A model generated the notes under the pieces. That model did not search any database. It had not been told where the DNA came from and saw nothing but the letters and a program-made list of their open reading frames with translations. A stretch of 64,000 nt of DNA from Paracoccus sp. (in: a-proteobacteria) (lineage in GTDB: Bacteria > Pseudomonadota > Alphaproteobacteria > Rhodobacterales > Rhodobacteraceae): positions 228,975-292,974 of the forward strand of contig NZ_JAUNTW010000002.1 of NCBI RefSeq assembly GCF_030538495.1. The letters run 5' to 3'. A program made the translations under genes and the position numbers. How positions within the stretch are numbered: position 1 is the first letter of the stretch; the number at the start of each line of letters is the position of its first letter. Below, in pieces: positions 1 to 64,000 of the stretch.

Positions 1-120
1 ATCGGTGACCTTTGAACCCTTGCAGGGCAGCCGCGTGGGGTCGTGATGGCTGTTGGCGCTATCGCTGTTGCACGCGCGGGCCGGGGCTTTTAAGCCATCC
101 CAAACCTTAGGAGGGATGAC

Positions 121-864
121 ATGGCACCGCGCAAACTGGCCGCTGGCAACTGGAAAATGAACGGAGATCTGGCGTCGCTGGATCAGATTGATGCACTGGT
201 GGCGGCGCATGGCCGCGCGGGATGCGACGTGCTGATCTGCCCGCCCGCGCTGTTGGTGCATCCGATGGCCGCGCGCGCCGGCAGCGCGATTGCAGTCGGC
301 GGTCAGGATTGCCACGCCAAATCGTCGGGCGCGCATACGGGTGACATTGCCGCAGGTCAGTTGCGGGATGCGGGCGCGTCCTATGTCATCATCGGCCATT
401 CCGAACGCCGCGCCGATCATGGCGAAACCGATGCCGATGTCACGGCCAAGGCGCAGGCCGCGCATGACGCGGGTCTGATCGCGATTATCTGCGTCGGCGA
501 AACCGAAGCGCAGCGCGATTCCGGCGATACGCTGGACGTGATCGCGGGCCAGCTGACGGGCAGCATCCCGGCGGGCGCGACGGCGGCGAACACCGTGATC
601 GCCTATGAACCCGTCTGGGCGATTGGCACCGGCCGCACCCCCACCACCGACCAAATCGCCGAGGTTCACGCCCTGATGCGCGCCCATCTGGATGGGCTGG
701 TCGCGGATGCGGGGAATGTCAGCCTGCTCTATGGTGGCAGCGTAAAGCCCGACAACGCCGCGCCGATCTTTGCGCTGGCGAATGTGGACGGCGCACTGGT
801 TGGCGGCGCCAGCCTGAAGGCCAGCGATTTCGGCGCGATCATCACCGCCTTGGACGCGGCCTGA
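121..864 (+). CDS. tpiA: Triosephosphate isomerase
   Basis: Interconverts dihydroxyacetone phosphate and glyceraldehyde 3-phosphate in glycolysis and gluconeogenesis, in the cytosol. The 247 residues match the family length. The substrate-binding NWKMN stands at residues 10-14 with Lys12, the catalytic His lies in IIGHSERR (His93), the catalytic Glu in [11 protein letters not shown] (Glu163), and the phosphate loop YGGSVKPDN follows near residue 205. The ATG is preceded by a strong AGGAGG at a good distance. The gene stands alone on the plus strand and converges on the lipoprotein gene, with only three bases between the two stop codons. I see no gene in the 120 bases upstream. The identification is secure. 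Confidence 0.98.
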
Positions 865-867
865 CCC

Positions 868-1494
868 CTAACGGCAGTTGGCGGCGTTCCCGCCGACTGC
901 CCCAATCGCCCAGGCGTTCATCTGCCCCACCAGCGACAGCGCCGCCGCGTCAAAGGCCGGGATCAGTTGCGCCGTTGCCGTTCCCGCCGCCGGGGCGCTG
1001 ACCGCGAATTGCCGCCGCGCGATGATCCGGGCATCCATTTCATTCACGATCTGCGCATTGACCCGCATCACGATGCGCGTGCCGTCTTCGCCGGTTACCG
1101 CGTTGAAATCGCTGATTTCCGTCAACATCGCGTAATCCCCCGACAGGCCCAGCGGTTCGCGCCCCACATGCGTAAACACGTCATAGGCGCCAAGGCTGCG
1201 CACCAACAGCGTTTGCAGCATCACCGGCGCGCTGTCGGACCAACGGGCATCGGGCAGATACTGCACCTGCAACGCATTGGGGCGAATCATGATGCGGTCG
1301 GTGTCCAGCACGCCGCCGGCTTTTGGGACCTCGACCACCACTTCGCCGCGGCGGCCCTGCCCGCATTGGCGCGGCGTATCGACGGGCGCGCGCAATTCAA
1401 ACACATCGCGCGCGGGTTCGCCCTGCAACGCCGACAGCGCCGCGCAACCGGGCAGAGCCAGAACCAGACCAAGGGCGGCAAAGGTGGTTTTCAT
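868..1494 (-). CDS. ABC-type transport auxiliary lipoprotein (PqiC/ABC_trans_aux family)
   Basis: A 208-residue lipoprotein. A short hydrophobic signal ends in the lipobox LPGC, so Cys16 should be lipidated and the protein anchored in a membrane facing the periplasm. The body resembles the ABC-transport auxiliary family (PF03886), which works with MCE-type lipid transporters. It is the last gene of the minus-strand operon MlaE-MlaF-MlaD-lipoprotein, 11 bases after the MCE gene. That position supports a role in phospholipid trafficking between inner and outer membranes. Partner and lipid specificity are inferred from context only. Confidence 0.85.
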   Translation of the reverse strand: MKTTFAALGLVLALPGCAALSALQGEPARDVFELRAPVDTPRQCGQGRRGEVVVEVPKAGGVLDTDRIMIRPNALQVQYLPDARWSDSAPVMLQTLLVRSLGAYDVFTHVGREPLGLSGDYAMLTEISDFNAVTGEDGTRIVMRVNAQIVNEMDARIIARRQFAVSAPAAGTATAQLIPAFDAAALSLVGQMNAWAIGAVGGNAANCR

Positions 1495-1505
1495 CAGCGG
1501 TCCTT

Positions 1506-2783
1506 TCAGCGGCGGAATTCAGGCTGGCGCGGGCCGGTCAGCACCTGTGACGGGTTGCGGCGCAGCGTGGTGACCAATGCATCCATATTCTGCACAAGCG
1601 CGCGAATGTCACGCCCTGCCTGTCCAAATTGCGTCAAACCGTCGCCCAGAAAGGATTGCAGCGGTGCCTGCGCGCCGTCAACCATGCGGCGCAGGCTGGC
1701 AAACGCCCCCTCGGCGGAACTGGCGGCGTCGCGCAGCTGACCCGTGATCGCGGGAATATCGGCGCTGACCTGTTCAACGGCGGTGTTCAGCGTGGCCAGC
1801 GATTGCCGCAGATCGCCGATGACCGGGCCGATATCGGTGTTCAGCATCCGATCCGCCCCGTCAAAGGCGCGCGTGGCCGAAGTCAGCGCCGCATCGGTGC
1901 CGTCCAGCGTCTGCGCCAGCCGCGCGGTCAGCGTGGACAGATCGCCCTGAATCGACTGTGCCGCCGCATCCAGATTGCGCGTCAACGCCGCCAAATCCCC
2001 CGCGACATAGGTGTTCACGGTGTCCAAAACCTGCGTCCCGGATGCCAGCGTCTGATCCAAACCGCCCGCCGTTTCGGTGACCTTATCCAATGCGGCGGTC
2101 GCGCTGTTCAGGGTATCTTGCGCGGATGCCGACAATTCTTGCATCTGATCGCCAAAGCCCTGCATCCCCGCCGCGACGCTGGACACGGCGGCGGTCGCGT
2201 GGCTGACATCGGCCAGAGCCTGATCCATATTCGCGGTTGAATTTTCGACGTTTTGTAAGATCGCCTCGATCCGGCGCTGATTGTCGTCGCCCAGAATGTG
2301 CGACAGGCGGTCGCTGACCTCGACCAGACGTTCGATGATTTGCGGGGCGTCTTCGCCCAGTGCTTGCAGGGTGGACCGGGCGGCGGGGATCACCGGGATG
2401 CCGGATGTTTCCGCGCGCAACAAGGGCGCGGTCGGAGTGCCTGCGGTGATGGCGATGTTGGCCACGCCGGTCACGCCCTGCATTTCCAGCGTTGCCTGCG
2501 AATCCGTGCGGATGGGGGTGCCTTGCCGCACCTCGACCCGGACGCGGACGGTGCCGTCGCCCGATGGCGACAGGCCCATATCGACCACCTGCCCCACCGG
2601 CAGGCCCGCAAAGCGCACCCCCGACGCGACGCCAAGGCCCGACACTTCGGGGAAATGGATGTCGTAATATTCGAACTGGCGGTCAACCTCGAACCGGGCG
2701 AACCACATCAGAAATGCCAGTAACGCAACAAAGCCCGCGATGACAAAGCCGCCGATCAGCATATAATTTGCCCGTGTTTCCAT
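1506..2783 (-). CDS. MlaD-family MCE protein (lipid-transport substrate-binding subunit)
   Basis: A 425-residue protein with one N-terminal membrane helix (about residues 7-27) and then an MCE domain (about 40-120, containing SGVRFAGLPVGQV). A long C-terminal part of repeated amphipathic helices rich in Ala, Gln, Thr and Asp follows. MCE proteins form periplasmic hexamers that bind lipids for ABC transporters of the Mla type. E. coli MlaD is about 183 residues, so the extended helical tail is closer to longer MlaD-like proteins of alphaproteobacteria and might span periplasm. It begins four bases after the ATPase stop, indicating one operon. Confidence 0.88.
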   Translation of the reverse strand: METRANYMLIGGFVIAGFVALLAFLMWFARFEVDRQFEYYDIHFPEVSGLGVASGVRFAGLPVGQVVDMGLSPSGDGTVRVRVEVRQGTPIRTDSQATLEMQGVTGVANIAITAGTPTAPLLRAETSGIPVIPAARSTLQALGEDAPQIIERLVEVSDRLSHILGDDNQRRIEAILQNVENSTANMDQALADVSHATAAVSSVAAGMQGFGDQMQELSASAQDTLNSATAALDKVTETAGGLDQTLASGTQVLDTVNTYVAGDLAALTRNLDAAAQSIQGDLSTLTARLAQTLDGTDAALTSATRAFDGADRMLNTDIGPVIGDLRQSLATLNTAVEQVSADIPAITGQLRDAASSAEGAFASLRRMVDGAQAPLQSFLGDGLTQFGQAGRDIRALVQNMDALVTTLRRNPSQVLTGPRQPEFRR

Positions 2784-2787
2784 ACCC

Positions 2788-3561
2788 TTACCCCCGTCCC
2801 GGATTGGTCTGCGCCGCCCGTGCGCGGGGACCGTGGAAATAATCGCGCACCCAAGGGTGATCGACTGTCAGCATATCGGCCATCGTCCCGGTGACAAGAA
2901 CCCGCCGTTCGGCCAGCACCGCGATACGATCACAACAGACGTGCAGCGTGTCCAGATCATGCGTGACCACAAAAACCGACAGGTTCAGCGCGTCGCGCAG
3001 CGCCACGATCAGCCGGTCGAAGGCATCCGCGCCGATCGGGTCCAGCCCCGCCGTGGGTTCGTCCAGAAACACGATTTCCGGGTCCAGTGCCAAAGCCCGC
3101 GCCAGCCCCGCGCGCTTGCGCATCCCGCCGGACAAATCCGACGGGTATTTCGCATTCGCGTTCCACGGCAGGCCCGCCATGCTGACCTTAAGCTGGGCCA
3201 AGGCTGCGCGGTCGCTGTCAGACAGGCCGGGGATGGCGCGCAGAGGAACCTCGACATTTTCCTGAACGGTCAGGGCGGAAAACAGCGCGCCGTCCTGAAA
3301 CATCACGCCCCAGCGTTGTTCCAAAGCCGCGCGGTCGGGGCCGGTCGTGTTGTTCACATCGACGCCAAACACGCGGACCGTGCCGCCTTCGGGGCGTTTC
3401 AGACCAACAATGGTGCGCAGCAACACCGATTTGCCGGTCCCTGATCCGCCGACCACGCCCAGAATCTCACCCCGGCGCAGGTCCAGATCCAGACCTTCAT
3501 GGATCACATTACGCCCGAATTGCGTGCGCAGACCCCTGATTTCGATGACGTTTTCGGTCAT
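2788..3561 (-). CDS. MlaF-like ABC transporter ATPase
   Basis: A 257-residue single ABC domain. Walker A is GGSGTGKS (about 38-45), the signature is LSGGMRKRAGLARAL, and Walker B is IVFLDEP followed by TAGLDP; the switch His is in VVTHD. The MRKR signature is typical of MlaF-type ATPases of phospholipid transporters. The ATG overlaps the stop of the upstream permease gene (ATGA), so translation is coupled. It should energise lipid movement through the MlaE-like permease at the inner membrane. Confidence 0.9.
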   Translation of the reverse strand: MTENVIEIRGLRTQFGRNVIHEGLDLDLRRGEILGVVGGSGTGKSVLLRTIVGLKRPEGGTVRVFGVDVNNTTGPDRAALEQRWGVMFQDGALFSALTVQENVEVPLRAIPGLSDSDRAALAQLKVSMAGLPWNANAKYPSDLSGGMRKRAGLARALALDPEIVFLDEPTAGLDPIGADAFDRLIVALRDALNLSVFVVTHDLDTLHVCCDRIAVLAERRVLVTGTMADMLTVDHPWVRDYFHGPRARAAQTNPGRG

Positions 3562-4652
3562 ATCCCCACCAAGGCAAAAAAGATCGAAAACAGCGCATCC
3601 GCCATGATCACCGCGAAAATCGCCGCGACAACAGCGGATGAGGTCATGCGCCCCAGACTTTCGGTGTCTTTGCCAACCCGCATCCCGGCGTGACAGCCGA
3701 TGACGCCGATCAGCAGGGCAAAGACCGGCGCCTTAACCAAGCCCACAATCGCGTGGTTCAGGTTCGTATCGACGACCAGCCGCGCGCGGAACATCGACGG
3801 CGACACGCCCAGTTCGACCCATGACATAATCGCGCCGCCGACCAGCCCGGACAGATTGGCGACCAGCCCCAGAATGGGCAGCGTGATGATTAACGCCAGC
3901 ACGCGCGGCAAGATCAGCACCCGATCCGGGTCCAGCCCCAGCGTGCGCATGGCGTCGATTTCTTCGCGCATTTTCATCGCGCCGATGGATGCCGTCAGCG
4001 CCGATGCCGTGCGCCCCGCCACGATAATCGCGGTTAACAGGATGCCCAATTCGCGCAGCATGGATATGGCGATCAGGTCCACGACGAACACCTCGGCCCC
4101 GAATTGGCGCAGTTGTGTGGCCCCCTGAAAGGCCAGCACAATGCCGATCAGAAACCCCATCAGCGCGACAATCGGCACGGCCTTCAGCCCGGTTTCCTGC
4201 GCGTGATAGACCAGCGAGGTCAGGCGAAAATCGCGCGGATGCCGCAGGGCGCGCAGCAATGCGACGATAAAACGGCCCAGATATTCAACCAGTTGCGCCA
4301 GAATCTGCATCGCGCCCGCCGTGGCGCGCCCGATCTGTTCGACCGCCAGCCGCCACCCCGGTGCGCGCGCGGGTTCAGGGTCCGGCGTGGGGATGGCGTC
4401 GCGCACACGGTCCAGAAAATCGCGTTGATCGGGCGACAGGCCGGCCAGTTCGGCCCCTTGGGCGATCAGAAACCACGCCCCCGCCGTGTCCATGCGCGAC
4501 ACATCCGACACATCCAACACCCGCGCCCCCGCCACCTGCGGCGCAAGGCCCGCAATGCTGCGCACGGTCAGCGCGCCCGACAGATGCAGGGCATCCCCCC
4601 GGCGCGTCAGCGTCAGGGGGGCGGAGTCATCGGATGGCGGTGCGTGATCCAA
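3558..4652 (-). CDS. MlaE-like ABC permease with N-terminal STAS domain
   Basis: A 364-residue permease. The first ~100 residues (LTLTRRGDALHLSGAL..., ending in a GAWFLIA-like helix) look like a STAS domain, the fold of E. coli MlaB. The remaining ~250 residues are the hydrophobic MlaE permease domain, with the family's conserved cytoplasmic loop GAMKMREEIDAMRTLGLDP. The fusion therefore supplies MlaB and MlaE functions in one chain, which fits the absence of a separate mlaB. It is the first gene of the lipid-transport operon, 66 bases downstream of zapA, and may have its own promoter in that AT-rich gap. Confidence 0.9.
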   Translation of the reverse strand: MDHAPPSDDSAPLTLTRRGDALHLSGALTVRSIAGLAPQVAGARVLDVSDVSRMDTAGAWFLIAQGAELAGLSPDQRDFLDRVRDAIPTPDPEPARAPGWRLAVEQIGRATAGAMQILAQLVEYLGRFIVALLRALRHPRDFRLTSLVYHAQETGLKAVPIVALMGFLIGIVLAFQGATQLRQFGAEVFVVDLIAISMLRELGILLTAIIVAGRTASALTASIGAMKMREEIDAMRTLGLDPDRVLILPRVLALIITLPILGLVANLSGLVGGAIMSWVELGVSPSMFRARLVVDTNLNHAIVGLVKAPVFALLIGVIGCHAGMRVGKDTESLGRMTSSAVVAAIFAVIMADALFSIFFALVGI

Positions 4653-4718
4653 AGGCGGCCTGTCACAACGGTTTCGTCATCCTAACCCATGACAGATTAA
4701 GATAAGATTAAAAACCAC

Positions 4719-5078
4719 TTAGCCCCGCTGATCGTCCAGACGTTCGGCCAGAGCCTCGGCGCGGGCGGCCAGTTCGGCCATGGCCTCTTTCAGGTCCGCG
4801 GGGATCACCGGAACCTCGACCCGCTGGGGGTTGGTTTGCAGGCGGTTCAGGGCGCGTTCGGCCTTATCCGCGCGTTCTTCGAGCGCGGCGAAACGGTCGG
4901 CCAGCATCAGCCCAGCCAAGAGCAACAGGCGCGGTTCGGGAACGCGCCCCGCCTGCGACAGAATTTGCTGCGCTTCGTCGTTCAGAATGGCGGCGGCGCG
5001 TTGCAGCAGACGTTCTTCGCCATCGGCGGCACCGACGCGATATTCTTTGTGTCCGATGGTGAATTCGACTTCGGCCAT
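4719..5078 (-). CDS. zapA: Cell division protein ZapA
   Basis: A 119-residue cytoplasmic protein that bundles FtsZ filaments at the division ring. The N-terminal VEFTIGHKEYRVGA and the downstream AAAILNDEAQQI helix are typical of ZapA. The C-terminal half is a predicted coiled coil rich in Glu, Ala and Arg. It lies three bases after the stop of an upstream coiled-coil gene on the same strand, so the two are probably co-transcribed and may act together. The family is recognised with good confidence, although ZapA proteins are short and variable. Confidence 0.88.
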   Translation of the reverse strand: MAEVEFTIGHKEYRVGAADGEERLLQRAAAILNDEAQQILSQAGRVPEPRLLLLAGLMLADRFAALEERADKAERALNRLQTNPQRVEVPVIPADLKEAMAELAARAEALAERLDDQRG

Positions 5079-5081
5079 GGC

Positions 5082-5570
5082 TTACGCGCCCCCCTGTTCG
5101 TTGTGCGAATGTTCCGCAACCGGCGCGCGTTGATCGCCCAACAACCGTTCCAGTTCCACCATAATGTCCCCCATCCGCGACATCTCCGCCGCGCGCGCGG
5201 CGCGCAACGCATTGATTTCGGCCTGCATCGCCGCGCGAACATCGTCGTCGCTGGCCGAACCCTGCGCATCTGTCAGGTCGCGATTGGCGGTCATCAGGTC
5301 TTCGTTAGCAGAGGACAGTTGAGCGGCCAGTTCGACAGCCTCGGCCAGACGGGCGCGCAAATCGCCGTCATCAGTCGCCTGCATATCGGCCAGCATCGCG
5401 GCCATGCGGTTGTTTTCAGCCTCGGCCATGTCCAGTTGGCGGGTCAATTGTTCGACCACCTGCGGATCGGCGCCGGTGGTGGGATGCGGTTGCGGTGCCT
5501 GTTCCAGCAGTTGGTCGATGCGGTCAAGCGCGGCCGACAGGCGGCGTTCACTGGCGAAAATATCGGTCAT
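5082..5570 (-). CDS. Coiled-coil protein upstream of zapA, function unknown
   Basis: A 162-residue soluble, acidic, helix-rich protein. I do not recognise a catalytic motif. The sequence is almost all heptad-like Leu/Ala/Glu/Arg stretches (for example LDRIDQLLEQ near the start, then long coils from about residue 38 to 150). There is no signal peptide or membrane segment. Its placement directly before zapA, three bases apart, suggests a role at the division ring, perhaps an analogue of ZapB. That is inference from position and coiled-coil character only. Confidence 0.75.
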   Translation of the reverse strand: MTDIFASERRLSAALDRIDQLLEQAPQPHPTTGADPQVVEQLTRQLDMAEAENNRMAAMLADMQATDDGDLRARLAEAVELAAQLSSANEDLMTANRDLTDAQGSASDDDVRAAMQAEINALRAARAAEMSRMGDIMVELERLLGDQRAPVAEHSHNEQGGA

Positions 5571-5633
5571 TCCAATTCCCTGATCGGTTCATCGCAAAGA
5601 TTGCACCCCTGCGCGCCCATGACAAGCACACAG

Positions 5634-5665
5634 AAAAACGGGCGGGGATGCCCCGCCCGTTTTTG
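5634..5665 (-). terminator. Intrinsic terminator of the BCCT transporter gene
   Basis: A GC-rich perfect stem (GGGCGGGG/CCCCGCCC around a two-base AT loop) is flanked by five A on the left and five T on the right. It can act in both directions. It lies just after the stop codon of the minus-strand transporter gene and reads into TTTTT on that strand. Confidence 0.85.
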
Positions 5666-5666
5666 T

Positions 5667-7352
5667 TTATATCAGTTCGCGGCGTTCGGCCATCAAGCCT
5701 TTGACTACCGCAAAGCCCGCGCCCAGCAGGACAAAGGTAAACGGCAACCCGGTGGATACGGCCATGGCCTGCAACCCAGCCAGACCGCCGCCGACCAACA
5801 GGGCAATGGCGACCGCGCCTTCGATGCTGACCCAGAAAATGCGCTGCGGGATGGGGGCGTTCACCTTGCCCCCGGCGGCGATGGTGTCGATGACCAGAGA
5901 CCCCGAATCGGACGAGGTGATAAAGAACACCACCACCAACACGATGCCCACAACGCTGGTGATCGTGGCCAGCGGCAATTGCGACAGCATTTCAAACAGC
6001 TTCAGTTCCAGTGCCGCATCAACCACGCCCGTGAACCCGGCGGCGGTTTGCGCAATCGCGGTGCCGCCCATGGCCGTCATCCACATCACGCAGACCAGCG
6101 ACGGCACAATCAGCACGGCGACCAGGAACTGACGCACGGTGCGGCCTCGCGACACGCGGGCAATGAACATACCGACAAAGGGCGACCAACTGATCCACCA
6201 CGCCCAATAAAACGCGGTCCAGCCCTGACGGAAATTGTCGTCATCGCGGCCAAACGGATTCGACAGCGGCACGATTTCGCGCGCATAGGCCCCCAGATTG
6301 CCCAAGAACCCGCCCAGAATCGCCAGCGTCGGCCCCATGATGATGACGAACAGCAACAGCAGAACGGCCAGAGCCATATTCGCTTCGGACAGGATTTTGA
6401 CGCCTTTTTCAACGCCGGTCACAACCGAAATGCCCGCGATAATCGTGATCACAACGATCAGCACGATGCGCGTGGTGTTGCCGTCACCGATTCCGAACAG
6501 ATAGGACAGCCCCGCCGTCGCCTGCTCTGCTCCAAAGCCCAGCGAGGTGGCCAAGCCAAAGATCGTCGCCAGCACTGCCATGATGTCGATGACATGGCCC
6601 GGCCAGCCCCAAATCCGTTCGCCAAAGATCGGGTAAAACACCGAACGCAGCGTCAGCGGCAGACCTTTGTTATAGGAAAACAACGCCAAGGCCAGTGCGA
6701 CCACCGCATAAATCGCCCATGGATGCAGGCCCCAGTGATAAATCGTCGCGGCCATGGCCAGACGTTCCGCCGCCTGCGGATCACCGGCAGCACCGCCCAG
6801 CGGCGCCCAATCGCTGCGCAGGCCATCCGCGCCCGTCACCACGCCGCCGATGGCGGTTTCATAATGGCTTAATGGTTCGCTGACGCCGTAAAACATCAGC
6901 CCGATGCCCATACCGGCGGCAAACAGCATCGAAAACCAACTGATCAGGCTGAAATCTGGGCTTGCCTCGGGTCCGCCCAAACGCACCGACCCCAGCGGCG
7001 ACACAATCAGCGCCAAACACAGGATCAGCAACGCATTGCCGGACAACAGGAAAAACCAGTCAAGATTGCTGGTCAGGCCGTCGCGGATGCTGGCAAACAG
7101 CGGCTCGGACTGCCCCGGAAACATCAGCGTGATGACCGTGAACAGCACGATCCCCACAGCGGAAATCCCGAAAACCGGGTTGTGAATATCATAGGGGACG
7201 GGGCCGGCGGTGCCTTCGATATTGTCCTGACCGACGCTGTAATCGGTGTCGATAATCTCGGTCGGGCCTTCGGGTTCGGGCAGAGCCTCGACCGCTTCGG
7301 AAATGTCGGTTTGATCCGCGCCCTGCGGCGCGGTTGGTTCATGTTGTGTCAT
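5667..7352 (-). CDS. BCCT-family transporter (betaine/choline/carnitine type)
   Basis: A 561-residue inner-membrane transporter with about 12 hydrophobic segments, which should import a compatible solute or other quaternary ammonium compound. The family signature is clear: FYWAWWISWSPFVGMFIARV followed by SRGRTVRQF near residues 375-400, plus the Trp/aromatic-rich stretch GWPGHVIDIMAVLATIFGLA. The N-terminal ~50 residues are acidic, hydrophilic and presumably cytosolic. The gene is monocistronic with its own terminator and is divergent from hisB. The substrate cannot be read from sequence; the choline uptake genes elsewhere in the window fit an osmoprotectant role. Confidence 0.93.
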   Translation of the reverse strand: MTQHEPTAPQGADQTDISEAVEALPEPEGPTEIIDTDYSVGQDNIEGTAGPVPYDIHNPVFGISAVGIVLFTVITLMFPGQSEPLFASIRDGLTSNLDWFFLLSGNALLILCLALIVSPLGSVRLGGPEASPDFSLISWFSMLFAAGMGIGLMFYGVSEPLSHYETAIGGVVTGADGLRSDWAPLGGAAGDPQAAERLAMAATIYHWGLHPWAIYAVVALALALFSYNKGLPLTLRSVFYPIFGERIWGWPGHVIDIMAVLATIFGLATSLGFGAEQATAGLSYLFGIGDGNTTRIVLIVVITIIAGISVVTGVEKGVKILSEANMALAVLLLLFVIIMGPTLAILGGFLGNLGAYAREIVPLSNPFGRDDDNFRQGWTAFYWAWWISWSPFVGMFIARVSRGRTVRQFLVAVLIVPSLVCVMWMTAMGGTAIAQTAAGFTGVVDAALELKLFEMLSQLPLATITSVVGIVLVVVFFITSSDSGSLVIDTIAAGGKVNAPIPQRIFWVSIEGAVAIALLVGGGLAGLQAMAVSTGLPFTFVLLGAGFAVVKGLMAERRELI

Positions 7353-7568
7353 TCTGTCCCTTTGGTTTCGTTCGGATCAGGTCGGATCGGGCCACGCCAT
7401 ACGCAGCCGCCAAGGCGCAAAACCTGCGCGCGACGGGTAAAGAATGTTAAACCCTGCGTGATGGTTCCCCTTATCGCGGATGACGTAGCGGAACCCACCG
7501 GCAAAAGCGTGGCTTTCCAAGGGGACGCGCCGCGCCTATAACCGCGCCACCAACTGCCCGAGGTTCCC

Positions 7569-8153
7569 ATGCGCCAAGCCACCATCACCCGCGCCACTGC
7601 CGAAACCCAGATCGAGGTCACGCTGAACCTTGACGGCACCGGCGTTTATGACAACCAGACCGGCGTGGGTTTCTTCGATCACATGCTGGATCAGTTGTCG
7701 CGTCATTCGCTGATTGACATGACCGTGCGCGCCACCGGCGATCTGCATATCGACGACCACCACACGGTCGAGGATACCGGCATCGCCATCGGTCAGGCTC
7801 TGACCCGCGCGCTGGGCGATAAAAAGGGCATCCGCCGTTACGGCTCCTGCCATCTGCCAATGGATGACACGCAGGTGCGCGCGGCACTGGATCTGTCGGG
7901 GCGGCCCTATCTGGTGTGGAATGTCGATTTTCCGACGCAGAAAATCGGCACCTTTGATACCGAACTGGTGCGCGAATTTTTTCAGGCGCTGTCCACGCAT
8001 GGCGGCATCACGCTGCATATCGACCGGCTGCACGGGTTCAACAGCCACCACATCGCCGAAGCCGCGTTTAAGGCCGTGGCCCGCGCGCTGCGTGATGCCG
8101 TGGAACCCGACCCACGCAGCGACGCCCTGCCGTCCACGAAAGGCGCGCTGTGA
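7569..8153 (+). CDS. hisB: Imidazoleglycerol-phosphate dehydratase
   Basis: Sixth step of histidine biosynthesis: converts imidazole glycerol phosphate to imidazole acetol phosphate, in the cytosol. The 194 residues are the usual length of the monofunctional enzyme. The manganese-binding histidine motifs are present: [23 protein letters not shown] (about 61-70), and [13 protein letters not shown] near 157-169. The stop codon overlaps the hisH start as TGATG, so the two genes are translated as a pair. I found no further his genes downstream in the window. Confidence 0.98.
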
Positions 8154-8782
8154 TGCAGGTCGCACTGATTGATTACGACAGCGGCAACCTTCATTCCGCT
8201 GAAAAGGCGTTGCAATTGATGGGCCGGGATGAGGGCGCGACCGTCATCGTCACCGCCGACCCCGAAGTGGCGGCGCGCGCGGATCGGATTGTTCTGCCGG
8301 GCGACGGTGCCTTTCCGGCCTGTCGCGCCGCTTTGGGTCAGGTCGATGGTATGGCCGAGGCGCTGCACGACGCCGTGCTGAACCGGGGCGTGCCGTTTCT
8401 GGGCATCTGCGTGGGGATGCAGATGCTGGCCACAACGGGCCATGAATATCGCGAAACGCCGGGGCTGGACTGGATCGGCGGGCAGGTGCGCGCCATCGAC
8501 GCACCGGGGCGCAAGGTGCCGCATATGGGCTGGAACGATCTGGTCATCGACCACCCCCACCCGGTTCTGAACGGCATCACTTCGGGCGATCACGCCTATT
8601 TCGTTCACAGCTGGCAGTTCCAGGTGGATGACCCCGCGCATCGTCTGGCCTGGACCGAATATGGCGGGCCGGTGACGGCGGTGGTGGGGCGCGACAACAT
8701 CATCGGCGCGCAGTTTCACCCCGAAAAATCACAGGCGGTCGGGCTGCGGCTGATTGGCAATTTTTTGCGTTGGAAGCCATGA
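8153..8782 (+). CDS. hisH: Imidazole glycerol phosphate synthase, glutamine amidotransferase subunit
   Basis: Hydrolyses glutamine and passes ammonia to HisF to make imidazole glycerol phosphate and AICAR. The class I amidotransferase triad is visible: Cys86 in GICVGMQ, and His189 and Glu191 in QFHPEKSQ. I chose the ATG that overlaps the hisB stop (TGATG) rather than the GTG one codon earlier; this gives 209 residues, full length. The gene ends with Trp-Lys-Pro and a TGA, and the bases around that end recur, degenerate, twice downstream. HisA and HisF, which often follow, are not here. Confidence 0.97.
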   Translation: MQVALIDYDSGNLHSAEKALQLMGRDEGATVIVTADPEVAARADRIVLPGDGAFPACRAALGQVDGMAEALHDAVLNRGVPFLGICVGMQMLATTGHEYRETPGLDWIGGQVRAIDAPGRKVPHMGWNDLVIDHPHPVLNGITSGDHAYFVHSWQFQVDDPAHRLAWTEYGGPVTAVVGRDNIIGAQFHPEKSQAVGLRLIGNFLRWKP

Positions 8783-8994
8783 GGAAAGGCCGGTTTGCGG
8801 CGGCGTGGGTTTTACAGCGTCGCTGCAGCGCCGCCAGACGATCTGGCTAACAACGCCCGTCCCGCCAGATTAAAGCAGGCCGGTAGCGGCAGTTGTGGGG
8901 AATGACACCATCTTCGGCCCCGCCCTCAGATTACGAAATATCACTACCGTTAGGGTTGCGGCAAATCGGGAACTTTCGTCGCCGGAAACCATAA
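8783..8994 (+). repeat. Degenerate tandem copy 1 of the hisH 3' end
   Basis: A hand alignment shows that the last ~120 bases of this unit match the last ~119 bases of hisH at about 79 of 120 positions with a single one-base gap. The unit closes with GGAAACCATAA where hisH ends GGAAGCCATGA. The match is strongest at GC(A/G)GGCCGGT and TGGGG...GACA.CATC.TCGG. The reading frame is not kept, so this is a decayed duplicate and not a gene. The first ~90 bases align more weakly with hisH. Confidence 0.8.
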
Positions 8995-9193
8995 CCAAGG
9001 GCCTATTTGCGGCGGCGCGGCTTTCACGGCATCGCTGCAACGTGGCTAATAACGCCCGTCCCGCCCGATTAAGGCGGGCCAGTGGCAGCCGTCGCGAGGA
9101 ATGGCACCTTCATCGGCCCCGCCAGTAGATGGCGAAATATCACTACCGGTAGGGTTTCGGCAAATCGGGAATTTTCATCGCCGGAAGCCGTAA
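8995..9193 (+). repeat. Degenerate tandem copy 2 of the hisH 3' end
   Basis: Closely similar to copy 1; by eye about four fifths of bases agree, and copy 1 has a 13-base insertion that explains the length difference. Shared blocks include AACGCCCGTCCCGCC, CGAAATATCACTACCG and GCAAATCGGGAA. It ends GGAAGCCGTAA, again at the position of the hisH stop codon. It is less like hisH than like copy 1, which suggests the two units were duplicated from each other after the first copy had already drifted. Confidence 0.8.
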
Positions 9194-9215
9194 GGGAAAG
9201 CGGATTTGCGGCGAC
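9194..9215 (+). repeat. Short start of a third hisH-tail unit
   Basis: Directly after copy 2 the sequence GGGAAAGCGGATTTGCGGCG repeats the start of the two previous units (GGAAAGGCCGGTTTGCGGCG and the like). The similarity is then lost, so the third unit is truncated. Confidence 0.55.
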
Positions 9216-9609
9216 CCGGTCGAGATGGTGACGCTCATGTCGAAACGCTCAACGCCCCCGCGGCCTTAGATCAGCCGGCCCATGAACCAATACCACCTTC
9301 CGACCGATTGGCCGCACGTACCAGATCGTCGCAGCCACCCATGGCGACACCGCGATCAACGCCGGTCCACCTTGACGCCGAACAGCAGCTTCCTTCGCAG
9401 CAACCCGCCGCGACAAAACACCGAATCAATAGATGCAAAACGCCGGGATCAGGGATGGATGACCGAAGAAAATCCCCCCTATGACGGGCATCTGGACGGT
9501 GTTCCCATCGACCGCCACGCCTTGCTTATCCCCCAACCTGCTAATCGCATTCCAAAACAACTCGACCGCTACATCCACAGGTCAATAGCAATTGCCCGAA
9601 CCGCTCTCA
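9216..9609. other. Gene-poor stretch, no supported gene
   Basis: No frame here has a ribosome-binding site, a recognisable protein motif or the third-position GC bias of the neighbouring genes. Small open frames exist on both strands, but they overlap one another and look accidental. It sits between the decayed hisH copies and the orphan intergenic repeat, and may be the remains of lost genes. I could not identify what they were. Confidence 0.5.
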
Positions 9610-9664
9610 TATCTTCTGTGCATAAATATCCCGCAGGGGGTCTGGGGGATGCGACATCCCCCAG
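9610..9664 (+). repeat. Dispersed intergenic element, copy a (orphan)
   Basis: Contains the core CTTCTGTGCnTAAATATCC, then a G-run, then a perfect hairpin with arms CTGGGGGATG and CATCCCCCAG. The same core and hairpin layout occurs at three other places in the window. Unlike the others, this copy is not next to the 3' end of any intact gene. Confidence 0.8.
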
Positions 9665-9755
9665 CGGTGACATCACACACCAACGGCGCGGCTTTCATCC
9701 AGACAGCCTTAGCGCAAACGAGCTGCAACCCGTCCGACCTGCCCGTCCCACATCC

Positions 9756-9778
9756 GTGCATTTGGTGGAGCCAAGGGG
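9756..9778. repeat. Copy of the tRNA-Ala 3' end (att-like direct repeat)
   Basis: TTTGGTGGAGCCAAGGGG here matches the bases covering the 3' end of the neighbouring tRNA-Ala (TTTGGTGGAGCCGAGGGG) at 17 of 18 positions. The match extends weakly a few bases to the left. The copy lies 177 bases away, on the side of the tRNA 3' end, in direct orientation. This is the geometry left by an element that integrated at a tRNA 3' end. No integrase is present. Confidence 0.6.
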
Positions 9779-9939
9779 CACGGCACCTTCGGCAATATTC
9801 TTATTATGATGTTGTAAATAAATCAAAACACCCAAGACTGCCGCTGCGGGAATTGCCGGATTTTGAACATGCGTCAACCCATGCATGGGCTGCGTATATT
9901 GATTCTATTGGATAAAAAGCGATTTCACGGAGGTGAGTT

Positions 9940-10015
9940 TGGTGGAGCCGAGGGGAATCGAACCCCTGGCCTCGTCATTGCGAACGACGCGCTCTACCAA
10001 CTGAGCTACGGCCCC
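9940..10015 (-). tRNA. tRNA-Ala (anticodon CGC)
   Basis: The minus strand folds as a complete 76-base cloverleaf: acceptor GGGGCCG/CGGCTCC, D arm GCTC...GAGC, anticodon stem CGTCG/TGACG with loop TTCGCAA, T arm AGGGG TTCGATT CCCCT, and an encoded ACCA end. Loop positions 34-36 read CGC, which decodes GCG (alanine). One G-T pair closes the anticodon stem. Confidence 0.96.
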
Positions 10016-10086
10016 ATATCGTTCGTTTTACGCATCGCGACAAAGCTGTCAAGATGACGGGCGCCCTGCCCCGTCATCTGATGTTA

Positions 10087-10671
10087 TCACGCCATTTTCC
10101 GCAGATAGGTCCATGTCGGCACGCGGGCGTTGCGGGCGACGGACCAGCTTTCGGCGTCGCCCAGATAGACAAAGCCAGAATTGGTCAGCACGCGGGCGGA
10201 ACCGGGATTGTCCTGAAACGCCTCGGCGAACAGGGTGCGGGACTGGTGCGGGTTGGCGGCGACCAATGCGGCCACAGCTTTGGTCGCGATGCCGGTGTTC
10301 CAGAACCCGGCCCCGACCCAGAACCCCAATTCCGATTGCGCGCCGTCAATCCGGGTCAGCGACACCACGCCCAACAATTCGGCCAGCTTATGCGCAGACC
10401 CGTCAATCGCCCAAACATCTTCGGCGCGATCCGCAGCCAGTGAGCGGGCCACAAAACTCTCTGACGCGCCGGGCGGCAACGGATGGGGAATCGCCCGCGT
10501 TCCTTGCGCCACGCGCTGATCGGCGGTGTAATGCGCAATCAGCCCCGCATCCGACGGACGCAGCGGGCGCAGAACAAAGCGTTCGGTTTCGATAACCGGC
10601 TGATCCAGCGTCAGCCCATCATGCAGATCGTCCAACGGTGTTCCCCCTCTCATGGGTGCTGAAATGACCAT
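10087..10671 (-). CDS. GNAT-family N-acetyltransferase
   Basis: About 194 residues in one GNAT domain of the RimJ/RimL-like type, which transfers acetyl from acetyl-CoA to an amine. After an acidic N-terminus comes ETERFVLRPLRPSDAGLIAHY. The acetyl-CoA fold is suggested by ELGFWVGAGFWNTGIATKAV and by NPGSARVLTNSGFVYLG near the end. I chose the ATG preceded by GGGGGG; a longer form would start at a TTG inside the hairpin downstream of rpmA. The acceptor substrate is unknown. It lies downstream of rpmA on the same strand but beyond a hairpin, so is probably a separate unit. Confidence 0.85.
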   Translation of the reverse strand: MVISAPMRGGTPLDDLHDGLTLDQPVIETERFVLRPLRPSDAGLIAHYTADQRVAQGTRAIPHPLPPGASESFVARSLAADRAEDVWAIDGSAHKLAELLGVVSLTRIDGAQSELGFWVGAGFWNTGIATKAVAALVAANPHQSRTLFAEAFQDNPGSARVLTNSGFVYLGDAESWSVARNARVPTWTYLRKMA

Positions 10672-10690
10672 GATTCCCCCCGGAATTGGC

Positions 10691-10718
10691 AAGGGGACCG
10701 GCTTGCGCCGATCCCCTT
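10691..10718 (-). terminator. Hairpin downstream of rpmA
   Basis: On the minus strand AAGGGGA-CGGC and GCCG-TCCCCTT form a long stem around GCAA, just after the rplU-rpmA operon. No clear T-run follows, so it may terminate weakly or protect the mRNA end. Confidence 0.5.
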
Positions 10719-10742
10719 TAACATCATTATGTTAACAGCGGG

Positions 10743-11015
10743 TTACTCGGCTGCGTCGAGGCTGGCGGGCACCACCGAAATAAAGGTGCGGCCTTTCAGA
10801 CCTTTGCGGAAGTTGACGTGACCATCGGTCAGCGCGAACAGCGTGTGATCGCGGCCCATGCCGACATTGTCACCCGGCCACCATTTGGTGCCGCGCTGAC
10901 GCACGATGATGTTCCCGGCAATCGCTTCCTGACCGCCAAACAGTTTCACGCCCAAACGGCGACCAGCAGAATCGCGACCGTTGCGCGAAGAACCGCCTGC
11001 TTTCTTATGTGCCAT
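10743..11015 (-). CDS. rpmA: 50S ribosomal protein L27
   Basis: A 90-residue ribosomal protein near the peptidyl-transferase centre. The N-terminus [16 protein letters not shown] and the following GRRLGVK are unmistakable for L27. There is no cleaved N-terminal extension of the Firmicutes type. An AGGAG precedes the ATG. It follows rplU by 29 bases on the minus strand in the conserved rplU-rpmA order. Confidence 0.98.
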
Positions 11016-11044
11016 GCGTTATCTCCTCAGGCTTGGGTGGCTTA

Positions 11045-11419
11045 TCAGGCCGTTTCGGTTTCAGCGGTGCGGGTGCGTGCGCCGACAGCGGCTTTGACGC
11101 CGGTTTTGTCTGCGCCCGTTTCCAGCACGTCCGTGACGCGCAGCAGGGTCAACTGCTGACGGTGGCCACGGGTCCGCTGCGAGCTGTGTTTACGGCGGCG
11201 TTTCACAAAGGTGATCACCTTATCCGCTTTGATCTGGTCGATCACTTCGGCCTGAACACATGCGCCGTCAACCAGCGGAGCGCCAAGGGTCGAACCGACC
11301 ATCAGAATATCGTTGAACTGGACTTTGTCGCCAGCGACGGCGTTCAGCTTTTCCACGCGCAGGACATCGCCCGCCTGCACTTTGTATTGCTTGCCGCCCG
11401 TTTTCAGAACTGCGAACAT
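11045..11419 (-). CDS. rplU: 50S ribosomal protein L21
   Basis: 124 residues beginning [14 protein letters not shown], the canonical L21 start. An upstream in-frame extension is rejected because AAAGGAAAA sits right before this ATG. The core ends at [17 protein letters not shown] tail of about 30 residues (rich in Thr, Ala, Glu) follows, as in many alphaproteobacterial L21 proteins. First gene of the rplU-rpmA operon, with a ~280-base leader region shared with the divergent metallopeptidase gene. Confidence 0.97.
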
Positions 11420-11521
11420 CGCATTTTCCTTTGTCATCCGCGTTCTGTGGCCACATCTGTGTTTCTTGGGTTGCCCCGCCGTCGAACTGCGCATCCTTTT
11501 CGGATGTTATTGAAAATAATG

Positions 11522-11549
11522 ACCGGCCAAGGGCGTTCACCCGGCCGGT
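11522..11549 (-). promoter_or_regulatory. Hairpin in the leader region of rplU
   Basis: ACCGGCC and GGCCGGT pair perfectly, with an inner GGG/CCC extension, about 100 bases upstream of the rplU start on the minus strand. It could be part of the untranslated leader; L21 leaders are autoregulated in some bacteria. Function here is inference. Confidence 0.35.
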
Positions 11550-11698
11550 TCATGCGCATATGGCAAATCAGCATCCCAAAGTCAAGCAATTCACGCCCGC
11601 GCCTTGGGTAAATTACGCTTTATCAGCCCGGCCGACGGTTTTCGCGGGGGCGGTTCTGGCCTAATCTGCGGTCAGACATATCGCCCAAAGGTCGCCTG

Positions 11699-12664
11699 AT
11701 GCAACGTTTTTCCTGTCCCAATTGCGGGGCGCATCTGTATTTTCACAATCTGGCCTGCCTGTGTGGCTGCGAGGTGGCGTTTGACCCCGAAGCCGCGCAG
11801 ATGCAGCCTTTGACCAGCCCTTGCGCGAATCGGGACGCGCTGCGCTGCAATTGGGCGGGGGATGGTGCGCTGTGCCGGTCTTGTGCGATGTCGCAGGTGG
11901 TGCCGGTGCTGCATGTCGGCGATAACGAAGAATTATTGGCCCGCGCTGAACGGGCAAAACGCTGGGTTCTGGCGAATCTGGCCCGGTGGAATTGGTTTAC
12001 CGACGCCGATACGGGCCGCCGCCCGCATTTTCTGATGCTGTCCGAAGATACCGGCGGGCGCAGTCAGCAGATCATCATGGGCCATGCCGCCGGGGAAATC
12101 ACCATCAACGTGACCGAGGCCGACGCTCTGATCCGCCTGCAACGTCAACAGGATCTGGGCGAACAATATCGGTCCATGGTCGGGCATTTCCGGCATGAAC
12201 TGGCGCATTTCCTGTTCGACCGGCTGGCGGTTGCAGATGGGTTTCTGGATGACTTCCGCGCGGTTTTTGGCGATGAACGCGCCGATTATGGCGCGGCGTT
12301 GCAGCGTCATTATGCCGAACCGCGCGATCCGGGGGCGGCGTTTATTACCCCCTATGCCACGGCGCATCCGCATGAAGACTGGGCCGAAACCGTCGCGCAT
12401 CTGCTGCATCTGGTTGATTTTACCGACAGTTTTGTCAGCGCGGGCCTGTCCATGGCGGGGGTGCCGGATGGTTACGACCCCTATACCGACGCGGACACGC
12501 CGCATCTGCTGCTGATCGCGTCCGAGGTCGCAATCGCCGTCAATGACATCAACCGGGCATTGGACAACAACGACCTGTATCCCTTTGTTCTGACGACAGA
12601 AATCCGGGCGAAAATTGCGTTCGCGCATGGTTGGCTGCGCGACCATATTCAGCGCGGCGGGTGA
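11699..12664 (+). CDS. Zinc-ribbon and putative zinc metallopeptidase protein
   Basis: A 321-residue cytosolic protein. It opens with a zinc ribbon (CPNCGAHLYFHNLACLCGC, residues ~6-24; further Cys near 45-62). The middle holds HELAH (about residue 166), an HExxH zinc-protease signature. Downstream, HPHEDWAETVAHLLHL supplies the third ligand region. This matches the family that pairs a zinc ribbon with a putative metallopeptidase domain (PF10005/PF15887, COG4307). The substrate is unknown. It is divergent from rplU and converges with the ABC-F gene, stop codon against stop codon. Confidence 0.85.
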   Translation: MQRFSCPNCGAHLYFHNLACLCGCEVAFDPEAAQMQPLTSPCANRDALRCNWAGDGALCRSCAMSQVVPVLHVGDNEELLARAERAKRWVLANLARWNWFTDADTGRRPHFLMLSEDTGGRSQQIIMGHAAGEITINVTEADALIRLQRQQDLGEQYRSMVGHFRHELAHFLFDRLAVADGFLDDFRAVFGDERADYGAALQRHYAEPRDPGAAFITPYATAHPHEDWAETVAHLLHLVDFTDSFVSAGLSMAGVPDGYDPYTDADTPHLLLIASEVAIAVNDINRALDNNDLYPFVLTTEIRAKIAFAHGWLRDHIQRGG

Positions 12665-14467
12665 TTAACCCGCCTTTTCCTCAAGCGTCAGCCATTCTTC
12701 TTCGGCGGCGTCCAAGGCAGCCTGACGTTCGGCCAAAGCCTCGGTCGCCTTTTGGAATTTGGCGGGGGCGGTTGCGAACAGGTTGGGATCGGACAGAAAT
12801 TCGGTCAGCTTGGCCATTTCTGCCTCAAGCCGTTCGATGATGCCGGGCAGCGCCTCAAGCCGGTGCTTTTCGGTAAAGGACAGCCCCGATTTCGCGGGCT
12901 TGGCGCGTTCCGGCGCAGCTTTCGTGACCGGCGCGGGCGCGGCCTCCACGGGTGCGTCGGGCGCGCGTTGATCGCGGTAATCGGACCAGCCACCGGCATA
13001 GACGACGGCGCGGCCGTCCCCTTCCATGGCGACGGTCGTGTCGGCCACGCGGTCGATAAAGTCGCGGTCGTGGCTGACCAGCAGCACCGTGCCGTCATAA
13101 TCGCCCAGCAAATCCTGCAACAGATCCAGCGTTTCGACGTCCAGATCGTTGGTCGGTTCGTCCATCACCAACAGGTTTGACGGCTTCGCCATCAGCCGCG
13201 CCAACAGCAACCGCGCCTTTTCCCCGCCCGACAGGCTGCGCACCGGCGCGCGGGCCTGCGCGTCGTCGAACAGAAAATCCTTTAGATAGGCAACGACGTG
13301 CTTCGGCTGGCCGCGGACCATGACCTGATCGGCGCGGCCCGATACGCGCATATCCGGGTCGCCGGTCAGCGATTCCCACAGCGTCTGATCCGGGTTCAGC
13401 GCCGCGCGCGCCTGATCGAACACCGCGATTTCCAGATTGGTGCCAAGACTGACCGTGCCGTCATCGGGCGCAATTTCGCCCGTCAGCATTTTAATCAGTG
13501 TGGTTTTCCCGGCACCGTTCGGCCCGACAAAGGCCACACGGTCTCCCCGCAAAATCCGCAGATCAAACGGGCGCAGAATGACACGATCCCCGAAACGCTT
13601 GGAAATGCCGGTCGCCTCGATCACCTTTTTGCCGGATGTCGGCCCGGAATCCAAAGCCATAGCCGCCGTTCCCTGCCGCCGGATTTGCCCCGCACGTTCG
13701 GCCCGCAGCGCCGCCAGAGCGCGGACACGGCCCTGATTGCGTTTGCGGCGCGCGCTGATGCCTTCGACGGCCCAGCGGGCTTCGGCTTTGATTTTGCGGT
13801 CTAATTTGTGGCGGGCGTCGTCTTCGGCGGCCCAAGTGGCTTCGCGCCAATCCTCGAACGCCTCGAACCCCTTTTCCTGACGCCGCACATCGCCGCGATC
13901 AATCCACAGGGTCGCGCGCGTCAGACGGCGCAAAAAGGCCCGGTCGTGGCTGATCAGCACAAAACCCGCGCGGGTCTGCGACAGGTGTTCCTCCAGCCAG
14001 CCAATCGCCTGAATATCCAGATGGTTGGTCGGTTCGTCCAGCAACATCAGTTCCGGCGCCTGCGCCAACAGCCGCGCCAAAGCAGCACGGCGGCGTTCGC
14101 CCCCCGACGCGGTATCAACCGGGCGGGCGGGGTCGAACTTCAACCCCTCGGCCGCCATATCGACGCGGTATCCTTCGCCATCGGGCAGGCCCGCACGGGC
14201 GAAATCGCCCAGCGTGGCAAAGCCCGACAGGTCAGGATCCTGTTCCATATAGCCGACCGACACCCCCGCCGACAAAACCACCTGCCCCCGATCGGGTTCG
14301 ACCAGCCCGGCCATCACCTTCATCAGCGTGGATTTGCCGGACCCGTTACGCCCGACCAGTGCCACCCGATCACCGGGCTGCACCGTCAGCGACAGGTTAT
14401 CAAACACAGGATCGCCGCCATAGGTCAGCGAAATATCGGTCAGTTGTAACAAAGGAGCGCGTGCCAT
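12665..14467 (-). CDS. ABC-F family ATPase (Uup-like)
   Basis: A 600-residue soluble protein with two ABC domains and no membrane segment. Walker A motifs are GRNGSGKS (about 38) and GPNGAGKT (about 316). Signatures are SGGERRRAAL and LSGGEKARLLL, and each half has a Walker B with DEPTNHLD or DEPTNDLD. A charged linker lies between the domains. A C-terminal coiled coil (about 530-600, EKHRLEALPGIIERLEAEM) is typical of Uup, which acts on ribosomes and DNA-related processes. The exact role cannot be assigned from sequence. Transcribed singly. Confidence 0.9.
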   Translation of the reverse strand: MARAPLLQLTDISLTYGGDPVFDNLSLTVQPGDRVALVGRNGSGKSTLMKVMAGLVEPDRGQVVLSAGVSVGYMEQDPDLSGFATLGDFARAGLPDGEGYRVDMAAEGLKFDPARPVDTASGGERRRAALARLLAQAPELMLLDEPTNHLDIQAIGWLEEHLSQTRAGFVLISHDRAFLRRLTRATLWIDRGDVRRQEKGFEAFEDWREATWAAEDDARHKLDRKIKAEARWAVEGISARRKRNQGRVRALAALRAERAGQIRRQGTAAMALDSGPTSGKKVIEATGISKRFGDRVILRPFDLRILRGDRVAFVGPNGAGKTTLIKMLTGEIAPDDGTVSLGTNLEIAVFDQARAALNPDQTLWESLTGDPDMRVSGRADQVMVRGQPKHVVAYLKDFLFDDAQARAPVRSLSGGEKARLLLARLMAKPSNLLVMDEPTNDLDVETLDLLQDLLGDYDGTVLLVSHDRDFIDRVADTTVAMEGDGRAVVYAGGWSDYRDQRAPDAPVEAAPAPVTKAAPERAKPAKSGLSFTEKHRLEALPGIIERLEAEMAKLTEFLSDPNLFATAPAKFQKATEALAERQAALDAAEEEWLTLEEKAG

Positions 14468-14537
14468 GCCTGCGCCCTAACCCAGCACCCGGCGCGTGGT
14501 CAATGGGGTGGGTCAGGACGGCGCGCCGATTTGTTCT

Positions 14538-14552
14538 TGACTGTTATTATCA
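14538..14552. promoter_or_regulatory. Iron-Rhodo-box-like site (TGA-N9-TCA)
   Basis: TGACTGTTATTATCA fits TGA-N9-TCA, the iron-responsive motif described for RirA in rhizobia and Rhodobacterales. It lies 43 bases upstream of an iron-binding protein gene, the expected place for repression in iron-rich conditions. Other alphaproteobacterial iron regulators cannot be excluded. Confidence 0.6.
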
Positions 14553-14594
14553 GGAATGACACAAGGGCGCCATAACCGACCAAAGGAGTCAACA

Positions 14595-15593
14595 ATGCGC
14601 ACAGTGATCATCGCCGCCCTGATGGGCGCCACCGCCCTGCCCGTCCTAGCGCAAGAGGTGAACGTCTATTCCCACCGTCAGCCCGCATTGATCGAACCGC
14701 TGTTCAACGCCTTTACCGCCGAAACCGGGATCAAGGTGAATTCGTCCTTTATCAATCAGGGCATGGTCGAACGTCTGACCGCCGAAGGATCGCGCACCCC
14801 CGCCGATCTGGTGCTGACCGTGGACATCGCGCGTCTGGGTCAGGTCAAAGATGCGGGCCTGTTGCAGCCGGTCGAGCTGGACGCGCTGAACGTGATCCCC
14901 ACCGATCTGCGTGACGCCGAACATCAGTGGTTCGGTATCACCACCCGCGCCCGCATCGTCTATGCCAGCAAAGACCGCGTGGCCGATGGCGAGGTCACCA
15001 CTTACGAAGATCTGGCCGACCCGAAATGGAAAGGTCGCATCTGTTCGCGCAGTTTCACCAATGATTACAACATCGCACTGGTCGCCGCCTATCTGGGCCA
15101 TCACGGCCCCGAAGCCACCAAAACCTGGCTGGAAGGCGTCAAAGCCAATCTGGCCAAACGCCCCGAAGGCAATGACCGCGATCAGGTCAAATCCATCTGG
15201 GCCGGCGAATGTGACATCAGCATCGGCAACACCTATTACATGGGCGTGATGCTGAAAGACCCGGAACAAAAAGCATGGGCGGAATCCGTGCGCATCGTGT
15301 TCCCGACCTTTGAAAATGGCGGCGCGCATGTGAACGTGTCGGGCGTCGGTCTGACCGCTCATGCCCCGAACAAAGACAACGCGCTGAAGCTGATGGAATG
15401 GATGGTCAGCCCCGAGGCGCAGCGCATCTATGCCGAAACCAACAACGAATTCCCCGTTGTGGACGGCGTCGAGCGGTCGGAGCTGGTGGCAAGCTGGGGT
15501 GAGTTCACGCAGGACAATCTGGCCCTGTCGGATATCTCGGCGCTGCGTCCGCAGGCTCTGACGCTGATTGAACAGGTCAATATCGACGGGTGA
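14595..15593 (+). CDS. Fe(3+) ABC transporter periplasmic binding protein
   Basis: A 332-residue periplasmic protein with a signal peptide (MRTVIIAALMGATALPVLAQ, cleaved after about Ala19). The mature start EVNVYSHRQPALIEPLFNAF is typical of FbpA/FutA-type ferric-binding proteins. NTYYMGVML carries the conserved tyrosines expected to bind iron. The start with AAAGGAG six bases upstream is preferred to a frame beginning 13 codons earlier. No permease or ATPase gene lies beside it, so it must use a transporter encoded elsewhere. A TGA-N9-TCA box upstream suggests iron control. Confidence 0.92.
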   Translation: MRTVIIAALMGATALPVLAQEVNVYSHRQPALIEPLFNAFTAETGIKVNSSFINQGMVERLTAEGSRTPADLVLTVDIARLGQVKDAGLLQPVELDALNVIPTDLRDAEHQWFGITTRARIVYASKDRVADGEVTTYEDLADPKWKGRICSRSFTNDYNIALVAAYLGHHGPEATKTWLEGVKANLAKRPEGNDRDQVKSIWAGECDISIGNTYYMGVMLKDPEQKAWAESVRIVFPTFENGGAHVNVSGVGLTAHAPNKDNALKLMEWMVSPEAQRIYAETNNEFPVVDGVERSELVASWGEFTQDNLALSDISALRPQALTLIEQVNIDG

Positions 15594-15606
15594 TTTCCGT
15601 TGGAGA

Positions 15607-15660
15607 GGCTGGGGGCTTTGCGCCCCCAGACCCCCGCAGGATATTTAGGCACAGAAGATA
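15607..15660 (-). repeat. Dispersed intergenic element, copy b
   Basis: Reverse orientation: a hairpin CTGGGGGC-TTTGC-GCCCCCAG followed by the core, which on the minus strand reads CTTCTGTGCCTAAATATCC. It begins 14 bases after the stop of the iron-binding protein gene. Confidence 0.8.
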
Positions 15661-15662
15661 AG

Positions 15663-15693
15663 CGGGCGCGTTTTTTTGCGCCCGTTTTATTTT
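15663..15693 (+). terminator. Intrinsic terminator of the iron-binding protein gene
   Basis: CGGGCGC and GCGCCCG form a stem around a T-rich loop, followed by TTTTATTTT on the plus strand. Its tail is part of the 24-bp direct repeat that recurs at the end of the Skp/OmpH gene. Confidence 0.7.
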
Positions 15694-15704
15694 ACGGCAG
15701 CGGC
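15681..15704. repeat. 24-bp direct repeat, distal copy
   Basis: An exact copy of the last 13 bases (on this strand, stop codon included) of the Skp/OmpH gene plus the 11 bases after it. With the second copy it brackets a ~390-base segment carrying one small gene. Confidence 0.9.
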
Positions 15705-15800
15705 GCGCAACCAGCGGTTCGTTCTGTCCGATCAGAGTGCCGCGATGTCAGCCCGGGGGCGATTGACGGTTACGTCAAGCCGCCAGATATACCGAAATTG

Positions 15801-16040
15801 TCAAAAAAAACCTGACACATACGGGCGTTGCGATTGGCTGACATCGGCCGCCGCGATTTCGCGGATGATCGCTGTGAACCTTGCCAACTCACGCCCTTCG
15901 ATTTGCTGGAGGGATGCGGCGACCGATTCCATCAAAGCCACAGCAAAATCGCTGTTTATCTGCGAGGCATCAGCCTTTTCCAGCTGATACAAGAGTTCGA
16001 CCAGCGTTCGCGTCAATGCCTGTTCCAGTGAAACTGTCAT
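15801..16040 (-). CDS. Small protein of unknown function in a bracketed insertion
   Basis: 79 residues, starting MTVSLEQALTRTLVELLYQL. I do not recognise the family. It appears soluble and mostly helical, with a hydrophobic pattern that could dimerise, and has no signal peptide or Cys/His cluster. A possible ribosome-binding site (GAGGGTGG) lies slightly far from the ATG. A longer version could begin 11 codons earlier. The whole gene sits between two identical 24-bp repeats, one of which is the end of the Skp/OmpH gene, so it appears to have been inserted downstream of that gene. Confidence 0.55.
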   Translation of the reverse strand: MTVSLEQALTRTLVELLYQLEKADASQINSDFAVALMESVAASLQQIEGRELARFTAIIREIAAADVSQSQRPYVSGFF

Positions 16041-16096
16041 TCTGGCACCACCCTCACGGTTATGTTGCGGCATTCTGATCGCGCGAAGGGCGGGCA

Positions 16097-16120
16097 CCCG
16101 TTTTATTTTACGGCAGCGGC
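16097..16120. repeat. 24-bp direct repeat, proximal copy
   Basis: Identical to the distal copy 416 bases away. It overlaps the last four codons, stop included, of the Skp/OmpH gene on the minus strand. Confidence 0.9.
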
Positions 16121-16695
16121 ACGGCGTCCTTGCCGTCGCCTGTCTGATCATTCACCGCGTCGATCAGGGGTTGCGTGATGTCGATGCTTTCCAGCGACAC
16201 AAAGATCGTGCGCCGGTCCAGCACCACAGCCGCACCCCGTGCCTGCATTATGTCCCCCATCACCGGCAGCGCCGCGCGGAAAAAGGCGGCGCGGTCGGCA
16301 TCGGCCCATGCGTTCAGATCCTGCACCGCCTGCGCGCGTTGACGGCGAATATCGGTGGCGCGGCGGTCGAAATCTTCGGCCAGAATACGAAATTCAGCCG
16401 GGGGCAGCAGGGGGCGGCGGGCGGTCAGGTCGGCTTCTTCGGCCGAGAGTTCGCGCGTCAGGCGGTCGTTTTCGGCGGCGATGATCCGGCTTTGCGTTTC
16501 CAGTTGCGATTGCGCGCGGATGCCCCAGGCGGAATCCAGATACAGCATATCTTCGTCAACGGTCAGGATCAGGCTGTGACCGGCCGGCGCATCGCCGGGG
16601 ATTGTGGCGTCCGGCAGGTCAGCCCCTTGCGCCCAAACACCATGCGGCAGGGACAACGCCCCCGCCGCACAGAATGTCAGAACCCGAACCAGCAT
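16108..16695 (-). CDS. OmpH/Skp-family periplasmic chaperone
   Basis: 195 residues with a signal peptide (MLVRVLTFCAAGALSLPHGVWAQ). A central region of charged helices (about 70-145) resembles the tentacles of Skp, which holds unfolded outer-membrane proteins for delivery to the BAM complex. The C-terminal strand region VVLDRRTIFVSLESIDITQPLIDAVN is typical of OmpH proteins. Its start overlaps the bamA stop as ATGA, so it is coupled to BamA, its functional partner. It is the last gene of the ancestral operon. Confidence 0.88.
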   Translation of the reverse strand: MLVRVLTFCAAGALSLPHGVWAQGADLPDATIPGDAPAGHSLILTVDEDMLYLDSAWGIRAQSQLETQSRIIAAENDRLTRELSAEEADLTARRPLLPPAEFRILAEDFDRRATDIRRQRAQAVQDLNAWADADRAAFFRAALPVMGDIMQARGAAVVLDRRTIFVSLESIDITQPLIDAVNDQTGDGKDAVPLP

Positions 16696-19007
16696 CAGAA
16701 CCGGGTCGACAGCGTCAGGTCGAAATTCTGCCCTTTGTCGTAATCTTCTTTGCGCACCGGACGCGAGAAGTTAAACCGCAGCGGGCCAATCGGCGTCGTC
16801 CAGAACACCGATGCCCCGACCGCCGCGCGCATTTTCATGCCGTCATCGACGATATGACCGCCCGTGCCGGTGCGATTGTCCAGCCCCCAGACCGACCCCA
16901 TATCGGCGAACAGACCGCCGGTGATGCCGTATTCTTCGGGCAGGCCGATGGGGAATTGCGCTTCGGACCGGATGGCCCAGTAGTAATGCCCGCCGACCGC
17001 GTCCCGGTTCGCCGCGCCCAGATCGCGCGGGCCGATGCCGTTCGGGGCAAAGCCACGGACCTGCCCGGTTCCCCGGAAACGGTCAAGAATCCACGTGTTG
17101 TAACCGCCATAGGCGTGAACCGCGCCCAGATCCAATTCGCTGCGCAGCGTGATGTCTTCGTTCCAGGCATTGCTTTCGACGCCGGCATTCAGGGTCGAGG
17201 TGATGGTTTTCGTATCCCCCCCAAGACCCGCGAAATCCTGCGAGAAGCGGAACCGATAGGCCGTGTTCGGGTCCAGCCCCAGCCGGCGGCTGTCCCAGCT
17301 ATAGCCATAGCCGATGGCCGATGACAGGCGCGTTCCTTCTTCGTCGCGCAGCAATTGCGAGCTGGTGCCGGGAACATCGGTCAGGCGGTTTTGCGCTGCG
17401 CGATAGCGCAGTTCCAGACGGCCCTGTTCCGAAATCGGAAACTCCAGCGACGGGGCCAGAACGATTGACCGGGTGTTGTAATCAGAATTCAGACCTTTGG
17501 TTTCGTTATACCCGGCCTCCAGCCCGAAGCGCAGATCACGGCCCAGAAACGCGGGTTCCGAGAAATTGAAATTCGCCGCGCGGTCGCCTTTGGCCGTGGA
17601 CAGGTTCACCGACAGCGCCTGACCCCGACCCAGGAAGTTCGATTCCGACAGGCTGACATTGAAACCAACCCCGGAATTGACGCCATAGGACGCCCCGAAT
17701 TGCAGCGCGCCGGTGGGCTGTTCTTCGACATTGACGCCGACGATCATCTGATCGGGCGCGCTGCCCTGACGGGTATCGACCTGCGCATCGGCGAAATAGC
17801 CCAAGGCCCGGATGCGTTCCGCCGCGTTGCGGATTTCGCGCGGGTTGAACGGGTCGCCTTCGACCGTGGTAAACTGACGGCGGATCACCTGATCCAGCGT
17901 CGTGGTGTTGCCTTCGATGTCGATACGTTCCACGAAAATGCGCTGACCACGGGTCAGGGCAAAGGTCAGGTCCAGCGTCTGCGTCTGCGGGTTGCGGGTG
18001 ATGCGCGGTTCCACATTCACAAAGTTCAGGCCCTGCTGGATGGCGATCACCTCCATCCGGCGGATGCTGTTGTCGATGATGGCGGGGTTAAACACCTGCC
18101 CCGACCGCACCCGGTTTTGCGCCGCAAAGGCCGCCGCATCCACGCCCGGAATTTCGGAAATCGTGTCCACCCGGCCAAAGGTGTAACGCGGCCCTTCCTG
18201 AATGTTAAAGGTGATATAGAACGCATCGCGTTCGCGCGCGATTTCCGGCGCCACGCCCTGCACCCGGAAATCGGCGTAACCGCGCGAGCGGTAAAAATCG
18301 GTCAGCAGCCGTTCATCCAGCGGGATACGGTCCGGCGCAAAGGTATCACGGCGGATAAAGTTGCGCAGGATCCCCGCCTGTTTCGTGTCCAGCACATTGC
18401 GCAAACGGCGGTCGCTAAAGGCGCGGTTGCCGTTAAAGCTGATGCGTTCGATTTCGGTCAGATCGCCTTCGCGGATTTCAAAGACCAGATCGACGCGGTT
18501 ATCGCTGCGGCGGATGATCCGGGGATCAACGCGCGCGGCCAGACGGCCTTCGGACGCGTAAAGCTGGGCAATGGTCTGCGCATCCTCGATCGCTTGGGAC
18601 GGTTGGTAAACGCGGCGGGCCTGGCTGCGCACGACTTCGGACAGGCGGGCGTCGCGCAGGCGGCGGTTGCCTTCGAAATTGATGCGGTTGATGGTGGGGT
18701 ATTCGCTGACGCGAACGATCAGCTGATTGCCCTGCGGGATCACCTGCACCGTTTCAAACAGCCCGCTGTTTTGCAGGCGCTGCAACCCGTCATTGATCTG
18801 ACCGGCGCTGACATTCTGGCCGCGTGGCAGGTTCAGATGCGACAGGATGGTGGCGTTTTCGATCCGCTGGTTCCCCTCGATCCGCACATCGTTGAACACA
18901 TAGGCCGCCGCAGGAACCGGCATGGTCACAACCGGAACCGTCACCGCCAAGGCCGTCATCAGCGCAACCGCGCCCTTACCGAATTTCTGTGTCATCGCTG
19001 CCCCCAT
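16695..19007 (-). CDS. bamA: Outer membrane protein assembly factor BamA
   Basis: A 770-residue outer-membrane protein that inserts beta-barrel proteins. After a signal segment (to about residue 36) come POTRA domains, the first starting FNDVRIEGNQRIENATI, with a domain about every 75 residues to ~420. The C-terminal 16-strand barrel follows. The conserved VRGF motif of loop 6 is present (VRGFAPNGIGPRD), and the chain ends in Phe (LSTRF), the usual barrel C-terminus. It lies between rseP and the Skp/OmpH gene in the conserved order. An 81-base gap separates it from the rseP start region's end. Confidence 0.97.
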   Translation of the reverse strand: MGAAMTQKFGKGAVALMTALAVTVPVVTMPVPAAAYVFNDVRIEGNQRIENATILSHLNLPRGQNVSAGQINDGLQRLQNSGLFETVQVIPQGNQLIVRVSEYPTINRINFEGNRRLRDARLSEVVRSQARRVYQPSQAIEDAQTIAQLYASEGRLAARVDPRIIRRSDNRVDLVFEIREGDLTEIERISFNGNRAFSDRRLRNVLDTKQAGILRNFIRRDTFAPDRIPLDERLLTDFYRSRGYADFRVQGVAPEIARERDAFYITFNIQEGPRYTFGRVDTISEIPGVDAAAFAAQNRVRSGQVFNPAIIDNSIRRMEVIAIQQGLNFVNVEPRITRNPQTQTLDLTFALTRGQRIFVERIDIEGNTTTLDQVIRRQFTTVEGDPFNPREIRNAAERIRALGYFADAQVDTRQGSAPDQMIVGVNVEEQPTGALQFGASYGVNSGVGFNVSLSESNFLGRGQALSVNLSTAKGDRAANFNFSEPAFLGRDLRFGLEAGYNETKGLNSDYNTRSIVLAPSLEFPISEQGRLELRYRAAQNRLTDVPGTSSQLLRDEEGTRLSSAIGYGYSWDSRRLGLDPNTAYRFRFSQDFAGLGGDTKTITSTLNAGVESNAWNEDITLRSELDLGAVHAYGGYNTWILDRFRGTGQVRGFAPNGIGPRDLGAANRDAVGGHYYWAIRSEAQFPIGLPEEYGITGGLFADMGSVWGLDNRTGTGGHIVDDGMKMRAAVGASVFWTTPIGPLRFNFSRPVRKEDYDKGQNFDLTLSTRF

Positions 19008-19088
19008 TTGTCAGCCTGCGCCCGTTCGGGCCTTGCTTTTGTTTTTCCATTACCCGCGCAGGCGCGGCCTGTCAAAACCGCATCGCCA

Positions 19089-20420
19089 TCACGGGCAGAA
19101 AAGATCGTTCGTCAGACCAAAAAGCATCAGCGACAGCACCGCCGCCATGCCAATCATGGTCAGCACATTCAGGATGCGGTCGGATGGCGGGCGGCCGGTC
19201 ACGGCCTCAAAGGTGTAAAACATCAGATGCCCGCCGTCCAAAACCGGGATCGGCAACAGGTTCAAAAACCCAATCGCCGCCGACAAAACCGCAATCCACC
19301 ACAGGAAATTCGCGCCGCCCGCACTGGCCGCCTGCCCGGTGCTTTCGGCAATCGAAATCGCGCCGCCCAGATTGCAGGTGTCGATCTGACCCGTGATCAT
19401 CGCCCACAGCCCGGTCACGGAACTGGCGACAATCGCCCAGGTCTGACCCACGCCAATCGACAGCGATTCCACCAGACCCGCGCGGCGGGTGTCGGGTTCG
19501 AAATAACCGCCGCCCCCCGTGACGCCGATCATCCAGCGTTGTTCAAACCCACCACCGGCGGTCGGCACATCCGATTGACGCGGGCGCAGCGTGACCTGAC
19601 GGTCGCCCTGCCCCGGACGCCACAGGTCCAGAGTCAGAGGCTCGCCCTGCGTCGTGCGGACGATCTGCGACAATTCGCTGAAACGCGCGACCGGGTCGCC
19701 ATTGATCGCCGTGATCACATCGCCTGCGCGCATCCCCGCCGCCGCCGCCGCGCTGCGTGGGGCAATGCCGCTGATGCGCGCGGGTTCGGGGTCCGGCCCC
19801 CAGACCGTCAGCCGCCGCCCGTCGCGGTCCACCACCCATTCATGGCGCGGCGCGGGCGGCAGGGCATCCGACAGATTGCGCATATCGCGCCAGTTTTCAA
19901 TACGTTGCCCGCCGACCGACAGCACCAGATCGCCGCGCTGCAACTGGTTTTCAACGCCCGGCGGCGCGTCCACGATGCGGCCCACCCGCACCTGATCCGA
20001 CGGCAGCCCCTGCACCATCGCAAAGCCGCCAAAGATCACAATCGACAGGATAAAATTAAACACAGGCCCCGCCAGCAGCGTGGCAAAGCGCGCCCAGAGC
20101 GGCGCCCCGTGCAGGGTTTGGCGGCGCAAAGCGGGATCAACCGCGCGCCCCGGCCCGGCACTCGCGGCGTTGTCATCGCCCATGAACCGGACATAGCCGC
20201 CCAAAGGCACCGCCGCCACCTGCCACAGCGTCCCCCGCCGGTCGCGCCGCGACAGCAGGCGGGGACCAAAGCCGACCGAGAACACCTCGGCCCGGATGCC
20301 GGACCAGCGGCCCACGATGTAATGACCATATTCATGCACCGTCACAATGACCGCCAAGGCAGTGATGAATGACGCCAGCGTCCACAAGGTGCCAGCGGTG
20401 CCAAGAATCACATCCGTCAT
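19089..20420 (-). CDS. rseP: Site-2 metalloprotease RseP
   Basis: A 443-residue inner-membrane zinc protease that cleaves transmembrane substrates such as anti-sigma factors. HEYGH (near residue 29) supplies two zinc ligands and Glu; NLLPIPVLDGGH near 375 supplies the Asp. Two PDZ domains lie between: one around GVENQLQRGDLVLSVGGQ and one around SAAAAAGMRAGDVITAINGD. The start chosen (MTDVILGTAG) overlaps the dxr stop as ATGA; the longer frame is rejected. Confidence 0.95.
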   Translation of the reverse strand: MTDVILGTAGTLWTLASFITALAVIVTVHEYGHYIVGRWSGIRAEVFSVGFGPRLLSRRDRRGTLWQVAAVPLGGYVRFMGDDNAASAGPGRAVDPALRRQTLHGAPLWARFATLLAGPVFNFILSIVIFGGFAMVQGLPSDQVRVGRIVDAPPGVENQLQRGDLVLSVGGQRIENWRDMRNLSDALPPAPRHEWVVDRDGRRLTVWGPDPEPARISGIAPRSAAAAAGMRAGDVITAINGDPVARFSELSQIVRTTQGEPLTLDLWRPGQGDRQVTLRPRQSDVPTAGGGFEQRWMIGVTGGGGYFEPDTRRAGLVESLSIGVGQTWAIVASSVTGLWAMITGQIDTCNLGGAISIAESTGQAASAGGANFLWWIAVLSAAIGFLNLLPIPVLDGGHLMFYTFEAVTGRPPSDRILNVLTMIGMAAVLSLMLFGLTNDLFCP

Positions 20421-21574
20421 GCTGCGGCCTTTCGTCGGGCAAGCCCATCCCAATGTAAAACGGTTTCCAACGTGTCAGGGTCGGTGCCGAAGCCGGGTTC
20501 CGCCGACAGCGCGGTCAGCGCCATGTCCACGCGCGCGGCCATATCCGTGAACGCGATCCGACCGGCGATGAAATCGTCCAGAGCCTGTTCCTTGGCCGCG
20601 TTGAACACCGCACCCGATGCGCCGCCCGCCGCCATCACCTCACGCGCCAGACGCAAAGCGGGCCAACGGGTTTCGCAGGGCGCGCGAAAGGTCAGCTTGC
20701 CCAGTTCCGCCAGATCCAGCGGCGCGACCGGCAGTGCGGCGCGGCGTGGCCAATGCAGCGCGTAACCGATGGCGTGGCGCATATCCGGCGCGCCCAGATG
20801 CGCGATGCTGCCGCCGTCGATATGGTTCACCATGGCGTGAATGATGGATTCCGGGTGAACCAGAACCTTGATCTGATCGCAGGAAAGGCCGAAAAACTCC
20901 TTAGCCTCAATCACTTCCATGGCCTTGTTAAACATGGATGCGCTGTCGATCGTGATGCGCTGCCCCATGGCCCAGTTGGGATGAGTCGACGCCTCGGCCA
21001 CAGTTGCGGCGGCCAGCCGTTCGATGGGCCAATCGCGAAACGCGCCGCCTGATGCGGTGATGGTCACATCGCGCACGGATTCCAAACTTTCGCCGCTAAG
21101 CGCCTGAAACAGCGCGGAATGTTCGGAATCGACCGGCAGGATCGTGGCCCCCGCCGCATCCGCGGTTCCCCGCAGCAACGACCCGGCGCACACCAAGGAT
21201 TCCTTATTCGCCAAGGCCAGAACCGACCCCTGCGCCATAGCGGCCAGACCGGGGGCCAGCCCCGCCGCGCCAACAATCGCGGACAGCGCCCAATCGGCAG
21301 GACGGGCCGCAGCCTCGCACAGCGCCGCATCGCCCGCCGCCGCCTCAACCCCGCTGCCGGCCAAAGCGTCGCGCAGATCGCCCAGCAATTCGGGATGCGC
21401 GGTCACGGCGATTTCGACCCGCAGGTCGCGCGCCATCTGCGCCAGACGCGGGATGTTGCGCCCCCCCGTCAGGGCCACGACGTGAAACGCATCCGCCCCG
21501 CCCGCATGGCGGATCAGATCAACGCCATTCGCGCCCACCGAACCCGTCGCCCCAAAGATCGAAACCCGCCGCAT
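20417..21574 (-). CDS. dxr: 1-deoxy-D-xylulose 5-phosphate reductoisomerase
   Basis: 385 residues. It makes 2-C-methyl-D-erythritol 4-phosphate with NADPH in the non-mevalonate isoprenoid pathway. The NADPH motif GATGSVGANGVDLI is at residues 8-21. Metal and substrate motifs LPVDSEHSALFQAL and GAFRDWP are clear, as is ITIDSASMFNKAMEVIEAKEFFGL. The start MRRVSIFGATG was taken; an 80-residue upstream frame extension is antisense to nothing useful and lacks the family's N-terminus. It overlaps the cdsA 3' region boundary closely. Lies just after uppS-cdsA, which use and anchor the isoprenoid product. Confidence 0.96.
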   Translation of the reverse strand: MRRVSIFGATGSVGANGVDLIRHAGGADAFHVVALTGGRNIPRLAQMARDLRVEIAVTAHPELLGDLRDALAGSGVEAAAGDAALCEAAARPADWALSAIVGAAGLAPGLAAMAQGSVLALANKESLVCAGSLLRGTADAAGATILPVDSEHSALFQALSGESLESVRDVTITASGGAFRDWPIERLAAATVAEASTHPNWAMGQRITIDSASMFNKAMEVIEAKEFFGLSCDQIKVLVHPESIIHAMVNHIDGGSIAHLGAPDMRHAIGYALHWPRRAALPVAPLDLAELGKLTFRAPCETRWPALRLAREVMAAGGASGAVFNAAKEQALDDFIAGRIAFTDMAARVDMALTALSAEPGFGTDPDTLETVLHWDGLARRKAAA

Positions 21575-21579
21575 CACAT

Positions 21580-22362
21580 CTATCCCACATCCGGCAGCGT
21601 GGTGAACAGCCCGATCAGCATGGCCGCCAGAACCGCCCCCGTCACCGCGTCGAACCGATCCATGAAACCGCCATGACCGGGGATCAGGTTCGAACTGTCT
21701 TTGACCCCCGCGCGGCGTTTCAGCCCGCTTTCGGCGATGTCGCCCATCTGACCGGCAAAGGCGACCAGCGGTGACATCCAGATCAGAGCCGCGTGGCCAT
21801 GGCCCAACGACCACATCACCACACCCAAAATCGCCGCTCCGACCCAGCCCGCGACCGTGCCGGACCAGGTTTTTTTCGGGCTAAGACTAGGCCAGAATTT
21901 TGGCCCGCCCATGACGCGGCCGACGAAATACCCCGCCGTGTCGGATATGATGACAATGCCCATCAGCCACAGCACAAAGGGCAGACCAAAGGCCGTGCGG
22001 AACCCCACCAGCCCGAAACCGGCCAGCATGATCGCCGCGCCAAAGATGACCAGACCGGCCCGGTCGCGCACCAAAAACGCGCCCACCAACAGCGGCAAGA
22101 CCAGCATCAGCGGCCCGCCCACGGTCAGCGCCGCGACCTGCCCCGCAAAGGCCAGCCCAGCCAGCAACAGCGACCGCCGCGCATCCGCGCCGGTCATCAT
22201 CGCCAATTCCCAAAACGTCACCGCCGAAATCACGGCCATGCCCAGCACCAGCCAGATGCCCTGTGCGGTCGCCAGCAGCACCCCGATGCCCAGCAAAACC
22301 ACGGTCGAGGCCACGCGGCGCGACAGATCGCCCCACTTACCCGGCTGTGCCGCCCCCGTCAT
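21580..22362 (-). CDS. cdsA: Phosphatidate cytidylyltransferase
   Basis: 260 residues, polytopic inner-membrane enzyme that makes CDP-diacylglycerol from phosphatidate and CTP, the branch point of phospholipid synthesis. About seven hydrophobic segments are visible. The family signature is near the end: SLSPKKTWSGTVAGW, then MGDIAESGLKRRAGVKDSS and IPGHGGFMDRFD. Its start overlaps the uppS stop (ATGA), and five bases separate its stop from the dxr start. Confidence 0.95.
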   Translation of the reverse strand: MTGAAQPGKWGDLSRRVASTVVLLGIGVLLATAQGIWLVLGMAVISAVTFWELAMMTGADARRSLLLAGLAFAGQVAALTVGGPLMLVLPLLVGAFLVRDRAGLVIFGAAIMLAGFGLVGFRTAFGLPFVLWLMGIVIISDTAGYFVGRVMGGPKFWPSLSPKKTWSGTVAGWVGAAILGVVMWSLGHGHAALIWMSPLVAFAGQMGDIAESGLKRRAGVKDSSNLIPGHGGFMDRFDAVTGAVLAAMLIGLFTTLPDVG

Positions 22363-23087
22363 ACGCCGCCAAAACGCCGTTCACGCAGGCCGAAACGGTC
22401 CAGAATGGCGGCCAGATGGTCGGGCGAAAAATCGGGCCAATGCGTCGGCGTGAATTCATATTCGGCATAGGCCGCCTGCCACGGCAGGAAATTCGAGGTC
22501 CGCGTTTCCCCCGATGTGCGGATCACCAGATCGGGGTCGGGATGGTCTGCGGTGTCCAGACAGGCGGTAAAATCCGCCTCGGTCGGGGTGGCCACCTCGC
22601 CCGCAGCGATTTTTGAGGCCAGACGCGAGCTGGCGCGCAGCAATTCATCACGCCCGCCATAATTGATGGCGACCGTCAGATTCAGGCGGGTGTTGCCTGC
22701 GGTCCGCGCCTCGATCGAGGCCATCAGATCCTGCAATTTCTTATCCAGCCGGTCACGCCCGCCGATAAAGCGCATCCGCACGCCCTGTTCGGACATGCCT
22801 TTTGCCTCGCGTTCGATATAGCGGCGAAAGATTTTCATCAGACCAAGGACTTCTTCGGTCGAGCGTTTCCAGTTTTCGGTGGAAAACGCGTAAACCGTCA
22901 GCCAGTCCACGCCCAAATCCGGGCAGGCGCGGACGATCTGTTTCACACGCTCCGCGCCGCGACGATGGCCGACCAGACGCGGCCAGCCGCGTTCCTTGGC
23001 CCAGCGGCCGTTGCCGTCCATGATGATGGCAACGTGGCGGGGGCGTTCCCGGCCTGATACATTCGCGGCGGCGGTCAGCGCGGACAT
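22359..23087 (-). CDS. uppS: Undecaprenyl diphosphate synthase (isoprenyl transferase)
   Basis: 242 residues. Cis-prenyltransferase that extends farnesyl diphosphate with isopentenyl diphosphate to the carrier lipid for peptidoglycan and other envelope polymers. HVAIIMDGNGRWAKERG (about 18-34) holds the catalytic Asp; GHRRGAE and the C-terminal DLVIRTSGETRTSNFLPWQ, then YAEYEF, are diagnostic. Six bases separate its start from the frr stop. Confidence 0.96.
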   Translation of the reverse strand: MSALTAAANVSGRERPRHVAIIMDGNGRWAKERGWPRLVGHRRGAERVKQIVRACPDLGVDWLTVYAFSTENWKRSTEEVLGLMKIFRRYIEREAKGMSEQGVRMRFIGGRDRLDKKLQDLMASIEARTAGNTRLNLTVAINYGGRDELLRASSRLASKIAAGEVATPTEADFTACLDTADHPDPDLVIRTSGETRTSNFLPWQAAYAEYEFTPTHWPDFSPDHLAAILDRFGLRERRFGGV

Positions 23088-23093
23088 CAGGGG

Positions 23094-23657
23094 TTAAACC
23101 TGCATGATTTCGGCTTGTTTCCCTTCAAGCGCCTGATCGACCTGCCCGATCATTTTGTCGGTCAGGGACTGCACTTCGGTTTCCCAGAATTTCTGGTCAT
23201 CTTCGGGCATACCGTTGGCCTTGCCCTTTTTGACCTGATCCATACCGTCGCGGCGCACGTTGCGGATGGCAACGCGGGCATGTTCGGCATATTGGGCGGC
23301 AACCTTGGTCAGTTCGCGGCGGCGTTCTTCGTTCAGTTCGGGAATGGGCAGCATGATGATGGTGCCGTTCGTCTGCGGGTTGATGCCCAGCCCGGATTCG
23401 CGAATGGCCTTTTCGACCTTACCGACCATGGCTTTGTCCCAGACGTTCACCGTGACCATGCGCGGTTCGGGGACGTTGACGGTGCCAACCTGATTGATCG
23501 GCGTCATCTGACCATAGGCATCCACCTGAATCGGATCCACCATCGAGGCCGAGGCCCGGCCCGTCCGCAGACTGGAAAATTCGTGGCGCAGACTTTCCAT
23601 TGCGCCCTTCATCCGGCGTTCCAGATCGTCGATGTCGATTGTGATGTCATCTGACAT
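23094..23657 (-). CDS. frr: Ribosome recycling factor
   Basis: 187 residues, standard length. With EF-G it splits post-termination ribosomes. The family pattern is clear: [21 protein letters not shown] near residues 15-35 and the C-terminal [20 protein letters not shown]. Cytosolic. Usually it follows pyrH directly; here a cation-channel gene lies between pyrH and frr, with a 71-base gap before frr that may hold a promoter. Confidence 0.97.
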
Positions 23658-23728
23658 AGCAGCCTGCCTTCGTCTTGAATTTTTTACGCTTGTAACCGCA
23701 ACTTTGCGTGTTGCAAAGGCTTGGCCGG

Positions 23729-24523
23729 TCAGTTTGGCGGATGATCGCGGTTTTCCTGCGCACTTAATCGGTTCTCAATCGCGGTTAACCGGGCCAGCAC
23801 CTCATCGCGATAAGCGACAGTGGCCTGATTTTCTTCGGATTGATGGGCTTCTTGCAGGGAATTGACGATCAGGCCGATGACCAGATTCATGACCGTAAAC
23901 GTTGTGATTAACACAAACGGGATGAAAAACAGCCACGCCCACGGGTAAACCTCCATCACGGGGCGGACGGTTCCGGTGGACCAACTGTCCAGCGTCATCA
24001 TCTGAAACAGAGAATAGGCCGAAGCGCCCATATTCCCGAACCAATCCGGGAACGCCGCGCCGAACAGCTTCGTCGCCATCACGGCAAAGATGTAAAAAAT
24101 AATCCCCATCAACAGGAACACCGACGCCATGCCGGGTAGCGCGGCCAGAAAGCCTTCGACCACGCGGCGCAGGCGGGGGGTGACCGACACAATCCGCAAC
24201 AGCCGCAAAATCCGCAGCGCGCGCAGCACCGACAGCCCCTGTGTCGCGGGCAACAGCGCAATGCCGATGACCACGAAATCAAACACATTCCAGCCATTGC
24301 GGAAAAAACGAGGACCACGGGCGATCAGTTTCGCCGCAATTTCCACGACAAAGATCGTCAGACAGATCGCATCCAGCGTCAAAATCAGCAGCCCGACCGC
24401 CGCCATGACGCGGGGCGATGTTTCCAGCCCCAGAATCACCGCGTTGAACAGAATCACCCCGGTGATGATGGCCTGCGCGCGCGGGCTGTGAACCGCGGCG
24501 TCGATACGGTCGCGCAGGCCCAT
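23729..24523 (-). CDS. Voltage-gated cation channel (bacterial NaV-like)
   Basis: 264 residues, one six-helix domain, which should assemble as a tetramer in the inner membrane. The S4 voltage sensor has four Arg at three-residue intervals (Arg101, 104, 107, 110). The pore filter is TLDSW (residues 177-181), where most bacterial sodium channels have TLESW. A pore-lining helix follows, then a short cytosolic coiled coil ending the chain ([13 protein letters not shown]). The start was chosen as [10 protein letters not shown], four bases after the pyrH stop, so it is coupled to pyrH. Ion preference is not certain because of the Asp in the filter. Confidence 0.88.
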
Positions 24524-24527
24524 AGCG

Positions 24528-25259
24528 TCAGTTATGCACGCGGGTATAGGTGCCTTTGCCTTCCAGAATCGTGCGGAACCCGCCCGGTTCATCCAGCGAA
24601 AACACGATGATCGGCAAACGGTTGTCGCGCGCCAGGGCAATGGCCGATGCGTCCATCACGCCCAGATGTTTCTGCAACACTTCGTCATAGCTGACATCGC
24701 CATAGCGTTTGGCATCGGCGTGCTTCACCGGGTCTTTGTCATAGACGCCGTCCACCTTGGTGCCTTTGAAGATCGCTTCGCAGTTCATTTCGCTGGCGCG
24801 TAGCGTCGCCGCCGTGTCGGTCGTGAAATAGGGGTTGCCGGTGCCGGCGGCGAAAATGATGATGCGTTTCTTTTCCAGATGGCGGATGGCGCGGCGGCGG
24901 ATATAGGGTTCACACACCTCATCCATGCGGATCGCGGAAATCACGCGGCAATGCAGGCCCTTGGCCTCAAGCGCGGATTGCATGGCAAGCGCGTTCATCA
25001 CCGTGGCCAGCATCCCCATGTAATCGGCGGTCGTGCGTTCCATCCCCTGCGCGCTGCCCTGCAAGCCGCGAAAGATGTTGCCGCCGCCGATGACCATACA
25101 CACCTCGACCCCCATTTTCTGGACCGATTCGACCTCATCGGCGATGCGGGACACGGTGGGCGGATGCAGGCCAAACCCCTGCGGCCCCATCAGCGCCTCG
25201 CCCGAGATTTTCAACATGACCCGTTTGTATTGGGTCGGTGCGTTTGTTTCGTCGCTCAT
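24528..25259 (-). CDS. pyrH: Uridylate kinase
   Basis: 243 residues, the bacterial hexameric UMP kinase that makes UDP for RNA and for nucleotide sugars. N-terminal [13 protein letters not shown], the glycine loop [10 protein letters not shown], and the ATP-site motif [17 protein letters not shown] are all conserved. It is the first gene of the long minus-strand operon running to bamA and the Skp/OmpH gene. Forty bases upstream, miaA is divergent. Confidence 0.97.
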
Positions 25260-25341
25260 CCCGGTCTCCTGTGTCGTGGTGCTTTTCTTGGGCTGTTAAA
25301 TGTCGCAAAAGAGCCGCGAAATCAACTGTGCGGATGGGGTT

Positions 25342-26247
25342 ATGCCGGATCGTTTTCTGGATCACATCGACGCGGGGCGGCATCTGCTGATCGCAGGACC
25401 AACGGCCAGCGGGAAATCATCGCTGGCCTTGGCGGTCGCGCAGGCGCAAGGCGGGCTGATCGTGAACGCCGATGCGTTGCAGGTGTGGTCCTGCTGGCGG
25501 GTGCTGACCGCGCGCCCATCGGTGGCGGACGAAGCGGCGGCGCCCCACGCCCTCTATGGTCACGTCGCGCCGGGGGCGTCCTATTCCGTGGGCGATTGGC
25601 TGCGTCAGGTCGCGGCCCTGACCGGGCAGAGGCTGATTATCGCAGGCGGCACGGGGCTGTATCTGACGGCGTTAACGCGCGGCTTGGCCGAGATTCCCGC
25701 AACCCCGCCCGAAATCCGCGCGGCAGGCGATGCGATGCTGGCCGGGGGCGGTCTGGCCGCGATGCTGGCCGAACTGGACGCACCGACCCGCGACCGCATC
25801 GACACGCAAAACCCCGCCCGCGTGCAACGCGCGTGGGAGGTGTGGCAGACCACCGGGCGCGGCCTTTCCGATTGGCAGGCCGACACCCCGCCCCCGCTGA
25901 TCGGCCCCGCCGACAGTCAGCGCATCGTCCTGACCAGCGACCGCGACTGGCTGGCCGACCGCATCGCCCAGCGTTTCCACGCGATGATGGCGGACGATGC
26001 CCTGGCCGAGGCCCGCGCCATGCTGCCCCATTGGGACCCATCCCAACAATGGGCGCGGGCCATCGGCGCGCCGGAACTGATCGCCCATCTGCGCGGCGAA
26101 ACGACGCTGGAACAGGCCACCGAACGGGCCATCATCGCCACGCGCCAATATGCGAAATCACAACGCATCTGGTTTCGGGGCCGAATGCGCGACTGGACGC
26201 CGTGGCAGGTCGGGCCAAATGGTGTTGCGCCGCCGCATAACGGATAA
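25342..26247 (+). CDS. miaA: tRNA dimethylallyltransferase
   Basis: About 301 residues. Adds dimethylallyl to N6 of A37 in tRNAs that read codons starting with U. The P-loop GPTASGKSSLAL is near the start, DALQVW and RPS motifs follow, and the dimethylallyl site region is GTGLYLTALTRG. The ATG giving MPDRFLDHIDAG fits the family better than the one 14 codons earlier, though neither has a strong ribosome-binding site. Single gene, divergent from pyrH. Confidence 0.93.
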   Translation: MPDRFLDHIDAGRHLLIAGPTASGKSSLALAVAQAQGGLIVNADALQVWSCWRVLTARPSVADEAAAPHALYGHVAPGASYSVGDWLRQVAALTGQRLIIAGGTGLYLTALTRGLAEIPATPPEIRAAGDAMLAGGGLAAMLAELDAPTRDRIDTQNPARVQRAWEVWQTTGRGLSDWQADTPPPLIGPADSQRIVLTSDRDWLADRIAQRFHAMMADDALAEARAMLPHWDPSQQWARAIGAPELIAHLRGETTLEQATERAIIATRQYAKSQRIWFRGRMRDWTPWQVGPNGVAPPHNG

Positions 26248-26338
26248 AATTTGATAAGACTTTTCGGTGTGTTCCGGTTGATTTCTGAGGCCGTAAGGCA
26301 ATAATCCGCTTATAACGCAGTAATAAGTGTAATGTGAT

Positions 26339-27313
26339 ATGGCCGCCTTTGAACGGGACAACTGGAACGCCGGATTCCCCTTCAGCGCCGCAAAGCTGGG
26401 GGCGCCGACGCCTGCCGGCATGGCCGATCCGGCGCTGCCCTTGCCCGGCGATGAACAGGCCAGTGTGCCGAAACCCCAACCGCTGCTGCTGCGTAACCCA
26501 CTGCCCACACGCCGGATTGCCCCGCGCGCCGACCGCCTGCGCCTCTTGCCGTTGCAGGCCTTTGTCTGGGGCAGCGCCGCCAACCCGCCGCGCCCACGGA
26601 CACGCCCGGAACATACGCTGATCTGGGTGACGCAGGGGCGCATCCGGCTGGACCTGCCGCGGTCGGGTCAGATGCTGAATGCGGGCGATCTGCGGTTTCT
26701 GCCCGCCGGCACCGCCTTTGCCGCGATGCCGCGAACTGACACGATGGGTCATGTGCTGCTGCTGCCGCCCAGCCTGACGCGCGCGACAACTCCGCTCCTG
26801 CCCGACCGGCTGCTGGACGCGACCGTCACCGACGCCGCCGCCTTGCACAGCAATATCCGCGAACTGGCGGGCCAAAGCGACCCCGACACCCGCGCCTGCC
26901 TGCTGAACCTGCTGGCGCTGCGCCTGTCGCGGCTGACACCCGCGCGCCCTGCCGACTCAGGCAGCGCGATCTGGACCGCAAACCGCCCGCTGGTGGATCG
27001 CTTTCTGGAACTGGCGCGGATGCATATCGGCCAGTGCCGCACGATTGCCGATATGGCACAGGAATTGGGCGCAACCTCGGCCATGCTGGATCACGCCTGT
27101 ATCGCGGCACGGGGACGGCGGGCGATTGACCTGATGAACGACCTGCGGCTGGAACGCGCGGCGGAACTCTTGCGCCACACCCCCCTGACGCCCGCGCGCA
27201 TCGCCGCCAATCTGGGCTATACCAGCCACGCGCATTTCACCCGCGCCTTTGTCGCCGCCACCGGCCGCACGCCCGAGGTGTTTCGCAACCAAATCAACGG
27301 CAAACGCGGGTAA
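26339..27313 (+). CDS. AraC-family transcriptional regulator
   Basis: 324 residues. The N-terminal half looks like a small beta-barrel sensing domain (HTLIWVTQGRIRLDLP...LNAGDLRFLPAGTAFA, about 96-140). The C-terminal ~100 residues carry two helix-turn-helix motifs ending in AANLGYTSHAHFTRAFVAATGRTP, the AraC signature. The first ~70 residues are Pro/Ala-rich and may be disordered, or the true start may lie further in. The effector and targets are unknown: no catabolic operon lies beside it. Confidence 0.88.
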   Translation: MAAFERDNWNAGFPFSAAKLGAPTPAGMADPALPLPGDEQASVPKPQPLLLRNPLPTRRIAPRADRLRLLPLQAFVWGSAANPPRPRTRPEHTLIWVTQGRIRLDLPRSGQMLNAGDLRFLPAGTAFAAMPRTDTMGHVLLLPPSLTRATTPLLPDRLLDATVTDAAALHSNIRELAGQSDPDTRACLLNLLALRLSRLTPARPADSGSAIWTANRPLVDRFLELARMHIGQCRTIADMAQELGATSAMLDHACIAARGRRAIDLMNDLRLERAAELLRHTPLTPARIAANLGYTSHAHFTRAFVAATGRTPEVFRNQINGKRG

Positions 27314-27320
27314 ACGCACC

Positions 27321-27374
27321 TATCTTCTGTGCTTAAATATCCTTGGGGGGTCTGGGGGGCAACGCGCCCCCAGC
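27321..27374 (+). repeat. Dispersed intergenic element, copy c
   Basis: Core CTTCTGTGCTTAAATATCC, then a G-run and a hairpin CTGGGGGGC/GCGCCCCCAG. It fills the gap between the convergent AraC-type and adenosine kinase genes and could serve as a terminator for either. Confidence 0.8.
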
Positions 27375-27382
27375 CTCTCGGT

Positions 27383-28378
27383 TCAGATCAGCCCCTCGGC
27401 CCGGAAATCATCGCGAATATCACGCAGAGGCCGGGCGCCGACATGGCCGATCACCTCGGCGGCGGCGACGCAGCCCATGCGACCGGCAACGGCCAAGGGC
27501 GCGCCAACCGCCAGGCCATAGATCAAACCGGCGGCAAACTGATCGCCCGCCCCGGTGGCATCGACCGGAACAATGCGATGAACCGGCGCGGTCACACGCT
27601 CATCGCCACGGATCAGCACCGCATCATCGCCGGATCGGGTGCAAATCACCGTGCCACAATCGGCCACAGCCTGCGCAAGCGCGTTGTCCAGATCGGTTTG
27701 ATACAGCGATTCCCATTCATGAACATTGCCAATGACATAATCCATCGGCCCCGCGACCAAACGGCGGAAATCGTCGCGGTGACGATCCACGCAAAACGGA
27801 TCGGACAGCGCAATCCCGGCCTTGCCGCCCGCCGCATGGCAGGCATCGGCAGCGCGCAAAAACGCCTGTTTTCCGGCGGGTTTGTCGAACAAATACCCTT
27901 CCAAAAACAGCCAGCCCGCACCCGAAAACACCGACGGGTTGACGTCATCCGGCCCCAAATCCGCCGAAATCCCCAGATAAGTGTTCATCGACCGTTCACC
28001 ATCCGGCGTCACCATAATGATGCTGCGGCTGGTGGGCAGCGCGTCACCGGCAACGGGCGGATTGACAAAGACGGTCCCGGCGGCCTCGGTCTGTTCGGCA
28101 TAGGACAGGCCCAGAGGATCAGCCGCGACCCGCCCGATAAAGGCCGTGCGCAGCCCCAGCATCCCAATCCCGGCCAGAGTATTCGCAACCGACCCGCCGG
28201 GGATCAACTGCGCCTTTTGCCCCGCGGCGGATTGCGCGGCGGTCAGCTCATCGGACCGTTCGCGGTCGATCAACTGCATGATCCCCTTTTCCACGCCCAG
28301 CGTTTTCAGGCCGTCATCCGTTGCGGGCGCGATCACATCCATGATCGCATTGCCAATCCCAATCACATAGGGAGTCAT
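27383..28378 (-). CDS. Adenosine kinase (PfkB family)
   Basis: 331 residues, ribokinase-like fold. The N-terminal YVIGIGNAIMDVIAP and the GGSVANTLAGIGMLG segment (residues ~61-75) match bacterial adenosine kinase-type PfkB proteins. The C-terminal DATGAGDQFAAGLIYG holds the catalytic Asp and anion hole. It should phosphorylate adenosine, or a related nucleoside or sugar, in the cytosol. The start overlaps the nth stop (ATGA), so the two genes are coupled. The substrate is inferred from family resemblance. Confidence 0.85.
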   Translation of the reverse strand: MTPYVIGIGNAIMDVIAPATDDGLKTLGVEKGIMQLIDRERSDELTAAQSAAGQKAQLIPGGSVANTLAGIGMLGLRTAFIGRVAADPLGLSYAEQTEAAGTVFVNPPVAGDALPTSRSIIMVTPDGERSMNTYLGISADLGPDDVNPSVFSGAGWLFLEGYLFDKPAGKQAFLRAADACHAAGGKAGIALSDPFCVDRHRDDFRRLVAGPMDYVIGNVHEWESLYQTDLDNALAQAVADCGTVICTRSGDDAVLIRGDERVTAPVHRIVPVDATGAGDQFAAGLIYGLAVGAPLAVAGRMGCVAAAEVIGHVGARPLRDIRDDFRAEGLI

Positions 28379-29037
28379 TCGGTTTTTTCCTCATATGGGC
28401 ACAGGTCGCGGATCGTGCACACCCCGCATCGGGGCCGCCGCGCCTGACAGATATAACGACCGTGCAAAATCAGCCAGTGATGCGCATGGCTCTGAAACCG
28501 CGCGGGGACGTTATCCTCGATCGCGCGTTCGACCTGATCGACGTCATGACCCGGCGCGATGCGGGTGCGGTTGCCGACGCGGAAAATATGCGTATCAACG
28601 GCCTGCGCCGGATGGCCAAAGGCGCAGGACAACACGACATTCGCGGTTTTGCGCCCCACGCCGGGCAGGCTGGTTAACGCCGCGCGACTGTCCGGCACCT
28701 GCCCGCCATAATCGCGGATCAGAATTTCGGATAAGGCAATGACATTCTTTGCCTTTTGCCGGAACAGGCCGATGGTTTTGATATGGTCGGTCACGCCATC
28801 CAAGCCCAGCTCCAGCATCTTTTCCGGCGTATCGGCCACGGCAAACAGGCCCCGCGTCGCCTTATTGACGCCCACATCGGTTGCCTGCGCCGACAATGCG
28901 ACCGCCACAACCAGGGTAAATGGGTTCACGAACTCCAATTCCGTTTCCGGCGCGGGTTCCGCCTGTTGGAACCGCGAAAAAATCGCAACTTGCTGCGCAA
29001 ATGGCAGCGGAGGGGCAAGGCGTTTGGACCGGCTCAT
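28375..29037 (-). CDS. nth: Endonuclease III (DNA glycosylase/AP lyase)
   Basis: 220 residues. Removes oxidised pyrimidines in base excision repair. The helix-hairpin-helix LPGVGRKTANVVLS contains the catalytic Lys, and the catalytic Asp follows in AVDTHIFRVGNR. A [4Fe-4S] site C-x6-C-x2-C-x5-C ends the protein (CQARRPRCGVCTIRDLC). I chose the start MSRSKRLAPPLPF; a 22-codon extension lacks support. Confidence 0.96.
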   Translation of the reverse strand: MSRSKRLAPPLPFAQQVAIFSRFQQAEPAPETELEFVNPFTLVVAVALSAQATDVGVNKATRGLFAVADTPEKMLELGLDGVTDHIKTIGLFRQKAKNVIALSEILIRDYGGQVPDSRAALTSLPGVGRKTANVVLSCAFGHPAQAVDTHIFRVGNRTRIAPGHDVDQVERAIEDNVPARFQSHAHHWLILHGRYICQARRPRCGVCTIRDLCPYEEKTE

Positions 29038-29226
29038 GCCACTGCTTTTGACCGCAGCCGCCCGCGAATGCAAGCGCCGGAAAGCATCGCCGGAATGTGA
29101 CAATCTGTCAGCCGGTTAGGCTTTCTTTTGGCGCGGAACTGCGCGACGATTGGCGCGTTAGAATCCCGCAGGATTCAAAATCTTTTCGGTCGCGCAATGC
29201 GGCCATTTCAACGGAAGGAAAACCGG

Positions 29227-29883
29227 ATGAAACTTCGCACCACGACGATCATTGCCGCGTCCGGCGTTCTGGCGCTGACGGCCTGCGCCGACCCTAACGC
29301 CGCCGGTGGGCTGAGCCGCACGCAGCAAGGCGTCTTGGCCGGTGCCGCAGCGGGCGCGATTTACGGCGCGACCCGTGACGACGACCGCAGCGGACGGGGC
29401 CGTGACGCGGCGCGCGGCGCGATTGTTGGCGCGGCCATCGGCGCGGTCGCGGGCAATGTGCTGGACCGTCAGGCGCAGGCGCTGCAACAATCGGTTACGA
29501 ACCCGAACATCCGCATCGTCAACCATGGCACGCATTTGCAGGTCGTGATGCCGGACGGGATCCTGTTCGCCACAGATTCGGCGGCGGTGTCCGGCCCGGC
29601 GCAGAATGATCTGTATCAGGTCGCGCGCAACCTGAACCAATTCCCGAACAGCCGGGTCGAGGTGATCGGCCACACCGACAACACCGGTTCCGCCGCGCAT
29701 AATATGGACCTGTCGCAGCGCCGCGCGAATTCGGTGATGGGCATTCTGGCCGCTGCCGGTGTCGCGCAAAACCGCCTGACCGCAACGGGTCGCGGCCTGA
29801 CGCAGCCGGTTGCGTCGAATGACACGGCCCAAGGGCGCGCCCAGAACCGCCGCGTGGAAATCATCATCCGCCCGACGCAGTAA
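29227..29883 (+). CDS. OmpA-family lipoprotein (YiaD-like)
   Basis: 218 residues. A signal peptide ending in the lipobox LTAC makes it an outer-membrane lipoprotein. A glycine-zipper region follows (AGAAAGAIYGATRDD... GAIVGAAIGAVAGNVL, about 40-85). The C-terminal ~110 residues are an OmpA domain that binds peptidoglycan (VIGHTDNTGSAAHNMDLSQRRA). The start was chosen for the signal peptide and a GGAAGGAAA upstream. It tethers the outer membrane to the wall, by family inference. Single gene with tandem hairpins after the stop. Confidence 0.9.
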   Translation: MKLRTTTIIAASGVLALTACADPNAAGGLSRTQQGVLAGAAAGAIYGATRDDDRSGRGRDAARGAIVGAAIGAVAGNVLDRQAQALQQSVTNPNIRIVNHGTHLQVVMPDGILFATDSAAVSGPAQNDLYQVARNLNQFPNSRVEVIGHTDNTGSAAHNMDLSQRRANSVMGILAAAGVAQNRLTATGRGLTQPVASNDTAQGRAQNRRVEIIIRPTQ

Positions 29884-29891
29884 TCCAAGGC

Positions 29892-29909
29892 GGGCCGGTT
29901 CGCCGGCCC
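29892..29909 (+). terminator. UUCG-tetraloop hairpin after the OmpA-like gene
   Basis: A perfect 7-bp stem GGGCCGG/CCGGCCC closes a TTCG loop, nine bases after the stop codon. No T-run; probably an mRNA-stabilising or pause hairpin just before the true terminator. Confidence 0.55.
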
Positions 29910-29922
29910 CGATACGCCAAAG

Positions 29923-29952
29923 AAAAACCCCCGGTTTTGCCGGGGGTTTTTT
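29923..29952. terminator. Bidirectional intrinsic terminator between the OmpA-like gene and the atp operon
   Basis: AAAAACCCCCGG and CCGGGGGTTTTTT form a strong stem with T-runs on both strands. It lies at the convergent junction of the OmpA-like gene and atpF and can serve both. Confidence 0.9.
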
Positions 29953-29972
29953 GTGATCACTGTCCGTAGGTC

Positions 29973-30536
29973 TTAGTTCAGGCGACGCGCCACATCGTCG
30001 ATGGCTTCGTCGATCCCGGCACCGCGCTGACCGGCGCCGACCTGTTTGGCCAACACTTCGGACGCGGCGGCAACCGCAACCGCAACCGCACGATCACGCA
30101 CCGCACGAACGGCGTCGTTTTCGGCGCTGCTGATCTGATCTTGCGCGGCTTGCAGGCGACGCTCGATCGAGGTTTTCAGATCGGCCTTGGCTTTCGCGGC
30201 CTGCGCCTCGGCCTCGCGGCGGGCATTGGTCACGATTTGGTCGGCTTGGGTGCTGACCTCACGCTGGCGGCGTTCGTAATTGGCATAGATTTCCTGTGCT
30301 TCTTCCCGGATGCGGCGCGCTTCGTCCAGATCCTTGCGGATACCGTCGGCGCGTTTGTCCAGCAGGTTGCCCAAGAGTTGCGGGATTTTGAAGTAAACCA
30401 AAATCCCCACGAACACCAAGAACGAAATCAGGACGATAAAGTCCGTATTCCGCAGCGAAAAGAACGGGCCGCTGGCCGCAAATGCGGGACCGGCAGCAAC
30501 GGCACCGGCGCCAACGATGGCAAAGAAACGCGTCAT
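29973..30536 (-). CDS. atpF: ATP synthase Fo subunit b
   Basis: 187 residues. One N-terminal membrane helix ([20 protein letters not shown], about residues 33-52), preceded by a small hydrophobic, signal-like segment, and then a long charged helix to about 150. It forms the peripheral stalk together with the b' subunit. Its start overlaps the b' stop (ATGA). Last gene of the Fo operon; the F1 genes are not in the window, as is usual in this group. Confidence 0.93.
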
Positions 30537-31186
30537 TGCAGCACCTCTTTCATCCGGTTGTCGACCGCGCTGTCGATAGCCGCCTGATCGACGGTGCCGC
30601 CAAAGCTGCGCACCAGTTCAGCCGTCACATCGCGCGCCACGTCATGCGCATTGGCAACCGCGGATTCACGAATTTCAGCAATCCGCTTTTCCGATTCCGC
30701 CGCACGGGCGGCGATTTCGGCATCTGCCTTGGCAATCGCGGCGTCCAGTTCGGCCTGAATTTCGGCACGGTTTTTGCCGACGATCTGCTGCGCCTCGGCG
30801 CGGGCATCGGCCAGTGCCTTGTCATAGGCCGCCTCGGCTTCGCGGGCCTTCAGCTTGAATTCTTCTGCGGCCATCAGATCGCCGGTGATCGCACCCTGAC
30901 GGTCCGAAATCACGGCGCCAATACGGGGCAAAGCGACCCGCGACAGCACCAGATACAGAACCACCAGCGTAATCACCAGCCAGAAGATCTGGTTGGCAAA
31001 GGTGGTCACATCCAACTGCGGCAGACCGCTGGCCTGCGCCGCGTGATCCGCGACAGCCGCCGGTTCGACCCCATAGGACGCGGCATGGCCTGCCCCATGT
31101 GCCGGTGCGGTTTGATCCACAGTAATGACGCCCTGAGGCGTCGTTTCGACCGCCGTTGGCGCGGTCGCTTGCAACAGGCTGCTCAT
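30533..31186 (-). CDS. ATP synthase Fo subunit b'
   Basis: 217 residues, the divergent second b-type subunit found in alphaproteobacteria and photosynthetic bacteria. After an unusually long ~70-residue N-terminal region rich in Ala, Thr and His comes the membrane helix ([20 protein letters not shown], about 64-83). A charged stalk helix with long Glu/Ala/Lys runs follows. It pairs with subunit b in the peripheral stalk. It follows the c-subunit gene by 74 bases. Confidence 0.92.
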
Positions 31187-31260
31187 ATCCTACCCCATGG
31201 CCTTGAAAGTCACGAAGGGGCGGGGGCAATCCCCCACCCCGCCGCAAGGATGGCGTGGGA

Positions 31261-31497
31261 TCAGACCGCGAACATCAGCAGCAGTGCGACGAGGAACGAG
31301 AAGATCCCCAGTGCTTCGGCGAATGCCATGCCGATGAACAGCGTAGCGGTTTGGCCAGCAGCGGCCGAAGGGTTACGCAGAGCGCCTGCCAGGAAGTTGC
31401 CAGCCACGTTGCCCACACCCAGGGCAGCAAAGCCCATGCCGAATGCGGTCAGACCAACGCCGATATACTGGCCCAGTTCTCCGATATTGCCCGTCAT
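31261..31497 (-). CDS. atpE: ATP synthase Fo subunit c
   Basis: 78 residues forming a hairpin of two membrane helices; many copies make the proton-driven rotor. The glycine-rich first helix ([21 protein letters not shown]), the polar loop with ArgAsnPro, and the proton-carrying Glu in [13 protein letters not shown] (about residue 61) are clear. No Na+-type ligand pattern is evident, so proton coupling is likely. It has a good AGGAG before the ATG, as expected for the most abundant subunit. Confidence 0.97.
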
Positions 31498-31568
31498 ATT
31501 ATCTCTCCTTGCGGTTGGAAGTTTGGCAATTTGGTTAATGCGGCGGGTGCCGCGCGGGGTTGCAGCCG

Positions 31569-32315
31569 TCAGTGCGACGGGTGCAACGCATCTTTCAAGT
31601 ACACACAGGTCAGGATGGTGAACACATATGCCTGAACAAAGGCGACCAGCACCTCGAACGCATACATACCGACCACGGCAACCACGGCCACCGGGGCAAC
31701 AGCGGCAATCGCTGCAAAGCCCGCAAAAACTTTGATCACGGCGTGACCTGCAATCATGTTGCCAGCCAGACGAATGGACAGGCTCAGCGGGCGCACGAAA
31801 TAGCTGATCACCTCGATCACCGCCAGGATCGGACGCACCGCCAAGGGGGCCGAGCGGATCCAGAACAGATCAAAGAAATGCACGCCGTTGGTGACCAGAC
31901 CAATCACGGTCACGCCCACAAACACCGCCATGGCCAGCACCGCCGTCACCGCGATATGCGAGGTCACGGTGAACGCCATCGGCACCAGACCCAGCAGGTT
32001 GGCGAACACGATGAACATAAACAGCGTCAGGACATAGGGAAAGTAACGCAAGCCGTCTTTGCCCGCGATGTCCACGATCATTTTGTGAACCAGACCATAG
32101 GCCAGTTCGGCAACCGACTGCGCGCGGTTCGGAACAATGGCGCGGCCACGGCTGCCCAAAACCAACAGCGCAATCGCCGCCAATGCCGTCAGGAACAACC
32201 ACAGCGTGACATTCGTGGGGGTATACCAATGCACCGCGCCGTCACCGAACAACGGTTTGACCAGAAACTGGTCCATCGGATGAAATTCAAGACCGCCACT
32301 ATTTTCTGCCGCCAC
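31569..32315 (-). CDS. atpB: ATP synthase Fo subunit a
   Basis: 248 residues, five to six membrane segments, the proton half-channels beside the c-ring. The essential Arg lies in [13 protein letters not shown] (about residue 180), within the strongly conserved helix. Conserved Asn/Gln-bearing helices follow to the C-terminus ([21 protein letters not shown]). Two bases separate its ATG from the atpI stop. The identification is secure. Confidence 0.97.
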
Positions 32316-32317
32316 GA

Positions 32318-32659
32318 TCAGTCCCTCTCATCATTCTCCGGCGCGGGGCCGGATTTTCTGTCAATTTCGGACGCGGTTCGCATCATCGTTTTGACGCCGG
32401 CCGCAAGACCGAAGAAAATAAACAGGACCATCAGAAACGGCTTGGTGCCGAACAGATAATCCAGACCGTAACCGATTGCCAAACCAAGCCCCAGCCCGGT
32501 CACCAATTCCGTTACCATGCGCCAGGCCAGATTGGCCTGTTCGTATTTCGCCCCGATTCCGGGTGCGTCCGGGGTGCGCGCCAATTCGGCCAGACGTTTT
32601 TCCAGATCGCGCAGGCGGGCATCGTCCCGATCTGCGCCATTCTGGGGCCTGTCCGCCAT
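32318..32659 (-). CDS. atpI: AtpI/AtpZ-type ATP synthase accessory protein
   Basis: 113 residues. A charged cytosolic N-terminal half is followed by two membrane helices ([21 protein letters not shown] and [19 protein letters not shown]). Such proteins help c-ring assembly or carry Mg2+ for it. First gene of the Fo operon, with atpB two bases on. The promoter presumably lies in the 195-base divergent gap toward the ArsR-type gene. Confidence 0.88.
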
Positions 32660-32815
32660 ATCTCACGCCCCCGTGTTCGTTGCCGGTTGTCTAAGGGCAT
32701 CCGCCGCCTAAGTCAACCGAAACAACCCCACCCGCAAGGTATTGTTTTTACGTTAACTTTCTGGAAACCAGTTTGTGCAATGATCCTTGCAATCCGGATG
32801 ACGCCCCGTCATTAT

Positions 32816-32831
32816 TCAACCGGTTAGTTGA
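32816..32831. promoter_or_regulatory. Possible operator of the ArsR-type regulator
   Basis: TCAAC-N6-GTTGA is an inverted repeat 23 bases upstream of the regulator's ATG. It would suit autoregulation by a dimeric winged-helix protein, but the arms are only five bases. Confidence 0.3.
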
Positions 32832-32854
32832 CCTTTACGCCCCGCAATAGCTTG

Positions 32855-33202
32855 ATGACCTCCTCCGACACCGCGCCTTTGGATCAGATTTTCGCCGCAC
32901 TGGCCGACCCCACCCGGCGCCGCGTGCTGGCTATGCTGTTGGAAGATGACATGGCCGTCAGCGACGTGGCCGCGCCGTTCGATGTCAGTCTGGCGGCGAT
33001 TTCAAAACATCTGGCGGTGCTTGCAGGCGCGGGCCTGATCCGGCAAGAACGGCGCGGACGGATCACATGGTGCAAACTGGACCCGGACGGGATGCGCGCG
33101 GCGTCCATCTGGATGCAGGGCTTTGGCCAGTTTGACCCCGTGGATCTGGATGATTTCGAACGGTTCCTGCAAACCGAATTAGGAGAGCGTGATGACCCCT
33201 GA
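32855..33202 (+). CDS. ArsR-family winged-helix regulator
   Basis: About 115 residues. A single winged-helix domain: ALADPTRRRVLAMLLEDDMAVSD, then SLAAISKHLAVLAGAGLIRQERRGR, the typical ArsR recognition helix and wing. No Cys pair for metal binding is present, so it probably senses something other than a metal, perhaps a metabolite of the genes beside it. I preferred the ATG MTSSDTAPLDQ over a TTG nine codons upstream. It overlaps psuK by 11 bases, so it likely belongs to and regulates the pseudouridine operon. Confidence 0.85.
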   Translation: MTSSDTAPLDQIFAALADPTRRRVLAMLLEDDMAVSDVAAPFDVSLAAISKHLAVLAGAGLIRQERRGRITWCKLDPDGMRAASIWMQGFGQFDPVDLDDFERFLQTELGERDDP

Positions 33203-34067
33203 CATCCTGTGCATCGGCGCGATGCTGTGGGACATTATCGGACGCAGCGAACGCCGGATGAAGGCGGGCCACGACGTCCCCGGACGCATCCGCCACATCC
33301 CCGGCGGGGTCGCGCTGAATGTTGCGATTGCCGCCGCTCGGTGGGGGATGCGCCCCGCGATCCTGTCCGCCGTGGGCCGCGACCCCCAAGGCGACGCTCT
33401 GATCGCGCAGTCGCAGGAACTGGGCGTGCTGACCGATTTTCTGGCCCGCGACACCGGCCTGCCCACCGATTCCTATATGGCGGTCGAGGATGTGAACGGC
33501 CTTATCGCCGCCATTGCCGACGCGCACAGTCTGGAACAGGCGGGCGATGCGATTCTGGCGCCGCTGTCGGATGCGCTGCGGGACTGGTCGGGGCCGGTGG
33601 TGCTGGATGGCAATTTGACCGAAAGCTTGCTGGCCCAGATCGCGCAGGATCCCCGTCTGGCGCGCGCCGATCTGCGCGTGATCCCCGCCAGCCCCGGCAA
33701 GGCCGAACGCCTGTCGCCGCTGATCGACGCGCGGCGCGGCTGTTTTTATCTGAACCGGATTGAGGCTGAAATTCTGGCCGGTCACCCCTGCCCCGATGCC
33801 GCCACGGCGGCGCAGGCGGTTCTGGCCCGAGGCGCGGCGCGGGTGTTGGTCACCGATGGCCCCTTTACCGTCGCGGATGCGGTTGCGGGCGAACCGATCC
33901 TGACCGAAACGCCGCCCAGCGTCACAGTTGCGCGCGTCACCGGGGCGGGCGATTGCTTTCTGGCCGCCCATCTGGCAGCAGAGCGGGACAATCTGCCGCG
34001 CGATGCGGCCCTGCGGCAGGCGGTTCAGGCGTCGGCCGCGCATGTTTCTGGAAAGGATGTCCCGTGA
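33192..34067 (+). CDS. psuK: Pseudouridine kinase-like PfkB-family sugar kinase
   Basis: 291 residues, ribokinase fold. The family's N-terminal LCIGAMLWDIIGRSERRM and GGVALNVAIAAARWGM, and the C-terminal VTGAGDCFLAAHLAA with the catalytic Asp, are seen. Its pairing with psuG, with the start of psuG overlapping its stop (GTGA), identifies it as the kinase that makes pseudouridine 5'-phosphate. AGGAGAG precedes the ATG. Its start lies inside the end of the ArsR-type gene. Confidence 0.9.
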   Translation: MTPDILCIGAMLWDIIGRSERRMKAGHDVPGRIRHIPGGVALNVAIAAARWGMRPAILSAVGRDPQGDALIAQSQELGVLTDFLARDTGLPTDSYMAVEDVNGLIAAIADAHSLEQAGDAILAPLSDALRDWSGPVVLDGNLTESLLAQIAQDPRLARADLRVIPASPGKAERLSPLIDARRGCFYLNRIEAEILAGHPCPDAATAAQAVLARGAARVLVTDGPFTVADAVAGEPILTETPPSVTVARVTGAGDCFLAAHLAAERDNLPRDAALRQAVQASAAHVSGKDVP

Positions 34068-35020
34068 CCCACGCAGCCCCCCTTACCTTTGCGCCCGAAG
34101 TCGCTGACGCTTTGGATGCTGGCCGTCCCGTCGTGGCCTTGGAATCCACGATCATCACCCATGGGATGCCGTTCCCGCAAAATTTGGACATGGCGCGTCA
34201 GGTGGAACAGACGATCCGCGATGCCGGGGCAACGCCTGCGACGATCGCGGTAATGGGCGGACGCATCCATATCGGGTTAACTGACGACACGTTGCAGGAA
34301 CTGGCCCGCACCCCGCAGCATATGGCGATGAAGGTCAGCCGCGCCGACATCGCCGTCTGCGTCGCCGCAGGCCGGACCGGCGCGACCACCGTTGCCGCGA
34401 CGATGATTTGCGCGCATCTGGCGGGGATTCGGGTCTTTGCCACGGGCGGCATTGGCGGCGTGCATCGCGGCGCGGAAACCAGTTTCGACATCAGCGCCGA
34501 CCTGCACGAATTGGCGCAAACACCCGTGACCGTGGTGGCCGCCGGGGCCAAGGCGATTCTGGACCTGCCCAAAACATGGGAGGTCTTGGAAACGCTGGGC
34601 GTTCCCGTGATTGCCTTTGGTCAGGACGAAGTGCCGGCCTTTTGGTCGCGCATGTCGGGGATCCCGGCGCCGTTGCGGATGGATCACCCGGATCAAATCG
34701 CGGCGGCGGCGGATATGCGCGCCCGCATGGGTCTGCGCGGCGGGCAGCTGATCGCGAATCCGATCCCGGCCCATGCCGAAATCCCGCAGGACCAGATCAC
34801 CCCGGTCATCGAACAGGCCCTGACCGAGGCTGACGAACAACGCATCGCCGCCAAGGCCGTGACGCCGTTCCTGCTGCAACGCATCTTTGAACTGACCGAT
34901 GGCCGGTCGCTGGACAGCAACATCGAACTGGTTCTGAACAACGCCAAACTGGCGGCGCAGATTGCGGCGTCGATGGTGGCCTTGGGCGCCCGCAATGCGG
35001 ATGCGGTGACGATGGGTTAA
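34064..35020 (+). CDS. psuG: Pseudouridine-5'-phosphate glycosidase
   Basis: 318 residues. Splits the C-C glycosidic bond of pseudouridine 5'-phosphate into uracil and ribose 5-phosphate. PsuG hallmarks are clear: PVVALESTIITHGMPFPQN near residue 21, MGGRIHIGL near 64, GATTVAATM near 107, FATGGIGGVHRGAE near 126, and GGQLIANPIPAH. It starts at a GTG that overlaps the psuK stop. A long perfect hairpin follows the stop codon. Confidence 0.95.
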   Translation: MTHAAPLTFAPEVADALDAGRPVVALESTIITHGMPFPQNLDMARQVEQTIRDAGATPATIAVMGGRIHIGLTDDTLQELARTPQHMAMKVSRADIAVCVAAGRTGATTVAATMICAHLAGIRVFATGGIGGVHRGAETSFDISADLHELAQTPVTVVAAGAKAILDLPKTWEVLETLGVPVIAFGQDEVPAFWSRMSGIPAPLRMDHPDQIAAAADMRARMGLRGGQLIANPIPAHAEIPQDQITPVIEQALTEADEQRIAAKAVTPFLLQRIFELTDGRSLDSNIELVLNNAKLAAQIAASMVALGARNADAVTMG

Positions 35021-35029
35021 CCAATAACG

Positions 35030-35059
35030 GCGATGCTGGCGGAACATCGCCAGCATCGC
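35030..35059. terminator. Perfect 12-bp hairpin at the psuG/patatin convergent junction
   Basis: GCGATGCTGGCG and CGCCAGCATCGC pair over 12 bases around GAACAT. It sits 9 bases past the psuG stop and 6 before the patatin gene's stop. There is no T-run on either strand. Confidence 0.6.
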
Positions 35060-35065
35060 GCGCGG

Positions 35066-36151
35066 TTATCCCTGAAACACGCCGTCGGTCAGGTCCAGAC
35101 TGCGCTGAAACATCTCACCCATATTGCAGCTGTCACAGTCGTTAATCTTATTGGCGTGATCGGTCAGGAATTGATCTGCTGCCTTTTGCCCCGCCTCTTT
35201 CATTTGCAGCAACAGACGTTGGTTCGGCATCAGTTTCGACCGCGCCGACAGGTCCGTCATCAACGCATCATCCATGATCATATGAACAAGGATGTTCTTC
35301 ATCGCGCGGTCCTTCAGCCGGTTTTCCGCATGCAGGCGTTTGACGAAATGGATCGCGCGCAATTGCGACAACAGCGAGCTGTTAAAGCTGACCTCATTCA
35401 CGCGGTCGGAAATCTCAACCGGGGTGCGGGGCAGACATTCGCGGATCATCGGATTGATCGCCACCACGACAATATCGCGGGGGAACCGTTCAGGATAGAG
35501 CGGGAACAGCGCCGGATTGGCCGCATAGCCGCCATCCCAATAGGATTCGACTTGGCCCGTTTGCGGGTCGTGAATCTCAACCGCCTGAAACAGCGTCGGC
35601 AAACAGGCCGACGCCATCACCGCATCCGGCGTCACCCGGTCGCCGGTGAACACCCGCACCCGCCCCGTGCGCACATTGGTTGCGGCAACAAACAATTCCG
35701 GTCCGCGGCTGGTCGCAAAGTCAGGATGCGGCAATTCCCGCAGCACCGCGGCCAGCGGATTGACGTAGAACGGGCCGTAATCATAGGGGCTGAACAGCCG
35801 CGTCACCTGTTCCAGCCATGCGGCGGGGGAAAACGCCTCGGCCATGCGCTGAAAGGGGCGCGTGGTTGGCATCAGCGAATTCATCCATCGGATCATACGG
35901 TTATCGCTGACCGCGCCGACCTGATTCCACAGGCTGTCCAGATTTTCGCGCGCCGCCTGACGCCCGCCACGACCCTTGCCGCGCGCCAATCCGGCCTTGA
36001 GCGCGGCGCCGTTCAGCGCACCCGCCGATGTGCCGCTGATCCCGGCAATATCAAGCCAAGGTTCATCCAGCAGCCGGTCCAGCACCCCCCAGGTAAAGGC
36101 ACCATGCGCGCCGCCCCCCTGAAGCGCCAGATTGATCGACTTTTGATCCAT
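35066..36151 (-). CDS. Patatin-like phospholipase
   Basis: 361 residues. A Ser-Asp dyad lipase: oxyanion loop GGGAHG at residues 12-17, nucleophile Ser in GTSAG (about 42), and the catalytic Asp in DGG (YWDGGYAANP). The rest is helical with no clear membrane segment. The start MDQKSINLALQGGG is preferred to a frame 39 codons longer. It could hydrolyse phospholipids or other acyl esters; the target is unknown. Single minus-strand gene. Confidence 0.9.
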   Translation of the reverse strand: MDQKSINLALQGGGAHGAFTWGVLDRLLDEPWLDIAGISGTSAGALNGAALKAGLARGKGRGGRQAARENLDSLWNQVGAVSDNRMIRWMNSLMPTTRPFQRMAEAFSPAAWLEQVTRLFSPYDYGPFYVNPLAAVLRELPHPDFATSRGPELFVAATNVRTGRVRVFTGDRVTPDAVMASACLPTLFQAVEIHDPQTGQVESYWDGGYAANPALFPLYPERFPRDIVVVAINPMIRECLPRTPVEISDRVNEVSFNSSLLSQLRAIHFVKRLHAENRLKDRAMKNILVHMIMDDALMTDLSARSKLMPNQRLLLQMKEAGQKAADQFLTDHANKINDCDSCNMGEMFQRSLDLTDGVFQG

Positions 36152-36323
36152 AATATCCCCGTTCTTTGCAGTTGCAGCATCACCGGGATGTGAACGGAAA
36201 GCAACCGCGTTCCGTTCCAAATTATTTGCGTCCCGCGGCCGCCGGTGGCCAGCCCCCAGCCCGTCCATGGGGCGGACGTTCGTCGGGAAAAAAGTTCACT
36301 GAACCTTTTTCTGACCCTTCTTA

Positions 36324-36347
36324 CCCCGGGATATTTCAGCCAAGATG
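36324..36347 (-). repeat. Diverged relative of the dispersed intergenic element
   Basis: On the minus strand it reads CATCTTGGCTGAAATATCCC, sharing the A-rich core AAATATCC and the CTT-GC spacing with the four full copies. It lies four bases past the prfB stop. No hairpin is obvious. Confidence 0.4.
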
Positions 36348-36351
36348 AACG

Positions 36352-37479
36352 TCAGTCGTCAGCCTGCGCCTCGGCCCGGCTTTTGCCGGCGACATCCATG
36401 GCCAGCGTGGCCGCCATAAAGCTGTCCAGATCGCCGTCCAGAACGCCTTGGCTGTCGCTGGTTTCTTCGCCGGTGCGCAGATCCTTAACCATTTGATAGG
36501 GATGCAGAACATAGGACCGGATTTGGTTGCCCCAGCCCGCATCGCCTTTGGCGTCGTGTTGGGCCTGAATGCTTTCGGTGCGGCGGCGCAATTCCATTTC
36601 ATACAGGCGCGATTTCAGCGCGGCCATGGCGTTTGCGCGGTTCTGGTGCTGCGATTTTTCCGAACTGGTCACGACGATGCCGGTCGGGATGTGCGTAATC
36701 CGCACCGCCGAATCGGTGGTGTTGACGTGCTGACCGCCCGCGCCGGACGACCGATAGGTGTCGATGCGGATTTCATTGTCCGGCACCACGATTTCGATAT
36801 TGTCATCGACGACCGGATACACCCAAACCGAACTGAACGAGGTGTGCCGCCGCGCCGCGCTGTCATAGGGGCTGATGCGCACCAGACGGTGAACGCCGCT
36901 TTCGGATTTCAGCCAGCCATAGGCGTTATGGCCGCTGATCTTATAGGCGGCGCTGCGAATCCCGGCTTCGTCCCCGGCGCTTTCGGACATCAATTCAACG
37001 TCATAGCCCTTTTTCTCGGCCCAGCGGACATACATCCGGGCCAGCATCGACGCCCAGTCACAGCTTTCAGTGCCACCTGCGCCCGCGTTGATTTCCAGAA
37101 AGGTGTCGTTCGCGTCCGCTTCGCCGTTCAGCAGGGCTTCCAGTTCTTTTTGCGCGGCCATGTCGGCCAGTTCTTTCAGGTTTGCCTCGGCCTCGGCCAC
37201 CAATTCGGGGTCGCCTTCGGCCTCGGCCAGTTCGACCATTTCGGCATTGGCCGACAGATCCGCGTCAATCCGGCGATAGGTTTCGATCGCGTCCGACAGC
37301 GCCTGACGTTCGCGCATCAGTTTTTGCGCGCGGGCCGGGTCCGACCACAGGTCGCCTGCCTCGATCATGGCGTTCATTTCTTCCAGCCGGTGCGGCGCGG
37401 TCTGCCAATCCATGCGCTGCCCCAACAGGGCCAGAGAGCGGCGGATAGATTCAATGGTGGCTTGCGTTTCGGCGCGCAT
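36352..37479 (-). CDS. prfB: Peptide chain release factor 2
   Basis: 375 residues. Recognises UGA and UAA and releases the chain. The catalytic GGQ is in SSGAGGQHVNTTDSAVRITH (about 255). The stop-codon reader SPF-type motif is represented around RISPYDSAARRHTSF. The start MRAETQATIESIRR gives the normal length. The frame runs uninterrupted through the region where many bacteria have the programmed +1 shift, so no frameshift autoregulation is used. The ATG is 68 bases from the end of the PBP1A gene. Confidence 0.97.
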   Translation of the reverse strand: MRAETQATIESIRRSLALLGQRMDWQTAPHRLEEMNAMIEAGDLWSDPARAQKLMRERQALSDAIETYRRIDADLSANAEMVELAEAEGDPELVAEAEANLKELADMAAQKELEALLNGEADANDTFLEINAGAGGTESCDWASMLARMYVRWAEKKGYDVELMSESAGDEAGIRSAAYKISGHNAYGWLKSESGVHRLVRISPYDSAARRHTSFSSVWVYPVVDDNIEIVVPDNEIRIDTYRSSGAGGQHVNTTDSAVRITHIPTGIVVTSSEKSQHQNRANAMAALKSRLYEMELRRRTESIQAQHDAKGDAGWGNQIRSYVLHPYQMVKDLRTGEETSDSQGVLDGDLDSFMAATLAMDVAGKSRAEAQADD

Positions 37480-37547
37480 CGGTTGTTTCCTTGGGTCGGG
37501 CGTCAGATTTGCCGTGATAACCCGCGCAGGCTGCGCGGGCAACCGGT

Positions 37548-40097
37548 CTAATACAGGCCGCCCGAACTGAGCGTGCCAAAATCGGTCTGGCGCGGGATGA
37601 CGCGCCGTTCGCCGGTGGATGTCGTGATCTGGGTCGATGCCCGCGAATCCGCCTCTGCCTGCCAAGGCAGCACCACCGGCCCGTCGCCAAAGCCTGACAC
37701 GATGAACGGAACCTGCCAGTCGGGATCGGTGCCGTCGCGGAAATATTCGGCGATCACATTCGGACCCGACGCATTATCCGGCAGGCGTTGCCCGGTGATG
37801 CGGTCGATTTTTACCCAGAACCCGCCCGGCGGCACCTTGAACGCGCGCCCGCCATATTCCGCCACAGCCTGTTGCATAAACGCGTTAAAGACCGGCACGC
37901 ACAGCGTCCCGCCAAAAGCCCCCGGCCCCAGACTGCGCGGCGTGTCAAAGCCCATGTAACAGCCCGCCACGATATTGCTGGTATAGCCGACAAACCACAC
38001 ATCCTTGGCGTCGTTCGTCGTCCCGGTTTTCCCCGCGACCGGCACGCGCAGATTCACGCCGCTGCCTGAACCGCGCTGCACCGCGCCTTCCAGCATCGAG
38101 GTCAGCTGATAGGCCGTCACCGCGTCCATCACGCGTTCGCGGTTGCTGTCGATCACCGGCCCCTGCCCCGCAGGCAGCGCCTGCATCCCGCAGGTTTCGC
38201 ACACACGCCGGTCGTGGCGATAGACCGTGCGCCCGCGGCGGTCCTGAACGCGGTCAACCAGCGTCGGTTCCACCCGTTCGCCGCCATTGGCAAACATCGC
38301 ATAGGCCGCGACCATCTTAAACAGCGTTGTTTCCTGCGCGCCCAGACTGTTGGCCAAAAACGGCGATAGCCGGTCGTAAACCCCGAATTTTTCAGCGTAA
38401 TTCGAAACCACGCCCATGCCGACATCGTCCGCGATCCGAATGGTCATCAGGTTGCGCGATTGTTCAATGCCGGTGCGCAGCGGCGTGGGCCCGTAATGGC
38501 GACCCGATGCGTTTTTCGGTTCCCACAACCCTTGCGGCGTGTTGATGCGGATGGGTTCGTCCACCACAATCGTGGCGGGGGTATAGTTGTTGTCCAGTGC
38601 CGCCGCGTAAACAAAGGGTTTGAAACTGGACCCCGGCTGACGCTGCGCCTGCGTGGCGCGGTTAAACACCGAGGATTGATAAGAAAACCCCCCCTGCATC
38701 GCCAAAACGCGACCCGTATTCACGTCCATAGCCACGAAACCGCCCTGAACTTCGGGGACTTGGCGCAGGGTCCAGCGGATAAAGCTGCCGTCGCTGTCGC
38801 GGGTCATGGCGCGGACCAGAACCACATCGCCGACATCGACCAGATCACCCGCACCGCGCGCGCGATCAGCCAGCCGGCCGTTTGGCAGGCGTTTGCGCGC
38901 CCATTGCGCATCTTCGGCCGGGATCCAGTTGCCGTTGCCTTGTTCGGCGATCCCTTCGATCCCGATTCGGGCGCGGCCGCCTTCGATTGCCAGAACAACA
39001 GCCGGACGCCAGCCGGGAATGTCGCGCGGCAGTTGCAGATCCCACAGCGCGCCGCGCCAAGCGGCTTCGTCCCGCAGGGACTCGGGCGGCAGCACCTGCC
39101 CCGTGCCGTTCCAAACGCCACGTTCGCGGTCGTATTTTTCCAGTGCATCTTGCAGCGATTTGGCGGCGGCGGCCTGCAAATCTTCGTCCACGGTGGCGCG
39201 GATGGTCAGGCCGCCGCCAAAAAATTCCTCACGCCCGAATTCGCGGCTGAGCTGGCGGCGGATTTCGTCGGTGAAATAATCGCGCGGCGGCAGGGATTCC
39301 TGAAACGACGGGAAATCGCCATTTTGCACGCTGCGCAGCGGCAGGCGGGCCTCGGATTCATAGACATCTTGGGTAATAAACCCGTTTTGCCACATTTCGC
39401 GCAGAACATAATTGCGGCGCGCGGTCACACGTTCCTTGGCCCGGACGGGGTGATAACGGCCCGGCGCCTGCGGCATGGATGCCAGCATCGCGGCTTCGTG
39501 CGGGGCGAGTTCCGACAGCGATTTGTTGAAATAAGTCTGCGACGCGGCGGCCACGCCATAGCTGTTCTGACCCAGGAAAATTTCGTTCAGATACAGTTCC
39601 AGAATCTGATCTTTGTCCAGCGTTTCTTCCAGACGCGCGGCAAGGATGATTTCTTTGATCTTGCGTTCAATGCTGCGGTCGCTGGACAACAGGAAATTCT
39701 TCATCACCTGCTGGGTGATCGTAGATGCGCCGCGCACGCTGTCGCCACGGCTGGTCACAGCCTCGACCCCGGCGGCGGCGATGCCGCGCAGGTCATAGCC
39801 GGGGTGATGATAGAAATTCTTATCCTCGGCGCTGATAAAGGCTTGTTTGACCAGTTCCGGCACCTCGGCATAAGGCACAAAAACGCGCCGTTCTTCGGCG
39901 AATTCGTCGATCAGTTCACCTTCGCCGGAATAGATTCGGCTGATGGTTTTCGGCGTATATTGCGCCAGCGTTTCATGGCTGGGCAGGTCGCGGGAAAACA
40001 CCCAGAACAACCCACCCACAACCACCGCACCGAAGAAAACCCCGGTGACGATCAACGAAAACAACGCCCCAAAGAAGGACAGAACACTGCGCAGCAC
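37548..40097 (-). CDS. Penicillin-binding protein 1A (bifunctional)
   Basis: 849 residues. One N-terminal membrane helix (about 10-32) precedes a GT51 glycosyltransferase domain with the catalytic Glu in SAEDKNFYHHPGYDLRG (about 91-107). The transpeptidase follows, with Ser in SSFKPFVYAAALD (about 482), SRN (EQSRNL), and KTGT in VAGKTGTTNDAKD. The insertion between domains (about 310-425) is OB-like and usual for PBP1A of this class. It makes and cross-links peptidoglycan. It lies between prfB and the amidase gene on one strand. Confidence 0.95.
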   Translation of the reverse strand: MLRSVLSFFGALFSLIVTGVFFGAVVVGGLFWVFSRDLPSHETLAQYTPKTISRIYSGEGELIDEFAEERRVFVPYAEVPELVKQAFISAEDKNFYHHPGYDLRGIAAAGVEAVTSRGDSVRGASTITQQVMKNFLLSSDRSIERKIKEIILAARLEETLDKDQILELYLNEIFLGQNSYGVAAASQTYFNKSLSELAPHEAAMLASMPQAPGRYHPVRAKERVTARRNYVLREMWQNGFITQDVYESEARLPLRSVQNGDFPSFQESLPPRDYFTDEIRRQLSREFGREEFFGGGLTIRATVDEDLQAAAAKSLQDALEKYDRERGVWNGTGQVLPPESLRDEAAWRGALWDLQLPRDIPGWRPAVVLAIEGGRARIGIEGIAEQGNGNWIPAEDAQWARKRLPNGRLADRARGAGDLVDVGDVVLVRAMTRDSDGSFIRWTLRQVPEVQGGFVAMDVNTGRVLAMQGGFSYQSSVFNRATQAQRQPGSSFKPFVYAAALDNNYTPATIVVDEPIRINTPQGLWEPKNASGRHYGPTPLRTGIEQSRNLMTIRIADDVGMGVVSNYAEKFGVYDRLSPFLANSLGAQETTLFKMVAAYAMFANGGERVEPTLVDRVQDRRGRTVYRHDRRVCETCGMQALPAGQGPVIDSNRERVMDAVTAYQLTSMLEGAVQRGSGSGVNLRVPVAGKTGTTNDAKDVWFVGYTSNIVAGCYMGFDTPRSLGPGAFGGTLCVPVFNAFMQQAVAEYGGRAFKVPPGGFWVKIDRITGQRLPDNASGPNVIAEYFRDGTDPDWQVPFIVSGFGDGPVVLPWQAEADSRASTQITTSTGERRVIPRQTDFGTLSSGGLY

Positions 40098-40198
40098 GAA
40101 TTATCGCCTTTCCATTAACGGCCCCGCTATAACCGCCGGGGGGGCTGCGGTCAAAACAACACTGCACCCTCACATATCTGTGTTTGTTTAAGACCGGG

Positions 40199-41389
40199 TT
40201 AACGGCGCAACAAATCCGCCCGCGCCTGTTCGTCGCGGGACCAGTTCAGGACGGCCTCGGACACGGCGACGGCCATACGCGCGCGCCAGTCGGGGTCGGT
40301 CATATTGGTCAGATCGGCATTGTCCGAGATGAACCCCAATTCCAACAAAACCGACGGAATATCGGGCGATTTCAACACCGAAAAAGCCGCGCCCTGCACG
40401 GGGCGGCCATGCAGACCAATCCCCATCAGCGCCATGCGCGACGTCAAATGCCGCGCAAAAGTTTCGGATCGCGGTTGCGTATCGGTGCGCGCAAACCCCA
40501 TCAGCGCCGTGGCCAATGCGTCATCATGGCCCGACAAATCCATCCCCGCCAGCAAATCGGCGCGATCATGCCGTTCGGCCAATTGCCGCGCGGCCTGGCT
40601 GTTGGCGTTCGGGTTCCAGGTGTAAACGGTCGCACCCGCCGCCTGCCCCTGCGGCAGCGCGTCGGCATGGATCGACAAAAACAGATGCGCCCCCGCCTGA
40701 CGCGCCGCCGTCATCCGGTTTTCCAGCGACACAAAGCGGTCATCGTCGCGGGTCATTTTGACCGTAACGCCTTGATTTTCCAGAACAGCCCGCAATTCAT
40801 GGGCAAAGGTCAGGACCAGCTCCGCCTCGGTCACGCCAGCGGCCTGCGCGCCGGGGTCAAAGCCGCCATGCCCCGGATCCAGCATCACGATAAACCCACC
40901 CTGCCGCGTCACATCGGGCAATTCGGCCGGGTCCGGCAAGCCGCGCAGCGCCGCCGTCGCAGACGGACGCGGCGCAAAGTCGCGTTCGGACACCGGCGCC
41001 AAGGTGATGCGGATTTGCGGCGCAGCGCCGGTTATTTGTGTTGCCGTATCAATGTGATACGTCCCCGGTAATTCCACAACCAGCCGCGACCAGCCGCGTT
41101 CCGGCACGCCCCAGCGAATCGCGGGCGACAGGTCCGCGCCGAACATCTGCGCCACATCCTGACCGGCCAGATCGACGCCCTGCATATCCACGACCAACCG
41201 CGCCGGATCACCCACCACGAACACCCGATACGGCACCGGATCAGTCAGCGCCAAGGTCAGTTCCAAAGGCGCACCACCAAACCAGCCGCGCCCGGTTTTG
41301 ACCAGCGACGACCCGCCCAGATCCAACCGGGCGGGGTCCGCCGCCGCCATGACGGGCAGCAGCATCAGGATCAGCGCCAGTATCCTCAT
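40199..41389 (-). CDS. N-acetylmuramoyl-L-alanine amidase (AmiC-type)
   Basis: 396 residues, with a signal peptide (about 1-16). A periplasmic AMIN domain (about 20-125) is followed by the zinc amidase_3 domain: MLDPGHGGFDPGA (zinc His), VTEAEL (zinc Glu), and FLSIHADALP (zinc His), then VLLELGFISDNADL with the catalytic Glu near 355. It cuts stem peptides from glycan strands, typically during cell separation. It overlaps the aminotransferase stop by four bases (ATGA) and leads toward the PBP1A gene, in keeping with a wall-remodelling cluster. Confidence 0.93.
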   Translation of the reverse strand: MRILALILMLLPVMAAADPARLDLGGSSLVKTGRGWFGGAPLELTLALTDPVPYRVFVVGDPARLVVDMQGVDLAGQDVAQMFGADLSPAIRWGVPERGWSRLVVELPGTYHIDTATQITGAAPQIRITLAPVSERDFAPRPSATAALRGLPDPAELPDVTRQGGFIVMLDPGHGGFDPGAQAAGVTEAELVLTFAHELRAVLENQGVTVKMTRDDDRFVSLENRMTAARQAGAHLFLSIHADALPQGQAAGATVYTWNPNANSQAARQLAERHDRADLLAGMDLSGHDDALATALMGFARTDTQPRSETFARHLTSRMALMGIGLHGRPVQGAAFSVLKSPDIPSVLLELGFISDNADLTNMTDPDWRARMAVAVSEAVLNWSRDEQARADLLRR

Positions 41390-42519
41390 CTGCAGGACAT
41401 ATATTCGGTCAGGCGGCGCAAGCCTTCGGCAATGTCGGCCGTCGCGCGGGCATAGGAAAAGCGCAGCGTCTGACGCCCGCGTTCGGGGTCAAAATCCAGC
41501 CCCGGAGTCACCGCCACCCCGGCATGTTCAAGGATTTCGGCGGCAAACTGAACCGAATCATCCGTCAGATGCGACACATCGGCATAGATGTAGAACGCGC
41601 CTTCCGGCGGGGCGATACGGTCAAAGCCCGCTTTGGGCAATTCCTGCATCATCAAGCGCCGGTTTTCGGCGTAAACGGCGCGGTTTGCGTCGGCCTCGGA
41701 TTCGCATTGCAGGGCGGCAAGCGCGGCGACCTGACTGGCATGGGGCGGGCAGATGAACATATTCTGCGCCAGCCGTTCCACCGTGCGCAGATGCGACGGC
41801 GGAACCACCATCCAGCCAATCCGCCACCCGGTCATAGAAAAGTATTTGCTGAAAGAGTTTATGACGAAAACCTCATCCGTGACTTCAAGCGCCGAAGCAC
41901 AGCGTTCGCCATAGGACAGGCCGTGATAAATCTCGTCCGAAATCACCGCCATATTGCGCGCGGCGGCGGCATCGGTCAGGGCGCGCAGTTCATCCCGCGT
42001 CAGAACCGTGCCGGACGGATTACCGGGGGACGCCAGAATCAGCCCCTGCGCGTCCGGCAGATCACCGGGGCGCGGCTGATAGCGGTCCTCGGCGCGGGTC
42101 AAAATCCCCATGGGTTCCAACGACATCGCTCGCAAAATCTGGCGATAGCTGGGATAACCCGGATAGCCCATGGCGACGCGATCGCCCGCATCAAACAGCG
42201 CCGAAAACGCCAGAATAAACGCGCCGCTGCTGCCCGGTGTGATCACAACCCGCGCCGGGTCCAGATCGACGCCATACCAGCGGCGATACAGGTCCGCGAT
42301 CCCCTGCCGCAGTTCCGGCAGGCCAAGCGCGACCGTGTAACCCAAGGGCTGTTCCAAGGCCGCCGCCAAGGCGCGACGCGCGCCCGCAGGGGCCGGGGTT
42401 CCGGGCTGGCCGACCTCCATATGAATAATGTGGCGGCCCGCAGCCTCGGCATTCGCTGCCGCCTGCATCACATCCATCACGATAAAGGGATCCACCTGCC
42501 CGCGTTTCGATTGTCTCAT
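41386..42519 (-). CDS. Class I/II pyridoxal-phosphate aminotransferase
   Basis: 377 residues. Fold type I transaminase; the cofactor Lys lies in INSFSKYFSMTGWRIGW (about 228-244). Conserved HMEVGQPGTPAP near residue 29 and LASPGNPSGTVL near 160 mark the substrate and cofactor site. The start MRQSKRGQV is preceded by AAGGTGGGCGC; a longer frame is rejected. It belongs to the same broad group as AspC and AlaA, but the amino acid substrate is not determined. Confidence 0.9.
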   Translation of the reverse strand: MRQSKRGQVDPFIVMDVMQAAANAEAAGRHIIHMEVGQPGTPAPAGARRALAAALEQPLGYTVALGLPELRQGIADLYRRWYGVDLDPARVVITPGSSGAFILAFSALFDAGDRVAMGYPGYPSYRQILRAMSLEPMGILTRAEDRYQPRPGDLPDAQGLILASPGNPSGTVLTRDELRALTDAAAARNMAVISDEIYHGLSYGERCASALEVTDEVFVINSFSKYFSMTGWRIGWMVVPPSHLRTVERLAQNMFICPPHASQVAALAALQCESEADANRAVYAENRRLMMQELPKAGFDRIAPPEGAFYIYADVSHLTDDSVQFAAEILEHAGVAVTPGLDFDPERGRQTLRFSYARATADIAEGLRRLTEYMSCR

Positions 42520-42643
42520 GCGCCCACCTTTTTTGCGCGTCATAACGCAGGCGGGGCGCGTCGTCACGCAGCTTTCATAACGGTTTGCTTGCCATCCCCG
42601 CCCGCAGGGGCCAAGTTGCGCAAAAGTGACCAAAGGACCGACC

Positions 42644-43381
42644 ATGAAACGCCTGATCGCCGCGCTGATGCTGACCGCGACCCCCGCCATTGCCTTGGAT
42701 TTGTCGGCCATGACCGACACTGAAAAAACCGCCTTTGGCGAGGCGGTGCGCGCCTATCTGATGGAAAACCCCGAAGTGTTGATCGAATCCATCAATGTTC
42801 TGGAAACCCGTCAGGCCGAAGCGGCGGCGCAGACCGATGTCGCACTGGTCGCGGCGAACCGGGATGCGTTGTTTGATGATGGTCACAGCTGGGTCGGCGG
42901 CAATCCTGACGGGGATCTGACGATTGTGGAATTCATCGATTATCGCTGTGGCTATTGCCGCCGCGTGAATGACGATGTTCATACATCGGTTGAGGATGAC
43001 GGCAATATCCGGCTGATTTTGAAGGAATATCCTATCCTGGGTCAGGACAGCGACACCGCGTCGCGATTCGCCATTGCGGTGCAGCAGATTGCGGGCGATG
43101 ACGCCTATCTGGCGGCGCATCATGCGTTGATGGAGATGCGCGGCACGCCGTCGCCAACGAGTTTGGGCGCGATTGCGCGCGATATTGGCGTGGACGGGGA
43201 TGAGGTTCTGAACCGCATGAACACCGAAAGCGTGACGGATGTTCTGCGCGCCAACCGCCAATTGGGCGACCGCATGAATATTCGAGGAACGCCGACTTTT
43301 GTTATAGGTGACACTATGTTGCGCGGGGTTCCTCATGCTGGGATTGCCGAGACGATTCAGGCCGTGCGGCAGGGGATGTAA
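42644..43381 (+). CDS. DsbA-family thiol-disulfide oxidoreductase
   Basis: 245 residues, periplasmic: a signal peptide (MKRLIAALMLTATPAIA) precedes a ~70-residue helical segment and a thioredoxin-like domain with CGYC (in FIDYRCGYCRRV) and the cis-Pro loop RGTPTFVIGD. The order with a helical N-terminal extension resembles the ScsC/BdbD-like group, which often forms or isomerises disulfides. The start was chosen for the signal peptide and an AAAGGA upstream. Single plus-strand gene between the aminotransferase and betI. Confidence 0.9.
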   Translation: MKRLIAALMLTATPAIALDLSAMTDTEKTAFGEAVRAYLMENPEVLIESINVLETRQAEAAAQTDVALVAANRDALFDDGHSWVGGNPDGDLTIVEFIDYRCGYCRRVNDDVHTSVEDDGNIRLILKEYPILGQDSDTASRFAIAVQQIAGDDAYLAAHHALMEMRGTPSPTSLGAIARDIGVDGDEVLNRMNTESVTDVLRANRQLGDRMNIRGTPTFVIGDTMLRGVPHAGIAETIQAVRQGM

Positions 43382-43404
43382 TCCGCGCCGCGGCGTTTGC
43401 CCGT

Positions 43405-43447
43405 GCGGGCGGATGCCTCCGGCGGGGATATTTACGCACAGAAGATA
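43405..43447 (-). repeat. Dispersed intergenic element, copy d
   Basis: Minus-strand core CTTCTGTGCGTAAATATCC followed by a different GC-rich tail with short inverted repeats (GCCCGTGCGGGC and CGGATGCCTCCG). It fills the convergent gap between the DsbA-like gene and betI. Confidence 0.75.
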
Positions 43448-43457
43448 GGGGCGCCGC

Positions 43458-44012
43458 CTATGTCGTCAGCTGGGCGATCAGCGCGCGCAAGGTGGCCGCG
43501 TGGTCGGCGGGCGGTGCCATCATCGCGCGCAGATACAGCCCGTCAATCATCGCGCCAATCGCGTCGGCTGTGGTTTCGGGGGCCGCGTTGCGGGGGCGTA
43601 ACGCGGCAATCAGATTCGATCGCAGGCGGCGGTGATAGACCCGCAGCAGTCGCGCCGCATCCGCGTTCACATGTGCGAGTGCGTAAAAATTCAGCCATGC
43701 GCTGATCGTGTCGCGGTCAAAGTGTTCGGGCGCAAGGCTGGCCGTGATAATCGCGTCCAGCCGCCCATCCGGCCCCGCCCGACGCAGCGCCGCGCGCACC
43801 GATTTCCCATAATTTGCAAGGATATGGCGCATCGCCGCCAGAAAAATCTGATCCTTGGACCCGAAATAATGATGCGCCAAAGCAGGCGACATTCCGGCCC
43901 TTCGCGCGATCTGGGCCACCGTCACATCCAGCGTTCCGGCGCGCCCGACCTCGGCTATGGTTGCGGTGATCAGGGCCGCTTTTCGGATTGGCGTCGCGCC
44001 GATTTTTGGCAT
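43458..44012 (-). CDS. betI: TetR-family repressor BetI
   Basis: 184 residues. The N-terminal helix-turn-helix VAQIARRAGMSPALAHHYFGSKDQIF (about 30-55) is that of BetI, which represses choline uptake and betaine synthesis genes and is released by choline. The start MPKIGATPIRKAALI fits the family; a 17-codon extension would run into the operator. It is divergent from choXWV with a 69-base gap holding a palindrome, so it probably represses both itself and the transporter. No betA or betB gene is present in the window. Confidence 0.92.
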   Translation of the reverse strand: MPKIGATPIRKAALITATIAEVGRAGTLDVTVAQIARRAGMSPALAHHYFGSKDQIFLAAMRHILANYGKSVRAALRRAGPDGRLDAIITASLAPEHFDRDTISAWLNFYALAHVNADAARLLRVYHRRLRSNLIAALRPRNAAPETTADAIGAMIDGLYLRAMMAPPADHAATLRALIAQLTT

Positions 44013-44050
44013 ATGATCCCCGCTAAGCCGTGGATAAACCACGATTTTTA

Positions 44051-44064
44051 ATTGACTGGTCAAT
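44051..44064. promoter_or_regulatory. Likely BetI operator
   Basis: ATTGAC-TG-GTCAAT is a 14-base palindrome in the betI-choX gap, 17 bases upstream of the choX ATG and 38 from the betI ATG. Position and symmetry suit a TetR-type dimer. Confidence 0.65.
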
Positions 44065-44081
44065 CAAGAAAAGGATTTGCC

Positions 44082-45023
44082 ATGACCCTGACCCGACTGT
44101 CCGCCGCGCTGATTTCCGCTGTGACGCTGGCCCTGCCCGCCCATTCGGCCGAGCCGGAACAGTGCCGCACCGTCACCTTTTCCGATGTTGGCTGGACCGA
44201 TATTACCGCCACCACGGCCCTGACGACAACCGTTCTTGAGGCTTTGGGGTATCAGACCGACACCCGTTTGCTGGCGCTGCCGGTGACGTTTACGGCATTG
44301 GCGACCGGCGATATTGACGTGTTTCTGGGGACGTGGATGCCGACGATGGCCGCGGATGTCGCACCCTATCTGGATACCGGCACCATCGACCGGGTGCGCG
44401 TGAACCTGACCGGGGCGAAATACACGCTGGCCACGAATAAGGCCGGGGCCGATCTGGGGATTCGGGATTTTGCCGATATTGCGGCGCAAAAACAGGCGCT
44501 TGATGGCAAGATTTACGGCATCGAGCCGGGCAATGACGGCAACCGCCTGTTGCTGGAAATGGTTGCCATGGATCAGTTCGGCCTTGGCACGTTCGAGGTG
44601 ATCGAATCCAGCGAACAAGGGATGTTGGCGCAGGTCGCGCGCGCCGATACGGCTGGTCGCCCCGTGGTGTTTCTGGGGTGGGAACCGCATCCGATGAACA
44701 ATCAGTTCGAATTAACCTATCTGACCGGAGGGGATGATCTGTTCGGTCCCAATCTGGGCGGGGCCGAGGTTCAGACCGTCAGCCGCGCAGGCTATGTCGC
44801 GGAATGTGAAAATGTCGGGCGGTTGCTGCACAATCTGGAATTTACGCTGGACGCCGAAAATCAGGTGATGGCGCGGATTTTGAACGATGGTCAGGATCCG
44901 GCGGCGGCGGCCCGCGATTGGCTGCGTGACAACCCCGATGCCGCCGTCGCGTGGCTGCATGGCGTGACCACGGTGGACGGCAACGACGCGGAAACCGCGC
45001 TGACGGCGGCACTGGCGCGTTAA
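44082..45023 (+). CDS. choX: Choline ABC transporter periplasmic binding protein
   Basis: 313 residues with a signal peptide (cleaved near AHSA, about residue 25). The mature part EQCRTVTFSDVGWTDITATTALT and FLGTWMPTMAADVAPYL is the pattern of ChoX-type choline or acetylcholine binders, with the Trp and Asp residues that form an aromatic cage. The start (preceded by AAAGGA) follows the palindrome. The stop is one base before the permease GTG, so choXWV is one operon. Confidence 0.92.
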   Translation: MTLTRLSAALISAVTLALPAHSAEPEQCRTVTFSDVGWTDITATTALTTTVLEALGYQTDTRLLALPVTFTALATGDIDVFLGTWMPTMAADVAPYLDTGTIDRVRVNLTGAKYTLATNKAGADLGIRDFADIAAQKQALDGKIYGIEPGNDGNRLLLEMVAMDQFGLGTFEVIESSEQGMLAQVARADTAGRPVVFLGWEPHPMNNQFELTYLTGGDDLFGPNLGGAEVQTVSRAGYVAECENVGRLLHNLEFTLDAENQVMARILNDGQDPAAAARDWLRDNPDAAVAWLHGVTTVDGNDAETALTAALAR

Positions 45024-45024
45024 C

Positions 45025-45876
45025 GTGTTAACCGAACTGACGACTTGGATCACCGGGACCAAAATCCCGGTGGGCCGCACCGCGAAATCAGGCTTTGACT
45101 GGCTGAACGCGAACTTCAGCACCGGATTTGACGCGCTGTCATCGGTGATGGAGGCGCTGATCGGCGCCATTCTGACCGCGCTTCAGGCGCCGCATCCGTT
45201 GGTTTTCACGGCGATTGCGGTCGGGCTGGCCTTTGCGATGCAGCGGCGGCTGACCACTTGCCTTTGGGTGATGTGCGGGCTGTTATTCGTTTTGAATCAA
45301 GGCTATTGGGCCGAAATGTTGCAATCGCTGACTCTGGTTCTGGCGTCCTGTCTGGTCTGTATGGGCGTGGGGGTGCCGATTGGGATTGCCGTCGCGCATC
45401 GCCCGCGTCTTTATGCGTGGATGCGGCCAGTGCTGGATCTGATGCAGACGCTGCCGACCTTTGTTTACCTGATCCCGGCGATTGTGTTTTTTGGCATTGG
45501 CATGGTGCCGGGGCTGCTGGCGACGGTGATTTTTGTGCTGCCTGCACCCATTCGGTTAACGCAAATCGGCATCAGCCAGACCCCCGTGGCCCTGACCGAG
45601 GCCGCGCGCGCCTTTGGCGCAACCCCGCGTCAATTGCTGTGGAAGGTGGAACTGCCCTATGCGCTGCCGCAGATCATGGCGGGGCTGAACCAGACGATCA
45701 TGTTATCGCTGTCGATGGTGGTGATCGCGGCGCTTGTCGGGGCCTCGGGGCTGGGCGTGCCGGTGGTGCGCGCGCTGAACACGGTGAACACGGCTTTGGG
45801 TTTCGAATCTGGAATGGTGATTGTCGTTGTGGCGATTGTGCTGGACCGGATGTTGCGGATCAGGGGGCGTAAGTGA
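45025..45876 (+). CDS. choW: Choline ABC transporter permease
   Basis: 283 residues with about six membrane helices. It belongs to the OpuAB/ProW-like permeases. The cytosolic EAA-type loop ALTEAARAFGATPRQLLWKVELPYALPQIMAGLN (shown in parts: EAARAFGATPRQLLWKVELP) is near residue 195. It starts at a GTG one base past choX. The stop overlaps the next GTG (GTGA), giving tight coupling with the ATPase. Confidence 0.92.
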   Translation: MLTELTTWITGTKIPVGRTAKSGFDWLNANFSTGFDALSSVMEALIGAILTALQAPHPLVFTAIAVGLAFAMQRRLTTCLWVMCGLLFVLNQGYWAEMLQSLTLVLASCLVCMGVGVPIGIAVAHRPRLYAWMRPVLDLMQTLPTFVYLIPAIVFFGIGMVPGLLATVIFVLPAPIRLTQIGISQTPVALTEAARAFGATPRQLLWKVELPYALPQIMAGLNQTIMLSLSMVVIAALVGASGLGVPVVRALNTVNTALGFESGMVIVVVAIVLDRMLRIRGRK

Positions 45877-46874
45877 CCGAAAACGCAGTCGAATTTGATA
45901 ATGTCAGCATTGTTTTCGGCAAAGCCCCCAAACAGGCCCTGCGTCTGATGGATGAGGGATTGCCGCGCGACGTGATCAAGGCCGAAACCGGGCAAATCTT
46001 GGGCGTTCATGACTGTTCGCTGTCGGTCGGCGTGGGTGAGATTGTCGTGCTGATGGGGCTGTCGGGGTCGGGGAAATCCACGCTGCTGCGGGCGGTGAAT
46101 GCGCTGAACCCGGTCTGTCGGGGGCAGGTGCGCATCCGGCGCGGCCGGCAGATGGTGTCGGTCAGTCACGCCAAGTCACGGGAATTGCGCGATATTCGGC
46201 TGCGTGATGTGTCAATGGTGTTTCAGCAATTCGGCCTGCTGCCATGGCGCAGCGTGCGCGAAAATGTCGGCTTGGGGCTGGAATTGGCGGGCCTGTCCCC
46301 GCGGGCGCGACGCGATGCGGTCGATCAGCAACTGGCGACGGTGGGCCTGACCGAATGGGCGGATCGCAAGCTGGCCGACCTGTCCGGCGGGATGCAACAA
46401 CGAGTCGGTCTGGCGCGCGCCTTTGCGACCGAGGCGCCGATTTTGCTGATGGATGAACCCTTTAGCGCGCTTGATCCGCTGATCCGCACGCGGTTGCAGG
46501 ACGAATTGCTGGAACTGCAATCACGGACGGGGCGCACGATTATCTTCGTCAGTCACGATCTGGACGAAGCGTTTAAGCTGGGCAACCGCATCGCGCTGAT
46601 GCAGGGCGGGCGGATCGTGCAGACCGGCACCGCGCATCAGATCATCAGCGCCCCGGCAACGCCCTATGTCGCTGATTTCGTTGCGCATCTGAACCCGCTG
46701 AACGTGCTGACCGCCGCCGATTTGGCGGAACCCGGCGCGGCGGATGGCGCCCCCCTGCCCGCGGATTTGCCGCTGCGTCAGGTCTTGGGCCGGTTAGCGG
46801 ATACCGACGCGCTGCCGGTGGAAACCGGCGGGCGCGTGACGCGGGCAGCGGTCCTGCGCCGCTTAGCTGGATAA
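45873..46874 (+). CDS. choV: Choline ABC transporter ATPase
   Basis: 333 residues. Walker A GLSGSGKST (about 65), signature LSGGMQQRVGLARAF, Walker B ILLMDEPFSALDP. It matches the ChoV/OpuAA type, which has an N-terminal extension (~50 residues, with KQALRLMDEG) and a C-terminal regulatory part after 245. The predicted start is the GTG overlapping the choW stop. It converges with and overlaps by 12 bases the polysaccharide-export permease gene on the other strand. Confidence 0.92.
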   Translation: MTENAVEFDNVSIVFGKAPKQALRLMDEGLPRDVIKAETGQILGVHDCSLSVGVGEIVVLMGLSGSGKSTLLRAVNALNPVCRGQVRIRRGRQMVSVSHAKSRELRDIRLRDVSMVFQQFGLLPWRSVRENVGLGLELAGLSPRARRDAVDQQLATVGLTEWADRKLADLSGGMQQRVGLARAFATEAPILLMDEPFSALDPLIRTRLQDELLELQSRTGRTIIFVSHDLDEAFKLGNRIALMQGGRIVQTGTAHQIISAPATPYVADFVAHLNPLNVLTAADLAEPGAADGAPLPADLPLRQVLGRLADTDALPVETGGRVTRAAVLRRLAG

Positions 46875-47699
46875 CAAATCGCGGTGATAACGGACCAAAA
46901 ACGCCAGTCCAATTGTGAACAACACCAGCGACAGCGCAAAAACATAGAGCGGGCTGACATAATCCGCCGCATATTGCGGATAAAATGCGGCTCTCATTTG
47001 GCCAATGACGTGAATAAGGGGGTTCCACCACAGCCAGTTACGGAACGGCTGCGGGATATTGTCGAACAGAAAAAAGATACACGACACGATAAACAAAGGT
47101 CGCATCGCCACCGACCAGATTTGTTGATAGGACGGAAAAGCCGCAAACAGAAAACAATTCAGCGTGCCAACCCCCGCAGCCAAAGAAAACCCCATCAGAT
47201 ACGATAACGCAATTTTGATGATTTGCGGGTCGGTTCGGGTCTCCATCGACAGATAAATTCCAGCAAAAACGATATAGCCGACCATAAGCTGCGTCACGAT
47301 ATTCAACGCCAGCCGGGCAATAAGCGCATCCATAAACGTAACCGCCGGATAGGACAGCAGCTTTTTAGAATAATTAATAGAATTCCCGACTTTTGCGGAA
47401 ATTGTCAAATAATACATAAACGGAACCATGCCCGTGGCATAAAAAATCGCAAAATTTGTTCCGAGTGGCGGCGAACGAAAGCCCATCGAAAAAATCACCG
47501 TCAACAGCGCGATCCCCGCGACAGGTTCCGCCACAGCCCACAGGTAACCACCCGCCGACTTGCCGTAAGTTGTTGACATTTCGCGCAGAATCAACGCGCC
47601 AATCGCCCGAAAGCTGGCATAGCTGCGTTGCCGATGGACAGGGCGCAACTTTGGCGCGGCGCCCTTACCGGGCTTGGCTTGTGTCAGCATGTCGGGCAT
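46863..47699 (-). CDS. Polysaccharide-export ABC permease (KpsM-type)
   Basis: About 278 residues, ABC-2 type with six or so hydrophobic segments. Conserved features are ILREMSTTYGKSAGGYLWA near the start and PLFIVSCIFFLFDNIPQPFRNWLWWNPLIHV (in parts) near the end, as in KpsM. With the KpsT- and KpsE-type genes it would export a capsular or other surface polysaccharide across the inner membrane. The ATG giving MPDMLTQ has AAGGCACGC before it; a TTG five codons earlier is possible. It is divergent from the kpsE-type gene. Base composition is less GC-rich than the core genes. Confidence 0.88.
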   Translation of the reverse strand: MPDMLTQAKPGKGAAPKLRPVHRQRSYASFRAIGALILREMSTTYGKSAGGYLWAVAEPVAGIALLTVIFSMGFRSPPLGTNFAIFYATGMVPFMYYLTISAKVGNSINYSKKLLSYPAVTFMDALIARLALNIVTQLMVGYIVFAGIYLSMETRTDPQIIKIALSYLMGFSLAAGVGTLNCFLFAAFPSYQQIWSVAMRPLFIVSCIFFLFDNIPQPFRNWLWWNPLIHVIGQMRAAFYPQYAADYVSPLYVFALSLVLFTIGLAFLVRYHRDLLSS

Positions 47700-47808
47700 A
47701 TGCGTGCCTTGCAATCCTCACGTCATGTTCAGTGCTTTGCACTGGCGCAATTTGCGTATCTTATGTATGAGATGCGGGATAATTTCAACCAACAAAGGGT
47801 GGGTGGTC

Positions 47809-49179
47809 ATGTCCGATACGGCTAATCCAGAAAAGCCTGTGGCAAAAGCGGCGGCGTCCGCATCGTCTCTTGCTGCAAAACCCGCACCCGAAAAAAAGCC
47901 AACGAATAAGGCAGCGTCACCGTCAGGAGATGCGAAAAGCAAAACAACATCGTCGTCGGGCGATACAAAGCCTGCCGCTGCAAAAAAGACGGTTCCGCCG
48001 AAAAAAACGGTCACGCGCCCCAAATCGACTAAAGCCACCGCGCCGCTGCCGCCAGTGGCCTCGCCCGTTGAAAAGGCACAACTGGCCCGGCGTCACGTCG
48101 GTTTGGGGGTTGCATTTTTTGTATGTGTTCTTTTGCCTGTGGCTATTAGTGGTTGGTATTTATTTAATCGCGCGGCGGATCAATATGCATCTTATGTCGG
48201 ATTTTCGGTTCGTAGCGAATCCGGATCATCCCCTGCCGACTTAGTGAGCGGCCTGGGATCAATTGTCGGGGCATCCACAAATTCGACAAGTGACACAGAT
48301 ATTCTGTATAAATTCATCCAAAGTCATGATTTGGTCGAACGCGTTAATACGCGAATGGATTTGCGTCATATTTGGTCAAAGGCTCCTGACGATCCTGTAT
48401 TTGGCTATCGTGGCCACGGCTCGCTTGAGGATCTGGTTTTGGAATGGAACCGCAAAATTCGTATTTATTACGACTCGGGGATGATTGATCTGCGGGTGTT
48501 GGCATTTGATCCGCATGATGCTCAACAAATCGCGCAGGCTATTCTGGAAGAAAGCGGTTTATTGGTAAACCAATTGAACGATGTTGCGCGCGAAGATACG
48601 CTGCGTTATTCGCGTGACGAATTGGAACGCGCGCAAGAACGGCTGCGTCAGGCTCGGCAGGAAATTACGCAGTTCCGAAATCAATATCAATTGGTTGACC
48701 CAACAGCAGATGTTCAGGGTCAGGTCGGCGTGGTCAGCAGCCTGCAACAGCAATTGGCCGAACAATTAGTATCCTTGGGAATGCTGCAGGCGAATGTTCA
48801 GGCGCGCGATCCGCGAATTGACCAAACAAAATTGCGTATCGATATTATCCGCGAACAAATCGAGGCTGAGCGTCAGAAATTTGGCTCGGACACCCAAGAC
48901 GGGCAAACGCTGTCGGAATTGGTCGGGAAATATGAAATTCTTGCCGTTGACCGCGAATTCGCCGAACGCAGTTATACCGCTGCTTTGGCTGCGCATGATT
49001 CCGCACGGGCCGAGGCTGCCCGGCAGTCGCGTTACGTTGCGCCTTATGTCCGCCCAACTTTGGCGCAAACACCTGAATTTCCCGAACGCAGCCGTTTGTT
49101 GTTTATCATTGCGGGCTTTTTGATCGTCATGTGGGTTATTGGCGTTCTGGTCTATTACAGCCTGCGGGATCGCCGATGA
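47809..49179 (+). CDS. Polysaccharide-export inner-membrane protein (KpsE/Wzz-like)
   Basis: 456 residues. A ~95-residue cytosolic tail rich in Lys, Ala, Pro, Ser and Thr leads to a membrane helix (about 97-118). A periplasmic part follows with a long coiled coil (about 265-390), then a final helix (LLFIIAGFLIVMWVIGVLVY). The periplasmic YVGFSVRSESGSS and IQSHDLVERVNTRMDLR match KpsE. It links the ABC exporter to the outer-membrane channel. The upstream AAAGGGTGG supports the ATG chosen; a 45-codon extension is rejected. The stop overlaps the ATPase start (ATGA). Clearly richer in A/T, with ATT/AAT/TTT codons unlike neighbouring blocks. Confidence 0.88.
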   Translation: MSDTANPEKPVAKAAASASSLAAKPAPEKKPTNKAASPSGDAKSKTTSSSGDTKPAAAKKTVPPKKTVTRPKSTKATAPLPPVASPVEKAQLARRHVGLGVAFFVCVLLPVAISGWYLFNRAADQYASYVGFSVRSESGSSPADLVSGLGSIVGASTNSTSDTDILYKFIQSHDLVERVNTRMDLRHIWSKAPDDPVFGYRGHGSLEDLVLEWNRKIRIYYDSGMIDLRVLAFDPHDAQQIAQAILEESGLLVNQLNDVAREDTLRYSRDELERAQERLRQARQEITQFRNQYQLVDPTADVQGQVGVVSSLQQQLAEQLVSLGMLQANVQARDPRIDQTKLRIDIIREQIEAERQKFGSDTQDGQTLSELVGKYEILAVDREFAERSYTAALAAHDSARAEAARQSRYVAPYVRPTLAQTPEFPERSRLLFIIAGFLIVMWVIGVLVYYSLRDRR

Positions 49180-49844
49180 TTCGCCTGCAAAATCTGACAA
49201 AAACCTATTATCTGAATAGACAGCGCAAGACGGTGTGCGACAATATCACCGCTACATTTCCCAGTGGCGTCTCGGTGGCGCTGTTGGGGCGGAACGGAGC
49301 GGGGAAATCATCCCTTTTGAAAATGATCGCTGGCACGATGCTGCCGACATCGGGGCAAATCCTGTCGTCAGGTTCGATTAGCTGGCCGGTTGGTTTTGCG
49401 GGTGCGTTTGCGGGTGATTTAACCGGTGAACAAAATTGTCGTTTTGTCGCGCGTATTTACGGCGTTGATACCGACGAACTTATTTCTTTTGTTCAGGATT
49501 TTGCCGAACTGGGCGAACATTTCAAACTGCCCTTTCGGACCTATTCATCCGGAATGCGGTCGCGTTTGGCCTTTGGCGTGTCGATGGCCATTCCCTTTGA
49601 CACCTATCTGGTGGATGAGGTGTCGGCGGTTGGCGACGCGGCGTTCAAAAAGAAATCTAATCGGGTTTTTAACGATCGGATGCGGAATGCCGGGGCGATT
49701 TTTGTGTCCCATTCCATGAGCATGCTGCGCAAGAACTGCGAAGCGGGTGCGGTGCTGGAAAACGGAAAACTGCATTATTTCCATGACATAGAAGACGCGA
49801 TCGACATGCATCTGACCAATATGGACCGTCTGGCCGCGAAATAA
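49176..49844 (+). CDS. Polysaccharide-export ABC ATPase (KpsT-type)
   Basis: 222 residues. Walker A GRNGAGKSS (about 38), the KpsT-type signature YSSGMRSRLAFGVSM (about 126-140), and a Walker B in VDEVSAVGD. Only the ABC domain is present, with no sugar-binding C-terminal extension, so export should be coupled to synthesis. Its ATG overlaps the end of the KpsE-type gene. Partner of the KpsM-type permease on the opposite strand. Confidence 0.9.
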   Translation: MIRLQNLTKTYYLNRQRKTVCDNITATFPSGVSVALLGRNGAGKSSLLKMIAGTMLPTSGQILSSGSISWPVGFAGAFAGDLTGEQNCRFVARIYGVDTDELISFVQDFAELGEHFKLPFRTYSSGMRSRLAFGVSMAIPFDTYLVDEVSAVGDAAFKKKSNRVFNDRMRNAGAIFVSHSMSMLRKNCEAGAVLENGKLHYFHDIEDAIDMHLTNMDRLAAK

Positions 49845-49941
49845 GACGACATTGTGACACCCCCGGCGCGGGGGCTGGACAGGCACGACACAACCCCTAA
49901 TCTGCGATGCGTTAATGTTTAACCGGAGGCAGGGGCGAGCC

Positions 49942-51114
49942 ATGAAGGTCATTATTCTGGGCGGTGACGGGTTTTGCGGATGGCCCACGGCGCTGCATCT
50001 GTCGGCCCGCGGCCACGATATCATCATCGTTGACAACCTGTCGCGCCGCAAAATCGACGTTGAATTAGAGGTGTCCTCGCTCACCCCGATTCGGCCTTTG
50101 GGGGAACGGGTCCGGGCGTGGCAGGAACTGACCGGTCGCCATATCCGCGTTGAAAACTTTACCGTGGGCGAACATTATCATCGGCTGTTGACGCTGTTTC
50201 AAGATGAACAGCCTGATGCCGTGATCCATTTTGCCGAACAGCGGGCTGCGCCCTATTCGATGAAGTCCAGCTGGCATAAACGCTATACCGTGAATAATAA
50301 CCTTAACGCGACAAATGACGTTTTGGCCGCGATTGTCGAATCGGGTCAGGATATTCATCTGGTGCATCTGGGGACCATGGGGGTTTACGGATACGGCACC
50401 GCCGGAATGAAAATCCCCGAAGGTTATTTGCGCGTGACCGTGGACACCTCGAACGGGCCATCGGAACAAGAGATCCTGTATCCCGCCAATCCCGGCAGCA
50501 TTTACCATATGACAAAAACGCAGGATCAGTTATTCTTTTTCTATTACAATAAAAACGATCAGGTTCGAATTACCGACCTGCATCAGGGGATTGTCTGGGG
50601 GACGCAAACGCAGGAAACTCGGCTGGATGATCGCCTGATTAATCGTTTCGATTATGACGGCGATTATGGCACCGTTTTGAACCGCTTTCTGATGCAGGCG
50701 GCGGTGAATTATCCGTTGACGGTTCATGGCACCGGCGGGCAGACTCGCGCCTTTATTCATATTCAGGACACGTGCCATTGTGTTGAATTGGCGCTGTTAA
50801 ACCCTCCGGCGCGGGGGGATCGGGTTCAAATCCTTAATCAAATGACCGAAACGCATCGTGTGCGTGATTTGGCCAAGATGATTTCGGATCAGACCGGCGT
50901 TGATATTGCTTATCTGAAAAACCCCCGGAATGAGGCTGACGAAAACGATTTGCATGTCGCGAATGACCGGTTTCTGGGCTTGGGGCTGGACCCGATCCGC
51001 CTGCAAGATGGCCTGCTGGCCGAGGTGCAGGACATCGCCCGCCGCTATGCCGACCGCTGCGACCGCGATAAAATCCCCTGCGTGTCGCAATGGCGCCGGG
51101 AACCGGGGGCCTGA
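49942..51114 (+). CDS. sqdB: UDP-sulfoquinovose synthase-like epimerase (SqdB/SQD1 family)
   Basis: 390 residues. Rossmann start [20 protein letters not shown] (residues ~2-21). The first ~100 residues include the SQD1 segment [10 protein letters not shown]. The later [11 protein letters not shown] carries the Thr and the Tyr of the dehydrogenase dyad, with Lys in [10 protein letters not shown]. These match SqdB, which forms UDP-sulfoquinovose from UDP-glucose and sulfite, for the plant-type sulfolipid in many alphaproteobacteria. Partner genes sqdC and sqdD are not here; it stands by the polysaccharide-export genes, so a surface-glycan role is also possible. Confidence 0.82.
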
Positions 51115-51186
51115 TCGCGGAATTTTCGCGCCCCCAGCGAACCCGCGCCCGCCCCGCGCGTTATCATCGCAACGAAAGGAGACCCT

Positions 51187-51600
51187 ATGCGCCTTAAACT
51201 TGTGATGATTGCTGTGATGCTGGCTGGCCCTGCCGCTGCCAATTGTGACGCCGCGTGGCGGGATGGCTATGCCGCCGGGATCAACGTCGCGAATGAGCAA
51301 CTGGCCGATTGGCACGCGCAAGTCGTCACGCAGGTTCAGGCGCAGGTGAATGACCAACTGGCCGCGCTGCACGCCGATAACGAAACGGTGTTGCAATCGC
51401 GGTTAAATGACGCGCAATCGCTGGCCAGCGACAACCCGGTTCGCTGGACCATGCCCGCCACTGATGGCGAAACGCGCAGCGTTGTGGCGCCCACCCGCCC
51501 GGAACCCGCTTTGCCGGCGGGCAGCGTGATCACCATTCACGACCCGGAAAATCTGCCGCCGGAATTGTATCGGGCGTTGATGGAATACGTTCAGGGATGA
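51187..51600 (+). CDS. Secreted protein of unknown function
   Basis: 137 residues with a signal peptide (MRLKLVMIAVMLAGPAAA) and a strong AAAGGAGA before the ATG. The mature protein has one Cys near its start (NCDAAW), a helical segment with ADWHAQVVTQVQAQVNDQLAA, and a Pro-rich middle with PTRPEPALPAGS. I do not recognise a family. It lies 73 bases downstream of the SqdB-like gene on the same strand and converges with cobS, 19 bases apart. Confidence 0.7.
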   Translation: MRLKLVMIAVMLAGPAAANCDAAWRDGYAAGINVANEQLADWHAQVVTQVQAQVNDQLAALHADNETVLQSRLNDAQSLASDNPVRWTMPATDGETRSVVAPTRPEPALPAGSVITIHDPENLPPELYRALMEYVQG

Positions 51601-51619
51601 CCGCCGCCACCCCCACGCA

Positions 51620-52591
51620 TCACGCCATGGCCGCCGCGCTTTCGGGCAGTTCTTCGTCGAACAGGCGCTGATAGAACTCGGCCACGGTCTGCCGTTCCAG
51701 TTCATCGCATTTGTTCAGGAAGGTTAACCGGAACGCATAACCCACATTGTCAAAGATGCGCGCGTTTTGCGCCCAAGCGATCACGGTGCGCGGCGACATG
51801 ACCGTGGACAGATCGCCCTGCATGAACGCGGTGCGGGTCAGGTCGGCCAGAGTGACCATTTGACCGATGATTTTGCGGCCTTTTTCGGTGTTGTATTGCG
51901 GCACTTTGGCCAGAACGATGTTCGTTTCGGCGTCATGCGACAGATAGTTCAGCGTGGCGACCAGCGACCAGCGATCCATCTGACCTTGGTTAATCTGCTG
52001 CGTGCCGTGATACAGGCCCGTCGTGTCGCCCAGACCCACCGTGTTGGCCGTCGCGAACAGGCGGAAGAACGGGTTCGGCGTGATGACTTCGTTCTGGTCC
52101 AGCAGGGTCAGCTTACCGTCGGTTTCCAAGACACGCTGAATCACGAACATCACATCCGCACGGCCCGCGTCGTATTCGTCAAACACAATCGCGGTCGGGT
52201 TGCGCAGCGCCCAAGGCAGGATGCCTTCGTGAAACACCGTCACCTGTTTGCCATCGACCAGCTTAATCGCGTCTTTGCCGATCAGGTCGATCCGGCTGAC
52301 ATGGCTGTCAAGGTTCACGCGCACACAGGGCCAGTTCAGCCGCGCCGCGATTTGTTCGATATGGGTCGATTTCCCGGTGCCGTGATAGCCCTGAATCATC
52401 ACCCGGCGGTTATAGGCAAAGCCCGCCAGAATCGCCATCGTGGTGTCGGGGTCGAACTTATAGGTGCTGTCGATGTCCGGCACGCGGTCGGTGCGTTCGG
52501 CAAAGCCCTTGACCTTCATATCGCTGTCAAGGCCGAACACTTCGCGCAGGTCGATGTCTTCGGTCGGTTTCGCGTTCATATCCAGCATCAT
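51620..52591 (-). CDS. cobS: Cobaltochelatase subunit CobS
   Basis: 323 residues. AAA-type ATPase that with CobT and CobN inserts cobalt into hydrogenobyrinic acid a,c-diamide in aerobic cobalamin synthesis. Walker [11 protein letters not shown] is near residue 78, Walker B in [14 protein letters not shown] (about 146), and a conserved [16 protein letters not shown] follows. The start is a double ATG preceded by AAGGGG. A much longer frame on this strand runs across the DUF808 gene and is rejected. CobT, often adjacent, is not present. Divergent from the DUF808 gene. Confidence 0.93.
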
Positions 52592-52705
52592 GCGGCCCCT
52601 TTTGTGATTGCGCCTTCTTCGCCCATCCCGGCGCGTGGTGCAAGGGATAACCCCTTGCGCGGCGACACGCGCGGGCGCAGATATGGCAAAACAAAGGGGG
52701 CCGGG

Positions 52706-53668
52706 ATGAGCGGGCTGATCGCGTTGCTGGATGATGTTGCGGCCATTTCCAAGGTGGCGGCGGCGTCGATTGATGATGTGGCGGGACAGGCCGCCAAAGC
52801 GGGGGCCAAGGCCGCGGGCGCGGTCATTGATGACGCCGCGGTGACGCCGAAATATGTCCACGGCTTTGACGCCAGCCGCGAAATTCCGATTGTGCTGAAA
52901 ATCGCGCGTGGGTCGCTGTTTAACAAATTGGTGATTTTGCTGCCGATTGCCTTGGCGTTGTCGGCGCTGTTGCCGGGGGCCATTCCGCCGCTGCTGATGC
53001 TGGGCGGCGCGTATCTGTGTTTTGAGGGCGCGGAAAAGGTCGCGCACGCCCTGTTCGGCCATGGCGATACGCATGACAGCGAACAGCATATCCACCCCGA
53101 AACCGATGGCGCCGCGCTGGAAGAAACCCGCGTCAAAGGCGCGATCAAAACCGACTTTATCCTGTCGGCGGAAATCATGACGATTGCCCTGTCCACCCTG
53201 CCCGCCGATCAGTCGCTGTGGACCAAGGCTTTGGTGCTGGCCGTCGTTGCCATTGGGATCACGGTTGCGGTCTATGGCTTTGTGGCGGCGATTGTGAAGG
53301 CCGATGATCTGGGCGTGCATCTGGCGACAACGCGACGCGGGGCTGTGGCGGCGTTTGGTCGGTGGATTGTGCGCGTCATGCCGGGATTTATGCGGGCGCT
53401 GACGGTTGTTGGCACGGCGGCGATGATCTGGGTGGGTGGTCAGATCATCCTGCACGGGTTGGGTGAATTGGGCTGGCACGGCCCCTATGACTGGGTTCAT
53501 GCCCGCGCGGAATGGGCAGCCCACGCCCTGCCCGCCGCGCCGGGGCTGGCGGCATGGGTCACAACCGCGTTTTTCGACGGCATCGCGGGGCTGGTCATCG
53601 GGCTGGCGCTGATCCCGGTGGCCGAACACATCATCACCCCGGCGATGCGCGCGATACGCAAAGGTTAA
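52706..53668 (+). CDS. DUF808-family membrane protein (YedI-like)
   Basis: 320 residues with several hydrophobic segments (about 75-110, 150-200, 225-315). The family's opening [25 protein letters not shown] is clear (given in parts: [13 protein letters not shown] and [10 protein letters not shown]). An AAGGGGG precedes the ATG. Function of DUF808/YedI proteins is not known. The stop is two bases before the Pho-box-like site, so the promoter of the next operon begins straight after it. Confidence 0.88.
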
Positions 53669-53670
53669 CG

Positions 53671-53687
53671 CGTCACCGAAACGTCAC
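53671..53687 (+). promoter_or_regulatory. PhoB-box-like direct repeat
   Basis: CGTCACCGAAACGTCAC contains two CGTCAC units spaced 11 bases with CGAA between, close to the Pho box of alphaproteobacteria (CTGTCAT-type repeats with an 11-base period). It lies 75 bases upstream of ugpB, a Pho-regulated gene in other bacteria. Confidence 0.5.
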
Positions 53688-53762
53688 ACTACTGACGCGA
53701 TAGCGTTACCAAACACCGTTAGCCCTGCGCCAATATGCAACCCAATTTCAAGGGGAACAGGG

Positions 53763-55082
53763 ATGAAGCGTTTTACGACAGCCTCGGCCATTGCTCTGGT
53801 CGCGTCGATGGGTGCCGCGCAGGCGGAAACCACGATTGAATGGTGGCACGCCATGGGCGGCGAACTGGGCGCCAAACTGGAAGAAATCGTTCAGAATTTC
53901 AACGACAGCCAAGATCAATACCGCGTCGTTTCCGCCTATAAAGGCACCTATCCCGAAACCATGACCGCCGCGATTGCTGCGTTCCGCGCCAACCAACAGC
54001 CCGCCATCGTGCAGGTGTTCGAAGTCGGCACCGGCACCATGATGGCCGCCGAAGGCGCGATCGTCCCGGTTTACGAACTGATGCAGCAGCATGGTCAGAA
54101 CTTTGACCAGAACGCGTTCCTGCCGTCGGTTGTGGGTTATTATACCGACACCAACGGCAACATGCTGTCGATGCCGTTCAACAGCTCGACCCCGATTCTG
54201 TATTACAACAAAACCGTGTTCGAAAAGGCCGGTCTGGACCCCGAACAGGCCCCGAAAACCTGGGCTGATGTCGAAGCCTTCAGCAAACAGATCAAGGAAT
54301 CGGGCGCTGCGACCTGTGGTTTCACCACCGGCTGGGTGTCGTGGATTCAGACCGAAAACTTTAGCGCGTGGCACAACCAGGCCATCGGGACCGAAGAAAA
54401 CGGTTTCGGCGGTCTGGACGCGCGCCTGACCGTCAACGGTCCGGTTCAGGTCAAGCATTGGAACAACCTGAAGCGTTGGGCCGACGAAGGCATCTTTAAA
54501 TATGGCGGCCCGGTGGGCGGCAATGACGCGCCCCCGATGTTCTATTCGCAGGAATGTGCGATGATCATGAACAGCAGCGCCAGCCGCGCCGGTGTGATCG
54601 CCAATGCGACCGATTTCGAGCTGGGCTTTGGTATGCTGCCTTACTACGATGACGTCGAAGGCGCGCCGCAAAACAGCATCATCGGCGGCGCAACCCTGTG
54701 GGTTCTGTCGGGTCGTCCCGATGCGGAATATGCCGCCGTGGCTGCGTTCTTTGATTACCTGACCCAGCCCGAAGTTCAGGCTGACTGGGCCGAACCGACC
54801 GGCTATCTGCCGATCACGCAGGCCGCTTATGACCTGTCCACGGAACGCGGTTTCTTTGCCAACAATCCGGGCGCAGAAACGGGGATCAAACAGATCACGC
54901 TGAACGAACCGACCGCCAATTCCAAAGGTCTGCGTTTTGGTAACTATGTCCAGATCCGTGGCGTTATCGACGAAGAATTCGAACAGCTGATGTCGGGCTC
55001 CAAGGATGGTCAGGCCGCTCTGGACGCCGTTGTCGCCCGCGGCAACGCCCTGATCGAAGAATTCCAGGCCGCGAACCAGTAA
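53763..55082 (+). CDS. ugpB: sn-Glycerol-3-phosphate ABC transporter binding protein
   Basis: 439 residues, periplasmic, with a signal peptide ending AAQA (about residue 21). The mature start TTIEWWHAMGGELGAKLEEI and the segment PETMTAAIAAFRANQQPAIVQVFE are characteristic of UgpB. It feeds glycerol 3-phosphate or glycerophosphodiesters to the permease. An AAGGGGAACAGG stands before the ATG. First gene of ugpBAEC; the gap to ugpA is 70 bases. Confidence 0.95.
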   Translation: MKRFTTASAIALVASMGAAQAETTIEWWHAMGGELGAKLEEIVQNFNDSQDQYRVVSAYKGTYPETMTAAIAAFRANQQPAIVQVFEVGTGTMMAAEGAIVPVYELMQQHGQNFDQNAFLPSVVGYYTDTNGNMLSMPFNSSTPILYYNKTVFEKAGLDPEQAPKTWADVEAFSKQIKESGAATCGFTTGWVSWIQTENFSAWHNQAIGTEENGFGGLDARLTVNGPVQVKHWNNLKRWADEGIFKYGGPVGGNDAPPMFYSQECAMIMNSSASRAGVIANATDFELGFGMLPYYDDVEGAPQNSIIGGATLWVLSGRPDAEYAAVAAFFDYLTQPEVQADWAEPTGYLPITQAAYDLSTERGFFANNPGAETGIKQITLNEPTANSKGLRFGNYVQIRGVIDEEFEQLMSGSKDGQAALDAVVARGNALIEEFQAANQ

Positions 55083-55152
55083 GCCTGTGACATAACGGCG
55101 GGGGCTGCGTTTCGGCGCGGCCCCCTGCCCTTTCCCCGATATCGGAACCGCC

Positions 55153-56031
55153 ATGAAGCGCACGATCTTTCGCAATCAGCTTTTGCCGTGGCTGCTGTTG
55201 GCGCCGCAGTTGATCATCACCTTTGTGTTTTTCCTGTGGCCCGCCGCGCAGGCGGTGAAACAAAGTTTCCTGCGTCAGGACGCCTTCGGCACCCGCACGA
55301 CCTTTGTTGGTCTGGATAACTTCAAACGCCTGCTGAACAGCCCCGAATATCTGAACAGCGTTCAGGTGACGGCGGTGTTTGCGGTGTCGGTCACGGTGCT
55401 GTCGATGGGGCTGGCGCTGCTGTTGGCTGTGGCCGTGGATCGCATGATCCGGTCCACGCGGATTTACACCACGCTGCTGGTCTGGCCCTATGCCGTGGCC
55501 CCGGCGGTTGCGGGGATTTTGTGGTGGTTCATCTTTAACCCCACCATCGGGATTGTGCCTTATGTGCTGAACATGGTCGGTTACAACTGGAACCATATCA
55601 GTTCCAAAACCGATGCGATGATGCTGGTTGTGTTTGCCTCGGCGTGGAAACAGATCAGCTATAACTTTCTGTTCTTTGTCGCGGGTCTGCAAGCCATCCC
55701 CGCCAGCCTGCGCGAAGCCGCCGCCATCGACGGCGCGGGTCCGGTGCGGCGGTTTTTCGATATTACCTTTCCGCTGCTGTCGCCCACGACGTTCTTTTTG
55801 CTGGTGGTGAACATCGTTTACGCCATGTTTGACACCTTCGCGGTGATCGACACCATGACGCGCGGAGGCCCCGCCCAAGGCACGAATATCATGGTGTATA
55901 AGGTCTATTTCGACGGCTTTATCGGGCAGAATATGGGCAGTTCGGCGGCGCAATCGGTGTTCCTGATGCTGATCGTGATTGCTCTGACCGTGATCCAATT
56001 CCGTTACATCGAAAAGAAGGTCGCGTATTGA
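55153..56031 (+). CDS. ugpA: sn-Glycerol-3-phosphate ABC permease UgpA
   Basis: 292 residues, about six membrane helices, MalF-type. The cytosolic EAA loop is [25 protein letters not shown] (in parts: [17 protein letters not shown], near 195). The stop TGA overlaps the ugpE ATG (TGATG). The order B-A-E-C is the standard one. Confidence 0.94.
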
Positions 56032-56879
56032 TGATTGAAAATCGCCCCGGCCTGAATCTGATGGCGCATATCGTGCTGATCCTTGGGGTCTGCGTGGTGG
56101 CGTTGCCGGTGTGGATCGCCTTTGTGGCGTCCACGCTGGGTCCGACCGATTTTATGCGCGGCACGCTGCCTTTGTGGCCCGGCCCGCATTTCGTTGAAAA
56201 CTATTCCCGGATGCTGGACAGCGGGCTGTCGACCAGCGGCACGCCCGCCGTGGGTCCGATGATGCTGAACAGCCTGATCATGGCGCTGTGCATTGCGATT
56301 GGGAAAATCATCATCTCGCTGCTGTCGGCGTTCGCGATTGTCTATTTCCGGTTTCCGTTCCGGGGGTTGGCGTTCTGGTGCATCTTCATCACCCTGATGC
56401 TGCCGGTCGAGGTGCGGATCGTCCCCACCTTTCAGGTTGTGGCCGATCTGGGGATGCTGAACAGCTATGCCGGGTTGACGATCCCGCTGATCGCATCAGC
56501 CACGGCGACCTTTCTGTTCCGTCAGGTGTTCCTGACCATCCCCGATGAACTGACCGAGGCCGCCCGCATCGACGGCGCCGGCCCGATCAAATTTTTCGTC
56601 GATATTCTGCTGCCGCTGTCGCGCACGAATATCGCGGCGCTGTTCGTGATCCTGTTTATCTATGGCTGGAACCAATATCTGTGGCCGCTGCTGATCACGA
56701 CCAGCTCGGATTATTACACCATTGTTGCGGGGATTCGGCGGATGGCCGACGCCGTGGACGGGTTGCCGCAATGGCATCTGGTGATGGCAACCGCGATGCT
56801 GGCCATGCTGCCGCCGGTCGCGGTCGTCATCGGGATGCAGCGGCTGTTCGTCAAAGGTCTTGTCGAGACGGAGAAATAA
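56031..56879 (+). CDS. ugpE: sn-Glycerol-3-phosphate ABC permease UgpE
   Basis: 282 residues, about six membrane helices, MalG-type. The EAA loop is [19 protein letters not shown] (about 180). I took the ATG that overlaps the ugpA stop rather than the TTG one codon earlier. The C-terminus [13 protein letters not shown] fits the MalG-like tail that contacts the other half-site. Confidence 0.94.
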
Positions 56880-56880
56880 C

Positions 56881-57885
56881 GTGGCTTCAATCACTCTGGA
56901 AAATGTCGGCAAGGTGTATGCGGGTGGCACGCGCGCGGTTGGCGACGTGAATATCGACATCGCGGATGGCGAATTTATCGTGCTGGTCGGCCCGTCGGGT
57001 TGCGGCAAATCCACGCTGCTGCGCATGGTCGCGGGGCTGGAAACCATCACCGACGGCAGTGTTCGCATCGGGGATCGGGTCGTGAATGACGTCGAACCTG
57101 CGGATCGTGACATCGCCATGGTGTTTCAGAATTACGCCCTCTATCCGCATATGTCGGTGCGTCAGAATCTGGCCTATGGCCTGAAAAACCGCCGCACGCC
57201 GCGCGCCGAAATCGACCGCCGCGTCAATGAAGCGGCCGAGATTTTGCAGATCGGCCCGTTTCTGGACCGCAAACCCCGCGCCCTGTCCGGCGGTCAGCGT
57301 CAGCGCGTCGCCATGGGCCGCGCGATTGTGCGCGAACCGGCGGCGTTTTTGTTCGATGAACCGCTGTCGAATCTGGACGCCAAACTGCGCGTTCAGATGC
57401 GGCTGGAGATCAAAGAACTGCAACGCCGCCTGCGCACGACCAGCCTTTATGTGACGCATGACCAGCTTGAGGCGATGACGCTGGCTGACCGTCTGGTGGT
57501 GCTGAATGGCGGGCGCGTGGAACAGATCGGCACCCCGCTTGAGGTGTATCGCCGCCCGGCATCAGCCTTTGTGGCGGGCTTTATCGGCAGCCCGGCGATG
57601 AACCTGATTGACGCGCGCGCCGTGCCGTTTTTGCCGGGAACCGCCCATGCGGGCAGCGTCGGCATCCGCCCCGAAGATCTGACCCTGACCCACGATGGTC
57701 CCATCGACATGCAGGTGACAGCGGTCGAAGAATTGGGCGCGCAGCGTCTGGTTCACGGCACCACGGGCGGCGAACGTCTGACCATCACCCTGCCATCGGG
57801 CGCGCCTTTGGGCGATCATCTGCGCCTGTCGGTGGCGCCCGATGCGCTGCATCTGTTTGATCGCGACACCGGCGCGCGGATGTAA
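56881..57885 (+). CDS. ugpC: sn-Glycerol-3-phosphate ABC ATPase UgpC
   Basis: 334 residues. MalK-like ATPase: Walker [10 protein letters not shown] (about 37), signature [15 protein letters not shown], Walker [16 protein letters not shown], and a C-terminal TOBE-type domain (about 235-330). It starts at a GTG one base past the ugpE stop; a seven-codon extension into ugpE is rejected. UgpQ, which cuts glycerophosphodiesters and often follows, is absent here. A hairpin overlaps the stop codon. Confidence 0.95.
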
Positions 57886-57894
57886 CGCGCCGGT
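57868..57894 (+). terminator. Hairpin at the end of ugpC
   Basis: ACCGGCGCG and CGCGCCGGT form a 9-bp stem around the last codons and stop of ugpC, followed by TCGTTT. Probable weak terminator of the ugp operon. Confidence 0.6.
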
Positions 57895-57915
57895 TCGTTT
57901 GCGTCAGGCGCGGGG

Positions 57916-58962
57916 TTACCCCTGCGCCTGTTTGCGATTCCACAGGATCGAGCTGACAAACGACATGGCAATGAAGGTCGCGCCCAACAGGCCGGTGACG
58001 ACTTCGGGCAGGTGCCACATGGTCTGGCCGAACATGATGATCGACAAAATCAGGATCGACCAGAACGCGCCATGTTCCAGATAACGGAATTCAGCCAGCG
58101 TGCCGCGTTCCACCAGCATCACGGTCATGGAACGCACATACATCGCGCCAATGCCCAGACCAATCGCGATCAGGAACAGGTTCTGCGTCAGCGCAAAGGC
58201 CCCGATCACCCCGTCAAAGCTGAACGACGCGTCCAGCACCTCAAGATACAGGAAACCGCCCAGACCCGCCTGTGCGCCGGTGCGCGCGGTGTTTTCGCCA
58301 CCCCAACGGTCCAGAACATGGCCCAAGGCGTCCACGGCCTGAAAGGTAACGATCCCCCACATCGCACTGAACATAAACAGCTTTTCATCCTGAACCGGCA
58401 ACAGCCAGACGAAAACCAGAATGACGATCAGGACAAAGCCAACCTCCATCCCGCGCACGGAACCACAGGCACGCAGGCCCCGTTCGATGCGGCCGATCCA
58501 GTCCACCTCTTTGGATTGGTCAAAGAAAAACGACAGCGCGACCAGCATCAGGAACGCGCCCCCGAAGGCCGCAATCGGCAGATGCGCGTCACCGATCAGT
58601 TCGGCATAGCGCGCGGGGTCGGTTGCCGCCAGTTGGATCGCGGCCCACGGCCCGACCTGCGCGGCGATGACCACGATCAGCAACGGGAACACAACCCGCA
58701 TCCCGAACACAGCGATCAGGATCCCCCATGTCAGAAACCGCCGTTGCCATTCGGGCGTCATCGTTTTCAGCTTATTCGCGTTGACGATGGCGTTATCAAA
58801 CGACAGCGAGATCTCCAGCACCGCCAGCACAGCGGCAATCATCAAAAACGACAGCGCCCCGGACATGGTGCCGGAAAACTGCCAACCCAGCCAACCGGCC
58901 AGCAAAATCCCCGCCGCCGTCACAATCAACGGCCAGCGAAGGTAAGACATGGTGGAACGCAT
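57916..58962 (-). CDS. DUF475-family membrane protein (TerC-superfamily-like)
   Basis: 348 residues with about eight to nine hydrophobic segments. Acidic motifs inside membrane segments, LEISLSFDNAIVNANKL (about 49-65) and LEVLDASFSFDGVIGAFAL (about 228-246), are the paired Asp/Glu/Asn signatures of DUF475, a relative of TerC. TerC-type proteins are linked to metal ions, for example Mn2+, so a cation role is likely but unproven. AGGAG precedes the ATG giving MRSTMSYLRWP. Neighbour of corA on the same strand. Confidence 0.85.
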   Translation of the reverse strand: MRSTMSYLRWPLIVTAAGILLAGWLGWQFSGTMSGALSFLMIAAVLAVLEISLSFDNAIVNANKLKTMTPEWQRRFLTWGILIAVFGMRVVFPLLIVVIAAQVGPWAAIQLAATDPARYAELIGDAHLPIAAFGGAFLMLVALSFFFDQSKEVDWIGRIERGLRACGSVRGMEVGFVLIVILVFVWLLPVQDEKLFMFSAMWGIVTFQAVDALGHVLDRWGGENTARTGAQAGLGGFLYLEVLDASFSFDGVIGAFALTQNLFLIAIGLGIGAMYVRSMTVMLVERGTLAEFRYLEHGAFWSILILSIIMFGQTMWHLPEVVTGLLGATFIAMSFVSSILWNRKQAQG

Positions 58963-59019
58963 CAGAATCTCCTGCAATTCAGCGCGCAGATAGGGCGCGG
59001 CGCGCGCAACGACAAGGGG

Positions 59020-59982
59020 TCATAACCACTTCTTCCAGCGCAGGAACAAATAGGTGCCAACCGTGGTCACAACCATCATCCCCAAGGCCATGGCATAGCC
59101 CCAGGCGAAATGCAGTTCCGGCATGTTTTCAAAGTTCATGCCGTAAATGCTGGCGATCAGCGTCGGCGGCAGGAACAGCGCCGCGATGACCGACAGAATC
59201 CGCACGGCGTTGTTTTGTTGCAGGTTAATCATGCCCAGCGTGGTATCGACCGCCAGACTGACCCGGTTGGCCAGAAAATCGGCGTGAACCTCTAACGCTT
59301 GCAGGTCGCGGATCTGGGCGCGGATGATGGGGCGCAGGCGGTCGCCTTCGGGGCGGTCGTCCAGCGTGACGGTATAAAACGCCAGCATCCGTTCCATCGT
59401 CAACAGCCCGATGCGGACGCGGGCCATGGTTTCGGCCTCGACGCCCACCTGATGCAGGGCGGCGTGCAGTTTGTCGGATGCGGCGCCCACGGCGCTGCGG
59501 TCAAAGACGCTGGCCGTCACCTCATCCAGACCGCGCCCGCCGATTTCCAGAATATCGGCAAGGCGGGCGATGATTTCTTCGACCAGACCGCAGAACACGC
59601 GATCCACCGATCCGCAGCCCGCCGTTGATCGTTCCGCGCGGGTGGGAAAGGTCAGGAACGGGCGCGGCGAATGGTGGCGCACCGTGACCAGCCGGTCGGC
59701 GGCCAGAATGAACGTCACCGGCATGGCCGCGCGGTCGCCGCCCGCCTTTTCGCCGGGCATGACCACCGTCATGTAATCCACGCCCGTTTCGCGATAGAGG
59801 CGGTTGGACAGTTCAATCTCCTCCATATCGCCCAGCGTGGGAACGGTGATGCCCAGACCCGCCAGCATCGCCATTTCCGGGTCCGACGGCTGGATCATGT
59901 CGATCCACACCGCGTCGGAAATGTCGGCATCCTTGGGCAGCCGCGCCAACCGGCCGTTTTCCGCGATATAGGCGTAATGCAT
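59020..59982 (-). CDS. corA: CorA-family magnesium/cobalt channel
   Basis: 320 residues. A large cytosolic domain precedes two C-terminal membrane helices. The hallmark YGMNFEN lies at the end of the first helix (about 275), followed by LHFAWGYAMALGMMVVTTVGTYLFL (in parts). It forms pentamers that admit Mg2+ and Co2+ down their gradient. The start MHYAYIAENGRLA is preferred to a frame nine codons longer. It lies 57 bases upstream of the DUF475 gene on the same strand. Confidence 0.92.
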   Translation of the reverse strand: MHYAYIAENGRLARLPKDADISDAVWIDMIQPSDPEMAMLAGLGITVPTLGDMEEIELSNRLYRETGVDYMTVVMPGEKAGGDRAAMPVTFILAADRLVTVRHHSPRPFLTFPTRAERSTAGCGSVDRVFCGLVEEIIARLADILEIGGRGLDEVTASVFDRSAVGAASDKLHAALHQVGVEAETMARVRIGLLTMERMLAFYTVTLDDRPEGDRLRPIIRAQIRDLQALEVHADFLANRVSLAVDTTLGMINLQQNNAVRILSVIAALFLPPTLIASIYGMNFENMPELHFAWGYAMALGMMVVTTVGTYLFLRWKKWL

Positions 59983-60012
59983 GGGCGACTCGCTGCTGTT
60001 TCGCCCCACCCT

Positions 60013-61209
60013 TTAGCGCGCTTCGCCGCCTATGAACACCGCCAGATCGGCCACATTCGTGCCGGTCGCGCCGGTCACGATCACGGCGCCTGCGGCGTCC
60101 AGTGCCGGGGTGGAATCGTTGCGCATCAGCGCGGCGTCGGGGTCCATTCCGGCGGCGCGGATGCGGGCCAGCGTGTCGGGGCCAACAATCCCGCCCGCAG
60201 CAAAGCCCGGCCCGTCGCGGCCATCGCTGCCCATCGCGGCGAAACACCACGCCCCCGGCAGATCGCCCGCCGCCCGCGCGAACCGCAACGCCAGTTCCTG
60301 ATTGCGCCCGCCCATGCCGTCACCGGTCAGCCGCACCGTGGTTTCGCCGCCAAAGACCAGCACGCGGTTCGGATTGTCCCGCGCCACGCGGATCAGGCGT
60401 TCGGCGCAATCCTGCACATCGCCCGACAGCGCGACCCCGCCATCCGCCGCGCCTGCGTCCATCATCGCGCGCAGGCTGAGGCTGTTGGACCCGATCAGCA
60501 CGTTATCCGCGCGCCCCCGCACGGGGTCACGTTCACGCGCCAGTGCCGCGCGCACCGTATCGGGCAGGTCGTCCCAAATCCACACATCCCGCGCCATCTG
60601 CGCCGCATCCGCGACGCTGCCAATCGGCGCAACCGTTGGCCCGGATGCCACCACGCGCAGATCGTCGCCCGGCACATCCGACAGGATCAGCGCGGTGATT
60701 GGCGCAGGACACAGCCGCAGCCAGCCGCCGCCCTTTTGCACCGACAGAGCCTGACGGATCAGATTTGTTTGCACAATATCCGCACCGCATCCCAACAGCA
60801 ACCGGTTCACCGCCTGTTTATCTGTCAACGAAACTCCGGCCACCGGCGCGGGCAGCATCGCGGAACCCCCGCCCGAAATCAGCGCCAGCACCGGCCCCTG
60901 CGCCGACCGCAGCGCGCGCGCCACCTGTTCCGCCGCCGCCAGCCCCGCCGCGTCCGGCACCGGGTGGCCGGCGGTCAGAACCGTGGCGCGGGGCAGCGGC
61001 GCGTCATTGCCGGCATTGGTCACGATCAGCGCCCGCGCGTCGGGCAGCGCGTTCAGTGCCGCGCCCGCCATGGCCCGCGCGGCCTTGCCCAGCGCGATGA
61101 TCTGAACCGCATCCACCGGGTGATCGCGCAAATGACGCGCCACAGCCTGCGCCGGGTCCGCCGCGCGAACCCCCACATCCAACAATGCCAAAGCCCGTTC
61201 GCGCATCAC
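60013..61209 (-). CDS. Glycerate 2-kinase (DUF4147/MOFRL family)
   Basis: 398 residues. Phosphorylates glycerate to 2-phosphoglycerate. The N-terminal domain has IIALGKAARAMAGAAL (about 38-53), a GHPVPD motif, and the glycine-rich ALISGGGSAMLPAP. The C-terminal MOFRL-like domain has GGETTVRLTGDGMGGRNQELALRFA (in parts), diagnostic of TtuD/GckA. It fits a photorespiration-like or tartrate/glyoxylate route, though the pathway genes are not here. It lies 30 bases upstream of corA on the same strand. Confidence 0.9.
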   Translation of the reverse strand: MMRERALALLDVGVRAADPAQAVARHLRDHPVDAVQIIALGKAARAMAGAALNALPDARALIVTNAGNDAPLPRATVLTAGHPVPDAAGLAAAEQVARALRSAQGPVLALISGGGSAMLPAPVAGVSLTDKQAVNRLLLGCGADIVQTNLIRQALSVQKGGGWLRLCPAPITALILSDVPGDDLRVVASGPTVAPIGSVADAAQMARDVWIWDDLPDTVRAALARERDPVRGRADNVLIGSNSLSLRAMMDAGAADGGVALSGDVQDCAERLIRVARDNPNRVLVFGGETTVRLTGDGMGGRNQELALRFARAAGDLPGAWCFAAMGSDGRDGPGFAAGGIVGPDTLARIRAAGMDPDAALMRNDSTPALDAAGAVIVTGATGTNVADLAVFIGGEAR

Positions 61210-61220
61210 CCCCCCAAACG

Positions 61221-61246
61221 AAAAAGGGCGCCCCGCAAGGCGCCCC
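61221..61246 (-). terminator. Intrinsic terminator after the CsbD-like gene
   Basis: GGGCGCC and GGCGCCC form a 7-bp stem; on the minus strand TTTTT follows. It sits between the CsbD-like gene and the glycerate kinase gene, ending the small CsbD-like transcript. Confidence 0.8.
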
Positions 61247-61265
61247 TGATAGTATGCTGCGACAA

Positions 61266-61466
61266 TCAGCCTTTGTCGCGGAAATAATCGTCGATTTCAC
61301 GCTCGGCGTCGTTTTTCGCCCAGCCGTATTTTTCCTGCAATTTGCCAGCCAGCTGATCTTTGTTGCCGTCGATCTGGTCGATCTCGTCGTCGGTCAGCTC
61401 GCCCCATTTTTCTTTGACGTTGCCTTTAAGTTGCTTCCATTTGCCTTGGATAATATCCCAGTTCAT
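61266..61466 (-). CDS. CsbD-family stress-response protein
   Basis: 66 residues, small, acidic and helical. [20 protein letters not shown] and [19 protein letters not shown] are the CsbD consensus. In Bacillus csbD is under the general stress sigma factor; here the role is inferred as a stress protein. An AGGAG stands before the ATG. It has its own terminator and is likely a strongly expressed single gene. Confidence 0.9.
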
Positions 61467-61533
61467 GACTTGCTCCTGTTAAGGTTGGCATTCGTATGAC
61501 CAGACAACACCGCAGGCCCGGAATGGTTCCCGC

Positions 61534-62481
61534 CTAAGTCACCAAATCGCGCGGAGTCTCACCAGCAGCGAAATCCATCAGGTTTGACAGCGCGCGCAGC
61601 CCCATATCGGTGCGGGTTTCGTCGGTCGCGGTTCCCAGATGCGGCAGCAGGCTGGTGTTCGGCGCATCCATCAGCGCCTGCGGGATTTGCGGTTCGCGCG
61701 CATAGACATCCAACCCCGCCCCCGCGATGACGCGGTGATGCAGGGCATGGATCAGCGCGGCTTCGTCCACCACATCGCCGCGCGCGATATTGACCAGATA
61801 GCCCCCCGGCCCCAAGGCGCGCAGTTCCGCCGCGCCAATCAGGTTGCGCGTTTCCGCCCCGCCCGGAACCGCCAGAACCGCCACATCGCAATCCGTCAGC
61901 ATCTGATGCAGGTCATCCATCTGGCGCGCCGGAACGTCCAGTGCCGACACAACGGACCGGTTGTAAAACACCACCCCCATGCCAAAGCCGAAATGACACC
62001 GGCGGGCAATCGCCTTGCCAATCCGGCCCATGCCGATAATGCCCACCGTCGCGCCGGTCGCGTTACGGCCCAGCAATTGCGTGGGGTTCCAGCCGGTCCA
62101 GTCGCCCGCGCGCAAAATCTGTTCCCCCTGCGACGCGCGGCGCAGCACCATCAGGATCAAGGTTAACGCAATATCGGCGGTCGCATCGGTCACAACGTCG
62201 GGAGTGTTGGTGACCGCGACCCCCGCCGCACGCGCCGCCGCAATGTCGATATGGTTATACCCCGCGCCGAAATTCGCCAAAATCCGACAGCGCAGATCGC
62301 CGCCAAAGGCCTGCGCGTCGAACGCATCGCCCAGCGTCGGGATGATCGCGTCATAATCACGCAGCGCCTGCGCCGCCTGTTTTGACGTCATCGGCGTGTT
62401 GTCGCGGAAATCGGCGTCAAAGCGCCCCCGGATCGCCGCCGTCGCGCGTTCGGTCATGGGGCGGGTGATGAGCAGCTTCAA
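61534..62481 (-). CDS. D-2-hydroxyacid dehydrogenase (GhrB/glyoxylate reductase-like)
   Basis: 315 residues. NAD(P)-dependent reductase of the D-specific family: [13 protein letters not shown] (about 150-162) binds the cofactor, and the catalytic Arg (NIARGDVV), Glu (AREPQIP region) and His ([13 protein letters not shown]) are present. It could reduce glyoxylate or hydroxypyruvate, a step next to the glycerate kinase reaction. The start is a TTG that overlaps the csaA stop (TTGA) and is preceded by GGAGG; longer frames run into csaA and lack the family's N-terminus. Confidence 0.9.
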
Positions 62482-62807
62482 AACAAACGTCCTCCGTTCG
62501 GGACGTCCTGATCGGGGCGGATCAGAACAACCTCGCCATCCGCATCGGGAACGCCCAGCACCAGAACCTGCGACAGAAACGGCCCGATCTGGCGCGGGGG
62601 AAAGTTCACCACGCACAGCACCTGTTTGCCGACCAGAGTTTCGGGATCGTAATGCCGCGTAATCTGGGCCGATGATTTGCGTTCCCCCAGATCGCCCACA
62701 TCCAGCCACAGCTTGATCGCGGGCTTGCGCGCCTGCGGGAACGGCTCGGCGCGGGTGATGGTGGCGACGCGAATATCCACCTTGGCGAAATCGTCCCAGT
62801 CAATCAT
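62478..62807 (-). CDS. csaA: tRNA-binding protein CsaA-like
   Basis: 109 residues, a single tRNA-binding OB domain. [16 protein letters not shown] (about 9-24) and the C-terminal [18 protein letters not shown] are typical of CsaA, which forms dimers and binds tRNA or acts as a protein-secretion helper. The stop overlaps the TTG of the dehydrogenase gene and the start overlaps the proC stop (ATGA), so three genes are coupled. Confidence 0.9.
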
Positions 62808-63607
62808 GCGCCGCGCCCCAATTCCCGCCCGCGTTCGGTGGCCGAGGCAACCGTGCGCGTCATCAGATCGGGCAGTTCCGGCATCAGCACCGCCAGCCCT
62901 GCCGCCGTGGTGCCTCCGGGTGATGTCACGTTTTCGCGCAGCAGCGCCGGGTCGTCATCGGCGTGAACGGCCAAGGCCCCCGCCCCCGCCACCGTCGCCC
63001 GCGCCAGTTCCAAGGCCAGGTCCGGGGCCAGCCCCTGCGCAGTGCCAGCCTGCGCCATAGCCTCGATCATGTGAAACACATAAGCCGGGCCGCTGCCGGA
63101 CAAGGCGGTCACGGCGTCCATCTGATCTTCGGATTCCAGACGCACGACGCGGCCCACCGCCTCCATCAGCGCCTGCGCCTGATCCAGATGCTCTGCCGTG
63201 GCGCGCCCGTTGCCGATCATCGCGGAAATGCCCTGCCCGATGGCGGCGGGCGTGTTCGGCATCACCCGCACAATCGCCGCATGAGGAAAGGCCGCCTGAT
63301 AGGTCGCAATCGTCGTTCCCGCCGCGACCGAGATCACCAGCGTATCGCGCACAGCCCCCAATTCGGCCAGCACCCCCGCCATCATCTGCGGCTTGACCGC
63401 CAGCACCAGAACCGCCGGATCGTCAGGCACATCGGCATTGATACGCAGGCCCTGCCCCTGCCATTCGGGCGCGATCTGGGGGTCAATCACCGACACCGCC
63501 GCCGGGTCCAGACCCTGCGCCAGCCATCCGCGCAGCATCGCGCCGCCCATGCGCCCGCAGCCGACCAGCACCAGCCCGCGCGCGTTTATCGTTGAAAAAT
63601 CGGTCAT
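62804..63607 (-). CDS. proC: Pyrroline-5-carboxylate reductase
   Basis: 267 residues. Last step of proline synthesis, NAD(P)H-dependent. The cofactor loop is [10 protein letters not shown] (about 14-23), and the C-terminal domain has [11 protein letters not shown] and [11 protein letters not shown], the family signature. The start [11 protein letters not shown] was chosen; a 20-codon extension runs toward the ybjN stop. It lies 28 bases downstream of the ybjN gene on the same strand, a common neighbour pair in this group. Confidence 0.96.
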
Positions 63608-63635
63608 TTGCCCCCCTGTCGCGGGGCTGCGCCCC

Positions 63636-64000
63636 TTATGCCCGTCCGTAGGTCCGGCCCAGCGCAATGTCCAGCGCGGGCGCGGGATCGGTATTGCCCC
63701 AGCCGACCAGCTGGAAGGACGGATAGAACCGTTCGCATCCCATCAGCGCATTGCCGATCATCCGGTCGATCTGGTCCGATGATGCGTAAACATCCCCCGC
63801 CAGCACAAGCCCATATCGCCACACCATCAGACGTTGTTCGGCCCAGAACGTAAATCCGCCGTCCCAGACCTGATCATTCGCCAGATTGATGGTTTCATAG
63901 ATCAGCGGCAACCGCGCCGCGGGCGGGTCCATGTCAAAGGTGCAGATCAGGCGCAGCACCTGTTCACGCGCCGACCATGCCAGCGTGACGGAATAATTCC
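63636..64000 (-). CDS. YbjN domain-containing protein (5' end outside the window)
   Basis: The C-terminal ~120 residues are visible. The frame stays open through the window edge (reading ...YSVTLAWSAREQVLRLICTF), so the start lies beyond. The end WGNTDPAPALDIALGRTYGRA and the PFAE-like VWDGGFTFWAEQRLMVWRYG are typical of YbjN proteins, which in this group often stand before proC. Its molecular function is unclear; it may be a bacterial sensory or chaperone-like protein. Confidence 0.82.
   Translation of the reverse strand, partial: NYSVTLAWSAREQVLRLICTFDMDPPAARLPLIYETINLANDQVWDGGFTFWAEQRLMVWRYGLVLAGDVYASSDQIDRMIGNALMGCERFYPSFQLVGWGNTDPAPALDIALGRTYGRA

Follow-up and report, generated by a model that had tools for sequence, protein, structure and literature searches.

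When integrative elements replace the end of a gene, additional 3′ ends of the resident gene are left downstream. In compact bacterial genomes, neutral duplications of great age can rarely still be recognized. In the 64,000-nucleotide stretch of DNA analyzed here (the window), the gap behind hisH shares with such replacement the presence of extra 3′ ends of the resident gene downstream but differs from it in that no element or integrase was found and no short attachment core was seen. The array in this gap is also like partial tandem gene duplication with pseudogene decay, in which a copied piece adjoining the gene is unable to work alone and decays without constraint. The hisH array differs from this general kind in that it comprises the 3′ end together with downstream DNA, was apparently formed in two nested steps, and is still readable at approximately 0.3 changes per site. 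An array of such a kind was absent from the titles and abstract openings covered by a literature search, those of PMC3449122 and PMC522871 included.

The hisH gene (8153–8782, plus strand), which encodes a glutamine amidotransferase subunit, is intact on the basis of its open frame and a match to the Pfam GATase family (PF00117, E 7.8e-18), and its upstream neighbor is hisB, encoding imidazoleglycerol-phosphate dehydratase (7569–8153, plus strand; PF00475, E 2.9e-68). The closest named relative of the HisH protein was that of Paracoccus homiensis (83% amino acid identity), and the genome, by sequence comparison, belongs with Paracoccus. Local alignments defined the copied part of hisH, designated T0, as 8657–8782 with the stop codon included. 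It is followed on the same strand by a spacer that was copied in the next unit (S0, 8783–8867), a decayed copy of the hisH tail (T1, 8868–8994), a second spacer (S1, 8995–9065), a second decayed tail copy (T2, 9066–9193), and the weak start of a third spacer (S2, 9194–9219). T1 and T2 matched T0 at 85 and 84 of 126 positions, respectively, and each other at 104 of 127 (82%); the same one-base insertion is present in both. The spacers S0 and S1 agreed at 59 of 71 positions, with S1 being approximately 13 bases shorter.

Local alignment of hisH with 8783–8994 and with 8995–9193 gave a score of 82 in both cases, a value reached by none of 500 dinucleotide shuffles (maximum scores of 34 and 42, respectively). 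The two units aligned to each other with a score of 228 (0 of 500 shuffles, maximum 34), and Tandem Repeats Finder independently reported a repeat at 8844–9213 with a period of 199. As in a decayed partial tandem gene duplication, the copies are adjacent to the gene, lie in the same orientation, and are homologous to it above chance, and they have a common origin. The description of this region in the initial annotation as decayed tandem duplications of the hisH end is thereby confirmed, and the shuffled-sequence comparison that it had proposed, in which no shuffle equaled the observed score, left that observation standing. Its units of 212 and 199 bases are real as a tandem repeat, but the resemblance to hisH is confined to the last ∼126 bases and starts at approximately 8657 rather than 8571, so each unit consists of a spacer and a ∼126-base tail and not of 212 bases of hisH; the remainder of each unit is spacer copied from the DNA behind the hisH stop codon. 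The start of a third unit, also proposed there, was retained as a weak trace of ∼26 bases at 9194–9219, where the first 30 bases matched S0 at 19 and S1 at 17 positions. The local score between 8783–8850 and 9194–9300 was matched by one of 500 shuffles, whereas similarity to hisH itself within 9194–9500 was at chance level (258 of 500 shuffles reached the score). The match of S2 to S0 extends over ∼26 bases compared with the ∼85 predicted by plain tandem duplication, so that a deletion or some other later alteration is required.

The history of the tail was read against an alignment with 89 hisH tails of the genus (129 columns). The counts of 89 include one row (L085) that seems to have been mis-trimmed, probably as a result of a hisH frame shift, and for which the tail score was 16 and a match to T1 lies 30 bases behind the called stop. 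Agreement with the genus consensus was found at 109 columns for the resident tail, 80 for T1, and 81 for T2. The resident tail differs from the genus consensus at 20 columns; at nine of these its state is found in T1 as well as in T2, and at five both copies have the genus state. On this basis the copies most likely derive from the hisH of their own lineage, before its latest few changes. The resident gene ranked first among 90 candidate sources both on the shared-state score and on identity, by a small margin (summed T1 and T2 identities of 170 compared with 167 for the next candidate), and an origin in the resident gene is again what is expected of a decayed partial tandem gene duplication. 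T1 and T2 agreed with each other against the resident tail at 28 columns, at 23 of which they also stood against the genus. Because they have in common the one-base insertion and 20 substitutions relative to the inferred ancestor, the alignment favors, although it does not prove, a nested order in which one copy was made and decayed before a further duplication took place; exchange of sequence by T1 and T2 could equally have yielded these common changes. The identity of hisH to its nearest relative did not drop at the tail, and the junctions of the array are too decayed to be placed to the base or to reveal recombining sequences.

Changes were then assigned relative to the inferred ancestor, omitting the three of 129 columns that lacked a clear ancestral state. 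At codon positions 1, 2, and 3, T1 had 12, 10, and 14 changes (p 0.72) and T2 had 10, 11, and 14 (p 0.69), compared with 2, 0, and 4 for the hisH tail. The copies thus changed approximately six times more than hisH, under a rule that takes the resident state as ancestral wherever it equals the genus consensus and so favors few hisH changes. The frame is broken by the inserted base and the changes are spread evenly over the codon positions, in agreement with the earlier view of the units as non-coding and with the lack of coding constraint in a decayed partial tandem gene duplication. The pattern points to neutral decay, with no sign of function. When common changes were counted once, there were 25 GC-to-AT and 11 AT-to-GC changes; arrays such as this one, being unconstrained copies of a known sequence, are useful for measuring mutation bias. 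The 36 changes in 126 columns of T1 are similar in magnitude to the four-fold site difference to six genomes among the nearest in the sample, which ranges from 0.364 to 0.396 when the two branches are summed, so the first duplication is old, perhaps as old as the split from those genomes, the comparison being a rough guide.

We consider the best explanation, with a probability of about 0.85, to be a short-range tandem duplication of the hisH end and the DNA downstream of it, followed by neutral decay and then by a second duplication. The first event would have run from inside hisH (∼8657) past the stop codon into the downstream DNA, and would have been harmless and retained because the upstream gene stays whole with its own stop. 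The functionless extra copy would have lost its frame and gathered mutations, after which the decayed segment of spacer and tail would itself have been duplicated, through slippage or unequal exchange, to give T1 and T2, with decay continuing in both. Two nested short-range tandem duplications of this kind account for the data, and the repeated failed recombination that had been suggested is not needed. The hisH array suggests that stop-spanning duplications persist through doing no harm, and we infer both this cause of survival and the duplication mechanism itself. A selection filter of this type would explain why the surviving fossils at hisH and at a Hint gene (see below) consist of gene ends, and hisH would then not be exceptional; the array at tsf (also below), which lies wholly behind its gene, fits a filter for harmlessness equally. 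We rate the mechanism as ordinary and the preservation as mildly unusual, the record being unusually readable.

A rebuilt hisH end, a repeat family, a functional RNA, and an integration scar were each tested and set aside. If an integrative element carrying a replacement end had integrated at the hisH 3′ terminus and was later lost, the displaced ends would be left in the gap, in keeping with copies that end at the end point of hisH, with a tRNA-Ala gene (9940–10015, minus strand) whose 3′ end faces the same gap, and with the hisH/tRNA-Ala joint not being seen among the listed matches of relatives, in which matches to 9880–11100 mostly begin beyond the tRNA. However, none of the 10 open frames of at least 50 amino acids in 8870–9915 gave a Pfam match that reached the family cut-off (lowest E value 0.17), and no match to 8783–9260 was obtained among 72,556 plasmid and 50,697 phage records. 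Neither an integrase gene nor a remnant of one was found beside the array in these searches, to which decayed pieces could be too weak to register. The similarity is even over ∼126 bases and continues past the stop, with divergence spread over the tail, as judged from the alignments, in place of the short, nearly identical core that an integration scar would show where the gene ends, and hisH identity is steady through the tail. An integration scar is therefore very unlikely.

About as improbable is the reading of the units as a functional array, either a 3′ untranslated RNA or a regulatory one, in favor of which the 82% identity of T1 and T2 could be cited. The RNA folds of the two units were ordinary (z −1.23 and −1.28, with 25 and 27 of 200 shuffles folding as well) and differed from each other, so that a fold stabler than shuffles and common to the copies was not observed. 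Rfam yielded no match at gathering score in 7500–10500, the snoRNA-like match at 8775–8836 having a score of 25.4 compared with a gathering score of 50, and 8700–10100 contained no promoter-like site and two terminator-like sites compared with 1.6 expected. The array was also not found in relatives. The 478-base stretch 8783–9260 had a single match at E ≤0.001 in its own genome and no real match in the other 124 genomes searched from this genus (125 with its own); approximately five candidate places were scored per genome, the lax limit of E 10 giving short matches in every genome, and the best match outside its own genome had E 0.0016 over 35 bases. No tail copy was detected behind hisH in 121 other loci (best score 36 compared with 82 here), which were assigned to Paracoccus and other Rhodobacterales by titles or kinship and were compared over up to 1 kb of downstream DNA (at least 200 bases in 121 of 122 loci and the full 1000 in 101 of 122). 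Four Paracoccus loci of the named collection were identical to genomes listed under the same genus throughout the hisH tail and a further 200 bases downstream, which supports placing the genome with Paracoccus; four genomes occur twice among the 122 loci, leaving 117 of the 121 distinct. The comparison with an abundant family that the initial annotation had called for thus found the units once in their own genome and in none of the 124 others, and the observation held. The further suggestion that the hisH end was part of, or rebuilt from, a dispersed repeat family is hardly credible: nothing beyond the tandem copies themselves speaks for it, many copies were found in neither the genome nor the genus, the plasmid and phage records searched gave no match, and the hisH tail is little changed, lies near the genus consensus, and is as close to its nearest relative as the rest of hisH.

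The remainder of the gap between hisH and tRNA-Ala holds other material. A decayed ectopic copy of another locus at 9434–9756 (plus strand), in which a palindromic repeat lies between the 3′ ends of two genes, encoding an N-formylglutamate amidohydrolase and a class IV aminotransferase, was matched by alignment to two convergent genes of contig C17 (G000:C17:149967–150327; PF05013 and PF01063), from which it differs by one 39-base gap and smaller gaps. The dispersed, terminator-like palindromic repeat within it (9602–9669) had at least 46 additional genomic matches, 43 of them with E ≤1e-3, when 40 of 131 candidates were scored, and some of these matches form opposite-strand pairs at a single place. 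This repeat is nearly unchanged inside the otherwise decayed copy. In relatives, the acetyltransferase side of the gap (identified by Pfam) lies far from hisH; in G047 and G039, for example, each of which is a single contig, hisH is at 2.25 and 2.05 Mb and the acetyltransferase side at 1.68 and 1.22 Mb, respectively. For this reason, the gap looks like a rearrangement joint where debris can gather.

As a genome control, local direct repeats separated by less than 3 kb, of which one copy or both lay largely beyond the called genes (genes being called by a simple codon-usage script), were collected from 864 kb of the same genome (the window and 40 stretches of 20 kb) and from 400 kb of each of two relatives. 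The genome itself gave 16 matches at eight places, and three of these places were alike: hisH, L242, and L231. In L242, between rplT and a Hint-domain gene identified by Pfam (gene stop at 14083, minus strand), the region 13341–14157 contains decayed copies of the 3′ end of the Hint gene with a terminator-like hairpin. The copies at 13348–13471, 13481–13612, and 13799–13852, the last without the hairpin part, were each matched by 0 of 300 shuffles, and the spacing of the first two is approximately 130; weaker pieces lie at 13701–13747 (3 of 300) and 13899–13979 (8 of 300), and two further pieces were at chance. In L231, the DNA downstream of tsf (identified by Pfam) was copied together with a hairpin at 4043–4219, with a further part at 4818–4867 (0 of 300 shuffles each), and the tsf tail itself was not copied (25 of 300). 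Within this array (3787–4867), the stretch at ∼4341–4800 resembles a broken rpiB gene when read by eye. The 800 kb of the two relatives gave three and one matches that, judged by eye, comprised cobalamin genes, a transposase pair, calcium-binding repeats, and an unclear pair (L270), with no decayed 3′-end array among them. Three arrays in 864 kb compared with none in 800 kb are too few to claim an excess. That this lineage has a recurring process by which the 3′ ends of genes, or the terminator DNA behind them, are copied into decaying tandem arrays, with hisH, the Hint gene, and tsf as instances and long gaps being largely such fossils, is unlikely in our estimation; should several arrays in one genome have a common cause, it would become possible to test how long gaps behind genes arise.

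The other five places were set aside as two tRNA genes when read by eye (L246), low-quality sequence beside a run of N (L248), a dispersed element (L254), a repetitive region (L260), and repeats within a long open frame (L229). An earlier pass over 464 kb had given 40 matches, most of them within long frames. In L224, positions 61–335 and 901–1154 are 66% similar and relate the 3′ end of a called gene to an upstream stretch, which may be a paralogue or a decayed copy; this pair is absent from the later filtered list because both copies count as coding.
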